From Candidatus Caldarchaeum subterraneum (lineage in GTDB: Archaea > Thermoproteota > Nitrososphaeria_A > Caldarchaeales > Caldarchaeaceae), in NCBI GenBank assembly GCA_937934305.1, contig CALHAG010000001.1, positions 112,659 through 176,658 of the forward strand: 64,000 nucleotides of DNA, written 5' to 3'. This document shows, in pieces, positions 1-64,000 of this stretch. The notes under the pieces were generated by a model. The model did no database searches and was not told the origin of the DNA. It saw only the letters and a program-made list of their open reading frames with translations. Within the stretch, counting starts at the first letter, position 1. The number at the start of each line of letters is the position of its first letter. The position numbers and the translations under genes were made by a program.

Positions 1-112
1 TTGTCTGAGGCGTAATCGGGTAAGCGGCCACAACATCCACGTCAGCGTCCATCACAGCATGCGCAATCGCCTCGTTGCCCGACATCAAATAAAGCAAAGC
101 TTGGCGCAACAT
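1..112 (-). CDS. 2-oxoacid:ferredoxin oxidoreductase alpha subunit, N-terminus (truncated by window edge)
   Basis: Reverse-strand translation MLRQALLYLMSGNEAIAHAVMDADVDVVAAYPITPQT; AYPITPQT is typical of PorA/KorA N-termini; ATG overlaps the stop of the upstream ferredoxin-subunit ORF. Confidence 0.8.
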   Translation of the reverse strand, partial: MLRQALLYLMSGNEAIAHAVMDADVDVVAAYPITPQT

Positions 113-393
113 CACTCACTCACCATCTCTATACATTTGCGGGGACATTCGGCGGCGCAGATGCCGCATCCCTTGCAGTGCATGTAGTCGATGACAATTT
201 TGCCGCTGTGGTCTCGGATGATGGCTGGCTCGGGGCAGTAAATCCAGCATATGAGGCAGTTGGTGCATTTGTCGTAGTGGACCAGGGGTTTTCTGTTTCT
301 CCATCCGCTCATATCCCTCTCTGCGGACGAGCCTGGCTTCGTTATGTAGACCGTGATGTTAGATGAGCTCAACTCTTGCCGCCACCTCCTCAA
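112..393 (-). CDS. 2-oxoacid:ferredoxin oxidoreductase delta subunit (2x[4Fe-4S] ferredoxin)
   Basis: CTNCLICWIYCPEP and CKGCGICAAECPRKC motifs; operon with gamma and alpha subunits. Confidence 0.85.
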   Translation of the reverse strand: MRRWRQELSSSNITVYITKPGSSAERDMSGWRNRKPLVHYDKCTNCLICWIYCPEPAIIRDHSGKIVIDYMHCKGCGICAAECPRKCIEMVSE

Positions 394-937
394 AACCGTT
401 CTCGAGAGCTTTCACATCGGCTGGGCTGAACTTTTTCGCCACCAAGCTTTTGAGCGTCTCGAGTGAAACAATCCTCGTCGCCGCCACAGTGGCCCCCAGC
501 ATCACCATGTTAAGTGAAAGCGGTCTGTTGAGAGATTCTACAACACGCTGCCCATCCACCGTGAAAACATGAAGACCATCCATCCTGGGTAGAGCGGATG
601 GTTCTCTGCACGATACCACAACAACACCGTTTGGACGGGTTAAAGTTGTTGGCTCATATACGTGGATTAGCTTGCTTTCAAAGTAGACGACCGTTTCGGC
701 TTTCTCCACCGGGGCCCTTATCTCGATGGGGGTGTTGGAGACGCGGGTGTAGGCTTTTACCGGCGCCCCAGACCTCTCGGGACCAAACTCCGGAAAAGAC
801 TGCACAAACTTGCCTTCAAGCAGGGCCGCCTCCGCTAGCAACCTGCTCGCGGTCACGACACCCTGCCCTCCACGACCCACGAAGATAAACTCGTGAGTAA
901 AGTTTTCAAGCCCCTTCATCCATTTAATATATTTCAT
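359..937 (-). CDS. 2-oxoacid:ferredoxin oxidoreductase gamma subunit
   Basis: FVGRGGQGVVTASRLLAEAA and SFPEFGPERSGAPVKAYTRVS motifs. Confidence 0.88.
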   Translation of the reverse strand: MKYIKWMKGLENFTHEFIFVGRGGQGVVTASRLLAEAALLEGKFVQSFPEFGPERSGAPVKAYTRVSNTPIEIRAPVEKAETVVYFESKLIHVYEPTTLTRPNGVVVVSCREPSALPRMDGLHVFTVDGQRVVESLNRPLSLNMVMLGATVAATRIVSLETLKSLVAKKFSPADVKALENGFEEVAARVELI

Positions 938-1011
938 GCTTTACTATTAGGGTTTGCGTAAATATTTTGAATCCTAAATAAATTTGTAGACAATGGTGAT
1001 GGGGTTGGCCG

Positions 1012-1911
1012 TTGTTGCGTGAGGGGGCTTATCTAGTCGATGTGTATGGAGATGTTTACGCTGTTAAGGGCCTTGTTCATCCGCCGGGCCGTGTATACGC
1101 GGTTCCTCGTCTGCTTAAACGGGAGGAGACAAAAAATCTCCAAGAAGCTCTACAACTCATAGAGTCGGAGAGAAGCGGCTACCTGTTTCAGGACCCTTAC
1201 ACGGGGCGGCGGGTGATAGCTGTTCCCCGCAGAAACATCAAGCAAGTCATCAAACCCTCCAAAAACATCAAGGGCCCTCCGCGGCTCGTCGAAGCTGCGG
1301 AAAAGCTTTCACGGGTTCTCAGCCAAGCCGGTGTAGAGCACGGGTTCACAGGCTCCCTCCTCCTCGGAACAGCGGACAACGAATCCGACATCGACGTAGT
1401 CATCTACGGCGGCTCAAGAGAATACAGGAAACTAAAAACACTTAGGCTCAAGAACATTCTACAACCCGTCGACGAAACCGTGCTGCACATGCTTGCCAAA
1501 AGCCGTCTCGACACACCAATGTCCCAGCCAACCCTCGCCGCGGAGCAGCGTAAAATCCTCACCGGCAAGTTTGAACACATTCTCTACACGATGAAGATTG
1601 TCCCCAAAGTTTTTTGGGAAAGCTGGAGCACCACACGAGTTTATCCACAGAAATTTGTTGAGGCTGTTGTGGAGATAACCGATGCACGCCAAGGCTTCAC
1701 CACTCCTTCACGCTACCGTGTGAAACCACTTGATACCGAGGCTGGTTTCTCTGAAGTGATTAGTTTTCGAAGCAGGTTCGCGGAGATGGGTGACAATGGC
1801 GAGAGGCTGCGTGTCCGCGGGTTGTTAGAGAAGGTGGCTAAGCCGGGGAAAATATATCACAGGCTTAACGTTGGAATAGACGCGGGAGACTACATGATGG
1901 TGATGGGCTGA
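1012..1911 (+). CDS. Nucleotidyltransferase-domain protein
   Basis: GSLLLGTADNESDIDVVIYGG resembles GS..DxD nucleotidyltransferase core; paralogous to the next ORF. Confidence 0.55.
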   Translation: MLREGAYLVDVYGDVYAVKGLVHPPGRVYAVPRLLKREETKNLQEALQLIESERSGYLFQDPYTGRRVIAVPRRNIKQVIKPSKNIKGPPRLVEAAEKLSRVLSQAGVEHGFTGSLLLGTADNESDIDVVIYGGSREYRKLKTLRLKNILQPVDETVLHMLAKSRLDTPMSQPTLAAEQRKILTGKFEHILYTMKIVPKVFWESWSTTRVYPQKFVEAVVEITDARQGFTTPSRYRVKPLDTEAGFSEVISFRSRFAEMGDNGERLRVRGLLEKVAKPGKIYHRLNVGIDAGDYMMVMG

Positions 1912-1913
1912 CG

Positions 1914-2939
1914 ATGCTGCGAGACTCCAAACATCTCTACCTCGACCACGACTTTGTCGAGACAGGTGATGGATGGATATTCGGCGTGGTCTCCAACACT
2001 CATCCACCCGGCCGCATCCTCGCCTACCTCAAATATATCCCGGGAAACGGTGTCTGGACACGCGACGGCATAGCCTACAAACGCGTCCTCACAACATATT
2101 CCATGCGAGAGGTTGCGCAGATGGTTGAGAACGTGCGGCGCAGCAGGCCCGAGTACATATACATGGACCCCGCGAATGGTGAGGAGTTTGTGTACGTCCC
2201 TGTTGAGCGGGTTATGAAGCATTACAGGTGTGAGGAGGGGCTTGCGCGGATTCTGGAGAGGCCTCTGAACAGGGTTGAGGCTGTTTGCGCGGAGCTTGTT
2301 AACCAGCTTTCCAGCCGCTCAGGCGTCTCCATAGGCTTTTTCGGCGTCTCAGGCTCTCTTTTGCTCAGGCTCTACAACCCCGCGGCGGACATAGACCTCG
2401 TCGTCTACGGCGGCGAAAACTTTCGCAAAGTAATCGAAGCCTCATACAGGCTCCAGACAGAGACGACTCTCGCCGAAAACCACGCCATCCTCGTCAAAAA
2501 CTACATGACGAAATACCCCATAACACAGGAGGATGCCGAGGAGCTTGCCAAAAGATGCCGCACACGAGGCATCTACAACGGCACCCCCTACTCGCTCCAC
2601 GCCGTCAAAACCCTCCGAGAAAACAAGAGAAACTATGGAGAAGTCGTCAGCAGATACATCGGTGTGGAGAAAACCATCCTCAGGATTACGGATGCGTCGG
2701 AGAGCATGTTCACCCCCGCTGTCTACGGCGTCGAAGACATCGGCGGAAAAAACGTTGAGCAGCTCATCTGCTACGACACAACCTTCGCAGCCCTGTTCAC
2801 CGAAGGCGATGTTGTCGAAGCCCTTGGAAAGCTCGAGAAAACAAACGACATCATAGAGAACCGTGTTTACCGAAGCCTCGTCATAGGCACCACGAGAACA
2901 GCCGACATAGAATATGTCAAGCCTTTAAGAAGTGTTTAA
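1914..2939 (+). CDS. Nucleotidyltransferase-domain protein (paralogue of preceding gene)
   Basis: GSLLLRLYNPAADIDLVVYGG core; similar layout to preceding ORF. Confidence 0.55.
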   Translation: MLRDSKHLYLDHDFVETGDGWIFGVVSNTHPPGRILAYLKYIPGNGVWTRDGIAYKRVLTTYSMREVAQMVENVRRSRPEYIYMDPANGEEFVYVPVERVMKHYRCEEGLARILERPLNRVEAVCAELVNQLSSRSGVSIGFFGVSGSLLLRLYNPAADIDLVVYGGENFRKVIEASYRLQTETTLAENHAILVKNYMTKYPITQEDAEELAKRCRTRGIYNGTPYSLHAVKTLRENKRNYGEVVSRYIGVEKTILRITDASESMFTPAVYGVEDIGGKNVEQLICYDTTFAALFTEGDVVEALGKLEKTNDIIENRVYRSLVIGTTRTADIEYVKPLRSV

Positions 2940-4431
2940 CCCTGTCAGAAATCTCTTTGACAACCCACGGGGGTGTCCAGAGAGACATCGTCCTCACATA
3001 GCTTGTTTTCAAACATCTTGCTATGACTCCGGTGTCGCCTACGTTGGCGTAGCCTTTGACCACATGCTCCGCTAATGAGGCTGCTTCATCGGCTTCGAGA
3101 TAGTGGCCCGGGTAGAAGATGAGCTCCATCAAGTCCCATGCGGGGTCGCCGTCGAAAGACGCCTGCTCAACATCCGTTATGAAAATCTTCCCATCGCTTG
3201 TTTTGATGAATGACTCGGGCTTGCAGTCTCCCAGCCGGCCTCCGACACGGTGCACAGAAGCGAGCACATGGCCCACCTCTTCAGCGAAAACATCTCTCTC
3301 AGGGTTTTTCTCAAGCCACGCGTCGAGAAGCGTCTCGCCCTCGACATAGGTGGTGTAGAGAATCTTGTCCCTCCAGTTGACGTGAATGATTTCAGGTGTG
3401 TAGAAGCCGTGGCCACGGAGAAAATCGAGAAAATATATCTCCTTGGCGAGACGGGTTGACGGGTTTATCGAGAAATCCTTTATCCAAGCCGTCCATATGC
3501 GGGCGGCAACCCATTTCACATCCGTCCAGCTCATGTAGCGTTTCGCGAAAAGCTTCTCGGAGCCGACCTCGATGACATAGGTTGAGTTGAACAGGCCTCC
3601 GACCCGTTTTACATGGCCCTCTTCCCCAAAGTATTCGCGGACAAACTCCATGATGTCGAGTTGTTTTGAGAGGGGTTGGAGGCCGCGGGATGTGCGGAGA
3701 TGGATGTGCTGCTCAGGGTCGGGTAAAGTCGGTGACTGTGAGGAGAGGTTTGAAGCAGCTTCGAAGACGAGGAGGGAGAAAAGCTTCGAGAGCTTGATGA
3801 GGTTGATGCGTCGGAGCGGCTCCAAGCCGCTGAGAACCGAGAGTTTCTCAAACTTTTTCACAGCCTCGAGGGTGGGTGAGTAGCCGCCGTCAACCCTGTT
3901 CAAAAGACCCTCCGAAACCAGCTCAGACGCAGCATCCTCAAACCCTCTCTCATCCAACAGGATGTTGGAGAAATCACTTCTCAGCAGCGGAAACGTCTCC
4001 ACAATCCTCCTCACCTTCTCGAGAAGAAAATACCTCGGCTCGACGACAAGATTGACGGCCGCATACTTGTGGGCGGCTACAAGGTCTTTCAACAGCTGGC
4101 GAACCGTTTCACGTCTGTAGGTTTTCTCAAGGATTTGCATAAGCTCCTCGCCTTTAACCACTGTGTGTGGTAGGAGAAGCCTGTGGGCGAAAACCTCCGC
4201 ATACGACGAGTTGTAAACATCGTCAACAAAATCAGACTTGTCAACGAGATAGACATGTAGACCGGGTTCACGCAACACTTTCACACCCTGCCGCAGCCTC
4301 GACACCAACACCACATACTCAGGCCTCCTAACCGGAAAGTAAACAACCGCCTCAACACCCGCTTCAACACCCTTCTCCGCAAGCAACCGCTCCACAGAAG
4401 ACAACATCCCAACAACAACCATACACAACAA
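2917..4431 (-). CDS. APH-like/protein-kinase-fold phosphotransferase
   Basis: LFAKRYMSW, VGHVLASVHRVGGRLGDCKPESFIKTSDGKIFITDVEQASFDGDPAWDLMELIFY catalytic-loop-like segment. Confidence 0.6.
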   Translation of the reverse strand: MLCMVVVGMLSSVERLLAEKGVEAGVEAVVYFPVRRPEYVVLVSRLRQGVKVLREPGLHVYLVDKSDFVDDVYNSSYAEVFAHRLLLPHTVVKGEELMQILEKTYRRETVRQLLKDLVAAHKYAAVNLVVEPRYFLLEKVRRIVETFPLLRSDFSNILLDERGFEDAASELVSEGLLNRVDGGYSPTLEAVKKFEKLSVLSGLEPLRRINLIKLSKLFSLLVFEAASNLSSQSPTLPDPEQHIHLRTSRGLQPLSKQLDIMEFVREYFGEEGHVKRVGGLFNSTYVIEVGSEKLFAKRYMSWTDVKWVAARIWTAWIKDFSINPSTRLAKEIYFLDFLRGHGFYTPEIIHVNWRDKILYTTYVEGETLLDAWLEKNPERDVFAEEVGHVLASVHRVGGRLGDCKPESFIKTSDGKIFITDVEQASFDGDPAWDLMELIFYPGHYLEADEAASLAEHVVKGYANVGDTGVIARCLKTSYVRTMSLWTPPWVVKEISDRVKHFLKA

Positions 4432-4517
4432 AATAATAGGGCTTCTGCCGCCGTCTAAACAGCAGACATTCTGGCGAGTGATAAATTAATTTACTGCTTT
4501 AATGAGGATTATACGGT

Positions 4518-5852
4518 TTGAAACTGGATTTTGCTGTTCATCGCAGGTTTGTGAGGTTGGCTCAGAGGCTGGGCGCTTCGGATGTTGTCTTCACCTCGCA
4601 TCAAACGCTGTGGCAGATGATTCGCTTCTCCAACAACAAGATAACTGTCTCCAAAAACGGCTCCACCGTCTCTGTCGATGTGTATGTTAGTGTGAAGGGG
4701 AGACGGGCTGTGCAGTCGACGACCGATGTCTCACCCAAGTCTATTGAGGAGCTTGTGAGGAAAACCGTGGCCGCTGCCAAGTCTTCTCCCGAGACGGATG
4801 TCTACGCATCTCTGCCAAAAGGACCCTTCAAATATGACAAGAAGCTTCTCAAGCCCGTTTCCGCCGAGGTTTCTCCCGAGCAGCTTGTTGAGTATGTGGG
4901 GGAGGCTGTGAACGGCGGCTTAGACAATGGCGGGAAACGGGTGGCTGGAAGCCTTGTCTACACCCGTGGAAAAATGCTGTTGACGACGACGGGGGGTGTG
5001 GAGGCGTCGGCCTCGAGCATGGGTATTGAGATATCGGTCAGGGCCTTTGCGGCTGATGATGCCACGGGCCACTTCGTATCTGTTGCGGCTGACCCTAAAC
5101 AGTTCACACCATATCAAGCGGGTGCGAGGGCTGGTGAGATTGCGAAGATGGCTCTCAACCCTGTTGACGGAGAAGCAGGCGTCTACGAAGGGCTTCTCGG
5201 CCCCATGACGTTTGCACACATTCTCGAGCAGGTTGGCTCATGGGCCTCGGCATTCTACGTCGACGGTGAGATGTCTTTCTTGACGGGTTTATTGGGCCAG
5301 AAAGCGGGCTCGGATGTTTTCAGCCTCTACGACGACCCCACACTCGCCGGCACATACGGCGCGACACCCTTCGACGACGAGGGCCTTCCCACGAGGCGGA
5401 ACATCTTATTCGAGAACGGTGTTCTCAAAACATATCTCCACAACAGCACCACCGCCAAGAAGTTCAACACAAGCTCCACAGCCAACGCGGGCCTCATAGT
5501 CCCCCATCCCTACAACCTCGTCTGCAGCACAGGAGGCAAATCACTCGACAAGCTCATCTCATCCATCGACAACGGCATCTGGGTAACCAACGACTGGTAC
5601 CTCCGCTACCAAAACTATCGGACAGGCGAGTTCTCAACCATTCCACGCGACGGCCTCTTCCTGATAAGGAAAGGCTCGGTTGAGAAGCCTTTGAAGGGCC
5701 TTAGGCTGAGCGACAACATGCTCAACATTCTGAAGGGGATAAGACAGGTGGGGAATGAGGGCTACTGGATAAAGTGGTGGGAGGTCGAGATACCCACCTA
5801 CGCACCCCACGCCGTCGTCGAGAAACTAAACTTCACACGTTCAGCCCTCTAA
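4518..5852 (+). CDS. TldD/PmbA family metalloprotease-related protein
   Basis: Full-length PmbA/TldE-like sequence (FDDEGLPTRRNILFENGVLKTYLHNSTTAKKF). Confidence 0.85.
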   Translation: MKLDFAVHRRFVRLAQRLGASDVVFTSHQTLWQMIRFSNNKITVSKNGSTVSVDVYVSVKGRRAVQSTTDVSPKSIEELVRKTVAAAKSSPETDVYASLPKGPFKYDKKLLKPVSAEVSPEQLVEYVGEAVNGGLDNGGKRVAGSLVYTRGKMLLTTTGGVEASASSMGIEISVRAFAADDATGHFVSVAADPKQFTPYQAGARAGEIAKMALNPVDGEAGVYEGLLGPMTFAHILEQVGSWASAFYVDGEMSFLTGLLGQKAGSDVFSLYDDPTLAGTYGATPFDDEGLPTRRNILFENGVLKTYLHNSTTAKKFNTSSTANAGLIVPHPYNLVCSTGGKSLDKLISSIDNGIWVTNDWYLRYQNYRTGEFSTIPRDGLFLIRKGSVEKPLKGLRLSDNMLNILKGIRQVGNEGYWIKWWEVEIPTYAPHAVVEKLNFTRSAL

Positions 5853-7197
5853 CAAGTTCACGAATTCTCTCAACAAGCATAACCGCCTTCTCGAAACCCG
5901 CCTCAACATATCTCGCAACCGCTGCTTCATCAACTATGCTGGAGTCAAGCCCTCTCGCAGACAAGGTTTCACGCAACCAGTCGAGTCCCTTCTCCGCCGC
6001 TTGTGCCGCGAGGCTGTAGCCGTCTTCGACCCCGTGTTTGCGGAGAATTAGCTGTAGAATCTCGGCCGAGGCTTCGGGTGTTTTCTCGACTTCTTCACGC
6101 ATCTTGTCTGCTTTGACATGTGTTTGACCGAGGGCTTGGATGAGGTTTTTGACGCCGAGAAGTGTTAGGGCGAAGGCTGTGCCGTAGAAGCGTTTGATGA
6201 CGGAGTCGCTGAGGTCTCTGTGAAGCCGTGATGAGAGGAGGCGTGTCGCCATGTAGCTGAGCATTTCTGCGGCGAGGTCGAAACAGCCCTCCGCGTTCTC
6301 GTAAAGCAGCGGGTTATGTTTCTGCGGCATAGTTGATGAATGACGTTGTTCAAATGGTTTGCTGAACTCCACAAGCCCAAGGGCCCCGAGCAGCCAGAAA
6401 TCTCTGCATAAGTTGGCCAAAACCGAGGCTATGACGGCGACTGTCTGCAGTATCTCAGAGAACCTCTCATGCGGAACCACCTGCGTCGCGGCCGATGTGC
6501 ATTCGAGGCCCATTTGCTCGACAAATTTCTCGGCGAAGCTAATCCAATCCACCTGTGGATAAGCTGTTTTATGGGCTGAGAGGTCGCCTACCGCTCCTCC
6601 CAGCTTGGCCTGTGGTTTGAGGTTTTTGAGCTTGGTTGTTAGTTTGGCGAGCCTGTATCCGTAGTTGGCGAGGAAGCTTCCAAATGTTGTGGGCACTGCG
6701 GGTTGTCCATGTGTCCGTGCGAGATATGGCGTGGCTGCGTGTGTTTCGGCGAGTGCGGTGATTTCTTTAACAAGGTTTGTGAGAGCGGGGGTGAGGATGG
6801 TTTGGATGAAGTCGTGGAGGGCCATGCCATAAGCGATGTTGTTTATGTCCTCGCTTGTGAGGCCGAAGTGGATGAAGGGCTTTAAAGCCGCATAGCCTCT
6901 TTCCTCCAGCTTCTTCTCGAGAAACATGGTTACCGCGACGACGTCATGCCCCACCCGCCGCTCGATGTTCTTCACCTCAACAGCCTCCTTAACAGAGAGC
7001 TCCGACACCTCTTTCTCGAGGCCCTCTACCGCATGGGCCTCAGAGACCTTGCCAATCGCTATGAGAAACGCTCTAAGATAACATGCTTCGACAACCAGCC
7101 TGTAGCGGATGAGCGCGTATTCGCTGAAGAACCTGCTGCATTCCTCGAGCTTTTCTCTGTAGCGTCCGTCTAATGGAGTGATTGCTCCGAGCCTTAT
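5833..7197 (-). CDS. purB: Adenylosuccinate lyase (frame extended upstream of the 7008 ORF start; start codon uncertain)
   Basis: HFGLTSEDINN and SSTMPQKHNPLLYENAEG signature; same-frame upstream translation IRLGAITPLDGRYREKLEECSRFFSEYALIRYRLVVEACYL is conserved PurB N-terminus. Confidence 0.85.
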   Translation of the reverse strand: MRLGAITPLDGRYREKLEECSRFFSEYALIRYRLVVEACYLRAFLIAIGKVSEAHAVEGLEKEVSELSVKEAVEVKNIERRVGHDVVAVTMFLEKKLEERGYAALKPFIHFGLTSEDINNIAYGMALHDFIQTILTPALTNLVKEITALAETHAATPYLARTHGQPAVPTTFGSFLANYGYRLAKLTTKLKNLKPQAKLGGAVGDLSAHKTAYPQVDWISFAEKFVEQMGLECTSAATQVVPHERFSEILQTVAVIASVLANLCRDFWLLGALGLVEFSKPFEQRHSSTMPQKHNPLLYENAEGCFDLAAEMLSYMATRLLSSRLHRDLSDSVIKRFYGTAFALTLLGVKNLIQALGQTHVKADKMREEVEKTPEASAEILQLILRKHGVEDGYSLAAQAAEKGLDWLRETLSARGLDSSIVDEAAVARYVEAGFEKAVMLVERIRELVRGLNV

Positions 7198-8435
7198 CTC
7201 CTCGTTACCGTGAGTGAAGCCTCCTCACCCACCGACGCGATGGAGATGTTTACGCGGAGCTGTTTCTCCAGCCACTCTAGATATTCGCGGAGGTTTGGCG
7301 GAAGCTCATCCCAGCCCTTCTCAACTGCTCTGCGGAGACCATCTTCATCCACACTCCAGCCGCGGAACTCCTCGTAAACAGGCTGAACCTCGTCGAGGCG
7401 ATGCAGAAAATCACCGAAACAATTTGTCTCCACACCATCCACCACGTATCTGACACAGGCCTTGACCGTCGGAAGACCCGACAACACATCGCTCTTGGTG
7501 ACCGCCACTGTGTCGACACCGTTAACCATGCATGCGTATCGCAGAGCCGGTATGTCGAGCCAGCCTATGCGACGGGGTCTTCCCGTGGTTGTTCCATATT
7601 CTCCGCCTTTTTCGCGGATGGTTTCCGCTGTGGGGCCTGTTATTTCTGTGGGGAAGGGGCCTGCGCCGACGCGTGTGGTGTATGCTTTGGTTACACCGAT
7701 GATTTGGCCTTTTCTCGATATGGGCAACCCTGTTGAGACGAAGCCGTTTGCGGATATGGTGTTGGACGAGGTTACGTAGGGGTAGGTGCCATGGTCTATG
7801 TCAAGCAAAGTGCCCTGCGCCCCCTCGAGCAACACACGGCCTCCCGACTCAACCACCTCATTCAAAAACCCCTGGACATTCCCCGCAAAAGGCCTCAAAA
7901 GCTTCTCCAGCTTCTCGAAATCGACACCCGGCTCAACACCGTGCAGCCTCCGCAGAAACTCCACCTTCTCCCCGAGAGACCTCCGAGACAACAAGTCACC
8001 AACCCTTATCCCCACACGGAGCATTTTATCGGCGTAGGCGGGGCCTATTCCTCGCCTTGTTGTCCCAACCGCAGAGGAGCCGCGGAGAGACTCGAGTCTG
8101 CCGTCCAGTTCACGGTGCATGGGGAGGACGATGTGGGCGCCCATGCTCACAAGCGGTTGATGACGATGGCCACTTGTTTGGAGGAGCTGCAGCTCTTTCT
8201 CGAATGCTTCGGGGTCGAGGAGGCATCCCGACGCTATGACGGGCCGGGGCCCTGCGAGACAGCCTGCGGGAAGCATGTTGAATTTGTAGCGTGTCTCGCC
8301 GATTTTGACTGTGTGTCCCGCGTTTGCACCGCCCTGAAACCTCGCAACAGCCTCCGCACCCCTCGACAACACATAGCTAATCTTACCCTTCCCCTCGTCA
8401 CCCCACTGAAGCCCAACAACCACGTCAACACTCAT
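7194..8435 (-). CDS. purA: Adenylosuccinate synthetase
   Basis: VVGLQWGDEGKGKISY, GTTRRGIGPAYADK, GAQGTLLDIDHGTYPYVTSSN. Confidence 0.95.
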   Translation of the reverse strand: MSVDVVVGLQWGDEGKGKISYVLSRGAEAVARFQGGANAGHTVKIGETRYKFNMLPAGCLAGPRPVIASGCLLDPEAFEKELQLLQTSGHRHQPLVSMGAHIVLPMHRELDGRLESLRGSSAVGTTRRGIGPAYADKMLRVGIRVGDLLSRRSLGEKVEFLRRLHGVEPGVDFEKLEKLLRPFAGNVQGFLNEVVESGGRVLLEGAQGTLLDIDHGTYPYVTSSNTISANGFVSTGLPISRKGQIIGVTKAYTTRVGAGPFPTEITGPTAETIREKGGEYGTTTGRPRRIGWLDIPALRYACMVNGVDTVAVTKSDVLSGLPTVKACVRYVVDGVETNCFGDFLHRLDEVQPVYEEFRGWSVDEDGLRRAVEKGWDELPPNLREYLEWLEKQLRVNISIASVGEEASLTVTRR

Positions 8436-9910
8436 ATCGTTTCTACGTCGTGTGGATAGCTCTCCTTCAGCCCCGCCTCGGTCATGCGGATGAAGACAGC
8501 GTTTCGCTGCAGCTCCTTGATGTTTGATGCGCCGAGGTAGCTGAGGCCCGAACGAAGCCCTGCTACCAGCTGCTTCACCACATCAGAGGCAGAGCCCTTG
8601 TAGGGAACATACGCCTCAACACCCTCGGCTATGAAGCTGTACTCAGAGGCATCCTGCAGAAAATCCTCGTCACCTGTTCTACTCTCTTTGGCGAGCATCG
8701 CATAGAAAGAGGCCATGCCTCGGTAAACCTTCATCTTCCGCCCGTTCTTGACAACCACGGCTCCAGGACTCTCATCTGTCCCAGCCAACAATCTCCCAAT
8801 CATAACCGTGGAGGCGCCCGCTGCAAGCGCCTTGACGAGGTCTGCGCTCGACCTTATCCCACCATCAGCGATAATGGGTGCATCCATCGCCTCAGCAGCC
8901 TCCGCACAATCCATAATAGCCGTCAACTGAGGCACACCGACGCCCGCGACAACGCGTGTGGTGCAAACCGAGCCAGGCCCCACGCCCACCTTCACAGCCG
9001 AGGCCCCGGCAGCCACAAGGTCCTCCACACCCTCCGCCGTGGCCACGTTGCCGGCCACAAGCTCAAAATCCTCGCCGAAAGAGCGGCGGAGCTTTTTGAT
9101 GAGGTTGATGACCATGTCCGTGTGTCCATGGGCTACGTCTATCACGAGGCAGTCGGCTCCAGCTGCGAGAAGGGCCTCCGCGCGGTCCATCGCCTCCTCC
9201 CTCACACCAATAGCGGCCGCAACCATCAATCTTCCACGCGAATCCCTCGACGCGTTGGGGTGCATCAGCTTCTTGACTATGTCCGCGCTCGTGATGAGGC
9301 CTTTGATGTTCCACTCCGAGTCGACGAGCGGCAGCTTCTCCACCTTATGCCTCATGAAAATCTGTTTCGCTTCCTCGAGGGGGATGTCGGGCGGTGCCGT
9401 GACGAGTTTTTCACGTGGAGTCATGTATTCCGAGACCTTTGCTTCGCGGGGTGCGAAGAGTATGTCGCGTCTCGAGAGTATGCCGACCAGTTTCCGCGAC
9501 GATGTCGCCACAAGCAATCCGCTGACGTTTTTTCTCCGCATCAGGGCCTCTGCCTCGGCTACAGTGGCGTCGGGGTCGATGGTGTATGGCTCTTCGACGG
9601 CGATGTTTTCGGCGCGTTTCACGAGCTTCACCTGCTCAACCTGCTGCTCGACGGTGTTGAAACGATGTATGACCCCTATGCCGCCTTCACGGGCCATCGC
9701 AACAGCCATCTCAGCCTCCGTCACCGTATCCATCGCAGCCGAGACAATAGGCACCTCCAGCTCAATCCTCCGCGTAAACCGACTCCTCGTAGAAACCTCC
9801 CTACGCGACCTTATCGAGGAGCGGCGGGGCAGAAGCAACACGTCGTCAAACGTTAAACCAACCCTCTCCAAAACTTTTGCCAATAAATCCCTTGGAAAAC
9901 ACTTAGACAA
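8432..9910 (-). CDS. guaB: IMP dehydrogenase
   Basis: [16 protein letters not shown] domains, [21 protein letters not shown] active-site loop. Confidence 0.95.
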
Positions 9911-9924
9911 CAGCTATTTAGATG

Positions 9925-10581
9925 TTAATGTTTTCTACGGCTTTTCTGCATCATTTTCTCGAAGGCTTCCTCGAAGCTCATGCCCTCATGCAGCACTATG
10001 TGCTGGTAAACCCCTGTGTGGCCTTTTTCTCTTCTTTTCAGCAGAACCTTCATGCGTGAGTTGAGGATGTCGGGGCTGATGTCGAGGGTTTTGACGGCTT
10101 CTTCGAAGCTATGTTTCAAGGGTTTTTCGACGTGGCCCTCGGCTGTGGGGATGATGAGCTGGAGGGCCTTGTTTATGCCGGGTTTTCTCACATCTCGCCG
10201 CAGCTCCTCAAGAGTCAGGTATCCCGCCAGCTTGTAGAAGCCTTCTTCATCGCGGTTGAGGGGAACCATGGGCGCCGACACAGTGTCTTTCTCGTTGAGG
10301 TAGAGATAGGCTTTGGGAGCGTAGTAGGGCGTTGCTTGGACAAGCTCCCGCTTATGGATAGGCTGGAGAAGCGACAGCGCATACTCAAGCTTATACATGG
10401 GAACGGGGAAGGGGATGAAGATGTCGAGGTCGCTTGACGGTGACACGTCGCCGCGTGCAACGCTGCCGTAGACGATAGAGTCGAAACCATGCTGCTTCAG
10501 ATGAGACATCACCATGAGGGCCCTTTCCCTTAAGCGGCGGAGAAGACTCCACACCTCGTCGCCGTATACGACAACCCTCAA
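9925..10581 (-). CDS. Nucleotidyltransferase-domain protein (start trimmed to TTG at 10581)
   Basis: [22 protein letters not shown] motif; ORF track start at 10719 would overlap the divergent methyltransferase. Confidence 0.7.
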
Positions 10582-10629
10582 CCCATCGCCGTAAAAGGTG
10601 TTGCAGCTTTTTATTCTTGCGAAAAATAG

Positions 10630-11127
10630 GTGAGTAACGTGGCTTACCTCGACTACGACATGCTCAGCGAAGGCTATGACGAGCTCTACGGCGGTGAGCA
10701 GCGGGCCAAGCATCATCACGCGGTTGACAGGGTTAGAGAGGCTGTTTCAAGGGTTTGCGACGCGGGATGTGGCACGGCCCTGCTTCTCGAAACCATCCGC
10801 GCACGGCTGGGGCCCGTTGAGTATGTTGGGTTTGACACGGCGGCCAACATGCTCGCAAAAGCACTCTTGAGAGCCGACGCCTTCACACATCTGGTTCAAG
10901 CCGATGCGAACCACATGCCTTTCCGCGGCAAAGTCTTCAGCCACCTCTTCTGCCTAACCGTCATCCACCACCTCAAACCCCAACAATTCATCCAAGAAGC
11001 ACAGCGCACCACAACAACAAAAATAATCATCAGCCAACACAAACGCTTAACCCCACGTCTAACAGACTACCCCGTTGAAGAAAACGAAACAGTCGACGAA
11101 ATCATCACCATAAGCATCCATCTGTAG
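10630..11127 (+). CDS. SAM-dependent methyltransferase
   Basis: VCDAGCGTALLLETI, VQADANHMPFRGKVFSHLFCLTVIHHL class I methyltransferase motifs. Confidence 0.7.
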   Translation: MSNVAYLDYDMLSEGYDELYGGEQRAKHHHAVDRVREAVSRVCDAGCGTALLLETIRARLGPVEYVGFDTAANMLAKALLRADAFTHLVQADANHMPFRGKVFSHLFCLTVIHHLKPQQFIQEAQRTTTTKIIISQHKRLTPRLTDYPVEENETVDEIITISIHL

Positions 11128-11291
11128 AAAATTGAAAAGCTTAAGCCCGCTACGCTGTTTTTCAGTATATCAGCAAGAATTCGCTGAAACTTCAGCTTAA
11201 CGGCTAAAAGCTTCATCTATCACCTTTACCGTTTTCAATATAGCCTTTTTTGGAAAATGTTTAAACATAAACACAGTTCTGTGATGGATGA

Positions 11292-11912
11292 TTGCAGCCG
11301 TCACCACATCTCTATTTCTTCGGGAAGATTCAGGAGGCGTTGGCGAGGATAGCTTATCCCGTTGAGGATAGGCTGAGAGTTGTGGAACGTGTCTGCGGTG
11401 TTGACGCGGCTTATCGCCGTGGACGTGTCGCGGCTGCGGCTGTTGTCTATGATGTTGGTGAGAAACGTGTGGTTGAGGATGTTGTGGAGGTTGTCTCGGG
11501 TAGAACAACTCCCTATATTCCCGGGTTTCTGGTGCTGCGTGAAGGCCCCGCCATGTTGCAGGCCCTGCTGCGGTTAACAGTGGGTTATGATTTGTTGGTT
11601 GTGGATGGACATGGACGTGCTCATCCACGTCGCTGTGGCCTCGCCACGTTGCTCGGGTTCGCTGCAGACAAGCCATCCATCGGAGTAGCGAAATCCATCC
11701 TGACAGGCACACGGCAGCCATCAAACAGCCACGACAAAATAGTTGAGGGTGATGAGGTAATCGGCCTCGCGAAAGGAAAAATAGTCTACAGTCAAGGATA
11801 CGGTGTATCCTTCAACGACCTCTTGAAGGTTTTCAACTTGTTCGGCGGAGCTTATCCCGAGCCGCTGCGGGTTGCCGACAGGCTTTCACGAGAGGCCGTC
11901 AAGAAACTGTGA
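11292..11912 (+). CDS. nfi: Endonuclease V
   Basis: VCGVDAAYR, PGFLVLREGPAMLQAL, LLVVDGHGRAHPRRCGLATLLG, SIGVAKSIL. Confidence 0.88.
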   Translation: MQPSPHLYFFGKIQEALARIAYPVEDRLRVVERVCGVDAAYRRGRVAAAAVVYDVGEKRVVEDVVEVVSGRTTPYIPGFLVLREGPAMLQALLRLTVGYDLLVVDGHGRAHPRRCGLATLLGFAADKPSIGVAKSILTGTRQPSNSHDKIVEGDEVIGLAKGKIVYSQGYGVSFNDLLKVFNLFGGAYPEPLRVADRLSREAVKKL

Positions 11913-13151
11913 AAGGGCCTCGTCTTTTCCAAGGATTTCCGCCACTTCGTCGAAGGGGATGGTGGGCTTTATGCGACGTGTTCTACCGTGTCTACCGTAG
12001 CTGATGAGGTCGCATGCAACTATTCCGAGCATGTCAAGCTCTGAGACAAGTGTGCTGACACGTCTATCGGTGAGAGGGTCGAGGCCGAGCGAGACACAGT
12101 ATTCGCGGTATGTGTTGTAGAGTGTTCCAGATGTTGTTTCAGAGCCTTTGCGCGAAACCGTGTAGACGGCGAGTAGGACGAGACGGCTGTGTAGAGGAAG
12201 CGATGATATCACTTCTTTGACACGGCCCTTCTCAATCAAGCTCTGGGCCCTTCTGACATGTTGCTCCTCAACCTTCTCAGCACCCTCTCTCTCCGCAACC
12301 TCAGCCGAGACACGGAGCAGGTCAATAGCCCTCCGCGCATCCCCATGCTCAGCAGCGGCCAAAGCAGCGCAGAGCCTGATAACATCTTCACCGACGGCCC
12401 CGGGCCTCAGCGCGGCACGGGCCCTTTCACGGAGAATGTCGGCCAGCTCGGTGGCTGTGTATGGCTGGAAAACAACCTCCTCCTCGCTGAGGCTGCTCAA
12501 AACACGTGGGTCAAGCTGCTCCTTGAACAACAGGTCGTTGGAGATGCCGACGAGTGAGACCCAGCCCAAGCCTATGTTTGCGCGTGTCAACTCATAGAGA
12601 AGATCATCTCCGAAGGCCTTGACCAATGCGTCGACCTCGTCGAGGCAAACCACGAAAGAGCTGTTCAGCCTATTGGCGGCTGTCTGAAAACGGCGGAAAA
12701 GCTCTCCCTTGGAGACGCCTGTAAACGGGACAGAGACACCGGCTGCTGCACATAGCTCCGACAAAACCCTATACTCTGTGCCCGCGAGACGGCAGTTGAT
12801 GTAGACAAACCTGATGTCAAACCCTTTTTCAGAGACAGCGTCGGATAACCTGTTGAAAACATATCGGCAGACGGCTGTTTTGCCTGTGCCTGTTTTTCCG
12901 TAGATGAAGAGGTTGGAGGGTTTGACGGGCCTCAGCACGGTGGCCAAAACGTTGCCGACCGCTTTGATGTGTTCTGTCCTGTGGGGAAGAGCGGTGGGCA
13001 CGTAGTCTGACCTAAGGTATTCATGTTTGAGGATGAGAGGTGGTCTGTCGCTGGTATACCGGGTTATGATGTCTTCGAGAGGGTCTCCACCCCTTTGCTT
13101 CTCATGAATGGCTATGCTGTTTAGAAAGGGTTTTTCTTCTTGAGTGCCCAT
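11886..13151 (-). CDS. cdc6: Orc1/Cdc6 replication initiator
   Basis: NLFIYGKTGTGKTAVCRYV Walker A, VVCLDEVDAL Walker B, C-terminal winged helix. Confidence 0.93.
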   Translation of the reverse strand: MGTQEEKPFLNSIAIHEKQRGGDPLEDIITRYTSDRPPLILKHEYLRSDYVPTALPHRTEHIKAVGNVLATVLRPVKPSNLFIYGKTGTGKTAVCRYVFNRLSDAVSEKGFDIRFVYINCRLAGTEYRVLSELCAAAGVSVPFTGVSKGELFRRFQTAANRLNSSFVVCLDEVDALVKAFGDDLLYELTRANIGLGWVSLVGISNDLLFKEQLDPRVLSSLSEEEVVFQPYTATELADILRERARAALRPGAVGEDVIRLCAALAAAEHGDARRAIDLLRVSAEVAEREGAEKVEEQHVRRAQSLIEKGRVKEVISSLPLHSRLVLLAVYTVSRKGSETTSGTLYNTYREYCVSLGLDPLTDRRVSTLVSELDMLGIVACDLISYGRHGRTRRIKPTIPFDEVAEILGKDEALSQFLDGLS

Positions 13152-13274
13152 GGCTATGCTCCGTTTGTTTGTGGCTTGTTGGTGATTTAGATGAAATGGT
13201 AAAACTTTTTGTATCTTTTACATCAACTTTCTTCAACAAACAATCAAAACAGCCATTTAACATTCGACACTCCC

Positions 13275-13294
13275 TTCCACAGGAAAAGAAGGGG
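13275..13294 (+). promoter_or_regulatory. ORB-like element TTCCACAGGAAAAGAAGGGG
   Basis: Close to archaeal ORB core (TTCCAxTGGAAACGAAGGGG); 19/20 identical to 13445-13464 in inverted orientation. Confidence 0.8.
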
Positions 13295-13444
13295 TCTCCC
13301 CCACACATCAGCCTCCACATAACCATCTCTCCTCTTCACAAATGCAAAAAATCTGTGAAAAGAGACCGTGAAAACCTCTTTAAACAAATTCTCCAGCCAA
13401 CGCTCAGTTTTTCGAAGCTCTTCACATGTGGTGATGCGGTTGAA

Positions 13445-13464
13445 CCCCTTCATTTCCTGTGGAA
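13445..13464 (-). promoter_or_regulatory. ORB-like element TTCCACAGGAAATGAAGGGG (reverse strand)
   Basis: Reverse complement of CCCCTTCATTTCCTGTGGAA; 19/20 match to first element. Confidence 0.8.
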
Positions 13465-13740
13465 ACCGCAAACCCAATCCATCAAAAACCACCATCTCTT
13501 CACAACCCCACATAGATATGTGAAACAGGTGAACAGGAGAATGAACCCCTCGGCTACCGAAAAATGCTATAATCTTTCTCATCATACGACAATCAATTTG
13601 CCTTTACAAAGATGTTTGCTCATTTCTTGATTATCTTAAAAGGCCAACAAACTCTCTTAAGCATTTCACATATTCTTCAGGTAATATTGTGGAACATGTG
13701 GTGGTTTTATCTATGGATGTTTGGGGTAGTTGTTTGAGGG

Positions 13741-14106
13741 CTATTGTTTGCGAAATGTTTCACCGAGTTTTCGGCTTTCGTGAAACAGTTTCACAAGGCT
13801 TGACAATGTTTCTGAGAGCTGTTTTATTTCCTCGGGTTCCGTTGTCTGCTGCAGCAAAGCCGTCAAGGCGTCGAGCTTGGCTACGATGGCGTTCTCCAGC
13901 TGCGTGAGGACAAGGGGAGTAGAAGCCACATAGACCTCCGATTCCTCACGAACCCTGACTACAGGCTTGTCACACCGCAGACACCGCATTTCCCCACCTA
14001 TCTCGAAAAGCGGGCTACTGCAAACGGGACAAACCTCCGAAAGCATCTTAGCACCAGAGCGGAGAGCGTCAGACATTCGCTTGATATAGTCGGAGGACAT
14101 CTGCAT
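13741..14106 (-). CDS. Sjogren/scleroderma autoantigen 1 (p27)-type zinc-ribbon protein
   Basis: YIKRMSDALRSGAKMLSEVCPVCSSPLFEIGGEMRCLRCDKPV. Confidence 0.75.
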   Translation of the reverse strand: MQMSSDYIKRMSDALRSGAKMLSEVCPVCSSPLFEIGGEMRCLRCDKPVVRVREESEVYVASTPLVLTQLENAIVAKLDALTALLQQTTEPEEIKQLSETLSSLVKLFHESRKLGETFRKQ

Positions 14107-14124
14107 ATGCTGAGGCGAGAGGGC

Positions 14125-14583
14125 TTAAAAGGGTTTACGGCCTTGCTTAACAATTTTGCTGATGCTCCGTGTTTCCCTGTCAAAATCAAATTTTCCATGT
14201 GGCAATAGACCTCCGCTGAAGGATTTGGGGATGTGGAGAAGCTCGTGGATAATCACCTCATCCTGCGCCTCCTTAGGCAGCTTGTCGAAAACCTCCGCGA
14301 TAAACTCGATGACGTAGCATGGCTTCATACCGTAGCCGGTGAGAAACGCTTTGCTGACAGAATGTATCCTCGCCGCCGTAGCCCTCGAAACCGAGCCATA
14401 GCTCCTCACACACCTAACCCTCTCCACATCAACATGATGCAGCCCCGCACGCTCAACCAAACTCCTCACACGCTCCTCCAAGTCAGGAGCCCTTCGATAG
14501 CTAATCAACCAACGAAAAAGAAAACAGCCGGCTAATATAAACAACGTCGAAGCTAAGCATGTGAGGGACAGGAGCATAAGCAA
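14125..14583 (-). CDS. Putative membrane-anchored metallopeptidase
   Basis: N-terminal TM; DEVIIHELLHIPKSFSGGLLPHG (HExxH). Confidence 0.6.
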   Translation of the reverse strand: MLMLLSLTCLASTLFILAGCFLFRWLISYRRAPDLEERVRSLVERAGLHHVDVERVRCVRSYGSVSRATAARIHSVSKAFLTGYGMKPCYVIEFIAEVFDKLPKEAQDEVIIHELLHIPKSFSGGLLPHGKFDFDRETRSISKIVKQGRKPF

Positions 14584-14602
14584 AAGAATTCAGGGTTAAA
14601 TA

Positions 14603-14944
14603 ATGCACTGGACATCGCAAAACGAAGCACCTATGATGAGGAATGGTTTACTGGCACTGCCGCTGGCGCTGCTTCTCGGTCTTCTCGCTCTTGGCTCTGC
14701 GTCTGCAGTTGAAGCAGGCGCGGCCTTGAGCGACATCGGGCAAAAGACCTTCGCCGCAGCCATAGCGTTCGCAGCCGCCGTAGCTTCTTCAGGTTTCGGT
14801 TTGGCTCGAGCCGGTTCAGCGGGCTTAGCCGCCACTGCTGAGAGACCTGAGGTGAGGACGACGGCCATCATCATCTCCGCTTTCGCAGAAGCTCTCGGCA
14901 TCTACGGCATCGTCGTCGCCTTCTTCATACTTGGGGCAGGCTGA
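14603..14944 (+). CDS. atpK: A/V-type ATP synthase proteolipid subunit K (c)
   Basis: Two TM Gly/Ala-rich hairpin; RTTAIIISAFAEALGIYGIVVAFFIL with conserved carboxylate. Confidence 0.88.
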   Translation: MHWTSQNEAPMMRNGLLALPLALLLGLLALGSASAVEAGAALSDIGQKTFAAAIAFAAAVASSGFGLARAGSAGLAATAERPEVRTTAIIISAFAEALGIYGIVVAFFILGAG

Positions 14945-15983
14945 CATAGCTAATTAAATGGGATAGATAGAAGTAGGCCAGCGCAACCCCCATAGAGGTC
15001 TGCCACCTCATTTTTTTCGCATAAGCAACGGCAGCGCTAATTAGGAATATCGACATCGTCTGAGAGAGAACGACAAGCGTATCCCGCACAAATATGTTGC
15101 TGAGAATCGATGTCTGGAAAACTCTGTCAACCATCGAGAGGCCTGGGACAAGCCCCATCGGCAGCAGGGCCACTGAGAAGGATGAGAGAAGCTTTCCCGC
15201 TTCTACAAGAGCTGTTCTCACCCGTGAGTTCTGAATCTGTCTAAGCGCAGACGAGGCTGAGCGGAATCTTCCCGAAAACAGGTAGCTGAAAAATGTGAGA
15301 ACGAGGAATCCGGAGAGATAGGTGAAGCCGAGAGACAACGCGAAGCTGAAATGGTTCACAGGAACCGCTTGTCTAATGTTTAGCATGAACAGCTCATGTC
15401 TTCCAGCGAGCGCCACGAAGACGAGAACAAAGAGAGACAGGGGGCCCAGCACCGAGGCCACTACTCTGCTCTCATAAATCGGTGAGAAAAGCCACATGGG
15501 AAAGAACACGGAGGAGACGAGTTCAGCCGTCTTAGACAGTTTCGGAGCCGCTTCCGAGTCGTTTTTCGCGGTGAGGACCCTGTATATCCTTAGCCCATCC
15601 TCGGTGAGAATATAGTTTTTCTTATCATCCTGTGTGATGAGTTGACTCATCTGCCGCAGGTTGTAGTAGAGCGAGCCCGTGCTTATCCCGAGCTTCTGCT
15701 TCAAAGCCGTCGCACCAATCCGGCCCTCCTCACCGACCGCGAGGATAATCGCCTTCCGCACCTTGTGACGCACCAGCCACAGGAGCTCCTCATCCGACAT
15801 CTTCGACGGCTGACCCTCGAAATCGCTCATATCGATCAGACCCAGAGCCCCAAACAAACAATTCCCAACGGTATATATAGCTAAAGGGCGCCGGCTATCC
15901 GCCCTTTGGACTCCACCTTTGTTGAAACATGTTTCGAGATGTGTATGAGTTGTCGATGGAAATCGAGCCGGCTGTCTATTCAA
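14925..15983 (-). CDS. Membrane protein with N-terminal winged-helix domain
   Basis: KVRKAIILAVGEEGRIGATALKQKLGISTGSLYYNLRQM HTH followed by several hydrophobic segments. Confidence 0.6.
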   Translation of the reverse strand: MNRQPARFPSTTHTHLETCFNKGGVQRADSRRPLAIYTVGNCLFGALGLIDMSDFEGQPSKMSDEELLWLVRHKVRKAIILAVGEEGRIGATALKQKLGISTGSLYYNLRQMSQLITQDDKKNYILTEDGLRIYRVLTAKNDSEAAPKLSKTAELVSSVFFPMWLFSPIYESRVVASVLGPLSLFVLVFVALAGRHELFMLNIRQAVPVNHFSFALSLGFTYLSGFLVLTFFSYLFSGRFRSASSALRQIQNSRVRTALVEAGKLLSSFSVALLPMGLVPGLSMVDRVFQTSILSNIFVRDTLVVLSQTMSIFLISAAVAYAKKMRWQTSMGVALAYFYLSHLISYVSLPQV

Positions 15984-15999
15984 CCAGCTCGGGAGTGTT

Positions 16000-16485
16000 C
16001 TACGACATCATCCAGACAACGATGTTGCCATCGGGTTTTAACGCGTATATTTTCAAGGGCTCTGTCTTGACGCCTCCCATTCCAGGCGAACCCGGAGGCA
16101 TCCCCGGAACAGCTATGCCTTTCAGCGACGGCTTCTCCTCGAGCAGCTTTTTCAGGGCTTCGACAGGTGTGTGGCCCTCTACGAAGTATTGCATGGCCGA
16201 TGCTGTGTGACAGCTGTAAAGCTCCCGGGGGACGCCTAGCTTTTTCCTGACGTTCTCCAGCTCGACGCCGCTAACAACCACGCTGCGGAAGTGTATCCCA
16301 CTATTTCTGAGGTATGCTTCGTATTCTTTGCAGCATGGACACTGCTCGGTCCTGTAGATTGTCAGCTGGACAGCCGCCTCAGATGTGGATGTGTTCACGG
16401 TCCAGCTGTTGACAGCCATCGTCACCAAGACTGCAGACACCGCGAAAACCAATAACCCGATGATTTTTCCCCTCATTTTAGACAC
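16000..16485 (-). CDS. DUF411-type secreted metal-binding protein
   Basis: YRTEQCPCCKEYEAYLRNSGI, GVPRELYSCHTASAMQYFVEGHTPVEALKKLLEEKP. Confidence 0.8.
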   Translation of the reverse strand: MSKMRGKIIGLLVFAVSAVLVTMAVNSWTVNTSTSEAAVQLTIYRTEQCPCCKEYEAYLRNSGIHFRSVVVSGVELENVRKKLGVPRELYSCHTASAMQYFVEGHTPVEALKKLLEEKPSLKGIAVPGMPPGSPGMGGVKTEPLKIYALKPDGNIVVWMMS

Positions 16486-16912
16486 TCTTCCATGTCAGAG
16501 CTAGTATTCCGCCGATTATGCCGAGTATGGCTCCTATGATGAACCCTCCCATTCCAAACAGGCTGACCACTGAGAAGACCAGTATGAGGGTGCCCCATGT
16601 CTTTGCCTCCGATGGACGGTTTTGAAGCATCAACGCGCTGGCAACTATGACTATTCCTGAGACGAGTCCGAGGACTGAGAAGGTTGACAGCCACATGGGT
16701 ATCCACCACCCCATCATGGGGCCCATCATCCTCCATCCTCCGCCCCACACCCATCCCCAAGCCATCCACCCAACAACACCGAACAACCCTCCAACCAGAA
16801 TCAGGACACCTGCCACCAGCGAGACAACAAACGCAGCCACAGGTTTCGCAGTCTCTGACACGCTACTCCTCCTCCATCTCGGTTTCTTGAATAAACTGGC
16901 CATGCCAGCCAT
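16478..16912 (-). CDS. Small integral membrane protein
   Basis: Four hydrophobic segments; Met/Trp/Gly-rich loop. Confidence 0.5.
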   Translation of the reverse strand: MAGMASLFKKPRWRRSSVSETAKPVAAFVVSLVAGVLILVGGLFGVVGWMAWGWVWGGGWRMMGPMMGWWIPMWLSTFSVLGLVSGIVIVASALMLQNRPSEAKTWGTLILVFSVVSLFGMGGFIIGAILGIIGGILALTWKSV

Positions 16913-17573
16913 GGTACCAGACCTGTCCGGTGAACCCGTTGACGCTCAGCATGCCGTCGACTTTTCCATCGACTTTATAGTCCATGGTGTAGTAGCCGTA
17001 GAACTTTGTCGGATGCTCTACCTCGACGGCTCCCCGGAAAATGTTTCTCAAATAGTTGAGGGCAATCTCCTCAGCCTGCTCAGGGGTTATGGGCATGTCC
17101 GCGGTTGGCTGGATGTAGGGCCCCATCATGCCCTGATGCATTCCGTATTTTGTGTTCCACATCATGTTGGGCCCCGGCTCCGGATAGACTGCACCTGTGT
17201 AGGGGTTCACGAGTAGCTCGAAGGCACCTATCCCCGTGTCCGTCTCGACGACGATGGCGTAGAAGTTTCGCTGAAACTCCATCACCTCTTTCAGCTTGAA
17301 GCCCTGTCCAAGGCCCGTTACATACCTCTCAAATATCTCGACAGCCTGTTGCATAGATATTCTTTGACCCGATGGAGGAGCTGGCCCACCATAGCCGCCT
17401 GTGCATGGACATCCACCCATCATGCCGCCATGCATCCCTACACCATACCAGTAGCTAGGTGGGGACCGTTGGAGAAACATGGCTGGAGGCTGCTGCATCC
17501 ATGCATAGGCAGCCACTAAGGCGGCCAACATGGCTGAAGCCAGCAAAACAACCGTCAAAACAACGCTTCTCAT
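16863..17573 (-). CDS. Secreted Met/His-rich protein, PepSY-like repeats
   Basis: Signal-anchor; GMHGGMMGGCPC; two TxEQAxxIA...-like repeats with TGAVYPEPG / TGQVWYH. Confidence 0.5.
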   Translation of the reverse strand: MRSVVLTVVLLASAMLAALVAAYAWMQQPPAMFLQRSPPSYWYGVGMHGGMMGGCPCTGGYGGPAPPSGQRISMQQAVEIFERYVTGLGQGFKLKEVMEFQRNFYAIVVETDTGIGAFELLVNPYTGAVYPEPGPNMMWNTKYGMHQGMMGPYIQPTADMPITPEQAEEIALNYLRNIFRGAVEVEHPTKFYGYYTMDYKVDGKVDGMLSVNGFTGQVWYHGWHGQFIQETEMEEE

Positions 17574-17629
17574 GTCTACAGTATTTTCTGAGCGTTTTTA
17601 AAATCATCTTGAAACGGTCCTGAAACGCT

Positions 17630-18121
17630 TTGAAACACTTAAAACGTGGAGCCTATTTTTCTCGGGATAGGTTGGTTTCCAACCGTTTTCTGTGGGTTTT
17701 CTCGATAGTGGCTGGGGCCCTGCTCCTGTCCGTTGTGTTGGTGAGTGTTTGGCAGCATGATGTCGCGATGGGTGGGATGATGCGGGAGATGATGGGGATG
17801 TCTATGTGGGGTATGATGTGGTGGGTTTATCTGCCTCTGTTGGTTGCAGCACTGCTCCTCATAATGTTGCCTATAGTGCTGTATTTGTCGGCAAGAGACG
17901 TGCCCGTGTTGGCTGGTCTCACAGCAGAGGAGAGGGCTGTGGTTGATTTGCTGAGGCGCAGCAACGGTGTCGTCGAGCAGAGAGATATATCACGTGTTCT
18001 TGGAATTTCACGTATCAAGACGCATCGTTTAGTTGCTTCGCTCCGCCGGAGAGAAGTTGTCGAGGTCACTCGCCGCGGTCGAACAAACCTCGTCAAGCTG
18101 AAAGCTTCTCAACGACACTGA
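17630..18121 (+). CDS. Membrane-anchored winged-helix regulator with Met-rich external loop (start uncertain, probably downstream of 17630)
   Basis: VAMGGMMREMMGMSMWGMMWW between two TM; C-terminal LTAEERAVVDLLRRSNGVVEQRDISRVLGISRIKTHRLVASLRRREVVEV. Confidence 0.65.
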   Translation: MKHLKRGAYFSRDRLVSNRFLWVFSIVAGALLLSVVLVSVWQHDVAMGGMMREMMGMSMWGMMWWVYLPLLVAALLLIMLPIVLYLSARDVPVLAGLTAEERAVVDLLRRSNGVVEQRDISRVLGISRIKTHRLVASLRRREVVEVTRRGRTNLVKLKASQRH

Positions 18122-19037
18122 GCCAGTCATCTTCTGTCAAGGTTCCGAACCGCTTCTCATAGACTATCTCCCCATTTGGTGTGATGGCGAAGATTGTCTC
18201 CTGAGTGATTACGCGGAGGGAGACGAGGAAGTCGAGGTTTGGCTGCGTCACTATCCATTCTTCGCTGGCTCCATGGATTTTGAGGAATTGGTTTATTTTT
18301 TCAGAGGTGTCTCGTGGGTCGAAGCTGGAGAGAAGGACAAGGGCTTTGCCGCGGAATTTTCTGTATGCTGCTGAGAGGGTGGATGTGTTTTTGCTGCATG
18401 TGGGGCACCATGTTGCGAAGAAGACGAGGAGAACGGGTTTGCCCTGCCTAAGTATTTCCGAGACAGTCACCGTTTTTCCGTCGACTGTTGTGAGCGGGAT
18501 GTGGAAAGCATGCGAGTAGTCATGACCCTCATGCTCCATGTCCGTGTGCATGTCCCCGCCGAGGAAGGTTTGCAGGGCCCCATCCCATCCAACAACTTCT
18601 CCGCCTTCGCGTCTCGTAAACTCCACTGCATCCGAGAAAGATTTGAAAGCGATTACACCGTGTCTCATAGGCGTCTCGACACGCGACCCCAAAACATACC
18701 ATGCAGCAAATCCGTCAACCTCCTCAGATGTGACAAAGTCGTAGACATGGATTTTTTCCACCTTTCCCAGCACAGGCGTGTTGCTGACAGGCGGGATAAT
18801 CCCCTCGACTGAGAGATAATGTATCATCATGCATCCAACATCGTCGTAGAACAGTTTCTCACCGTTGACGACAAGCACAGCCGCAAACCTCCTATCCCTT
18901 ATCTCCATGCCGCAGTAGCTACAACGCCGCCCAACAACGTCATCACCGCTGCCTACAAACCTGTTGCCTAACATGAGGAAGCCGAAGGCCCCTGCAGACA
19001 ACGCGACTGCACCCAGCAGGAAAACCCTTCGCCTCAA
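18093..19037 (-). CDS. NosL-like / TlpA-thioredoxin fusion protein
   Basis: RCSYCGMEIRDRRFAAVLVVNGEKLFYDDVGCMM (NosL) then VLLVFFATWCPTCSKNTSTL (thioredoxin fold). Confidence 0.8.
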   Translation of the reverse strand: MRRRVFLLGAVALSAGAFGFLMLGNRFVGSGDDVVGRRCSYCGMEIRDRRFAAVLVVNGEKLFYDDVGCMMIHYLSVEGIIPPVSNTPVLGKVEKIHVYDFVTSEEVDGFAAWYVLGSRVETPMRHGVIAFKSFSDAVEFTRREGGEVVGWDGALQTFLGGDMHTDMEHEGHDYSHAFHIPLTTVDGKTVTVSEILRQGKPVLLVFFATWCPTCSKNTSTLSAAYRKFRGKALVLLSSFDPRDTSEKINQFLKIHGASEEWIVTQPNLDFLVSLRVITQETIFAITPNGEIVYEKRFGTLTEDDWLSVVEKLSA

Positions 19038-19199
19038 CGCAGCACCTCAACCACTCCATTCATCCACGGATGAAGCATGCAAAAATACTGATATGTTTCC
19101 AGCAGTGGACGAGGGCCTTGCATCTATTCGAGAGAAAAGAGGTATTGTTATTACTGCAAAAAACGCTAAGGCTGCGGCAGCTATGGCTATTTTCTTCAT
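19034..19199 (-). pseudogene. Decayed plastocyanin-like cupredoxin remnant
   Basis: Signal peptide MKKIAIAAAALAFFAVITIPLFSRIDA in one frame; LLETYQYFCMLHPWMNGVVEVLR* type-1 Cu motif in another frame; stop overlaps TTG start of nosL fusion. Confidence 0.6.
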
Positions 19200-20212
19200 T
19201 ATTCTTCTATGATGATTAGGCCTATCATGCCTGCGTCGGCGTGGCTGACGACGTGGCAGTGGAAGAGAAAGACACCTGGCTTGTTGTAGACGAGGATTAT
19301 GGTGTCTGCCGCCCCTGGGACAAGTGGAACAACTTGCGCGGGCCAGCTTCTTCCGCCTAGCACGTATTGGCTGCGATGGTCCCCCACATGGGCGTGGAAG
19401 CTGTGGTAGAGGTCGCCGATGTTGATGATGTGGAACCTAAGTCTTTCGCCTAGCTTTGCTTTGAAGACCGGCATCGACTTGTTGAAAAGCTGCGCTACGC
19501 CTTCAAGACCCTTCAGCCCCGGATATACCGTGCTCTTGCCGGCAAAGACTTTCTCAAGCTCCGGCTCACCGCCCGGTACACCCATGCCATTCATGATGTA
19601 GAAGGGCCTCTGCCCCGAGCCCACTATGGCGCCTCTCACAGCGGGGGTCTCCGCCATGAAGACGATGAAGTTCCGCGAAGGCGGCTCATCTATCTCGTCG
19701 ACTATAATAGCGCCGTAGAGCCCCATCAGCATGTGGTCCACGATTCTCAGCCCACCGTCCGCCGAGTGGCAGTGATAATACCAGATGCCTGCCTTGGTCG
19801 CGGGCCATTCATACACCCATTCTCCTCCCGGTGGAATCATGGAGCCTTTGCCAACGCCTGTGATTATGTTGATTTGACTGCCGTCGTGCTGGAGGTCGTA
19901 GTAGGGCAGGTGTGGATGCAGGCTGTGGGTTAGGTTGAGCCTGTTGATGGCCCTTACCCTAATCAGGTCACCTACCTTGGCGTATAGCGTCGGCCCGGGA
20001 ATGGTTCCGTTATAGGTCCAAGCATGCCAGACAACTCCCGGCGCAAGCTCAATGTCCGCGGGCTCGATGACTATGGTGTATTCTCTCACATTGGCTTGCT
20101 GTGCAGCGCCGAAGATGTTGGGAAAAACAGTCGGAGTCCAGAAGAGGGCTGTGACAAACCCAAGCAAAAACCCTGAAACAATGAGTCCTACAACGATGTA
20201 AGTGGTTTTCAT
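19199..20212 (-). CDS. Two-domain multicopper oxidase
   Basis: HSLHPHLPYYD, GIWYYHCHSADGG, LYHSFHAHVGDH, FLFHCHVVSHADAGMIGLI copper ligands. Confidence 0.88.
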   Translation of the reverse strand: MKTTYIVVGLIVSGFLLGFVTALFWTPTVFPNIFGAAQQANVREYTIVIEPADIELAPGVVWHAWTYNGTIPGPTLYAKVGDLIRVRAINRLNLTHSLHPHLPYYDLQHDGSQINIITGVGKGSMIPPGGEWVYEWPATKAGIWYYHCHSADGGLRIVDHMLMGLYGAIIVDEIDEPPSRNFIVFMAETPAVRGAIVGSGQRPFYIMNGMGVPGGEPELEKVFAGKSTVYPGLKGLEGVAQLFNKSMPVFKAKLGERLRFHIINIGDLYHSFHAHVGDHRSQYVLGGRSWPAQVVPLVPGAADTIILVYNKPGVFLFHCHVVSHADAGMIGLIIIEE

Positions 20213-20278
20213 TGATTGATTTTTTCGGCTACCGGAATTTTAGTCTACGGCGTTGCGGCGGGGTTTCAGTTAATTAAT

Positions 20279-20296
20279 CACCTAATACATTAGGTG
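20279..20296. promoter_or_regulatory. Perfect dyad CACCTAAT-AC-ATTAGGTG
   Basis: 8-bp perfect arms in the gap between divergent multicopper oxidase and HTH regulator. Confidence 0.6.
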
Positions 20297-20917
20297 GTTG
20301 AGTTGTTTGAGGCGCTTTTACGCGTCCATGTCATCTGTCCCTGGATTTCTGAGTTGGTGAAAGAGAGTTCGGATGTGGAGATTGTGAGCTGCAGGCCTGT
20401 TTTCAAAGGCTCTGGAGCCAGCGCCTTTGTGAGGTTTAGGTCACTTGTTGATGCGAAGATATTGTCAACCCGTGTCTCTTCTCATCCCTATGTGGTTAAG
20501 GCCCGTTTCCGAGCCATGGGTAAAAACTCTGGAGTCGGCTTGGTTGAGTCTATCCAATGTCCATGCAGCAGTCTTGGGCTTTCCTATATGCATGTGCTTG
20601 GGATACGTGTGGAGAAGGGTTCGCTGGTTTTTCGGCTGCTTGTGCAGGATGAGAAAGAGGTTCAGGAGATTGTCGACGGTTTGAGGAGCAGAGGTGTCCG
20701 CTTCAGGGTTGAAGACATTCGGAGAATTCATGCAAAACGTTTTCTCACGCCGAGACAGGAGCAGGTGCTTCTCCACTCATACCTCAACGGATACTTCGAT
20801 AACCCACGGCCCGTAACCCTCAGCAAGCTCGCGAAAGACTTGGAGATAACACCGCCATCCTACATGGAGCTTCTCAGAAAAGCTTTGAAAAAGGTTGTCT
20901 CAGCCTCTTTTACTTGA
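20294..20917 (+). CDS. HTH-10 (Bat/NarO-like) transcriptional regulator
   Basis: C-terminal LTPRQEQVLLHSYLNGYFDNPRPVTLSKLAKDLEITPPSYMELLRKALKKV; Cys pair IQCPCSSLG in sensor region. Confidence 0.75.
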   Translation: MVELFEALLRVHVICPWISELVKESSDVEIVSCRPVFKGSGASAFVRFRSLVDAKILSTRVSSHPYVVKARFRAMGKNSGVGLVESIQCPCSSLGLSYMHVLGIRVEKGSLVFRLLVQDEKEVQEIVDGLRSRGVRFRVEDIRRIHAKRFLTPRQEQVLLHSYLNGYFDNPRPVTLSKLAKDLEITPPSYMELLRKALKKVVSASFT

Positions 20918-20963
20918 TGATGGTTGGAAGAGTTTTTTATCGAGGAGGGTTTTGAACGGCTGG

Positions 20964-21908
20964 ATGCACTCTGTTGTCTGTGAGGGCTTGGTCAAGACTT
21001 ATGAGACGAGGGGAGGGTTTTTCTCCCAACGTAAACAGGTTGTCAAAGCTGTTGACGGTGTTTCGCTGAGGGTTCGCCGAGGCTCTGTTTTCGGGCTTGT
21101 AGGGCCTAACGGCGCCGGCAAAACAACCACCATCAAGATTTTGACAACTCTACTCATTCCTGACGCTGGGCAGGCGTGGGTCAACGGCTTCGACGTGGTC
21201 AAGGAGGCTGACAGGGTTCGTGAAGTTATTGGGCTCGTGCTGGCCCCTGACAAGGGTTTCTACCCGCGCTTAACAGGGTTTGAGAACCTTGTCTACTATG
21301 GGCGTCTCTATGGGTTTAGCAAAGGTGAAGCGGGGCGGCGTGCGGCGGAGCTTCTCGAAACCGTTGGCCTCGGCGGAGATGGCTACAGGTTTTACGAGGA
21401 ATACAGCCTCGGGATGAAAGCCAAGCTCAGCATAGCGAAAGCGCTCATCAACGACCCGGAAACCGTTTTCCTCGATGAGCCAACCATCGGACTCGACCCG
21501 CTCTCAGCCAAGAAAATCAGGGCACTCATATCAGACCTCGCCCGCCAAGGCAAAACAGTTCTCCTGACAAGCCACAACATGTGGGAAGTTGAGACACTCT
21601 CCGAAGAAGTGGCGTTGATAAACAAGGGAAAGGTAGCGGCGTTTGGCACACCGAGAGAGCTGAAGGAGAGACTCAACCTCTCATACATCGTAGAGGTCGA
21701 GATAATCGGCAACAGCCCCCTAGACATCAGCTACCCCGTCGAAAACGGCGAAAGAGGAAACAAGGTGATAAAGATGCTATCATACTCACCCAGCGACACA
21801 CTAGTCGAAATACTTGACGAGCTCAGGTCACGGGACATCCGCATAGGCTACGTCAAAGTGCATGAGCCGAGCCTCGAGGAAGTGTTTGCGCAGGTGGTCA
21901 CGGGATGA
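20964..21908 (+). CDS. ABC transporter ATP-binding protein
   Basis: GPNGAGKTTTIKIL, YSLGMKAKLSIAKALINDPETVFLDEPTIGLDP; start trimmed to ATG 20964. Confidence 0.92.
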   Translation: MHSVVCEGLVKTYETRGGFFSQRKQVVKAVDGVSLRVRRGSVFGLVGPNGAGKTTTIKILTTLLIPDAGQAWVNGFDVVKEADRVREVIGLVLAPDKGFYPRLTGFENLVYYGRLYGFSKGEAGRRAAELLETVGLGGDGYRFYEEYSLGMKAKLSIAKALINDPETVFLDEPTIGLDPLSAKKIRALISDLARQGKTVLLTSHNMWEVETLSEEVALINKGKVAAFGTPRELKERLNLSYIVEVEIIGNSPLDISYPVENGERGNKVIKMLSYSPSDTLVEILDELRSRDIRIGYVKVHEPSLEEVFAQVVTG

Positions 21909-22678
21909 AGACATTCAGCCAATTCACGGCGGTATTCGAGGCCGAGCTCAAATCCTATTTGCGAGAAGTGGGGGCCCTTGTTTTTGTCGCCGTTTTCCCG
22001 CTGTTCTTCTCGACGCTGACATATGGCATGGGAACTGTTCTCACCGGTGAGGCGGCGCCGGAGAGGTGGCTCTACCAAGTGATAGGCTTCGGCGTGATGA
22101 CTGTTTCAATCGTCTTAACCTCTTCGACGGCATGGTATTTTAGGAGAGGTATGTCCAGCGGCAGGCTTGAATACGTGATGGCCGCGCCCGTAAGCCCGGT
22201 TGCTATTCTGGCGGCTCATTCTCTCGCAAACGTTCTAACCTCTCTGCTGGCGTTTCTTTTCGCAGGCTTTGTCGGAACATACATCGTCTACGGCCTCTCT
22301 AAATTACCGGGTTTTCTTCTCGCGGCTGCTGTGACTTTTTTCGCCCTGCTACCTGTTGTCGGTGTAAACCTTGTGGTGGGTGTGGTGACTATTGTGGCGA
22401 AAGAACCTGAGCCTGTGGCTAACACTGTTGCGGCTGTGGTGGCCGCTACCTCGGGCTTCGCATATCCGATAACTCTTCTTCCACCTGTTCTACAGCTCAT
22501 AGGCATGGTTCTCCCATTCCACCACGTAGTCGAAACAGCACGCGCAGCTGTGATGACCAGCCTTTCACCCACACAGCTCCCAATACTCCTGCTGATGATG
22601 CTCTACCTCGTCGCGGGGCTCGCGGTCTACCGCTACGGTGAAAACCACTATGCGAGAAAAGTCGGGGTTAGCTGGTAA
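21905..22678 (+). CDS. ABC-2 type permease
   Basis: Multi-TM; downstream of ATPase with ATGA overlap. Confidence 0.8.
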   Translation: MKTFSQFTAVFEAELKSYLREVGALVFVAVFPLFFSTLTYGMGTVLTGEAAPERWLYQVIGFGVMTVSIVLTSSTAWYFRRGMSSGRLEYVMAAPVSPVAILAAHSLANVLTSLLAFLFAGFVGTYIVYGLSKLPGFLLAAAVTFFALLPVVGVNLVVGVVTIVAKEPEPVANTVAAVVAATSGFAYPITLLPPVLQLIGMVLPFHHVVETARAAVMTSLSPTQLPILLLMMLYLVAGLAVYRYGENHYARKVGVSW

Positions 22679-23450
22679 AATAGCTGCGGAGCTGGCCCGT
22701 GGGCTAACCATCTACAGCCGCCAGAGAACATGGATTCTCGCCGACTTGCTGCAGTGGCCTTTCTGGATAATTTTCTTTTTTCTCGCCATATTGATGTATG
22801 CACCCTCTTTTCTGAACGACCCGGCTGTGATGAAAACAATTTCCTACGGCTTCTTCGTCTTCATCTTCGTCTCCTCGTTTATGTGGAACGCGACCTCGCT
22901 TCCTCTCGAGGCCCAGATGGGTGTGGTTGAGCAGCTTGTCCTAACCAAGACACCCATCAGCATACATCTGGTCAGCAGAACGATAATTACAGCGGCGGAC
23001 ATAGCCTTGGGTGGATTGGCCCTTCTCCTTCTCTCGTCGCTTTTCTTCGGAGCCGATGTCTCCATCGCAAAACCCCTGCACTTCGCAGCCTACCTCGCCA
23101 TCGCATTCATCTTCTTCCTCTTCTTCTCATCAATAGTCTCCACCCTCCTCCTCTCCGTAAAATCACCGTGGATAGTGACGAACATCCTGCAGTTTGTCGT
23201 GCCTTTCAGCAGCGGAGCAATCCCGGTTCATCTGCTTCCCCCTGAAGCGGCCGCCGTTGTCTCGGCTTCACCTTTCTTCTACATCCTCCACCCCATAGTG
23301 GCGTCGGCCACAGGCCTCTTCTACCTACCTGAGACGCAGATGTTAGTGGGCGCCGTGGCCGCGACCATCGTCGCCGCCGTGTTGTCAGTTTTCGCAGAAA
23401 AACGTCTAATGAGGAGAGCCTTGAAGACCGGAAGGTTCGCGGTCCTCTAA
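22638..23450 (+). CDS. ABC-2 type permease
   Basis: Multi-TM; overlaps preceding permease gene. Confidence 0.78.
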   Translation: MKTTMREKSGLAGKIAAELARGLTIYSRQRTWILADLLQWPFWIIFFFLAILMYAPSFLNDPAVMKTISYGFFVFIFVSSFMWNATSLPLEAQMGVVEQLVLTKTPISIHLVSRTIITAADIALGGLALLLLSSLFFGADVSIAKPLHFAAYLAIAFIFFLFFSSIVSTLLLSVKSPWIVTNILQFVVPFSSGAIPVHLLPPEAAAVVSASPFFYILHPIVASATGLFYLPETQMLVGAVAATIVAAVLSVFAEKRLMRRALKTGRFAVL

Positions 23451-23642
23451 AAAAGAGGTAAAACCTACCCAATCACAGCCAGAATCTTGTGAATTGGATA
23501 TAACCTAGGCTTTTATGTCAAACCTACTCTTATTGGTAACAAGCTAGACTGCGACACACGTAGACAAGAATACTCCCAAAGATTTGGAGGAGATAAAGAA
23601 AACTCATCGGTCGAAACTTGCACAAAACATATTTCTAACACC

Positions 23643-24296
23643 GTGGTGACTGTAACTATAGTTGTGAGTTCAAGGCCTATGGTGGTGGATAAGGTGAGGA
23701 GGTACACTATACCTCTAGTATTGGCCGCGTTTCTACTATTATCAACAACGTTATCACAATTTTTCCTGTCAACAAATAATGGAGGGGAAAAAGCACGTTT
23801 TGAACCGCCTCTCTATGAAGCGTTTATGTCACAAGCAAAGGAGGTGTCGTTAGATGAGTTTATCCAAGTAATGAAGTCACATGGTTATGAGGTTGTGCTA
23901 CCTGCTCGTCTTCCCAAAAACTTGACCCTGAGCGCAATTTACTATAAGTGTTGCCCATTAGTTGCCATGGTTCTCTACAGTGCTAAAGGTGAGAAAGACT
24001 ACAGATACTCAGAGCTAGCGATTGAGATATCACCTAATCCATTCCCACTAAGCGAAGAATATCTACAACAGTCGAACAACACAGCCGTCAACGAATACGT
24101 GATTAAAGTCGGAAATGGATATGCACGAATAATTCCCAAAGCACCTTTTGGTGACGAAGAAAGAAACCGTATCTTTGGCCCGCAACCCATGGCGATTTAC
24201 TGGGATGGAGGGCTGGAATACCTCATAGGTGTGCTGCCGCCAATCTCACTAGAGGACTTAGAATATGTTGTCAGAGGGTTAGAAAAAGCCTCATAG
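23643..24296 (+). CDS. Secreted/anchored hypothetical protein
   Basis: N-terminal TM then soluble domain; more AT-rich codon usage than neighbours. Confidence 0.5.
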   Translation: MVTVTIVVSSRPMVVDKVRRYTIPLVLAAFLLLSTTLSQFFLSTNNGGEKARFEPPLYEAFMSQAKEVSLDEFIQVMKSHGYEVVLPARLPKNLTLSAIYYKCCPLVAMVLYSAKGEKDYRYSELAIEISPNPFPLSEEYLQQSNNTAVNEYVIKVGNGYARIIPKAPFGDEERNRIFGPQPMAIYWDGGLEYLIGVLPPISLEDLEYVVRGLEKAS

Positions 24297-24385
24297 CATC
24301 ATGAGAAGACAGGGCCGCATCTTAATCGGTGGGAAAGAACAAATTAGATAAGAAGAACTTTGAAGATAGTTAAGCTCGTTGTTCT

Positions 24386-24973
24386 CTAGAGTAGTGGTAG
24401 AATCTGCTCCAGCATGTCTTCAGCGGGCATCTCTGGTGTGAGGATTTTTCGGAGCACGAGGTTTCTGTCTCCGATGTATATGAGGGCGGAATGGGCTATG
24501 AAAGCGGCTTGCTCTTCTTTTTCGAGAGGCCTGATGTGATATTTTTGCCACACCTCGGCCAACTCATCCCAGTCACCGGTCAAAGCAACTATCCTGCTGC
24601 TGTATTTCTCGACGAGGCGTGCGAGGGTTTCGGGCGAGTCGCGGAAAGGGTCGGTGGTGATGAAGATCAAGGCTACGTCTGATGCTTTTGGGCCGAGAAG
24701 CTGCTCAAGCTCCGCATATTTTCTCAAAACCTGTGGACAGACATCGGGACAGTTGGCGTATCCGAAGAAAATCAACACAACCTTCCCTTGGAAAGATTCG
24801 AGAGCTACTCTTTCCCCGTATATGTTTGTTAATGTGAAGCGTGGTAGGGCCCTGCCGCTCATCAAGACATCTGGCTGCATATTAGGCGTCTCCCGCTGAG
24901 AGATAAAGAAGGAGAGAAGAAAGGCTGTCGCGATGACTAACAAATAGAGGGGAATTAGCTTGGCGGTTTTCAT
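24386..24973 (-). CDS. SCO1/SenC copper chaperone
   Basis: VVLIFFGYANCPDVCPQVLRKYAEL; IFITTDPFRDSPETL. Confidence 0.9.
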   Translation of the reverse strand: MKTAKLIPLYLLVIATAFLLSFFISQRETPNMQPDVLMSGRALPRFTLTNIYGERVALESFQGKVVLIFFGYANCPDVCPQVLRKYAELEQLLGPKASDVALIFITTDPFRDSPETLARLVEKYSSRIVALTGDWDELAEVWQKYHIRPLEKEEQAAFIAHSALIYIGDRNLVLRKILTPEMPAEDMLEQILPLL

Positions 24974-26427
24974 GTTTTCTTGGATGTTTTTTCGCCGACG
25001 TAGACCAGTAGGCTAAGTGCGCCGAGGCCTCCGAAGAAGACGATGAACGCGGTGAGGTCGAAGGTGAAGCCGATTCCCTGGCCCGCCGAGGAAGGCAGCC
25101 CGGCGGCCGCGTAGGCGACCAACGTGCCTTTCATGTATGGATGAATTCCGCAGATGTAGTTGTATTCGCCTTCTTTCTCGATTTTGAAGCTGAACTGCTC
25201 CGCGTTTTTCAGAAGCTGTGAGGCGAAGGAGACAGGGCCCTTGACGGCGGCTACGTTGTGCTGCCCAGTTATCTCACCGGAGCCGATGCTGAGAACATCC
25301 TCGTTAACCCAAGTTATCGTTGAGCCTACGGGGACACGGGCTATCTTGGGGTAGAAGCTGTTACCCACAATCTGTATCATCACTTTTTCACCGGGCAGGA
25401 AGGTCTTGGACTCGTCTGGGGATGTTGGCTCAAAGGGTGCGACAACCCTCTTCGGATTCGCTGGAGGCTGTGCAACGGGGCCGTTGGGGAGGATGACGGG
25501 CGCAGGCGTCGCGTTTGCTGATGCCGCGACTATGCCCACAGCTCCCTTGATGGCCTGTGTGCCGAAGGCATGTGACACGATGAGGAAATTACCCTCAGCG
25601 GGGACACGCCATTCAATCACGTAGGACTCTGTCGGAGCTGCGTTGACTGTCTGCAGCCCAACCTCGACGTTGTCAGGGTTACCTCCCTTGTAAACATACT
25701 CCCAAATGCCTCCGACAGCGTGGAAGCTGGAGACGAGGCTGGGCCCCACGTTGAGGAAGTAGAAGCGGATGTAGTCGCCGGGCCTCGCCTGTATAGGCTC
25801 GGTTACGTAGCGGAAAACACGGCCGTTGAACATCACGTAGACGGGTTTTCCGTCGTAGAAGTCGCGTCCATTCATGTAGACCTCGTGCTGTATAAGGTAG
25901 ACTTTGATGTCGGGCTCGCGGCCCAGCTGCTTCTCCAGCAGATAGCTACCCTTCTTCGGTTCAACAACAACCATGCCATACATGCCGGCGAGCGTGTGCG
26001 TCAATATTCCATGCCCTCCGGGTGCGCAGTGATACATGTAGACACCTGGGAAATCGGCTTTGAAGACCAGCCTACCTTCTCCGCCCGGCGCTATGTTGCC
26101 GACAAACTTCGAGGTCTGTGTGTTGGCCGCGTGGAACGATAAGCCATGAGTATACTGGCCAACGTTCTTGACAACAATCTCGACAACATCTCCCTCATCA
26201 ACAACTATCAAGGGCCCCGGCGAGGTGCCGTTGAAAACAAACGCCCGAAACACCACTCCATCATCTATAACCACATCAGCCTCTGACGCGATGAGAGTAA
26301 ACGACTTGTTGGGCACAGCGTTCGGCGGAGGATTGCCTGGAACACCGGGAGCGTAGACGATAGCCGAAGCAGGAGCCGCCAACGCGAACAAAGTGGCGAT
26401 AACTGCTAAAAGCAACATCCTGTTCAT
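24970..26427 (-). CDS. Copper nitrite reductase-like (NirK family) with extra C-terminal cupredoxin domain and TM anchor
   Basis: THGLSFHAANTQTSKFVGNIAPGGEGRLVFKADFPGVYMYHCAPGGHGILTHTLAGMYGMVVVEP; C-terminal YNYICGIHPYMKGTLVAY. Confidence 0.82.
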   Translation of the reverse strand: MNRMLLLAVIATLFALAAPASAIVYAPGVPGNPPPNAVPNKSFTLIASEADVVIDDGVVFRAFVFNGTSPGPLIVVDEGDVVEIVVKNVGQYTHGLSFHAANTQTSKFVGNIAPGGEGRLVFKADFPGVYMYHCAPGGHGILTHTLAGMYGMVVVEPKKGSYLLEKQLGREPDIKVYLIQHEVYMNGRDFYDGKPVYVMFNGRVFRYVTEPIQARPGDYIRFYFLNVGPSLVSSFHAVGGIWEYVYKGGNPDNVEVGLQTVNAAPTESYVIEWRVPAEGNFLIVSHAFGTQAIKGAVGIVAASANATPAPVILPNGPVAQPPANPKRVVAPFEPTSPDESKTFLPGEKVMIQIVGNSFYPKIARVPVGSTITWVNEDVLSIGSGEITGQHNVAAVKGPVSFASQLLKNAEQFSFKIEKEGEYNYICGIHPYMKGTLVAYAAAGLPSSAGQGIGFTFDLTAFIVFFGGLGALSLLVYVGEKTSKKT

Positions 26428-26461
26428 GTCTTATAATAGGTGGCTACGTGTAAAAAGTTCA

Positions 26462-26482
26462 TTATGCAACACCGTTGCATAA
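26462..26482. promoter_or_regulatory. Perfect dyad TTATGCAAC-ACC-GTTGCATAA
   Basis: 9-bp perfect arms between divergent nirK-like gene and HTH regulator. Confidence 0.65.
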
Positions 26483-26520
26483 CAATCAAACTTAATTTAT
26501 AGATTAGTGTTAGACTGTCT

Positions 26521-27129
26521 GTGAAAGCTTCGCCTCATCAGCTGACGGTCGTTGTCCGAAACAGCACCTGTAGAGTGGTGCAGACCCTTTTTCAGAGGGG
26601 TGTTGAAGGCTCTTTCAGGAGCATCAGGGTCGGGGACAGGCTGTCAAGTCATCTTATACAGCTCTCCAAACCCGTTTCCCAGGAGCTTCTCCACATACCC
26701 GACTCAATAGTCTATACGATGGGCCGCAGGTTCGTCTGGGTCGATTCCCCCAGTTGCATAGCGTGCCAAACCCTCTCAAACAACTCAGCCATCCCCCTAA
26801 ACATCATGTTCATCAGAGGCGTCGGCGTAGTCTTCACATTCCTTACACCGGGCCGCCTCGTCTCCCGGAAAATCCTCGACCAGATGCGTGAGAGAGGACT
26901 TGATGTCGAGGTTTTGAACAGGAAAGTCTTCAACCTCCGAGCGGTCTTGACGCCGAAGCAGCAGCAGGTTCTCTACACCGCCTTCATGATGGGGTATTTT
27001 TCACCATCCCGTGAAACAAGCCTCGGAGAAATAGCCACAAGGCTCGGCGTCTCCAAGTCAACTGTCTCACGTCATCTGAGAACCGCTATGAGAAAGCTTG
27101 CGGTAACGACTCCTCAGGCGGCTGTTTAA
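26521..27129 (+). CDS. HTH-10 (Bat/NarO-like) transcriptional regulator
   Basis: LTPKQQQVLYTAFMMGYFSPSRETSLGEIATRLGVSKSTVSRHLRTAMRKL; SPSCIACQTL Cys pair. Confidence 0.8.
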   Translation: MKASPHQLTVVVRNSTCRVVQTLFQRGVEGSFRSIRVGDRLSSHLIQLSKPVSQELLHIPDSIVYTMGRRFVWVDSPSCIACQTLSNNSAIPLNIMFIRGVGVVFTFLTPGRLVSRKILDQMRERGLDVEVLNRKVFNLRAVLTPKQQQVLYTAFMMGYFSPSRETSLGEIATRLGVSKSTVSRHLRTAMRKLAVTTPQAAV

Positions 27130-27178
27130 GTTTTAAATGCTACTAAGTATATGATAATAACGCAATAAGTGGTAGCCC

Positions 27179-27394
27179 ATGGTCAAGCACATACTGGTAA
27201 CGTTGTCTGACGAGCAGTACAAATGCGTAAGCTTCCTGCGGAATAAGATGGGGAGCAGCGACGCCGAGGTTCTCCGCAACATTTTCCTCTCATGGCTGGC
27301 TGAGAAGGCGATGATCGGGTGTTGGGAGACGGATAGGGCTGTGGAGGAGTTTCAGAAGAAGTGGATGGAGAAGAAGGAGAAGACGACGGTTTAG
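27179..27394 (+). CDS. Small ribbon-helix-helix-like protein
   Basis: HILVTLSDEQYKCVSFLRNKMGSSDAEVLRNIFLSWL; immediately upstream of cysteine synthase. Confidence 0.5.
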   Translation: MVKHILVTLSDEQYKCVSFLRNKMGSSDAEVLRNIFLSWLAEKAMIGCWETDRAVEEFQKKWMEKKEKTTV

Positions 27395-27404
27395 GCGGCA
27401 AAAT

Positions 27405-28313
27405 ATGACGGTGGTCGGCGCGGAGCTTCTCCGAACAGAGTCAGAGGGTCTGTGGCAGCTGGTGGGCAAAACCCCTCTCCTCAGGCTCAGGTCTTTCGAG
27501 AAACCCGGCGTCAAGCTATACGCCAAATGTGAGATGTTCAACCCCGGGGGCTCGGTGAAGGATAGGCCCGCGCTCAGCATCCTCTTAGACGGCATAAGGT
27601 CCGGACATCTCTCACCGGGTAAAAGCATCCTCGACGCGACATCGGGCAACATGGGAGTGTCCTACAGCATGCTCGCCGCCTCGCTCGGCTACCGTGCCGT
27701 CATGGTCTCACCCGCAAACATCTCACCCATCAAACTCCGCAAAATGAAGGCCTTCGGCGCACAGGTCATCTTGACCGACGCGTTGGAAGGCATCGACGGA
27801 GCCATCCAAAAAGTCAGGGAAATGTATGAACAGGAGCCCGAGAAATATTTCTACGCAGACCAGTACAGCAACCCCGCCAACCCCCGTGCACACTATGAAT
27901 CAACGGGGCCCGAGGTCTGGATGCAGACAGGAGGAAAAATCACTCACTTTGTTGCAGGCGTCGGCACCTCGGGAACTCTACAAGGCACTGCGAGGTTCCT
28001 CAAAGAGAAAAACCCGCGGATAAAAGTGGTTGAGGTGCAGCCGGAGGACGAGTTCCACGGAATAGAGGGCCTCAAACACATGGCTTCAGCCCTGAGACCC
28101 AGCCTATACCGCGAAGACATAGCCGACAACAGATACTTCATCCGCACCGAGGACGCGGCGGAAACCAGCCGAAGACTCGCCAGGTCCGAGGGCCTTCTCT
28201 CAGGATACTCCGGCGGAGCAGCTTTAAGGGCTGCTGTTGAGCTGATTGAGGAGCTGGATGAAGGAGTCGTGGTGGTGGTTCTGCCCGACGGCTACGGTGA
28301 CTCGGAGAGATGA
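27405..28313 (+). CDS. cysM: Cysteine synthase family (PLP-dependent, CysM/CysK type)
   Basis: MFNPGGSVKDRPAL PLP lysine motif, DATSGNMGVSYSMLAASLGYRAVMV, GVGTSGTLQGTARFLK. Confidence 0.9.
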   Translation: MTVVGAELLRTESEGLWQLVGKTPLLRLRSFEKPGVKLYAKCEMFNPGGSVKDRPALSILLDGIRSGHLSPGKSILDATSGNMGVSYSMLAASLGYRAVMVSPANISPIKLRKMKAFGAQVILTDALEGIDGAIQKVREMYEQEPEKYFYADQYSNPANPRAHYESTGPEVWMQTGGKITHFVAGVGTSGTLQGTARFLKEKNPRIKVVEVQPEDEFHGIEGLKHMASALRPSLYREDIADNRYFIRTEDAAETSRRLARSEGLLSGYSGGAALRAAVELIEELDEGVVVVVLPDGYGDSER

Positions 28314-28732
28314 AGCTGGTGGTTAAGCGGCGGGTCTTCGAGGAGATAGCCAAGAGATGCATAGAAGGCTATCCCTATGAAACCGCGGGCCTCATGTTCG
28401 GCGACCTCGGCAGCCGGCTTGTCCTCGACATCTACCCCGTCCAAAACATCCACGAACACGACAGAAGAGTAAGATACCGGATAGACCCCATGGAATACTA
28501 CCGCGCAGAGAAGACAGCCGAGGAAAAAGGGATGACTATCGTGGGCGTCTACCACTCCCATCCCAACGTAGCCGCCCGCCCCTCAGCCTACGACCTCGAA
28601 TACGCACTCCCCCCATGGTCATACCTCATACTCTCCGTAAACCATGAAAAAGTCCTCGAATACGCCAGCTGGAGAGCCGTCCAAAACAACGGCGAGAAAA
28701 AATTCCTCCAAGAAGAAGTCGTCATCGAGTAA
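28310..28732 (+). CDS. JAMM/MPN+ metalloprotease (Mec/Rpn11-like)
   Basis: YETAGLMFG ... GVYHSHPNVAARPSAYD: intact E-HxHx10D JAMM signature; ATGA overlap with cysteine synthase stop. Confidence 0.9.
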   Translation: MKLVVKRRVFEEIAKRCIEGYPYETAGLMFGDLGSRLVLDIYPVQNIHEHDRRVRYRIDPMEYYRAEKTAEEKGMTIVGVYHSHPNVAARPSAYDLEYALPPWSYLILSVNHEKVLEYASWRAVQNNGEKKFLQEEVVIE

Positions 28733-28786
28733 AGATGAGACGATATGTATATTAATGGAACAGCAGTAAAAAGATGAGATAGACAC

Positions 28787-29329
28787 ATGGCTGTTAAGGT
28801 GTATCTTCCGACGCCGCTTCGCCAGTATGCTGATGGCCGGGATATGGTTGAGCTGGACGGCTCGACTGTTGGAGAGGTTCTAAACAAGCTTGTAAGCCGC
28901 TACACCGCGCTTCAGAAGCATTTGTTCAACGAAAACGGGGCGATAAGAAGCTTTGTGAACGTTTTCGTCAACAACGAGGACATACGGTTTCTCGAAGGCG
29001 TCAACACCAAGTTAAAGGACGGAGACGTCGTCTACATCATCCCCTCTATAGCGGGCGGGTTGAGCATCGCGGCCCCGGCCGCCATCTCGAAAAAGCTGGG
29101 CAGAACGGTTAAGCAGCACGGCAGAATAACCGTCCCCGCGAAGCTTCTCAAAAAGGCGAAGAAAAACGAGGTAACCGTCATCATAGACGACGTCAAATAC
29201 CTCTTCGAACCCGATAGATACAACCGCATCTATTTGCCGCCCGCTCTCCGGGAAAAAATAGCACACCTATCCTCTTTCGAGTTCACCCTGTCCGACGGCG
29301 AGCTCATCCTCAGGTTCAGAAGGTTTTAA
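28787..29329 (+). CDS. MoaD/ThiS/CysO-like sulfur carrier with internal Gly-Gly and AbrB-like C-terminal extension
   Basis: MAVKVYLPTPLRQYADGRDMVEL...DGDVVYIIPSIAGG (GG = residues 90-91) followed by 89 aa containing HGRITVPAKLLKKA and NRIYLPPALREKI. Confidence 0.85.
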   Translation: MAVKVYLPTPLRQYADGRDMVELDGSTVGEVLNKLVSRYTALQKHLFNENGAIRSFVNVFVNNEDIRFLEGVNTKLKDGDVVYIIPSIAGGLSIAAPAAISKKLGRTVKQHGRITVPAKLLKKAKKNEVTVIIDDVKYLFEPDRYNRIYLPPALREKIAHLSSFEFTLSDGELILRFRRF

Positions 29330-29353
29330 GAGCAGGCGCAATCAACAGCTTCT

Positions 29354-29758
29354 ATGGTCAAGTTTGTTGTTACGGTTGAGACGGAGGATGATGTAGAGGT
29401 TTCTCTCGAGGCTTCTTCTAAGGAGGAGGCTTTGGCCAACCTCGACGAGCTTCTTGCACTGACACGGGCTGTTGCGGAGAGGCTGAAAACCAAGCCGCAG
29501 CCCAAGGCTCCGAAAAGAAGGGGAAAATCTGAGGCGGTTAAAGCGCTCGAGATAATCGAGCAGAAACTCATTCCATCATCCTTCTTCAGCACCGCGAGAA
29601 CAACAGCGGAGGTTAGACAAAAAATCATCGAGCAATTCGGCCTACCGTTTCAGAGCCGCAAAGTTAGCCAAGCGCTGGGCATACTGTATGACAAAGGTGT
29701 TTTAACGCGTGTCGGGCAAAAAGGCAACTATAGATGGATTCTTCCCAAACAGCCGTGA
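29354..29758 (+). CDS. Hypothetical protein with C-terminal winged-helix-like segment
   Basis: TTAEVRQKIIEQFGLPFQSRKVSQALGILYDKGVLTRVGQKGNYRWIL. Confidence 0.5.
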   Translation: MVKFVVTVETEDDVEVSLEASSKEEALANLDELLALTRAVAERLKTKPQPKAPKRRGKSEAVKALEIIEQKLIPSSFFSTARTTAEVRQKIIEQFGLPFQSRKVSQALGILYDKGVLTRVGQKGNYRWILPKQP

Positions 29759-29802
29759 AATAGATGAAGCCATAAATAAAGACCAAGGAGTAAACAAGCC
29801 GG

Positions 29803-30675
29803 ATGAATGTCGCGGAAACCGTTAGGATTTATTTTTCGCTGACGAAGCCTAATGTCTGGTGGCTTCTGGCTTTCACCGGGGCGGCTGGAATCATCGCCGC
29901 CTCCAACGGGTTACCCGACCCCTATCTCTTCACTGTCGCGATTCTTTCAATAACGTTTGGTGTCGCTGGGACGGAGGCTGCTTCAAACTATCTCGAGATG
30001 TCGCTGGACTCTGTGATGAAACGGACTTCGAAGCGTGTTCTTCCGAGGGGGTTGATTAACCCGCCTTGGAAAGCGCTTGTGTTTGGCCTCGTTTTGATGA
30101 CAGTTTCCCTTATTCTCGCTTACCTCATCAACCCGGTTATGTTATTCTTCATGGCGACGGGGATGTTTGACTACCTGGTTATTTATGTGATGTGGAGCAA
30201 ACGACGGACACCTTTGAACATCATTCTCGGAAGCTACGCGGGCGGCGCTCCTCTGATGGCGGGATACACAGCTGTGAGTTATTGGCCGACCGCCGAGGCC
30301 TTCATACTCGCGGCCCTGATAGTGCTCTGGATTCCGCCCCACATCTGGAGCCTCGCACTTATCTACAAGGAGGACTACATGAGAGCACATGTACCCATGC
30401 TGCCCGTCGTCACCTCGGAGGCAACAGCCATCCGCTGCATCTCATCAACAACCATCATATCAGTCCTCTTCACATTCCTACTCTACATCCTCTATCCCGG
30501 GAAATATGGCCTCATCTACCTCATAGCCGCTGCGGTAAGCGGGTTGATGATTGTTCTTCCGGCAACTGCGTTGATGATTAGTCCAAACCGTAAAACAGCC
30601 TACCTACTTTTCAAAACCACGAGCCCACAGCTATTCATCATCATGCTCGCCGTCATGCTGGACACCCTTTTCTAA
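29803..30675 (+). CDS. ctaB: Protoheme IX farnesyltransferase (UbiA superfamily)
   Basis: ASNYLEMSLDSVMKRTSKRVLPRG; multi-TM prenyltransferase layout. Confidence 0.88.
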   Translation: MNVAETVRIYFSLTKPNVWWLLAFTGAAGIIAASNGLPDPYLFTVAILSITFGVAGTEAASNYLEMSLDSVMKRTSKRVLPRGLINPPWKALVFGLVLMTVSLILAYLINPVMLFFMATGMFDYLVIYVMWSKRRTPLNIILGSYAGGAPLMAGYTAVSYWPTAEAFILAALIVLWIPPHIWSLALIYKEDYMRAHVPMLPVVTSEATAIRCISSTTIISVLFTFLLYILYPGKYGLIYLIAAAVSGLMIVLPATALMISPNRKTAYLLFKTTSPQLFIIMLAVMLDTLF

Positions 30676-31997
30676 CCAGGCTTAATCCACTGGCCCGTGG
30701 CTGACCCGCTGGGTTCTCCGTCCACTGCTATTATTTTTCCGCGGAGAATTGTGTAGCGGTGTTTGGCGAGGATTTCTCTGCCGTCGAAGGGTGTGAATCG
30801 GTGTTTGCTGTGCAGCTTGTCAGCCTGTATCTTCGAGGGTGTTCTTGGGTCGAAGATGGCGAAGTCGGCGTCCGAGCCTATCAGCAGCCCTCCTTTCCGC
30901 GGATACAGTCCAAAGGTCTTCGCCGGGTTTGTTGAGAGAACTTCAGCCACTTTCTCGAGTGGAAAATGTCCACGCAACGCCATGTCAACCATCAGGGGCC
31001 CCAGTAGCTCGACTCCAAACATGCCCGCGGGAGCCTCGAAAACATTTCTGCTCTTCTCCTCCAAGGTGTGTGGAGCATGGTCGGAGCCGATGTTGGTTAT
31101 CACATTTGTCCGCAGACCTTGTAGAAGCTTCTCCCTGTCTTCTGGAAAACGTATGGGCGGGTTTACCTTCATCAGGTTACCGAAGCGTGGGTAGTCGTTG
31201 CTGTCAAGCAATAGATACTGTGGACAGGTTTCCACATACACTGATGAAGCCCTGTTCCAGCGAAGATAGTCAACTGCTTCGCCGCTGCTGAGATGCACAA
31301 TCAGCGCACGGCCCCCTGTCTTGGCTGCGTAGTAGTTGATTTTGATGACAGAGTCGACCTCGCATATCGCAGGTCTTGAGTATAGATGCGATAAGGGGGA
31401 TACTGGTTCCCGCCGTGTTTTCTGCTCGTAGTGGTGGACGAGGTGGCGATTTTCGCAGTGGAAAGCTATTGTGAAGCCTTTTTCACGGGAGAGTGTGAGC
31501 GCCTCGATGATTGTTGGGTCGCTGGGCTGCTCTATGTCTCCCGTGGTGGGTCCGAGAAAAGCCTTGAAACCAACTGCGCCAGCCTCAAGCATCTCCTCCA
31601 AGCTGTTTAGGCTCTGGTCGGTCAACACACCGTAGAGCCCATAATCCACCCATGATTTGCCGCGCACAAGCTCCGCCTTCTTTCTCAGCGTCGATGCATC
31701 GGCTACGGGTGGAGCTGTGTTGGGCATCTCGAGAACAGTGGTCACGCCACCAGCAGCTGCTGCGGCCGAGCCTGTCGAGAAATCCTCTTTCCACTCATAG
31801 CCCGGCTCCCTGAAGTGAACATGCTCGTCAACAAATCCGGGAAACACATACATCCCCGATGCGTCAACCACCTCCACACCCCGTATGTCAAACTTTTCAC
31901 CAAACGCCGCTATCTTCCCATCAGAGACATAGATGCTGGCCCGCGTTACACCCTGCGGTGAAACTATGTATCCATCCTTGACTACAAGGTCTGACAC
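30672..31997 (-). CDS. pyrC: Dihydroorotase
   Basis: PGFVDEHVHFREPGYEWKEDFSTGSAAAAAGGVTTVLEMPNT, GSDHAPHTLEEK. Confidence 0.9.
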   Translation of the reverse strand: MSDLVVKDGYIVSPQGVTRASIYVSDGKIAAFGEKFDIRGVEVVDASGMYVFPGFVDEHVHFREPGYEWKEDFSTGSAAAAAGGVTTVLEMPNTAPPVADASTLRKKAELVRGKSWVDYGLYGVLTDQSLNSLEEMLEAGAVGFKAFLGPTTGDIEQPSDPTIIEALTLSREKGFTIAFHCENRHLVHHYEQKTRREPVSPLSHLYSRPAICEVDSVIKINYYAAKTGGRALIVHLSSGEAVDYLRWNRASSVYVETCPQYLLLDSNDYPRFGNLMKVNPPIRFPEDREKLLQGLRTNVITNIGSDHAPHTLEEKSRNVFEAPAGMFGVELLGPLMVDMALRGHFPLEKVAEVLSTNPAKTFGLYPRKGGLLIGSDADFAIFDPRTPSKIQADKLHSKHRFTPFDGREILAKHRYTILRGKIIAVDGEPSGSATGQWIKPG

Positions 31998-32035
31998 ATG
32001 TCTTCACCGGTTGTGAAGCATTTTAAGCTTAAAAG

Positions 32036-34348
32036 GTGTCATGGTTCTCGTGGCTCGTGAACATTGACGAAGAGGCTTACAGCGTTATTCGGGAGTGGCT
32101 TTCGCGTGACAGGTTCATAGTTGTGAAAAAAGACGTCATCAGATACGAGTCTGTAGCAGGTGTCAGGGGGATGCTTCGCTATGTGGAGGACTATGTCGAC
32201 GGCCGCTGTCTTCATGCACGCATCGTTCGGAGCGTGGTTCCCCATGGGCTGCTCAAGTCAATCAAGTTAAATGATTCACGTGGACACTTGGTTACGGCCC
32301 GTGACGTGCCGGGTGAAAATCAGGTCGGCTACACCGTCGCTGACCAGCCTGTTCTCGCCGAGAAGAAGGTGAGGTTCTACGGCGAGCCCGTGGCTCTCGT
32401 GGTCTCGGACAACGGCTACTCTGCAGAGGATTTGCTTGAGAAGGTTGAGGTGGATGTTGAGCCTCTGCCGGCTGTTTACGATGTTTTCGAGGCATTGCAG
32501 AACAGGGTTTTGATACATGAGGAGAAGGGCTCCAACATAGCGGCGACGGCGCAGGTGAGGAAGGGAGATGTGAAGGTGGGCGAGCGTGAGTCTGATGAAG
32601 TTGTCGAGAAGACCTATGTTCTCTCGCCGCAGGACCATGTATACATGGAGACTGAGGCTGCGCTGGCCATTCCCAGCATCGACGGCGTAACCGTCATAAG
32701 CCAAGCACAGTATCCACACCTCGCCCAGAAAACCGTCGCAAGAGTCCTCGGCATCCCCTACAGCAAAGTCTCCATCATCCAGCCCGCCATAGGAGGAGCC
32801 TTCGGCGGAAAAGACGACATGGGCCCAATAGTCTCAGCCCAAGCAGCTCTCGCATGCTGGAAACTCGGTAAACCAGTCTACCTACAGTACAGCCGTGAAG
32901 AAAGTTTCACGAGCCACTGCAAACGCGACCCAGCCGTCATCAAGTGTAGAACAGGGGCCTCCCGAGACGGCTTGCTCAAGTTCCTTGATGCGGAGGTTAT
33001 TTTCGACAGCGGAGCTTACGCCAACCGAGGCCCCTACACACTCTGGCGAGCATGTGTCCATGTCTCCGGGCCCTACCGGATACCGCATGTAAACGTCGTC
33101 GGCAAACTTGTCTACACAAACAAGGTTTACCAGGGGAGCTTTAGAGGGTTCGGCAACCCGCAGGCGGAGTTCGCGGCGGAGAGGCAGATGGATGAGCTGG
33201 CCCGCCGCCTCGGCATAGACCCGATAGAGTTCCGGCTCAAAAACCTCCTAAGACCCGGAGACCTCTCAGCCACTTCTCAGCCCATGCCCGAGGACACAGG
33301 CATCGCGCCGCTCGTCGAAAAAATGAGAAACCAGCTACACATCTCCAAGAAGAGGAGAGAAAATGGCTACCAGTATGGATATGGCTTCGCAGTCGCCTGG
33401 CACGGTATAAGCACAAGCCGCGGCGTACCTGACTGGGGGTCCGCGACCCTGACTGTGCTGAGGGATGGAAGCGTAGTGGTGTCGAGCGGCATAGTGGAGT
33501 TTGGTCAGGGAACACATACCGCGATTAAGCAGGTTGTGGCGGAGGTTTTGGGCATACCTTATGAATGGGTTAAGCTCGAGGGCGGAACAAGCTATGCACC
33601 CGACACAGGTGCGACGCATGGCTCCCGTGGATTGACTCTCGGCGGCTCGGCCGCTCTTGTCGCAGCGGGCCGTGTAAGAAGAAGGATTGTGAAGATGGCT
33701 GCGGAGATGCTGGAGGCCAATCCCGGCGACATCGAGATAGCCGACGGCAAAGTGTTTGTGAAAGGAGCTGAGAACAAGATGCTCGACTGGCGCGACGTTG
33801 TAGCCGCATGCTACTCCAAGGGTGTGGACCTCACCTCGAGCGGCTACTTCTTCCTGAAGAAAGACAAGTTTGACGAGTCGCGGGGACAGGGCCACGCCTA
33901 CACCGTCTACTCATTCTCCGCCGTCTTGGTTGAGGTTAGGGTGGACACGGAGACGGGCAAGGTTGAGGTCACGAACGTTTGGCCCGGAGCAGCGTGCGGC
34001 AGAATAATCAATCCCGGCATAGCTCTGGGACAGATACATGGCTCGGTTGTCCAGTCTCTCGGATACTCGTTGACCGAGCGGATGGTGTTCGAGGAGGGGA
34101 GGCTTCTTACGGCGAGCTTGATGGATTACCTCATCCCCTCGGCTTCGGAGACACCGCGGATACACGACCCCGTTTACTATGAAGACATCTGCCCACATGG
34201 GCCTCTCGGAGCCAAGGGCTTGGCTGAGCTGGCTCTAATACCAATTCCCGCGGCCGTGGCCAACGCCATCAAAGACGCCGTCGGAGTAGATGTCGACGAA
34301 ATCCCCGTAGTCCCCGAGAAACTAATCAAGCAGCTACGCAAACAGTGA
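32036..34348 (+). CDS. Xanthine dehydrogenase family molybdopterin-binding subunit
   Basis: IGGAFGGKDDMG, YQGSFRGFGNPQAEFAAERQMDELA, GPLGAKGLAELAL. Confidence 0.88.
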   Translation: MSWFSWLVNIDEEAYSVIREWLSRDRFIVVKKDVIRYESVAGVRGMLRYVEDYVDGRCLHARIVRSVVPHGLLKSIKLNDSRGHLVTARDVPGENQVGYTVADQPVLAEKKVRFYGEPVALVVSDNGYSAEDLLEKVEVDVEPLPAVYDVFEALQNRVLIHEEKGSNIAATAQVRKGDVKVGERESDEVVEKTYVLSPQDHVYMETEAALAIPSIDGVTVISQAQYPHLAQKTVARVLGIPYSKVSIIQPAIGGAFGGKDDMGPIVSAQAALACWKLGKPVYLQYSREESFTSHCKRDPAVIKCRTGASRDGLLKFLDAEVIFDSGAYANRGPYTLWRACVHVSGPYRIPHVNVVGKLVYTNKVYQGSFRGFGNPQAEFAAERQMDELARRLGIDPIEFRLKNLLRPGDLSATSQPMPEDTGIAPLVEKMRNQLHISKKRRENGYQYGYGFAVAWHGISTSRGVPDWGSATLTVLRDGSVVVSSGIVEFGQGTHTAIKQVVAEVLGIPYEWVKLEGGTSYAPDTGATHGSRGLTLGGSAALVAAGRVRRRIVKMAAEMLEANPGDIEIADGKVFVKGAENKMLDWRDVVAACYSKGVDLTSSGYFFLKKDKFDESRGQGHAYTVYSFSAVLVEVRVDTETGKVEVTNVWPGAACGRIINPGIALGQIHGSVVQSLGYSLTERMVFEEGRLLTASLMDYLIPSASETPRIHDPVYYEDICPHGPLGAKGLAELALIPIPAAVANAIKDAVGVDVDEIPVVPEKLIKQLRKQ

Positions 34349-34355
34349 GGCAGCC

Positions 34356-36650
34356 ATGCTGAAGTATGTCGCGAAAGATAGACCACGCCGAGACGCTGTA
34401 TATCGTGTAACAGGCCGCATAAAATACACTGCAGACATACAGCCCGCCAAACCACTTCACGCAGCGCTTCTCCACTCACCCTACCCACACGCGGTCGTGA
34501 AGCAAATAGATGTCTCAAAAGCCTTGAAGACACCGGGTGTCGCAACAGTTCTGACACCGTTCAACGTCCCCCAGCACAGGTTCGGCAGAACATTCTCGCC
34601 AGTGCCGTGGAAAGTCATATGTGATAGGAAAATCATAGACAGGGTTCAGCGATTCGCGGGCGACATAGTCGCAGCTGTTGCAGCGGATTCTCCTGAAACA
34701 GCCTACGACGCCGTGGAGAAGATTGAGGTGGATTACGAGGTTCTCGACTACGTGGACTCTGCCGAGAAAGCTCTGCAACCAGATGCGCCGCTTGTTCACG
34801 ACGAGATAGAGGTCGGCGGTGCTGTGAAGAAGCTGGAGAGCAACATCGGGTTCATGGACACCGTGGAGATAGGAAGCAGAGAAGAAGCCTATTCGCGTGT
34901 GGTCAAAACCTATGAAGACAGCTTCCGGACACAGATTCTCTACAACGCCGCAATAGAGCCGCGGGCGATGATTGTTTCACCAAGGCCAGATGGGACGCTT
35001 GACGTATACTGCACCACGCAATCTATCCACGGAACACGTTACTGGCTTGCCAAAGCTCTTCAACTGCCCATGAACAAGGTCGTGGTCCACGGCATGACAC
35101 TCGGCGGCGGATTCGGCGCCAAATACAACCTCGCCATACATGAACCCGTCATCGCCTATCTGGCCCAAGTCACAGGCCGCACAGTCAAATTCGTCTCAAC
35201 ACGCCAACAGGATTTCTACACGACGGCGCGGAGAGCCGCATACATGGATGTAAGACTGGGTGTGAGCCGTGAGGGCCGGATTGAGGCTATGGAGATGAGA
35301 GCTGTTCTCCAGAGTGGTGCCTACGCGGACCACATGTTGGAAGCGGTTACGTGCACGGGTGGCTGGTTCATCTCCAGCTACGCAGCTGGCTACCGATACT
35401 TTGAGGGCAAGGGTGTCTACACCAACCTGCCTGTGTGTGGGGCGATGCGTGGCTTCGGCAACCCGCAGCAAAACTTTGCCCTCGAATCGCTTGTCGACGA
35501 GATAGCGGAGGACCTCGGCATGGACCCTCTCGAGTTTCGTCTAAAGAATCTGCCACGGGTTGGCGACATCTACTATGGTCAGGGGCCCACGGTCACCACT
35601 GTTATACGGTCGATGGCTCTTGAGCAGGTTGCTCGGAAAACGGCTGCAGCGTTTGGTTGGACAACGGAGCGTAGAGTGGTTGATGGCGTGGTACGCGCCT
35701 GCGGAGTCGCTGTCGGCCATCACACATCGGGAACGGGTGGAGAAATGTCTGAGCAGCAAGACAGGCAGGAGGGCGCGGGTGTTGTGCTAAAGCTCAACGA
35801 AGACGGAACAGTTTCGCTGAACACCGCCATGGTCGAGATGGGCCCCGGTGAACATGAAACACTCGCTGCGATATGCGCCGAGGCGCTGGGAACAAGGCCT
35901 GAAGACGTCTACGTCGAGATAGGCAACACCCAGTACACGCCTTTTGACATGGGCACCCATGCCAGCCGCGGAACATATGTTGGAGGACTCGCCGTTGTCT
36001 CCGCAGCCGAGAAGCTGCGGGAACAAATCTTGACGCAGGCCGCTGAGATGCTTGAATGCTCGCCGAAAGACCTACAGATAGAGGATGGATGGGTGAGACA
36101 TGTGGAGGACGCGGATAAGCGGCTCAGCCTCTCGGATGTGGCTATGCGGTTCAAGACACGGAAAGGGTTTCTGCCGATAGCGGTCAGCGGCCTCAGGCCC
36201 AACGCAGCGCCGCCGAGCTGGGCTGTTATCTTCGCGCAGGTGGCTGTCGACCTCGAGACAGGCGCTGTGAAGGTGGAGAAAATCGCCGGCGGATACGATA
36301 TAGGAACGGTCATCAACCCTTCAGAGGCAGCGGGCCAAGCACATGGAGGAATAGCGACGGGAATAGGCTACGCGTTGCTGGAGGAAGTGGTTGTGCAGGA
36401 CGGGAAATACATCAACCCAAGCTTCATGGATTACCTGCTCCCCAGCGCCACCGACATCGCCGAGACACTGGTTTTCTTCGCCGACTCCACCGACCCCTAC
36501 GGCCCATTCGGAGCCAAAAGCATAGGCGAGCTGGCCACAAACCCCGTCGCATCAGCCATCGCCAACGCCGTCTCCCGAGCCATAGGCAAACGGGTGAAAA
36601 AGCTCCCCCTAAGCCCTGAAACAGTCCTCAAAACAGTCAAACTTTTTTAG
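34356..36650 (+). CDS. Xanthine dehydrogenase family molybdopterin-binding subunit (tandem paralogue)
   Basis: LGGGFGAKYNLAIHEPV, VCGAMRGFGNPQQNFALESLVDEIA, GPFGAKSIGELA. Confidence 0.9.
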   Translation: MLKYVAKDRPRRDAVYRVTGRIKYTADIQPAKPLHAALLHSPYPHAVVKQIDVSKALKTPGVATVLTPFNVPQHRFGRTFSPVPWKVICDRKIIDRVQRFAGDIVAAVAADSPETAYDAVEKIEVDYEVLDYVDSAEKALQPDAPLVHDEIEVGGAVKKLESNIGFMDTVEIGSREEAYSRVVKTYEDSFRTQILYNAAIEPRAMIVSPRPDGTLDVYCTTQSIHGTRYWLAKALQLPMNKVVVHGMTLGGGFGAKYNLAIHEPVIAYLAQVTGRTVKFVSTRQQDFYTTARRAAYMDVRLGVSREGRIEAMEMRAVLQSGAYADHMLEAVTCTGGWFISSYAAGYRYFEGKGVYTNLPVCGAMRGFGNPQQNFALESLVDEIAEDLGMDPLEFRLKNLPRVGDIYYGQGPTVTTVIRSMALEQVARKTAAAFGWTTERRVVDGVVRACGVAVGHHTSGTGGEMSEQQDRQEGAGVVLKLNEDGTVSLNTAMVEMGPGEHETLAAICAEALGTRPEDVYVEIGNTQYTPFDMGTHASRGTYVGGLAVVSAAEKLREQILTQAAEMLECSPKDLQIEDGWVRHVEDADKRLSLSDVAMRFKTRKGFLPIAVSGLRPNAAPPSWAVIFAQVAVDLETGAVKVEKIAGGYDIGTVINPSEAAGQAHGGIATGIGYALLEEVVVQDGKYINPSFMDYLLPSATDIAETLVFFADSTDPYGPFGAKSIGELATNPVASAIANAVSRAIGKRVKKLPLSPETVLKTVKLF

Positions 36651-36681
36651 ATAACTCTCCGAAGGTTTTTCGTGAATTTTC

Positions 36682-37719
36682 ATGCGTAAAGTGGTGTTGA
36701 TAAAAGGAGATGGAACGGGTCCTGAGCTTGCGGCTGCGTTGAAGAAGGTTTTGGACGCCGTTTCCCCACCTCTCGAGGTTATTGAGTGTGAAGCTGGCTC
36801 GGAGTGGTGGATGAAGCATGGCGGTAACAGTATGATACCTGCTGAAACATGGGAGGCCATCAGGTCAAGTGATGCATGCTTCAAATCACCGACAACCACT
36901 CCACCCGACCCCAACGCACCAAGAAGCGTCGCCGTCTCAATCAGGCAGGCCATGGACCTCTACGCAAACATAAGACCCATCAAAACCTTCAAAGGAGCCG
37001 AAAGCCCGCTGTCAAGCATTTTCGGGCCCTTCGACTTCGTCTGTGTCAGGGAGGCGACGGAGGGGCTTTACTCAGGGCTTGAGCACAGGCTGAGCGACGA
37101 CGTCTCCATAGCCATAAGGAAAATAACGCGGCGGGGAAGCGAGCGGATTGCGCGCTGGGCCTTCAAAATAGCGGCGGAGAGAAACTGGAGCAAAGTCATC
37201 GTCATAACCAAGCGCAACATCCTCCGCATAACCGATGGTGTGTTCTGGGAAGCGGTTGAAACAGTTGCCAAAGAGTTTCCCGGCATAAGCTACGAAGAAT
37301 ACTACATCGACAACATGTCTCAGCAGCTGATTAAAAACCCCGACAGGTTTAACCAAAACGTCCTTCTAAGCACAAACCTTTTCATGGATGTTTTGTCAGA
37401 GGCCGCTGCGGGGCTTGTGGGCAACATCGGCATGGTTTATGCAGCCAACATCGGCGACCGCTACGCCATGTTTGAGCCGGCGCATGGAAGCGCCCCCAAA
37501 TACAAGGGCATGGATAGAGTGAACCCGACGGCGACAATCCTGGCCGGCGCATGGATGCTGAAATACCTCGGGCTCACGAAATACGGTGAAGCAATCGAGA
37601 AAGCAACCGAGCAAGTCATAGCCGAGCACAAGGTCGTGACAGTCGACCTCGGAGGAACCGCTAAGACATCCGAGATGGCCGCGGAAATAGCTAAAAAAGC
37701 TGCTCAAATAATTTCCTAA
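36682..37719 (+). CDS. Isocitrate/isopropylmalate dehydrogenase family
   Basis: LIKGDGTGPEL, LYANIRPIKTFKG, VREATEGLYSGLEH, NIGDRYAMFEPAHGSAPKYKGMDRVNPTATILA. Confidence 0.92.
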   Translation: MRKVVLIKGDGTGPELAAALKKVLDAVSPPLEVIECEAGSEWWMKHGGNSMIPAETWEAIRSSDACFKSPTTTPPDPNAPRSVAVSIRQAMDLYANIRPIKTFKGAESPLSSIFGPFDFVCVREATEGLYSGLEHRLSDDVSIAIRKITRRGSERIARWAFKIAAERNWSKVIVITKRNILRITDGVFWEAVETVAKEFPGISYEEYYIDNMSQQLIKNPDRFNQNVLLSTNLFMDVLSEAAAGLVGNIGMVYAANIGDRYAMFEPAHGSAPKYKGMDRVNPTATILAGAWMLKYLGLTKYGEAIEKATEQVIAEHKVVTVDLGGTAKTSEMAAEIAKKAAQIIS

Positions 37720-37771
37720 AAATTTTATCCATAACTGTTATAAATCATCATATCCCTAATTTTTATGCAAA

Positions 37772-37960
37772 ATGCCTCTTGAGGCAACCGTCTACATCAG
37801 GAAGAAACGTCACGCAAGCGGGAAAACCTATCTCTACATACACATCCCCTCAAAGATAGCGTCCGACAGCATGTTCAAGTTCCGCGAAGGCGATAAGCTG
37901 AAAATGGTTGTCGACCCACGGAGAGGACGCATAATCTTGGTCAAGCAGATGAAAAAGTGA
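37772..37960 (+). CDS. Small AbrB-like protein
   Basis: 62 aa; YLYIHIPSKIASDSMFKFREGDKLKMVVDPRRGRIILVKQ. Confidence 0.4.
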   Translation: MPLEATVYIRKKRHASGKTYLYIHIPSKIASDSMFKFREGDKLKMVVDPRRGRIILVKQMKK

Positions 37961-38007
37961 TGAAGAATAATTAGCATTAAATTGTGGGCCACGTACCTAT
38001 TTGATGT

Positions 38008-48066: not shown

Positions 48067-48687
48067 ATGTTGAGGAAAATTGCTAAGTTTCTTTCGAGCG
48101 GTTTGAAGAGCATTAGGCTGAGTCTCGAGATATCGGGAACGAACGTTGCCGTCCGGAGATATTTTTTCAGCAACTCTTTTGACGGTGTCTTGACCGTTAC
48201 GGGGCTTTGTCTGGGAGCCGCGGTTGCGCCTGGGACGAAGGTTTCGACGGTTGTTTTCGCAGGCCTGGGAGCCTCTATAGCCATGCTTGTCTCAGGCTTC
48301 AGCGGCATCTATGTGATTGAGAGCGCCGAGACACGTAGAAGAGTAAGGGAGATTGAGGAATCCATGCTTCGTGACGTCAGCGACACAATCATCGGGAGAG
48401 CTGGATTGGTCGGCCCGCTTATCGCCTCGCTAATCGGAGGATTATCAACTTTCCTCCTCTCGTTGACGGTTCTTTTGCCATACATCGTGAGCCTGTACAT
48501 GGATGAGCTGCAGCCTTATGCTGTGTTTCTTTCTCCTGCGGTGGGGTTTATGCTGCTGTTTGTGCTTGGAATGTTTCTCGGAAAGTTCTCGAAAATTGAT
48601 ATGGTTAAAACGGGTTTGAAGATGCTGGGTATGGGGGTCGTCACAGCTGTGATGATATTGTTGATGGAGCTGCTTCTCAGCCTGTGA
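48067..48687 (+). CDS. VIT1/CCC1-like transporter family membrane protein
   Basis: SNSFDGVLTVTGLCLGAAVAP, SGFSGIYVIESAETRRRVREIEESML; C-terminal TM pairs. Confidence 0.7.
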   Translation: MLRKIAKFLSSGLKSIRLSLEISGTNVAVRRYFFSNSFDGVLTVTGLCLGAAVAPGTKVSTVVFAGLGASIAMLVSGFSGIYVIESAETRRRVREIEESMLRDVSDTIIGRAGLVGPLIASLIGGLSTFLLSLTVLLPYIVSLYMDELQPYAVFLSPAVGFMLLFVLGMFLGKFSKIDMVKTGLKMLGMGVVTAVMILLMELLLSL

Positions 48688-49714
48688 GGAACTTGTAGAG
48701 CTCGTTTGGTTTGAAGACGCCTTTCTCTGTGATGACCGCTGTGACGAGATGTGGAGGAGTGATGTCGAAGGCGTAGTTAATGGCCCGTGTTCCCGGTGGC
48801 GTGATTCTCTCACGTCCCACGTAATGCACCTCATCCTCCGACCGCTCCTCAATAACCACCTCATCCACTGTTTTATGCAAGTCTATGGTTGATGTGGGTG
48901 CTGCGACGTAGAAGGGTATGTTGAAGTGCTGTGCGTTGACTGCGGCTGATAACGTGCCTATCTTGTTGATGACGTGGCCTGTTTTGGCGAGGATTCTGTC
49001 GGCGCCGACGACGACGCAGTCTATCATGCCTCTTGACATGAGGAACGCAACCGCTGTGTCAGGCACAACATAGAACGGTATTTTGAGTGTTTTGAGCTCG
49101 AAGGCCGTGAGCTTTGCTCCCTGTAGACGGGGTCTTGTCTCGCTGGCGTAGACGAGTATTTTCTTCCCCGACTCATGTGCGTACCTGATTACTCCCAGGG
49201 CTGTGCCGTATCCGGCTGTGGCGAGGGCTCCTGCGTTACAGTGTGTGAGTATTTTTGCGTCGTCGGGTATGAGGTCTGCGCCGAGTCTGCCGATGGTTTT
49301 GTTCATCTCCACATCTTCTCTATGGATTTTATGTGCCTCGTTGAGGAGTTCTTTCGCGATTTCTGCAGGCGACCCATCGATGTTCTCCGCCCTCTTCATC
49401 ATTCTGTCAAGGGCCCAGAAGAGGTTGACCGCTGTTGGCCTTGTGGAGCCGAGTGTTTTCGCGGCTTGCCTAAGCTTGGTCAACAGCTGTTCACGTGTCT
49501 TAGCTCTTGAACGAAGAGCCGCTAACGCCATGCCATATGCAGCGGTAACACCGATTGCGGGAGCGCCTCGGACAGCCATGTCCTTAATCGCCACAGCAAC
49601 ATCATCAACATCTCTACATCGTAGAAACTTTACACGAGCAGGCAAAAACCTCTGGTCAAGTAGAACAAGCTCACCACGCCGCTCATCCCAGCGAATCGTC
49701 TCAACAGCCTGCAA
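48677..49714 (-). CDS. mtnA: S-methyl-5-thioribose-1-phosphate isomerase family (aIF2B-like)
   Basis: DMAVRGAPAIGVTAAYGMALA, ILTHCNAGALATAGYGTALGVI, VVGADRILAKTGHVINKIGTL. Confidence 0.9.
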   Translation of the reverse strand: MQAVETIRWDERRGELVLLDQRFLPARVKFLRCRDVDDVAVAIKDMAVRGAPAIGVTAAYGMALAALRSRAKTREQLLTKLRQAAKTLGSTRPTAVNLFWALDRMMKRAENIDGSPAEIAKELLNEAHKIHREDVEMNKTIGRLGADLIPDDAKILTHCNAGALATAGYGTALGVIRYAHESGKKILVYASETRPRLQGAKLTAFELKTLKIPFYVVPDTAVAFLMSRGMIDCVVVGADRILAKTGHVINKIGTLSAAVNAQHFNIPFYVAAPTSTIDLHKTVDEVVIEERSEDEVHYVGRERITPPGTRAINYAFDITPPHLVTAVITEKGVFKPNELYKFLTG

Positions 49715-49931
49715 ACACCATCACCCCGACAAAGCTTCATAGATATTTAAATCCCTTCATCCAGCAGCATCTTCATGCATTCATCGAGCACCAACATGTC
49801 CCAGCATCAACAGCATCTATTGGTGATTACAGAGCAGCTACAAGGATAGAAGGTTACTACTGATGAGCGTGCAAATGGCTGCATTTTAAAAATTGCTTAT
49901 ATTATGGTTAGTTGGATAGAGTTGTGGGGTT

Positions 49932-50138
49932 ATGGTCCAAGTAATGTTGGATGAACGTCAGATTGAACTGCTCAGACGCGCTAGAGACCTGATGGATGAG
50001 CTACTAGAGACCTTAGAAGTGGCTGGCGACTCCGAGCTCATGCAAGGCATTAAAGAGGCTGAGGAGGACATAAGAGCTGGCAGAATAAAGGGTTACGATG
50101 AGATGATTAAGAAGCTGAGAGAAGTTGGAGAAATATAG
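49932..50138 (+). CDS. RelB-type antitoxin
   Basis: 68 aa acidic/helical; directly precedes and overlaps RelE-like toxin. Confidence 0.6.
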   Translation: MVQVMLDERQIELLRRARDLMDELLETLEVAGDSELMQGIKEAEEDIRAGRIKGYDEMIKKLREVGEI

Positions 50139-50379
50139 GCTAATCGCCACTTCTAGGTTTGAGAAAAGTTTTCTCAAAATGGATAAGCAAACAAAGCTAA
50201 GGATAGATGAGCAGCTAAGAATTCTAGAGAAAGACCCTTATGCCGGGAAGCAGCTACATGGTGATTTAAAGGGCAAATACAGCCTACGAATAGGAGACTA
50301 TAGAGTAATATACGTAATCAATCAGCGAGAAAAAGCGGTATATCTACTGGACATAGGCCATAGAGAGGCAATTTACTAG
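50125..50379 (+). CDS. RelE/ParE-type toxin
   Basis: LEKDPYAGKQLHGDLKGKYSLRIGDYRVIYVINQREKAVYLLDIGHREAIY. Confidence 0.85.
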   Translation: MEKYRLIATSRFEKSFLKMDKQTKLRIDEQLRILEKDPYAGKQLHGDLKGKYSLRIGDYRVIYVINQREKAVYLLDIGHREAIY

Positions 50380-50514
50380 GATGAGGATGTTTGGTGATTG
50401 ATGGTCAATGGGTGTGGTTGTCACGATGTTGGGCATGAGGTTTAACGAGGAGTGGCGGTAGCATCATAGATTCTCTGATGCTTTTGGTGAAAGGGCCACG
50501 CCAGCTAGGTAGAG

Positions 50515-51702
50515 TTGGCTTATGATTTTTATAGCTTGGTGATTACTGTGTTAAATGGTTTGAGCGAGGTTCTTGTTCTTGGCGCGGGTTTCGGCGGTTT
50601 GGCTGCGGCGGTGGAGTTGAGGCGTCTGCTTCCCCAGGAGCATAGTGTAACGGTTGTCGATAGGCGGGATATGTTTTCGATGGGTTTCATGAATCTCTGG
50701 CTTATGGTTGGGGAGAAATCTATGCCTCGTGAATGCTTGTTCCCGGTTAAGGGTGTGGAGAAACGTGGTGTACGGTTCATCAACGAGGAGATTGTCGAGA
50801 TAGACCCTGCCTCGAGAAAAGTCGTTACGAGCGGGAACGTATACACTCCTGACGTGGTGGTGGTTGCTCTTGGTGCCGAGTATGCTTTTGACGCTGTTCC
50901 CGGCTTCCGAGAACATGCACACAACTTCTACGACCTGATGGGCGCCTACGCGGCACAGAACATGCTCAAAGACTTCACCCATGGACACATAGCCATCCTC
51001 ATAGCCAAACCACCCTACAAATGTCCACCGGCTCCCTATGAAGCAGCCCTACTCATAGACTCTTACATGAGGCGAAGAGGCCTACGAGACAAGGTTGAGA
51101 TAGATGTCTACACTCCTGAGCCGCAGCCCATGCCAGCCGCAGGCCCCGTCGGCAAACGTGTTGAACAGTTTTTGACCGAGCGTGGAATACGGTTTCATCC
51201 ACGCAAACAAGTTAAACAGATTATGGACAGGAGGCTTGTGTTCGAGGATGATGAGGCCGAGTTCGACCTGTTGCTCGGTGTCCCTCCACATCGGGCGCCG
51301 AAGCCGGTTAGAGAGTCGCCGCTCGTCGATGAGACAGGCTGGATACCCGTAAACCCCCAGACCATGGAGACAAGATTCAGAAACGTCTACGCAATAGGCG
51401 ACGTCACTTCGGTTAAGCTGCCGAACGGAATGTTTCTACCCAAGGCCGGGGTCTTCGCCGAGGCCATGGCCTTGGTCGCGGCACGACGCATAGCCGCCAC
51501 TCTCCAGAACAAGCCAGCCGAAGAACTGTTCAACGGCGTGGGCTATTGTTTCTTCGAGGTGGGCGAAGGCCAAGCAGGCAAAATTGTAGCCAATTTCTTC
51601 GCCGACCCGGCTCCGTCGATAATGTTTGAGCCGCCGTCGCCAAGGTATAGGGATGAGAAGGTTGAGTTCGGAAACGTTAGGCTGAGTAACTGGCTGCTGT
51701 AG
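50515..51702 (+). CDS. FAD-dependent pyridine nucleotide-disulfide oxidoreductase (SQR/NDH-2-like)
   Basis: VLGAGFGGLAAAVEL, KPPYKCPPAPYEAALL, FRNVYAIGDVTSVKLPNGMFLPKAGVFAEAMA. Confidence 0.82.
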   Translation: MAYDFYSLVITVLNGLSEVLVLGAGFGGLAAAVELRRLLPQEHSVTVVDRRDMFSMGFMNLWLMVGEKSMPRECLFPVKGVEKRGVRFINEEIVEIDPASRKVVTSGNVYTPDVVVVALGAEYAFDAVPGFREHAHNFYDLMGAYAAQNMLKDFTHGHIAILIAKPPYKCPPAPYEAALLIDSYMRRRGLRDKVEIDVYTPEPQPMPAAGPVGKRVEQFLTERGIRFHPRKQVKQIMDRRLVFEDDEAEFDLLLGVPPHRAPKPVRESPLVDETGWIPVNPQTMETRFRNVYAIGDVTSVKLPNGMFLPKAGVFAEAMALVAARRIAATLQNKPAEELFNGVGYCFFEVGEGQAGKIVANFFADPAPSIMFEPPSPRYRDEKVEFGNVRLSNWLL

Positions 51703-51703
51703 G

Positions 51704-54478
51704 TTATCCGCTCATGATGCGCCGCAGCACATACTGGAGTATGCCGCCGTGTTTGTAGTATTCGACCTCGATTTTTGTGTCGAGACGTGTGATGACGTTG
51801 AATTTCTTGACTTCGCCGTTGTCGCTGACTGCTTCGACGGTGAGTTTCTTGCCTGGTGTCAGGCCCTCGGATATGCCTCGTATGATGTAGCGTTCGCGGC
51901 CGGTGAGTCCGAGCTGACGCCACCCCTCACCTTCCATGAACTGGAGAGGAAGAACACCCATGCCGACGAGGTTGCTTCTATGGATGCGTTCATAGCTCTC
52001 CGCAATCACAGCCCTGACGCCGAGGAGCCTTGTGCCCTTCGCCGCCCAGTCTCGTGAGCTACCCGCTCCATACATCTTCCCAGCCAAAACAATCAAGGGA
52101 ACGCCTGCCTCCCTGTAACGCATCGCCGCATCATACACAGTTGTCACCTCGCCAGTCGGGTGATACACCGTCCACCAGCCCTCTTTCCCCTCCACCAACA
52201 GATTCTTCAGCCGTATGTTCGCAAATGTCCCCCGTATCATGACCTCGTGGTTTCCTCTTCTCGCGCCGTAGGTGTTAAAGTCAACGGGGTCAACTCCTTG
52301 TTCAATCAAGTATTTGCCGGCTGGGCTGTTTACCGGGATTGCGCCCGCTGGTGAGATGTGGTCGGTTGTGATGCGGTCGCCGACCAGGATGAGGACACGG
52401 GCATCAACTATGTCCTCAGGCTCCCGCGGTGTCTTCGGCATGTCGATGAAATAGGGAGGCTCGCGGACATAGGTGGATTTCTCATCCCATTGGAAAACCT
52501 CTCCAACTGGGGCGGGCAGCCTCTCCCACCGCTCCTCACCCTTCAAAATGTCTGCATATTTTTTGATGAAAAGCTCTGGTGTAATGGCTTGGTTGATGAC
52601 CGACTTTATCTCCTCGAGGCTGGGCCAGATGTCGCGAAGATATACTGGCTGACCGTCTGAGCCGATGCCGAGCGGCTCGTTAAACATGTCGATATCTATG
52701 CGGCCGGCGAGTCCATAGGCGACCACCAACATAGGTGACATGAGGTAGCTTGCTCTCACATGCGGGTTTATCCGGCCCTCGAAGTTCCTGTTTCCGCTCA
52801 ACACGGCGACGGTGTAGAGATTTCTCTCCCTTATCTGCTGAACAATATGGTCAGGCAGTGGGCCGCTGTTGCCTATGCATGTTGTACAGCCGTAGCCCAC
52901 CAGGCTGTAGCCAAGCTTCTCGAGATAAGGTGCCAGCCCCGCTTTCTCGAGATACTCTGTCACAGCCATCGAGCCTGGGGCGAGGCTTGTCTTTACGTAG
53001 GATGGTGTCTGTAGGCCTTTCTCCACGGCTTTTTTGGCAAGCAGCCCCGCTCCAATCATCACCGAGGGGTTGGATGTGTTGGTGCAGCTTGTTATCGCCG
53101 ATATCACCACCGAGCCATGGGAAAGCTCATCAACCACGCTGCCTGTTTTCTTCTGCATCGTGGCGATAGATGCCCTCGCCGCGCCGCCTTCATAGCTCCA
53201 CTCACGCTCGTTAACATCATCAACAGGTATTCCAGCCTGTTTGAGGTAGGCCAGCATGATTTCGCGCGTCCGTCGCTTAGCCTCCCTAAGCGGTATGCGG
53301 TCCTCAGGGTTGGCTGGCCCAGAGATAGATGGCTCCACCGTTGACAGGTCAAGCTCCAGCACAGTGTTGTAAACGGGTGTTTCATCGGGGTTGTAGAAGA
53401 GGCCCTGTATCTTCGCATACTCTTCGACGACGCGTATGTGTTCTTCCGGTCTTCCTGTCATGCGTAGGTAGTTGATGGTTTCACGGTCTATGGGGAAGTA
53501 GCCGATGGTTGCTCCGTATTCTGGGGCCATGTTCGCTATTGTGGCGCGGTCGGGTACGCTGAGCTTGGAGAGGCTTGGCCCGAAGAATTCGACAAACTTG
53601 CCCACCACTCCGTGTTTTCTCAGCATCTCGGTGATTGTTAGGACAAGGTCTGTCGCGGTCGTGCCTTCACGTAGCTCGCCGACAAGCCTCACACCCACGA
53701 CCTCGGGCGTCGTCATGTAGTAGGGCTGGCCCAGCATAACCGCCTCAGCCTCGATTCCGCCAACACCCCATCCAACCACGCCCAGCCCGTTCACCATCGG
53801 GGTATGCGAATCCGTCCCCAACACCGTGTCGGGAAAAGCGGTCAAAACACCGTCAAAACCACGCACATCAACAACCTTCGCCAAATACTCGAGGTTGACC
53901 TGGTGAACAATCCCCCTACCCGGCGGTATCACGCGAAAGTTTCTAAAAGCATTCTGCGCCCACTTGAGAAAAACGTAGCGCTCTGTGTTGCGTTTGAACT
54001 CGTAGTCGAGGTTGAGGCTGAACGCCTCAGGTGTCCCGAAGAAATCGACTTGGATGGAATGGTCTATGACCAGGTCCACTGGAATGCTTGGGTTAACTTT
54101 GGAGGGGTCTTGGCCAGCGCGTTTAACAGCGGACCGCATGGCAGCGAGGTCGACAAGCGCAGGCACACCCGTAAAATCCTGTAAGAGAACACGCGAGGGG
54201 AAAAACGGCACCTCGCGCTTACCGCCATGCAGATAATTGGCTGCCTCCTTCACATCATCATCTGTGCAGACAAACCCATCCTCGTTCCGCAGCACATTCT
54301 CCACAAAAACCCTAATGCTGTAGGGAAGCTTAGCCAATTGAATTATGCCCTGCTCCTCCAAAGCCTTCAACGAATAATAACGCAGCCTCCTGCCGTCGAC
54401 CACAAACTCCCGAGCAGCAAAGTCACGTAACAACTCAAAACCAAAGGATGGAAAGCATTTAATAAACCAGTTTCTCAC
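51704..54478 (-). CDS. acnA: Aconitate hydratase (AcnA type)
   Basis: VLGTDSHTPMVNGLGVVGWGVGGIEAEAVMLGQP, SCTNTSNPSVMIGAGLLAKKA, GCTTCIGNSGPL, AGKMYGAGSSRDWAAKGTRLLG. Confidence 0.95.
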   Translation of the reverse strand: MRNWFIKCFPSFGFELLRDFAAREFVVDGRRLRYYSLKALEEQGIIQLAKLPYSIRVFVENVLRNEDGFVCTDDDVKEAANYLHGGKREVPFFPSRVLLQDFTGVPALVDLAAMRSAVKRAGQDPSKVNPSIPVDLVIDHSIQVDFFGTPEAFSLNLDYEFKRNTERYVFLKWAQNAFRNFRVIPPGRGIVHQVNLEYLAKVVDVRGFDGVLTAFPDTVLGTDSHTPMVNGLGVVGWGVGGIEAEAVMLGQPYYMTTPEVVGVRLVGELREGTTATDLVLTITEMLRKHGVVGKFVEFFGPSLSKLSVPDRATIANMAPEYGATIGYFPIDRETINYLRMTGRPEEHIRVVEEYAKIQGLFYNPDETPVYNTVLELDLSTVEPSISGPANPEDRIPLREAKRRTREIMLAYLKQAGIPVDDVNEREWSYEGGAARASIATMQKKTGSVVDELSHGSVVISAITSCTNTSNPSVMIGAGLLAKKAVEKGLQTPSYVKTSLAPGSMAVTEYLEKAGLAPYLEKLGYSLVGYGCTTCIGNSGPLPDHIVQQIRERNLYTVAVLSGNRNFEGRINPHVRASYLMSPMLVVAYGLAGRIDIDMFNEPLGIGSDGQPVYLRDIWPSLEEIKSVINQAITPELFIKKYADILKGEERWERLPAPVGEVFQWDEKSTYVREPPYFIDMPKTPREPEDIVDARVLILVGDRITTDHISPAGAIPVNSPAGKYLIEQGVDPVDFNTYGARRGNHEVMIRGTFANIRLKNLLVEGKEGWWTVYHPTGEVTTVYDAAMRYREAGVPLIVLAGKMYGAGSSRDWAAKGTRLLGVRAVIAESYERIHRSNLVGMGVLPLQFMEGEGWRQLGLTGRERYIIRGISEGLTPGKKLTVEAVSDNGEVKKFNVITRLDTKIEVEYYKHGGILQYVLRRIMSG

Positions 54479-54528
54479 ACAGTTTAAACAAGCAAAATTT
54501 TTTAGCGAGCATCGCTGAATAGCATTTA

Positions 54529-56763
54529 ATGCGGTCAGTCACCGTCTTTCTGGCGGTTTTCTTCCTTATCGGTAGTCTATTGCACGATGCTTGGGCCTTG
54601 TCTCCTCAGCAAAACACCGATGATTACCGTGTTCTCCCCATCAAGGGAGAGCTTCCGGTTACAGTTTTCTTCTATGATGTGGACCCACGCTGGTTTGGCG
54701 TCAAAAGCTTCCAAGAACTATATGATAACATGCTCGAGACAGGGATTATCAGGAGCAAGGCTCACTCACAGATAGCTGCATTCGGCTCAGGAGAAAACCT
54801 TGCACCATTCGAGTTCGACGTGAAGATCGAATTCTTCGATGTACCTGATGCTTTATCTATGTTGGAGGAGTTTCGGCAAAAAATGCGGTCACTCGTCTCG
54901 AAAACACCTTTCCAAATTTCGCAGAAGGCCGTGGAATTCGCGGTGGCCTGGGGAATACCGCTATCCTGGACAGACCAAACCATAAGGGCCCGTGATGCTT
55001 TACGCGTCTTCGCAGACATCACAGAGAAATGGCTCGGCACCTATGAAGGAGGATACTCGATTTTCGTCTTCTGCAGCATCCCCTTCATGGGCGGAGAAAG
55101 GCCCGCGATATACTACACATTCGGCCAGTCTCCTGACACCGGAAGATACTTGGCCGACTTCGGAATAACGATCTTCGGTGGACCATGGTGGGGAAGATAC
55201 TATTACATCGACATCTGCTCGCTGCCTCCGCCCCGTTTCAGAGATGTGATTAAACCCATCTACCTAATAGAGCCACCCGAAGAGAGAATAAACTATCTCG
55301 CCAGACTCATAGACCTTATTATTGACATGGGCGGGTTTGTGAAATCAACTCTGTATCAGCCGAAATATGGTTTGCAGACACTGGTTGATGTGGTGGTGAT
55401 AGACGCCACTGTTGCAGGCGTCGGCTTCGACATGCTCGTGCGTTATTTCGACCCCGAGCTCATGCTCAAAGCCTACACAACCCTGATGCCGTACAACAAG
55501 TTTAACATTAGACTCAAACGCGTCGACCTCGCCACCGTTCCAGAGCTGAGAAACGCCCTTGAATTCACGCAGCAAGGCATCATTCTCAAAACCTACCAAG
55601 CCTACGACATCCTAAAACAGAGAGGATACATAGAGGAGGTTGGGCAGCAACGCTACACCTACATGCCTGTCATTGTTCTGACCACTACCACGAACTCTTT
55701 CATCGAGGAGCCCGGCGTCCTTGGCATAGCTTCTCCCGACCCAAGAGACCCTACCAAGCCCCACCACGCCTCCGCAGCCGTCTACTATGAACACATGATA
55801 GAGCAGGGTATGACGGTTCTCGTAGCGCACGAAGCTGGTCATATCTTCGGACTTAGACATCCACACGACGACTACGACGAATACCGCAAATCTCGGTCAA
55901 GCTTTTTCCCGCTGACATACTTTACCGAGACGATTATGAGCTACAGCGTTTCATGGGTTTCAGCAGTCGAGCAGACACTTGACTTCCCCAACACCTATCC
56001 AATCAGAACCTTCTACAGCATCTTCGACCTCGACAACATCGACCGAGCCACAATAATTCTCCTGCTACAAAACTATGAGCAAAACATGCAGACGATATTG
56101 TCGACGCTTCGGCAGAACAACATAAACCTCAACGACATACCGGAGCTTAACATTGTATTGAATTCGGCGAAATCATTCGCCAAGATAGCGGTTGAATACT
56201 TCAAAATGCACAAATACTTCAACCGATTGGAATTCAAAGGTCTTGGTGCAGAGGACGATACTGCGTTTGACACCGCTTTTTCTGCCTGGCTTTACACGGA
56301 GAACATCAAAAACTATGTCTTGCCCGGGTTGGTGGATGAGGTGAAAAGGCTGGGCGGCGAGGTTTCTAGGTTAACGGGTATACGTGAGCAGCTGAGAGGC
56401 GAGGCGGAAAAGGCTCAAAGAGAACTCGAAGAGGCTAGGGCTACTCTTGAAGAAAATAAAAGAAAATTGGCAGCCGCCGAAGAAGAGGTTCGCCAACTTG
56501 AGGCAAGAATCAGCGACGCCGAGGCACGTGTTGCAAGCGCTAGGACTGCGAGGGAGGAGATTAAAAGTTTGGAGAATAGGCTGCGGCAATATTCGGCGGA
56601 TGTGGATGCTCTGGACAAAAGGCTGGCGTCTCTGAGAGAGCAGAACAACCTTCTCATTGGCGTGGCAGTAGTGGGAGCGGTTGCCGTTGCTGGAGCAGCA
56701 GTCATAGGGAGAAGATTTTCTGCGAGGAGGCCTCCGCCTCCCCCGCCTCCACCAAGTTTCTAG
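54529..56763 (+). CDS. Secreted, surface-anchored metzincin-like zinc metallopeptidase with coiled-coil stalk, TM and polyproline tail
   Basis: Signal peptide; HEAGHIFGLRHPHDD + ETIMSYS Met-turn; long C-terminal coiled coil; LLIGVAVVGAVAVAGAAVIG TM; PPPPPPPPSF end. Confidence 0.8.
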   Translation: MRSVTVFLAVFFLIGSLLHDAWALSPQQNTDDYRVLPIKGELPVTVFFYDVDPRWFGVKSFQELYDNMLETGIIRSKAHSQIAAFGSGENLAPFEFDVKIEFFDVPDALSMLEEFRQKMRSLVSKTPFQISQKAVEFAVAWGIPLSWTDQTIRARDALRVFADITEKWLGTYEGGYSIFVFCSIPFMGGERPAIYYTFGQSPDTGRYLADFGITIFGGPWWGRYYYIDICSLPPPRFRDVIKPIYLIEPPEERINYLARLIDLIIDMGGFVKSTLYQPKYGLQTLVDVVVIDATVAGVGFDMLVRYFDPELMLKAYTTLMPYNKFNIRLKRVDLATVPELRNALEFTQQGIILKTYQAYDILKQRGYIEEVGQQRYTYMPVIVLTTTTNSFIEEPGVLGIASPDPRDPTKPHHASAAVYYEHMIEQGMTVLVAHEAGHIFGLRHPHDDYDEYRKSRSSFFPLTYFTETIMSYSVSWVSAVEQTLDFPNTYPIRTFYSIFDLDNIDRATIILLLQNYEQNMQTILSTLRQNNINLNDIPELNIVLNSAKSFAKIAVEYFKMHKYFNRLEFKGLGAEDDTAFDTAFSAWLYTENIKNYVLPGLVDEVKRLGGEVSRLTGIREQLRGEAEKAQRELEEARATLEENKRKLAAAEEEVRQLEARISDAEARVASARTAREEIKSLENRLRQYSADVDALDKRLASLREQNNLLIGVAVVGAVAVAGAAVIGRRFSARRPPPPPPPPSF

Positions 56764-58910
56764 CGTCGTCTACTCAGCAGAAAGAGCCCCCCTGCTCCAG
56801 CGAATAAGACAACGGCCACCCCTATCATAACCATGTTCATGGTCTCCAGCTGGGCAACCTCGTTCCTCGCTTGACTAAGCTTTTGCTCCAGCTTGTTCAC
56901 CTCATTCTCGAGCTCAGCTTTTCTTTGAATTAACTGTGGGAGATCGGCTGAATCTTTCTCGAGCTGGGCCAGTCTATCCCGGAGCTGTGCAGCCCTGTTC
57001 TGCGCATCCACAATCTGCTGCGTAACCTGGTTAAGCTGCTTCTCGGCCTCGGTTTTGGCTTGACGGGCTTGCTCCACGTTCTGGGACAGTGTTTCAACCT
57101 CTTGTCTGAGCCGCTCAATCTCAGGCATCAACTGCTTGTTCCCGAGCAGAACCGCCTCAACATAGAGTTTCATCAGGTCTGTGGCAGCCCATGCCATGAA
57201 CGCGTAGTCGAAGGAGGTTTCCAACTGTGCGCCTAGGCCTTTGAAAGTCAGCCTGTCAAAGAAATTGTATCGCTTGAATTCCTCGACAGCCCTTCTAGCC
57301 CACTGGGTAGAAGTCGAAAGGATTGTCTTCAGCTGAGGCAGGTCGTCTATGCTCAGACCAGCGTTGCTCAGTGTTTCGAGGATTTGGGCGTAGTTTTTCT
57401 CATAATCTTGGAGGAGAAGAGTTATGGTGGCTCTATCGATTGCGTCGAGGTCGAAGATGCTCCAATAGGTCCGCATCGGGTAAAAACCTTCTCTAACAAT
57501 TTTCCGCTTAACACCCTCTACCCAAGTGGTGCTGTAAACCATGAAAGTCTCCATAGAATCTGTATAAATCCATCTTGCCCACTTCTCCGATTCCGTTGAT
57601 TCATCGAAATCATCATGTGGATGACGCAGGCCCAGGCAATGTCCTATTTCATGAGCAACGGTTACAGCCAAACCTTCATACAGGAGCGAATAATAGGAGG
57701 CGGCGGCGGTCGCTGCCAAGGGATAAGCTGGGTTTTCAGGGTCCTCTATAGCCACCCCTAGAGCAGCATCGTCCTCAATCATGACGGCTGTATCATACTG
57801 AGTGACAACTATAATTGTTGGAATGTATTTGTAATCCGTTGTTTTGTCTGCAAGTATTCCAGCTGATTTGAGTACATTATAGGCCTCATAGGGGTCGAAC
57901 GCCGCCACCAATTCCTTTCCTCTCCTAGTTTCTAGTTCAACTAGTTTTATGATGGAGGCGAACCCAGGGACCTCGTTTACATTGTAGAGTCTTAGACGGA
58001 AGCTGTAAAAATTGTAGGGGGTCAAGGTTCTAAGAGATGAATCAGTTATCTCTATGTCGAAGGATTTTACCAATTGGTCGAAGTTGAGCCCTAGCCCGGA
58101 AGCGTCTATAACAATCACGTCGATTAATATCTGCAGGTTGTAGAAGGGATAATAGATGTTTGATTTTACGAACTGGAGGTCGATAAGCTCGTCAACGTAG
58201 AGGGAGAGCAGCTCACGCCTTTCCCTCGCTGACTCCAACATTGAGACAGGCGGATAATCCTCCTCATATGCGTGTCGAGTACAAATGTCGACGAAAACAT
58301 AGCGCCCCCACCACGGTCCACCATACATGTTTAGTTTAAGCACTCCTCCCACATTTCCTGTCTCGGGCAGTATGCCGAAGCTGTAGTAAATTGGGTCTCC
58401 TCCTAATGCGTTTTCGCCGCATATGAAGAAAATTGTGTAACCTTCTAGAGGTGTTTGTATGTGTTTTTTGGAGAGGTCGATGAGGGTTTTCAAGGCCTCG
58501 GGTGCATTTATGCCCGACAATGCGCCGCTTATCCCCTCTTTTTGGAGAAGCTCACGCGGAATAGGTTTGTTCAAGCTGCGCCAAGTGAACCTGAACTCTT
58601 GAAGCGCCTGCCCTCTAAACTGGAAGCCCCGCAGCTTCACATCATAGCTGAAGGGCGCGTAGGGGATACCAGTCTCGCTGTACCATGCGAGGGTGGATTT
58701 AGCCTCGCCCCTAACACCAGCCGCAACACTTCTCAGCAAATCATCAAGACTAGCTGCACCAAACCAAGCCGGGTCAACATCTATGAACACGAGGTTGACA
58801 ATCAAATCGGACCTAATGGGGAGAACTCTGTAGTCCTCTTGCTGAGCAAAGCCGTGAGGCAGAAGAGAGGCGAGAAAAAGCACTGCGAGTAAGCAAGCGG
58901 CGATTTTCAT
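56760..58910 (-). CDS. Secreted, surface-anchored metzincin-like zinc metallopeptidase (convergent paralogue)
   Basis: Signal peptide; HEIGHCLGLRHPHDD + ETFMVYS Met-turn; coiled coil; C-terminal TM + LLSRRR. Confidence 0.8.
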   Translation of the reverse strand: MKIAACLLAVLFLASLLPHGFAQQEDYRVLPIRSDLIVNLVFIDVDPAWFGAASLDDLLRSVAAGVRGEAKSTLAWYSETGIPYAPFSYDVKLRGFQFRGQALQEFRFTWRSLNKPIPRELLQKEGISGALSGINAPEALKTLIDLSKKHIQTPLEGYTIFFICGENALGGDPIYYSFGILPETGNVGGVLKLNMYGGPWWGRYVFVDICTRHAYEEDYPPVSMLESARERRELLSLYVDELIDLQFVKSNIYYPFYNLQILIDVIVIDASGLGLNFDQLVKSFDIEITDSSLRTLTPYNFYSFRLRLYNVNEVPGFASIIKLVELETRRGKELVAAFDPYEAYNVLKSAGILADKTTDYKYIPTIIVVTQYDTAVMIEDDAALGVAIEDPENPAYPLAATAAASYYSLLYEGLAVTVAHEIGHCLGLRHPHDDFDESTESEKWARWIYTDSMETFMVYSTTWVEGVKRKIVREGFYPMRTYWSIFDLDAIDRATITLLLQDYEKNYAQILETLSNAGLSIDDLPQLKTILSTSTQWARRAVEEFKRYNFFDRLTFKGLGAQLETSFDYAFMAWAATDLMKLYVEAVLLGNKQLMPEIERLRQEVETLSQNVEQARQAKTEAEKQLNQVTQQIVDAQNRAAQLRDRLAQLEKDSADLPQLIQRKAELENEVNKLEQKLSQARNEVAQLETMNMVMIGVAVVLFAGAGGLFLLSRRR

Positions 58911-58962
58911 AGTGTAGAGTCAGCAAAAAGCTGGTTTATATTTTTTGCAGTTTGAATCATGG

Positions 58963-59289
58963 TTATTGTTTATTCTGTTTTTTGAGCAGGTCTTCGAGGG
59001 TGTATGTTGGCTGAGGGGGCGGTGTTTTGTTGGTGAGTTTTTCCTCGACGGCCACGGTTAGCAGGCTTGTTTTCAAAACTTTCTCGAGGCGTTTGACGAG
59101 GTCGAGGGGTGGGTTGAACTCGTTCTGCTCAATCTTCTTGATGATGGTTTCTTTTGTCTTGACGAGGGCGGCCAGCTCAGCCTGCGAGAGCCCGAGCTTC
59201 TCCCTCTCACGCCTAACAACCTGACCAAGGTCATCAACATACTCATACTCTATCTCGAAATCTTTCCTTCCACGAGCTGGCTTAGCCAT
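58963..59289 (-). CDS. HTH transcription factor, MBF1-like
   Basis: LGQVVRREREKLGLSQAELAALVKTKETIIKKIEQNEFNPPLDLVKRLEKVL. Confidence 0.75.
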   Translation of the reverse strand: MAKPARGRKDFEIEYEYVDDLGQVVRREREKLGLSQAELAALVKTKETIIKKIEQNEFNPPLDLVKRLEKVLKTSLLTVAVEEKLTNKTPPPQPTYTLEDLLKKQNKQ

Positions 59290-59304
59290 GTATATCCATA
59301 GTGC

Positions 59305-60000
59305 TTAGAGGGGTATAAGGTTTTGTTCTATGTAGCAGAGCACGCGTGAGACGATTGTCCAGGCTTCGAGGGGGGTTTTGTGGATGGCGAGGCTTTTGTC
59401 GGCGAGCGCTTTGGTCTCGGACGTGAAGTCGCCGTGGGGAAAACAGCCAACCATAATCAGGGGCCTTGCGTGGCCGGCCAAGGCTGCGGAAAATCCCAGA
59501 GCATTCACATACTCTCCTTTCTCAGTCAACAGAATTTTCGTCGATGGGTTGAGGGATTCTGTCAAGGATTTGAGAGATTTTTTCTCACACCTTAGCAGCA
59601 TCTCACCTGTCTCGGACCTTATCTCACCCTCCGCGAAAAGCTTCTCCACAACACCCTTAAACCGGTCATACACACGGGGGAGCCTCACACACGGGTTCAC
59701 ATATATGACGAGGCCGCCTCTTGTCGAGACATATGTCTCCAGCTTGTTGGCTTGGTTGAGAGGTGAGCCAAGCGCCTCCAGCAAACAGAAGTGGACAATA
59801 TCGGGTCTGCCGCGTTTCTCGGCGTCGGGGAGCTTTTTCATGGCGAAGTGGTGATAGGACCTGTCAAGCAGTATCTGGCCCGGCTTTTTCCCACGCCGCT
59901 CAGCATCCTTCACAACAGCGGGATGACCCTGTATCTCTGGTGGAACAGTCTCGAGAGCAGCCTCCGCCAAAACCAGAAAAACCTTCTCCAGCAACAACAA
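59305..60000 (-). CDS. nep1: 16S rRNA pseudouridine N1-methyltransferase Nep1
   Basis: ILLDRSYHHFAMKKLPDAEKRGRPDIVHFCLLEALGSPLN, VYVNPCVRLPRVYDRFKGVVEKLF-like segment. Confidence 0.92.
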   Translation of the reverse strand: MLLLEKVFLVLAEAALETVPPEIQGHPAVVKDAERRGKKPGQILLDRSYHHFAMKKLPDAEKRGRPDIVHFCLLEALGSPLNQANKLETYVSTRGGLVIYVNPCVRLPRVYDRFKGVVEKLFAEGEIRSETGEMLLRCEKKSLKSLTESLNPSTKILLTEKGEYVNALGFSAALAGHARPLIMVGCFPHGDFTSETKALADKSLAIHKTPLEAWTIVSRVLCYIEQNLIPL

Positions 60001-60036
60001 ACAAATAACAATAGGTGGCTATATGGTTGAACACGG

Positions 60037-60372
60037 TTGAGAGAGGAGAGGCAGAGGGCCCTCAAGCTTGTGAAAAAGATTCTCGACTTTGCAGAGACTA
60101 TTCACCCGGAGGATAGTGAGAAAGCCGTTGAAGCGGTAAGGCTTGCGATGCGGATTGCGCAGAAAACGAGGCTGAGGCTACCAACATATCTCAGAAGACG
60201 CTTCTGCAGAAAATGCGGAACACCTTGGACAGGGCCCTCCACATTCTCCGTGAGAGTGAGAGGAAACCGTGCAACACACGTCGTCATACGCTGCAAAAAA
60301 TGCGGCCACACGAGAAGGTTCTACGCCCTGAAAAAGCGGCGGAAAACACCCAAACCCACCAAGCTAACCTAA
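60037..60372 (+). CDS. rnp4: Ribonuclease P protein component 4 (Rpr2 family)
   Basis: LRRRFCRKCGTPWTGPSTFSVRVRGNRATHVVIRCKKCGHTRRF. Confidence 0.88.
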   Translation: MREERQRALKLVKKILDFAETIHPEDSEKAVEAVRLAMRIAQKTRLRLPTYLRRRFCRKCGTPWTGPSTFSVRVRGNRATHVVIRCKKCGHTRRFYALKKRRKTPKPTKLT

Positions 60373-60496
60373 ACACCCCCCTGAATGCATCAACTCATGA
60401 TTTGGTTCGCTCTTGAGCCGAAGTATCGGTGGTGATACTCGTTATTCAAAGGCTCTTTAAGTTCAAATAGGGACGGAGTGGGTTGTTTGGTCAGAG

Positions 60497-60928
60497 TTGG
60501 TCGACGTGGTGCGCGCCGTTGAGCCGGAGAAGCTGATAAACCGTGTAGCCGCATATCTCAAGAACAACCAAGTAGTTACTCCGCCGCCGTGGGCCATGTT
60601 CGTCAAAACCTCGGTTGCGCGGGAGGAGCCTCCCCGTAACCCTGACTGGTGGTTTGTGAGAGCTGCTTCGATTCTCCGTAAGCTGTATCTATACGGTCCC
60701 GTGGGTGTGTCACGGATGAGGAAATTCTATGGTGGTCGGCATCGTGTAGGCATGGCCCCGCCCTACTTCGCCAAAGGCGGCGGAGCAATCGTGAGAAAAA
60801 TTTTGCAGCAGCTGGAGAAAGCCGAGCTCGTCTCAACCGTGCCCAGAAAAGGCCGCGCCATCACACCAAAAGGAGTCAAACTCCTAGAGCAAGCCGCCAA
60901 AAGCATTCAGGCGGGCAAAGAAAGCTAA
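60497..60928 (+). CDS. rps19e: Ribosomal protein S19e
   Basis: RNPDWWFVRAASILRKLYLYGPVGVSRMRKFYGGRHRVGMAPPYFAKGGGAIVRKILQQLEKA. Confidence 0.95.
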   Translation: MVDVVRAVEPEKLINRVAAYLKNNQVVTPPPWAMFVKTSVAREEPPRNPDWWFVRAASILRKLYLYGPVGVSRMRKFYGGRHRVGMAPPYFAKGGGAIVRKILQQLEKAELVSTVPRKGRAITPKGVKLLEQAAKSIQAGKES

Positions 60929-61155
60929 AGATAATTCCGCAGCAGCAGAAACAATATCACCAAAGCGATGATCAGTATGGGCGAGGTCCCGACATACACG
61001 CCGTCCAGCTTCACACCAACCAGTAATAATGGATGAATTTTCTCGACGTCGCCGAGGTAGCGTGTGAGGAAGGGGAGCGCTATCAGGGCTGCGCCGACGA
61101 TTATCAGCAGGAGGCCGAGGAATGTTGTCCAACCCGTTAAAAGGTCCTGCTGCAT
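60925..61155 (-). CDS. Small two-TM membrane protein
   Basis: 76 aa with hydrophobic N- and C-terminal segments; fits between neighbours with 4-nt overlap. Confidence 0.5.
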   Translation of the reverse strand: MQQDLLTGWTTFLGLLLIIVGAALIALPFLTRYLGDVEKIHPLLLVGVKLDGVYVGTSPILIIALVILFLLLRNYL

Positions 61156-61839
61156 CTATCCCACCTCCATAGAAGCTTTCCGCAGAATTTCCAGAACCTC
61201 TTCATCGCTGAGCTGGTCGAACCTTTCATAGAACTGGCCGATGGCGAAGAAGTTTGTCGGCGTCTCGAGTACGACGACGTCGTCGGCTATTTTCTTGAGT
61301 TTTTCAACTGTTTCGGGAGGTGCGACGGGGACAGCTACTATGACTTTTCCGGCGCGCTGGTTACGGGCCATGTGGACGGCTGCTTTCATGGTCAGCCCGG
61401 TTGCGAGGCCGTCGTCAACGATGACAACCCTCATGTCAATCAGCGGCGCCATGTTTCTGCCGCCTCTGTAGAGCATGGCCCGTCGCCGGACCTCCCGCAT
61501 CTCCTCCTCTGCCTTCTTCTCCACATACTCACGCGAAACACCCACTACCGCGGCAATCTCCTCGTCAACGAAAACTGTCCCATCCTCAGCGACCGCGCCG
61601 ACGGCGAGCTCAGGCTGACCCGGTGCACCAATCTTACGTGTAACCACCACGTCAAGCGGACACTTTAGCTCCTTCGCCACCTCATAGCCAATAACCACGC
61701 CACCTCGCGGAATCCCGAGAACCACACACATCCCCTGATAGAGCCTCTTCAGATATTTTGCAAGCCTCTGCCCCGCGTCAACCCTGTCAGCGAACAACAA
61801 CAAGAGAAAAACATGAGCCAAGTTTTTAAAGCTATTCAC
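61156..61839 (-). CDS. Phosphoribosyltransferase family protein
   Basis: VLGIPRGGVVIGYEVAKELKCPLDVVVTRKIGAPGQPELAVGAV, VVIVDDGLATGLTM PRPP-binding motif. Confidence 0.85.
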   Translation of the reverse strand: MNSFKNLAHVFLLLLFADRVDAGQRLAKYLKRLYQGMCVVLGIPRGGVVIGYEVAKELKCPLDVVVTRKIGAPGQPELAVGAVAEDGTVFVDEEIAAVVGVSREYVEKKAEEEMREVRRRAMLYRGGRNMAPLIDMRVVIVDDGLATGLTMKAAVHMARNQRAGKVIVAVPVAPPETVEKLKKIADDVVVLETPTNFFAIGQFYERFDQLSDEEVLEILRKASMEVG

Positions 61840-61857
61840 AACAGAAACGCGGCATGG

Positions 61858-63498
61858 CTAGATAATGCGCTGAAAGAGAACAAACAGCCAAATGAAGACG
61901 GCTAGTATGGCTGCTGCGAGGGAGAGGGCGTTGCTGCCTACGTAGTTGAGAGTGGCCAGCGTTACTCCAGCATCCTCAAGCTCAATCGAATAGGGCTTGC
62001 CTGTTATGGGGTTAATCATCCTCTCCACAGGCGCATACGAGTCGGTGAGAACGGGATATTCTTCGAGAGCGGGGATGGCTGTCCACTTGTTTGACACAAT
62101 TTTTTCAGCAAGCCACTCATCCTTAACACGTGAAGGTGTCTTCTCCAAGTCGCATGTCGTCGATGCGCAGGCGACGAGTATAAGGTTCTGGACAAAGCTT
62201 CCACCGCTTTCTGAGGCTTTGAAGACATATAGTTTGGGGAAAACCTGTGAAACGGTGCGGTACTGTGCCCAGAATATTTCTGACGTGTCGCCTGTGAGCG
62301 ATGCTATGAGGTTGGCGACTAGGACGCCGTCGCTGGCCATTTTCTGGCGGAGAAGCTGATAAAACTCGAGAGTCATTAGATGGAATGGGATATAGGTTTT
62401 CGAGTATGCATCCATTATTACCACATCGTATTTTTCATCGGTTTTTGTGAGAAACATTCGTGCGTCGTCTACGAAGACCCTCAGCCGACTGTCGTCGGGA
62501 ACGTGGAAAAATCTCCGCGCCGTCTCGACGACGTCGGGGTCTATCTCCACAACATCAACCCTTACTTCTGGATAGTTTTTGAGGAAGTATTTGGGGCCGC
62601 TGAGTCCACCTCCTCCGATGAAGAGGGTTTTTTCTGCGTCGGGTTTGAGTGCGAGTCCAAGTTCGAAGAAGCGTGTGTAGGGGAAGACGAGTTTCGCAGG
62701 GTCTGTCTCTGAGGTGGCGCTGTGCGGTAACCCGTTTAGGTAAAGGGTTACTATGTCGCCTTGTCGGACGACTGCGAGGCTGTTGTATAGGGTTTCACGG
62801 CTGTAGAGAACCTCTCCACCTGAAGCAGTCAATCCTTGTGCAAAGTAGCCTACGGGCGTCAACGCGATGAGCAGAAGCAGAGCCGTGAATATCTTCACCG
62901 TCTTGGAGAGATAGAGCGCCGCCGTTATCATGAGAACTGCTCCACTGCCCAATACAACTGTTCGGACGTCGAGGCTGGGGAGAAGCGCGAAGACTGTTAG
63001 GAAAGTGCCGGCTATGCTTCCAACCGTCGAGAGAGAGTAAATGTCTCCAGCCGAGACACCCACTCGTCCACGTGTCTGAGCAAGAAGCTTGACTGCGTAC
63101 GGTGAAACCATTCCCATGGGAATCGTCGGAGGTGCGAGGAGAAAAGTAGTCGCTATGAGCGGCCCTATTTTTTCATCAAGACTGGCTGCCGCGGCTGCTT
63201 CGAGGACCAGAGGTGAGAAGAAGGGTATGGCGAAGGTGAGCAACCCACCGGTGAACGCTATCGCGGCCAGCATGTTTACGCTCGGCCTCCGGTCGGCGAG
63301 CACACCGCCCAACCTGTATCCCACGGCCAGCGACGCCAAAACAACCCCAATCAGGCTTCCCCACACGAAAATCGTGTTCCCGAAAACAGGAGCGAGAAGA
63401 CGGCTTGCAGCCATCTCCAAACTCATCGCAACCGCTCCAGAGACAAAAACAACACCGTAAAACCCGAAACTCCTCAACCCACAAGCCACGGCAACCAT
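61858..63498 (-). CDS. Membrane-fused spermidine synthase-like protein
   Basis: Multi-TM N-terminus; TLFIGGGGLSGPKYFLKNYPEVRVDVVEIDPDVVETARRFF ... YDVVIMDAYSKTYIPFHLMTLEFYQLLRQKM. Confidence 0.85.
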   Translation of the reverse strand: MVAVACGLRSFGFYGVVFVSGAVAMSLEMAASRLLAPVFGNTIFVWGSLIGVVLASLAVGYRLGGVLADRRPSVNMLAAIAFTGGLLTFAIPFFSPLVLEAAAAASLDEKIGPLIATTFLLAPPTIPMGMVSPYAVKLLAQTRGRVGVSAGDIYSLSTVGSIAGTFLTVFALLPSLDVRTVVLGSGAVLMITAALYLSKTVKIFTALLLLIALTPVGYFAQGLTASGGEVLYSRETLYNSLAVVRQGDIVTLYLNGLPHSATSETDPAKLVFPYTRFFELGLALKPDAEKTLFIGGGGLSGPKYFLKNYPEVRVDVVEIDPDVVETARRFFHVPDDSRLRVFVDDARMFLTKTDEKYDVVIMDAYSKTYIPFHLMTLEFYQLLRQKMASDGVLVANLIASLTGDTSEIFWAQYRTVSQVFPKLYVFKASESGGSFVQNLILVACASTTCDLEKTPSRVKDEWLAEKIVSNKWTAIPALEEYPVLTDSYAPVERMINPITGKPYSIELEDAGVTLATLNYVGSNALSLAAAILAVFIWLFVLFQRII

Positions 63499-63576
63499 AA
63501 ACTAAAATATGTTTCCGCAAATCACGCGGCAATACTTAATTACAGGAAACAGGACAGGGTAACAGGTGTAAACCGG

Positions 63577-63801
63577 ATGGGAGAAACGCTCTACGAGTCA
63601 CGTCCCCTTTACCAATGTGTAAAATGCGGCAGAGTCTTTGAGAAGGAGAAGCTTGTAAAAGGCCCTGACACACGCTGCCCCTACTGCACACCGGTGGTCT
63701 ACGTCATCAAGAAGGCCAAATCACCGACCGCGAAGCTCATCAAAACCTCTGAACTGGGGCGTGACCCCAGCCTCGAGCTCTTCGAAAACATGTACAAGTA
63801 A
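63577..63801 (+). CDS. rpoP: DNA-directed RNA polymerase subunit P (Rpo12)
   Basis: YQCVKCGRVFEKEKLVKGPDTRCPYCTPVVYVIKKAKSPTAKLIKT. Confidence 0.88.
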   Translation: MGETLYESRPLYQCVKCGRVFEKEKLVKGPDTRCPYCTPVVYVIKKAKSPTAKLIKTSELGRDPSLELFENMYK

Positions 63802-63893
63802 GACCGTGGTAACTGCTCCGTAACAACCACGGCACCTCTCATAATCCCAATCCTTGCAAAACGTAAAACAGGCCCTTATTCGACGGCCTGTGG

Positions 63894-64000
63894 ATGATAC
63901 AGCTTCAGCTTACACCGATTTTGGAGACGGTTCTCTGGATGGTCTCGGCAGTGGCCCTGTTTCTACTGCTGAGACTGTTTTTCGCACCTCTCGTGGACCT
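63894..64000 (+). CDS. Membrane protein N-terminus, truncated by window edge
   Basis: MIQLQLTPILETVLWMVSAVALFLLLRLFFAPLVD open to window end. Confidence 0.4.
   Translation, partial: MIQLQLTPILETVLWMVSAVALFLLLRLFFAPLVD

Follow-up and report, generated by a model that had tools for sequence, protein, structure and literature searches.

A sulfur carrier precursor joined after its Gly-Gly to a likely AbrB/MraZ-like protein and encoded beside a JAMM protease in Candidatus Caldarchaeum subterraneum

The window, a 64,000-nucleotide stretch of DNA from the hot-spring archaeon Candidatus Caldarchaeum subterraneum, contains a gene at 28787-29329 (plus strand) that encodes a SAMP1/CysO-type sulfur carrier joined to a second small protein. 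The 180-aa product consists of a CysO/SAMP1-type beta-grasp domain (residues 1 to 91; 28787..29059, plus strand) with the C-terminal sequence IIPSIAGG, followed by a tail of 89 aa. The open reading frame, its coordinates, the Gly-Gly pair at residues 90 and 91 (29054..29059, plus strand), and the continuation beyond it were all as described in the initial annotation. Its statement that the beta-grasp domain stops at the GG was borne out by two profiles with a boundary exactly there, Pfam ThiS (residues 5-91, 54.2 bits, cut-off 22.5) and NCBIfam SAMP1 (residues 9-91, 62.2 bits, cut-off 60). In phmmer searches, the carrier domain matched CysO of the BexX complex (4n6e) and CysO of Mycobacterium tuberculosis (3dwg), and CysO also gave the top Foldseek matches of the predicted full-protein structure. 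Conservation of the GG, which had been proposed as a check, was found in 100% of the carrier homologues examined. The translated C terminus is not GG, with 89 residues lying beyond it, so that processing is required. Gly90-Gly91 is the predicted JAMM cleavage site, on the basis of its conservation and of the cleavage of an orthologue (PMC6043591).

Upstream of the precursor gene, in the order CysM-JAMM-carrier, lie genes for a CysM-type cysteine synthase (27405..28313, plus strand) and a JAMM/MPN+ metalloprotease (28310..28732, plus strand). The CysM and JAMM genes overlap by 4 nt, and 54 nt separate the end of the JAMM gene from the carrier start. A JAMM peptidase thus adjoins the precursor, as had been claimed, and its catalytic motif E...HxHPx6Sx2D, read from the sequence as E24 plus HSHPNVAARPSAYD, is intact. 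The protein matched Prok-JAB (73 bits) and JAB as well as the PDB entries 2kcq, 2kks, and JAMM1 5lda. The CysM protein matched Pfam PALP, PDB cysteine synthases, and NCBIfam cysM, the last at 324.7 bits, under its cut-off of 394. A MoeZ-like E1 (ThiF plus rhodanese, the rhodanese part read by eye) is encoded elsewhere in the genome (G000:C13). Before CysM, at 27179-27394, lies the gene for a 71-aa protein that had no Pfam match and resembles a ribbon-helix-helix regulator by eye; its identity to the G002 protein is 92%, versus only 67% for CysM. On the 3' side, at 29354-29758, a 134-aa protein gave weak profile matches only, one of them winged-helix, and its gene follows that of the carrier in those f1 genomes that were checked.

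The tail (29060..29326, plus strand) is a basic protein with a pI of 10.2, in which K plus R (18) outnumber D plus E (9). The initial annotation had called it AbrB type with two hairpin motifs, an assignment supported by profile matches, by the motifs, and by a structure model of moderate quality. The first hairpin motif, HGRITVPAKLLKK (residues 111-123; 29117..29155, plus strand), and the second, DRYNRIYLPPALREKI (residues 143-158; 29213..29260, plus strand), are both conserved in the family alignment, with R/K conserved in each; the tail alignment has four invariant positions, and three of them (D52, R56, and P60) fall within the second. Pfam MraZ matched the tail in two stretches with 31.5 bits (gathering cut-off, 23), and a MraZ match at an E value of 0.1 or below was obtained for 11 of the 12 tail sequences scanned. 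The full-length MraZ equivalog TIGR00242 was not reached (13.1 against 98.35), and the score for the AbrB domain profile TIGR01439 lay under its cut-off. A profile of the tail family searched against the PDB matched AbrB (E value, 0.009) and MraZ (0.04 to 0.08).

For the full protein, the top AlphaFold model had a mean pLDDT of 85.8, the remaining four models reaching 61 to 65. In this sole confident model of the five, the tail was modeled as (beta-alpha-beta-beta)x2 with a pLDDT of about 79 to 93. A tail-only model from two sequences was poor (pLDDT, 49.8) and was left unused. Foldseek returned MraZ-DNA complexes with probabilities of 0.91 and 0.87 and E values of 0.11 to 0.15, ranked under many beta-grasp matches. 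The fold is likely of the AbrB/MraZ-like tandem swapped-hairpin class, and the sequence features suggest that the tail is probably a basic DNA-binding protein. An origin as a plasmid-borne element was discarded, because a plasmid search gave no match to the tail; a search of a viral fold library returned no tail match at an E value of 0.001 or below and was uninformative. A stand-alone paralogue of the tail, also a tandem hairpin protein, is encoded in the same genome (L304; G000:C14:38762-39007).

Cleavage of the orthologous precursor has been published. Fuchs et al. (2018; PMC6043591) expressed Csub_C0702 (SAMP), Csub_C0703 (CsJAMM), CsUb, and CsRpn11. As described there on the basis of a gel, CsJAMM cleaves the SAMP precursors Csub_C0702 and Csub_C1603 in vitro, CsRpn11 does not, and the cleaved bond was mapped by mass for CsUb only. 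Genome G003 has a ubiquitin open reading frame of 87 aa ending in TVGG-CGEPIRRAA, which matches the numbering given in that paper; together with the adjacency of its carrier and JAMM genes, this identified G003 as the C. subterraneum of the study. Its carrier is 97% and its JAMM 96% identical to the window proteins. By sequence, Csub_C0702 is thus the 97% identical orthologue of the window precursor, and the window JAMM is the orthologue of CsJAMM. The second CsJAMM substrate, Csub_C1603, is a carrier with a short unrelated tail.

Variable sequence after the GG was found throughout the order. With long fusions left aside, carriers bear 0 to 27 residues after the GG, and these are mutually unrelated, which ruled out a conserved signal in this region. 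At least one extended carrier was present in 31 of the 33 genomes with a P0002-type JAMM and in none of the 10 genomes without it (0 of 18 carriers), the absences representing about two clades (g14 and g10) and hence about two independent absences. Of the carrier subfamilies in g14, one lacks extensions in JAMM-bearing relatives as well. The comparison is informative for the other, whose six g14 members end at the GG; most of their nearest JAMM-bearing relatives carry 1 to 17 further residues. Genomes of g14 and g10 retain other JAMM proteins. Given the distribution of extended carriers, post-GG trimming by JAMM is probably the normal step of carrier maturation in this lineage, which would make a fusion at this position tolerable. 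Since short unrelated tails need trimming too, cleavage looks constitutive. The proposal that the adjacent JAMM cleaves after the GG agrees with both the published assays on Csub_C0702 and Csub_C0703 (PMC6043591) and this comparative pattern; most likely, the neighboring JAMM cuts the window precursor after Gly91. Another carrier of the window genome (L001 1429-1791, minus strand; G000:C25) has 23 residues after the GG and adjoins an open reading frame that is MoaE-like by eye.

Each of the four genomes of the genus has the uninterrupted fused frame, with identities of 100, 97, 70, and about 75% (the window genome G000, G003, G002, and G001, the last with sequence from residue 73). The three other genera of the family encode the tail in an open reading frame of its own, which starts inside or at the last carrier codons, so that the two genes overlap by a few nt: the carrier of G004 ends GG-SYD, those of G005 and G006 end GG-VGA with an ATGA overlap, and that of G007 ends GG-EGHA. 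In family f2, and among paralogues, the tail gene stands alone, away from the carrier. The tandem-hairpin tail family is clade restricted. Thus, the proposed search for the tail in homologues had a mixed outcome: it is fused throughout the genus, and in the sister genera it is a separate overlapping gene and so can exist apart from the carrier. Because the tail gene overlaps the carrier stop in three related genera, the fusion is best read as two overlapping genes joined. All fused forms lie on one side of a branch in the tail tree (support, 88/87); the carrier tree did not resolve this grouping. The fusion probably arose once, within this genus, from overlapping carrier and tail genes that were probably translationally coupled.

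It could be argued that the fused frame is an assembly or annotation artefact, or that codon 92, a TTG in the window, serves as an internal start from which the tail is made independently of the carrier. For internal initiation speak the ATG directly after the GG in G001 and the internal ATG retained in G002. However, the codon in this position is CTG in G003, and upstream of the first hairpin, ATG and GTG are absent from both G000 and G003, and TTG from G003 as well, so that internal initiation is unlikely in these two genomes. A frame error or assembly artefact was ruled out by the identical open frame in four separate assemblies, one of them a single contig, and by purifying selection on the tail, whose dN/dS between G000 and G003 was about 0.02/0.22 (carrier, 0.01/0.18). 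In addition, the orthologous gene was expressed and handled as a SAMP precursor (PMC6043591). We therefore regard these explanations as highly improbable.

Carrier and tail also appear to form a unit of their own. A TATA-like element, tatgtatattaa (28744..28755, plus strand), lies before the carrier start, inside the gap after the JAMM gene. By sequence inspection, relatives have similar elements at a comparable distance before the carrier, including G005 and G006, which have no JAMM upstream. This suggests that the carrier-tail unit has its own candidate promoter, separate from CysM-JAMM. Comparison of the promoters by eye gave no convincing shared operator before the carrier gene, and a direct repeat present in the window resembles a ribosome-binding region. 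In G005 and G007, carrier and tail are together and CysM-JAMM is located elsewhere, so the link between carrier and tail is more stable than that to CysM-JAMM and calls for an explanation in terms of function.

One such explanation would be that the tail is a partner protein, for example a chaperone or tether for the carrier, JAMM, or CysM, possibly active while fused. That this clade-restricted family stays beside the carrier even where JAMM and CysM are elsewhere is consistent with this idea, but its pI of 10.2, the conserved R/K in both hairpins, and the MraZ match above cut-off argue against it, and we consider a partner role rather doubtful. The initial annotation had instead proposed coupling to gene regulation, in which JAMM cleavage would be a regulated switch that frees an AbrB-type transcription factor, so that carrier maturation or the sulfur state would control expression. 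The basic, AbrB/MraZ-like tail, the carrier-tail linkage retained in four genera, and the cleavage of the orthologue by JAMM (PMC6043591) would fit such a switch. It appears unlikely, however: G004 to G007 translate the tail separately and need no cleavage, many carriers in JAMM-bearing genomes, Csub_C1603 included, have short unrelated tails to trim, carrier and tail are apparently under their own promoter, and no shared operator was seen by eye. It is similarly improbable that a stoichiometrically released DNA-binding regulator lets JAMM activity or the need for sulfur carrier govern how strongly the cysteine cluster is transcribed, which, if true, would be a new kind of archaeal transcription factor coupled to proteolysis; regulatory coupling would be a guess drawn only from the domain type of the tail. 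We infer the absence of a regulatory switch, because the separate proteins of the sister genera, the trimming of short tails, and the TATA-like elements give no sign of cleavage as a signal.

The preferred explanation, a fused precursor cut by JAMM into a sulfur carrier and a freed tail, with the fusion derived from a gene overlap, is as a whole very probable. One gene yields a CysO/SAMP1-type carrier precursor joined after the GG to a tandem AbrB/MraZ-like protein. The adjacent JAMM would cut after Gly91, and the exposed C-terminal glycine would be activated by the MoeZ-like E1. For the sulfur route, we infer by analogy with the CysO system that the activated carrier would probably bring sulfide to the neighboring CysM. 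The freed tail would be an independent protein, probably DNA binding and made 1:1 with the carrier. The merger of two overlapping, probably coupled genes would have been harmless through the routine post-GG trimming by JAMM.

That CsJAMM cleaves the orthologue in vitro is already known from the literature (PMC6043591); the architecture, its conservation, the gene-overlap ancestry, and the co-occurrence of JAMM with carrier extensions were established here. The nature of the tail and the origin of the fusion from a gene overlap appear to be unpublished, and the lineage-wide free variation of post-GG sequence is new. For a substrate of published JAMM assays, these results provide a previously unrecognized identity of the tail and make the DNA-binding question directly testable. 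They also suggest a route to ubiquitin-like (Ubl) fusion precursors, in which a trimming protease frees the post-GG sequence to vary and an overlapping neighbor gene is absorbed.

Among known systems, the closest is the pair Csub_C0702/CsJAMM, an orthologous adjacent pair with cleavage of the SAMP precursor in vitro; in the main text of that paper, the terms AbrB, MraZ, and DNA-binding are absent, the tail is not named, and neither a fusion origin nor a mapped bond for Csub_C0702 is given (PMC6043591). The Caldiarchaeum ubiquitin precursor is likewise cut by a JAMM protein, CsRpn11, exactly after the GG, but it has a 9-aa tail and a different Ubl, and CsRpn11 leaves SAMP precursors uncut (PMC6043591). 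MoaX of M. tuberculosis (PMC4326299) and the MoaD-MoaE protein DR2607 of Deinococcus radiodurans (PMC8832034) also have a carrier, an internal GG, and then a folded domain, and are cleaved after the GG for activity, DR2607 by DRJAMM. However, the domain behind the GG is in their case MoaE, the enzyme partner of the carrier itself, whereas the window tail is of a DNA-binding type. Release by JAB domains of carriers fused to other proteins was proposed in a 2006 survey (PMC1779556). Bacterial carrier-NIL fusions after the GG are clustered with JAMM and CysM (L010 5001-5513 and L051 4966-5472), and the match to the solved MoaD-related Thermus protein 1v8c stops at residue 87 of 168. In M. tuberculosis, CysO ends at the GG and Mec+ frees cysteine from CysO. 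The CysO-Mec+-CysM system resembles the window locus in its carrier, CysO being the most similar one, and in the presence of CysM, JAMM, and a MoeZ-like E1, but the window JAMM would additionally have to remove the 89-aa tail. Eukaryotic ubiquitin-ribosomal protein fusions join a Ubl to an unrelated small basic protein and are separated by a protease. They differ from the window protein in protease class and tail, and the origin proposed here parallels theirs. The same order holds a second, independent post-GG fusion, in which a carrier of G024 is joined at GG-M to a ThiF-type E1 (L273; G024:C7, 3985-4833) in an open reading frame that runs off the contig.
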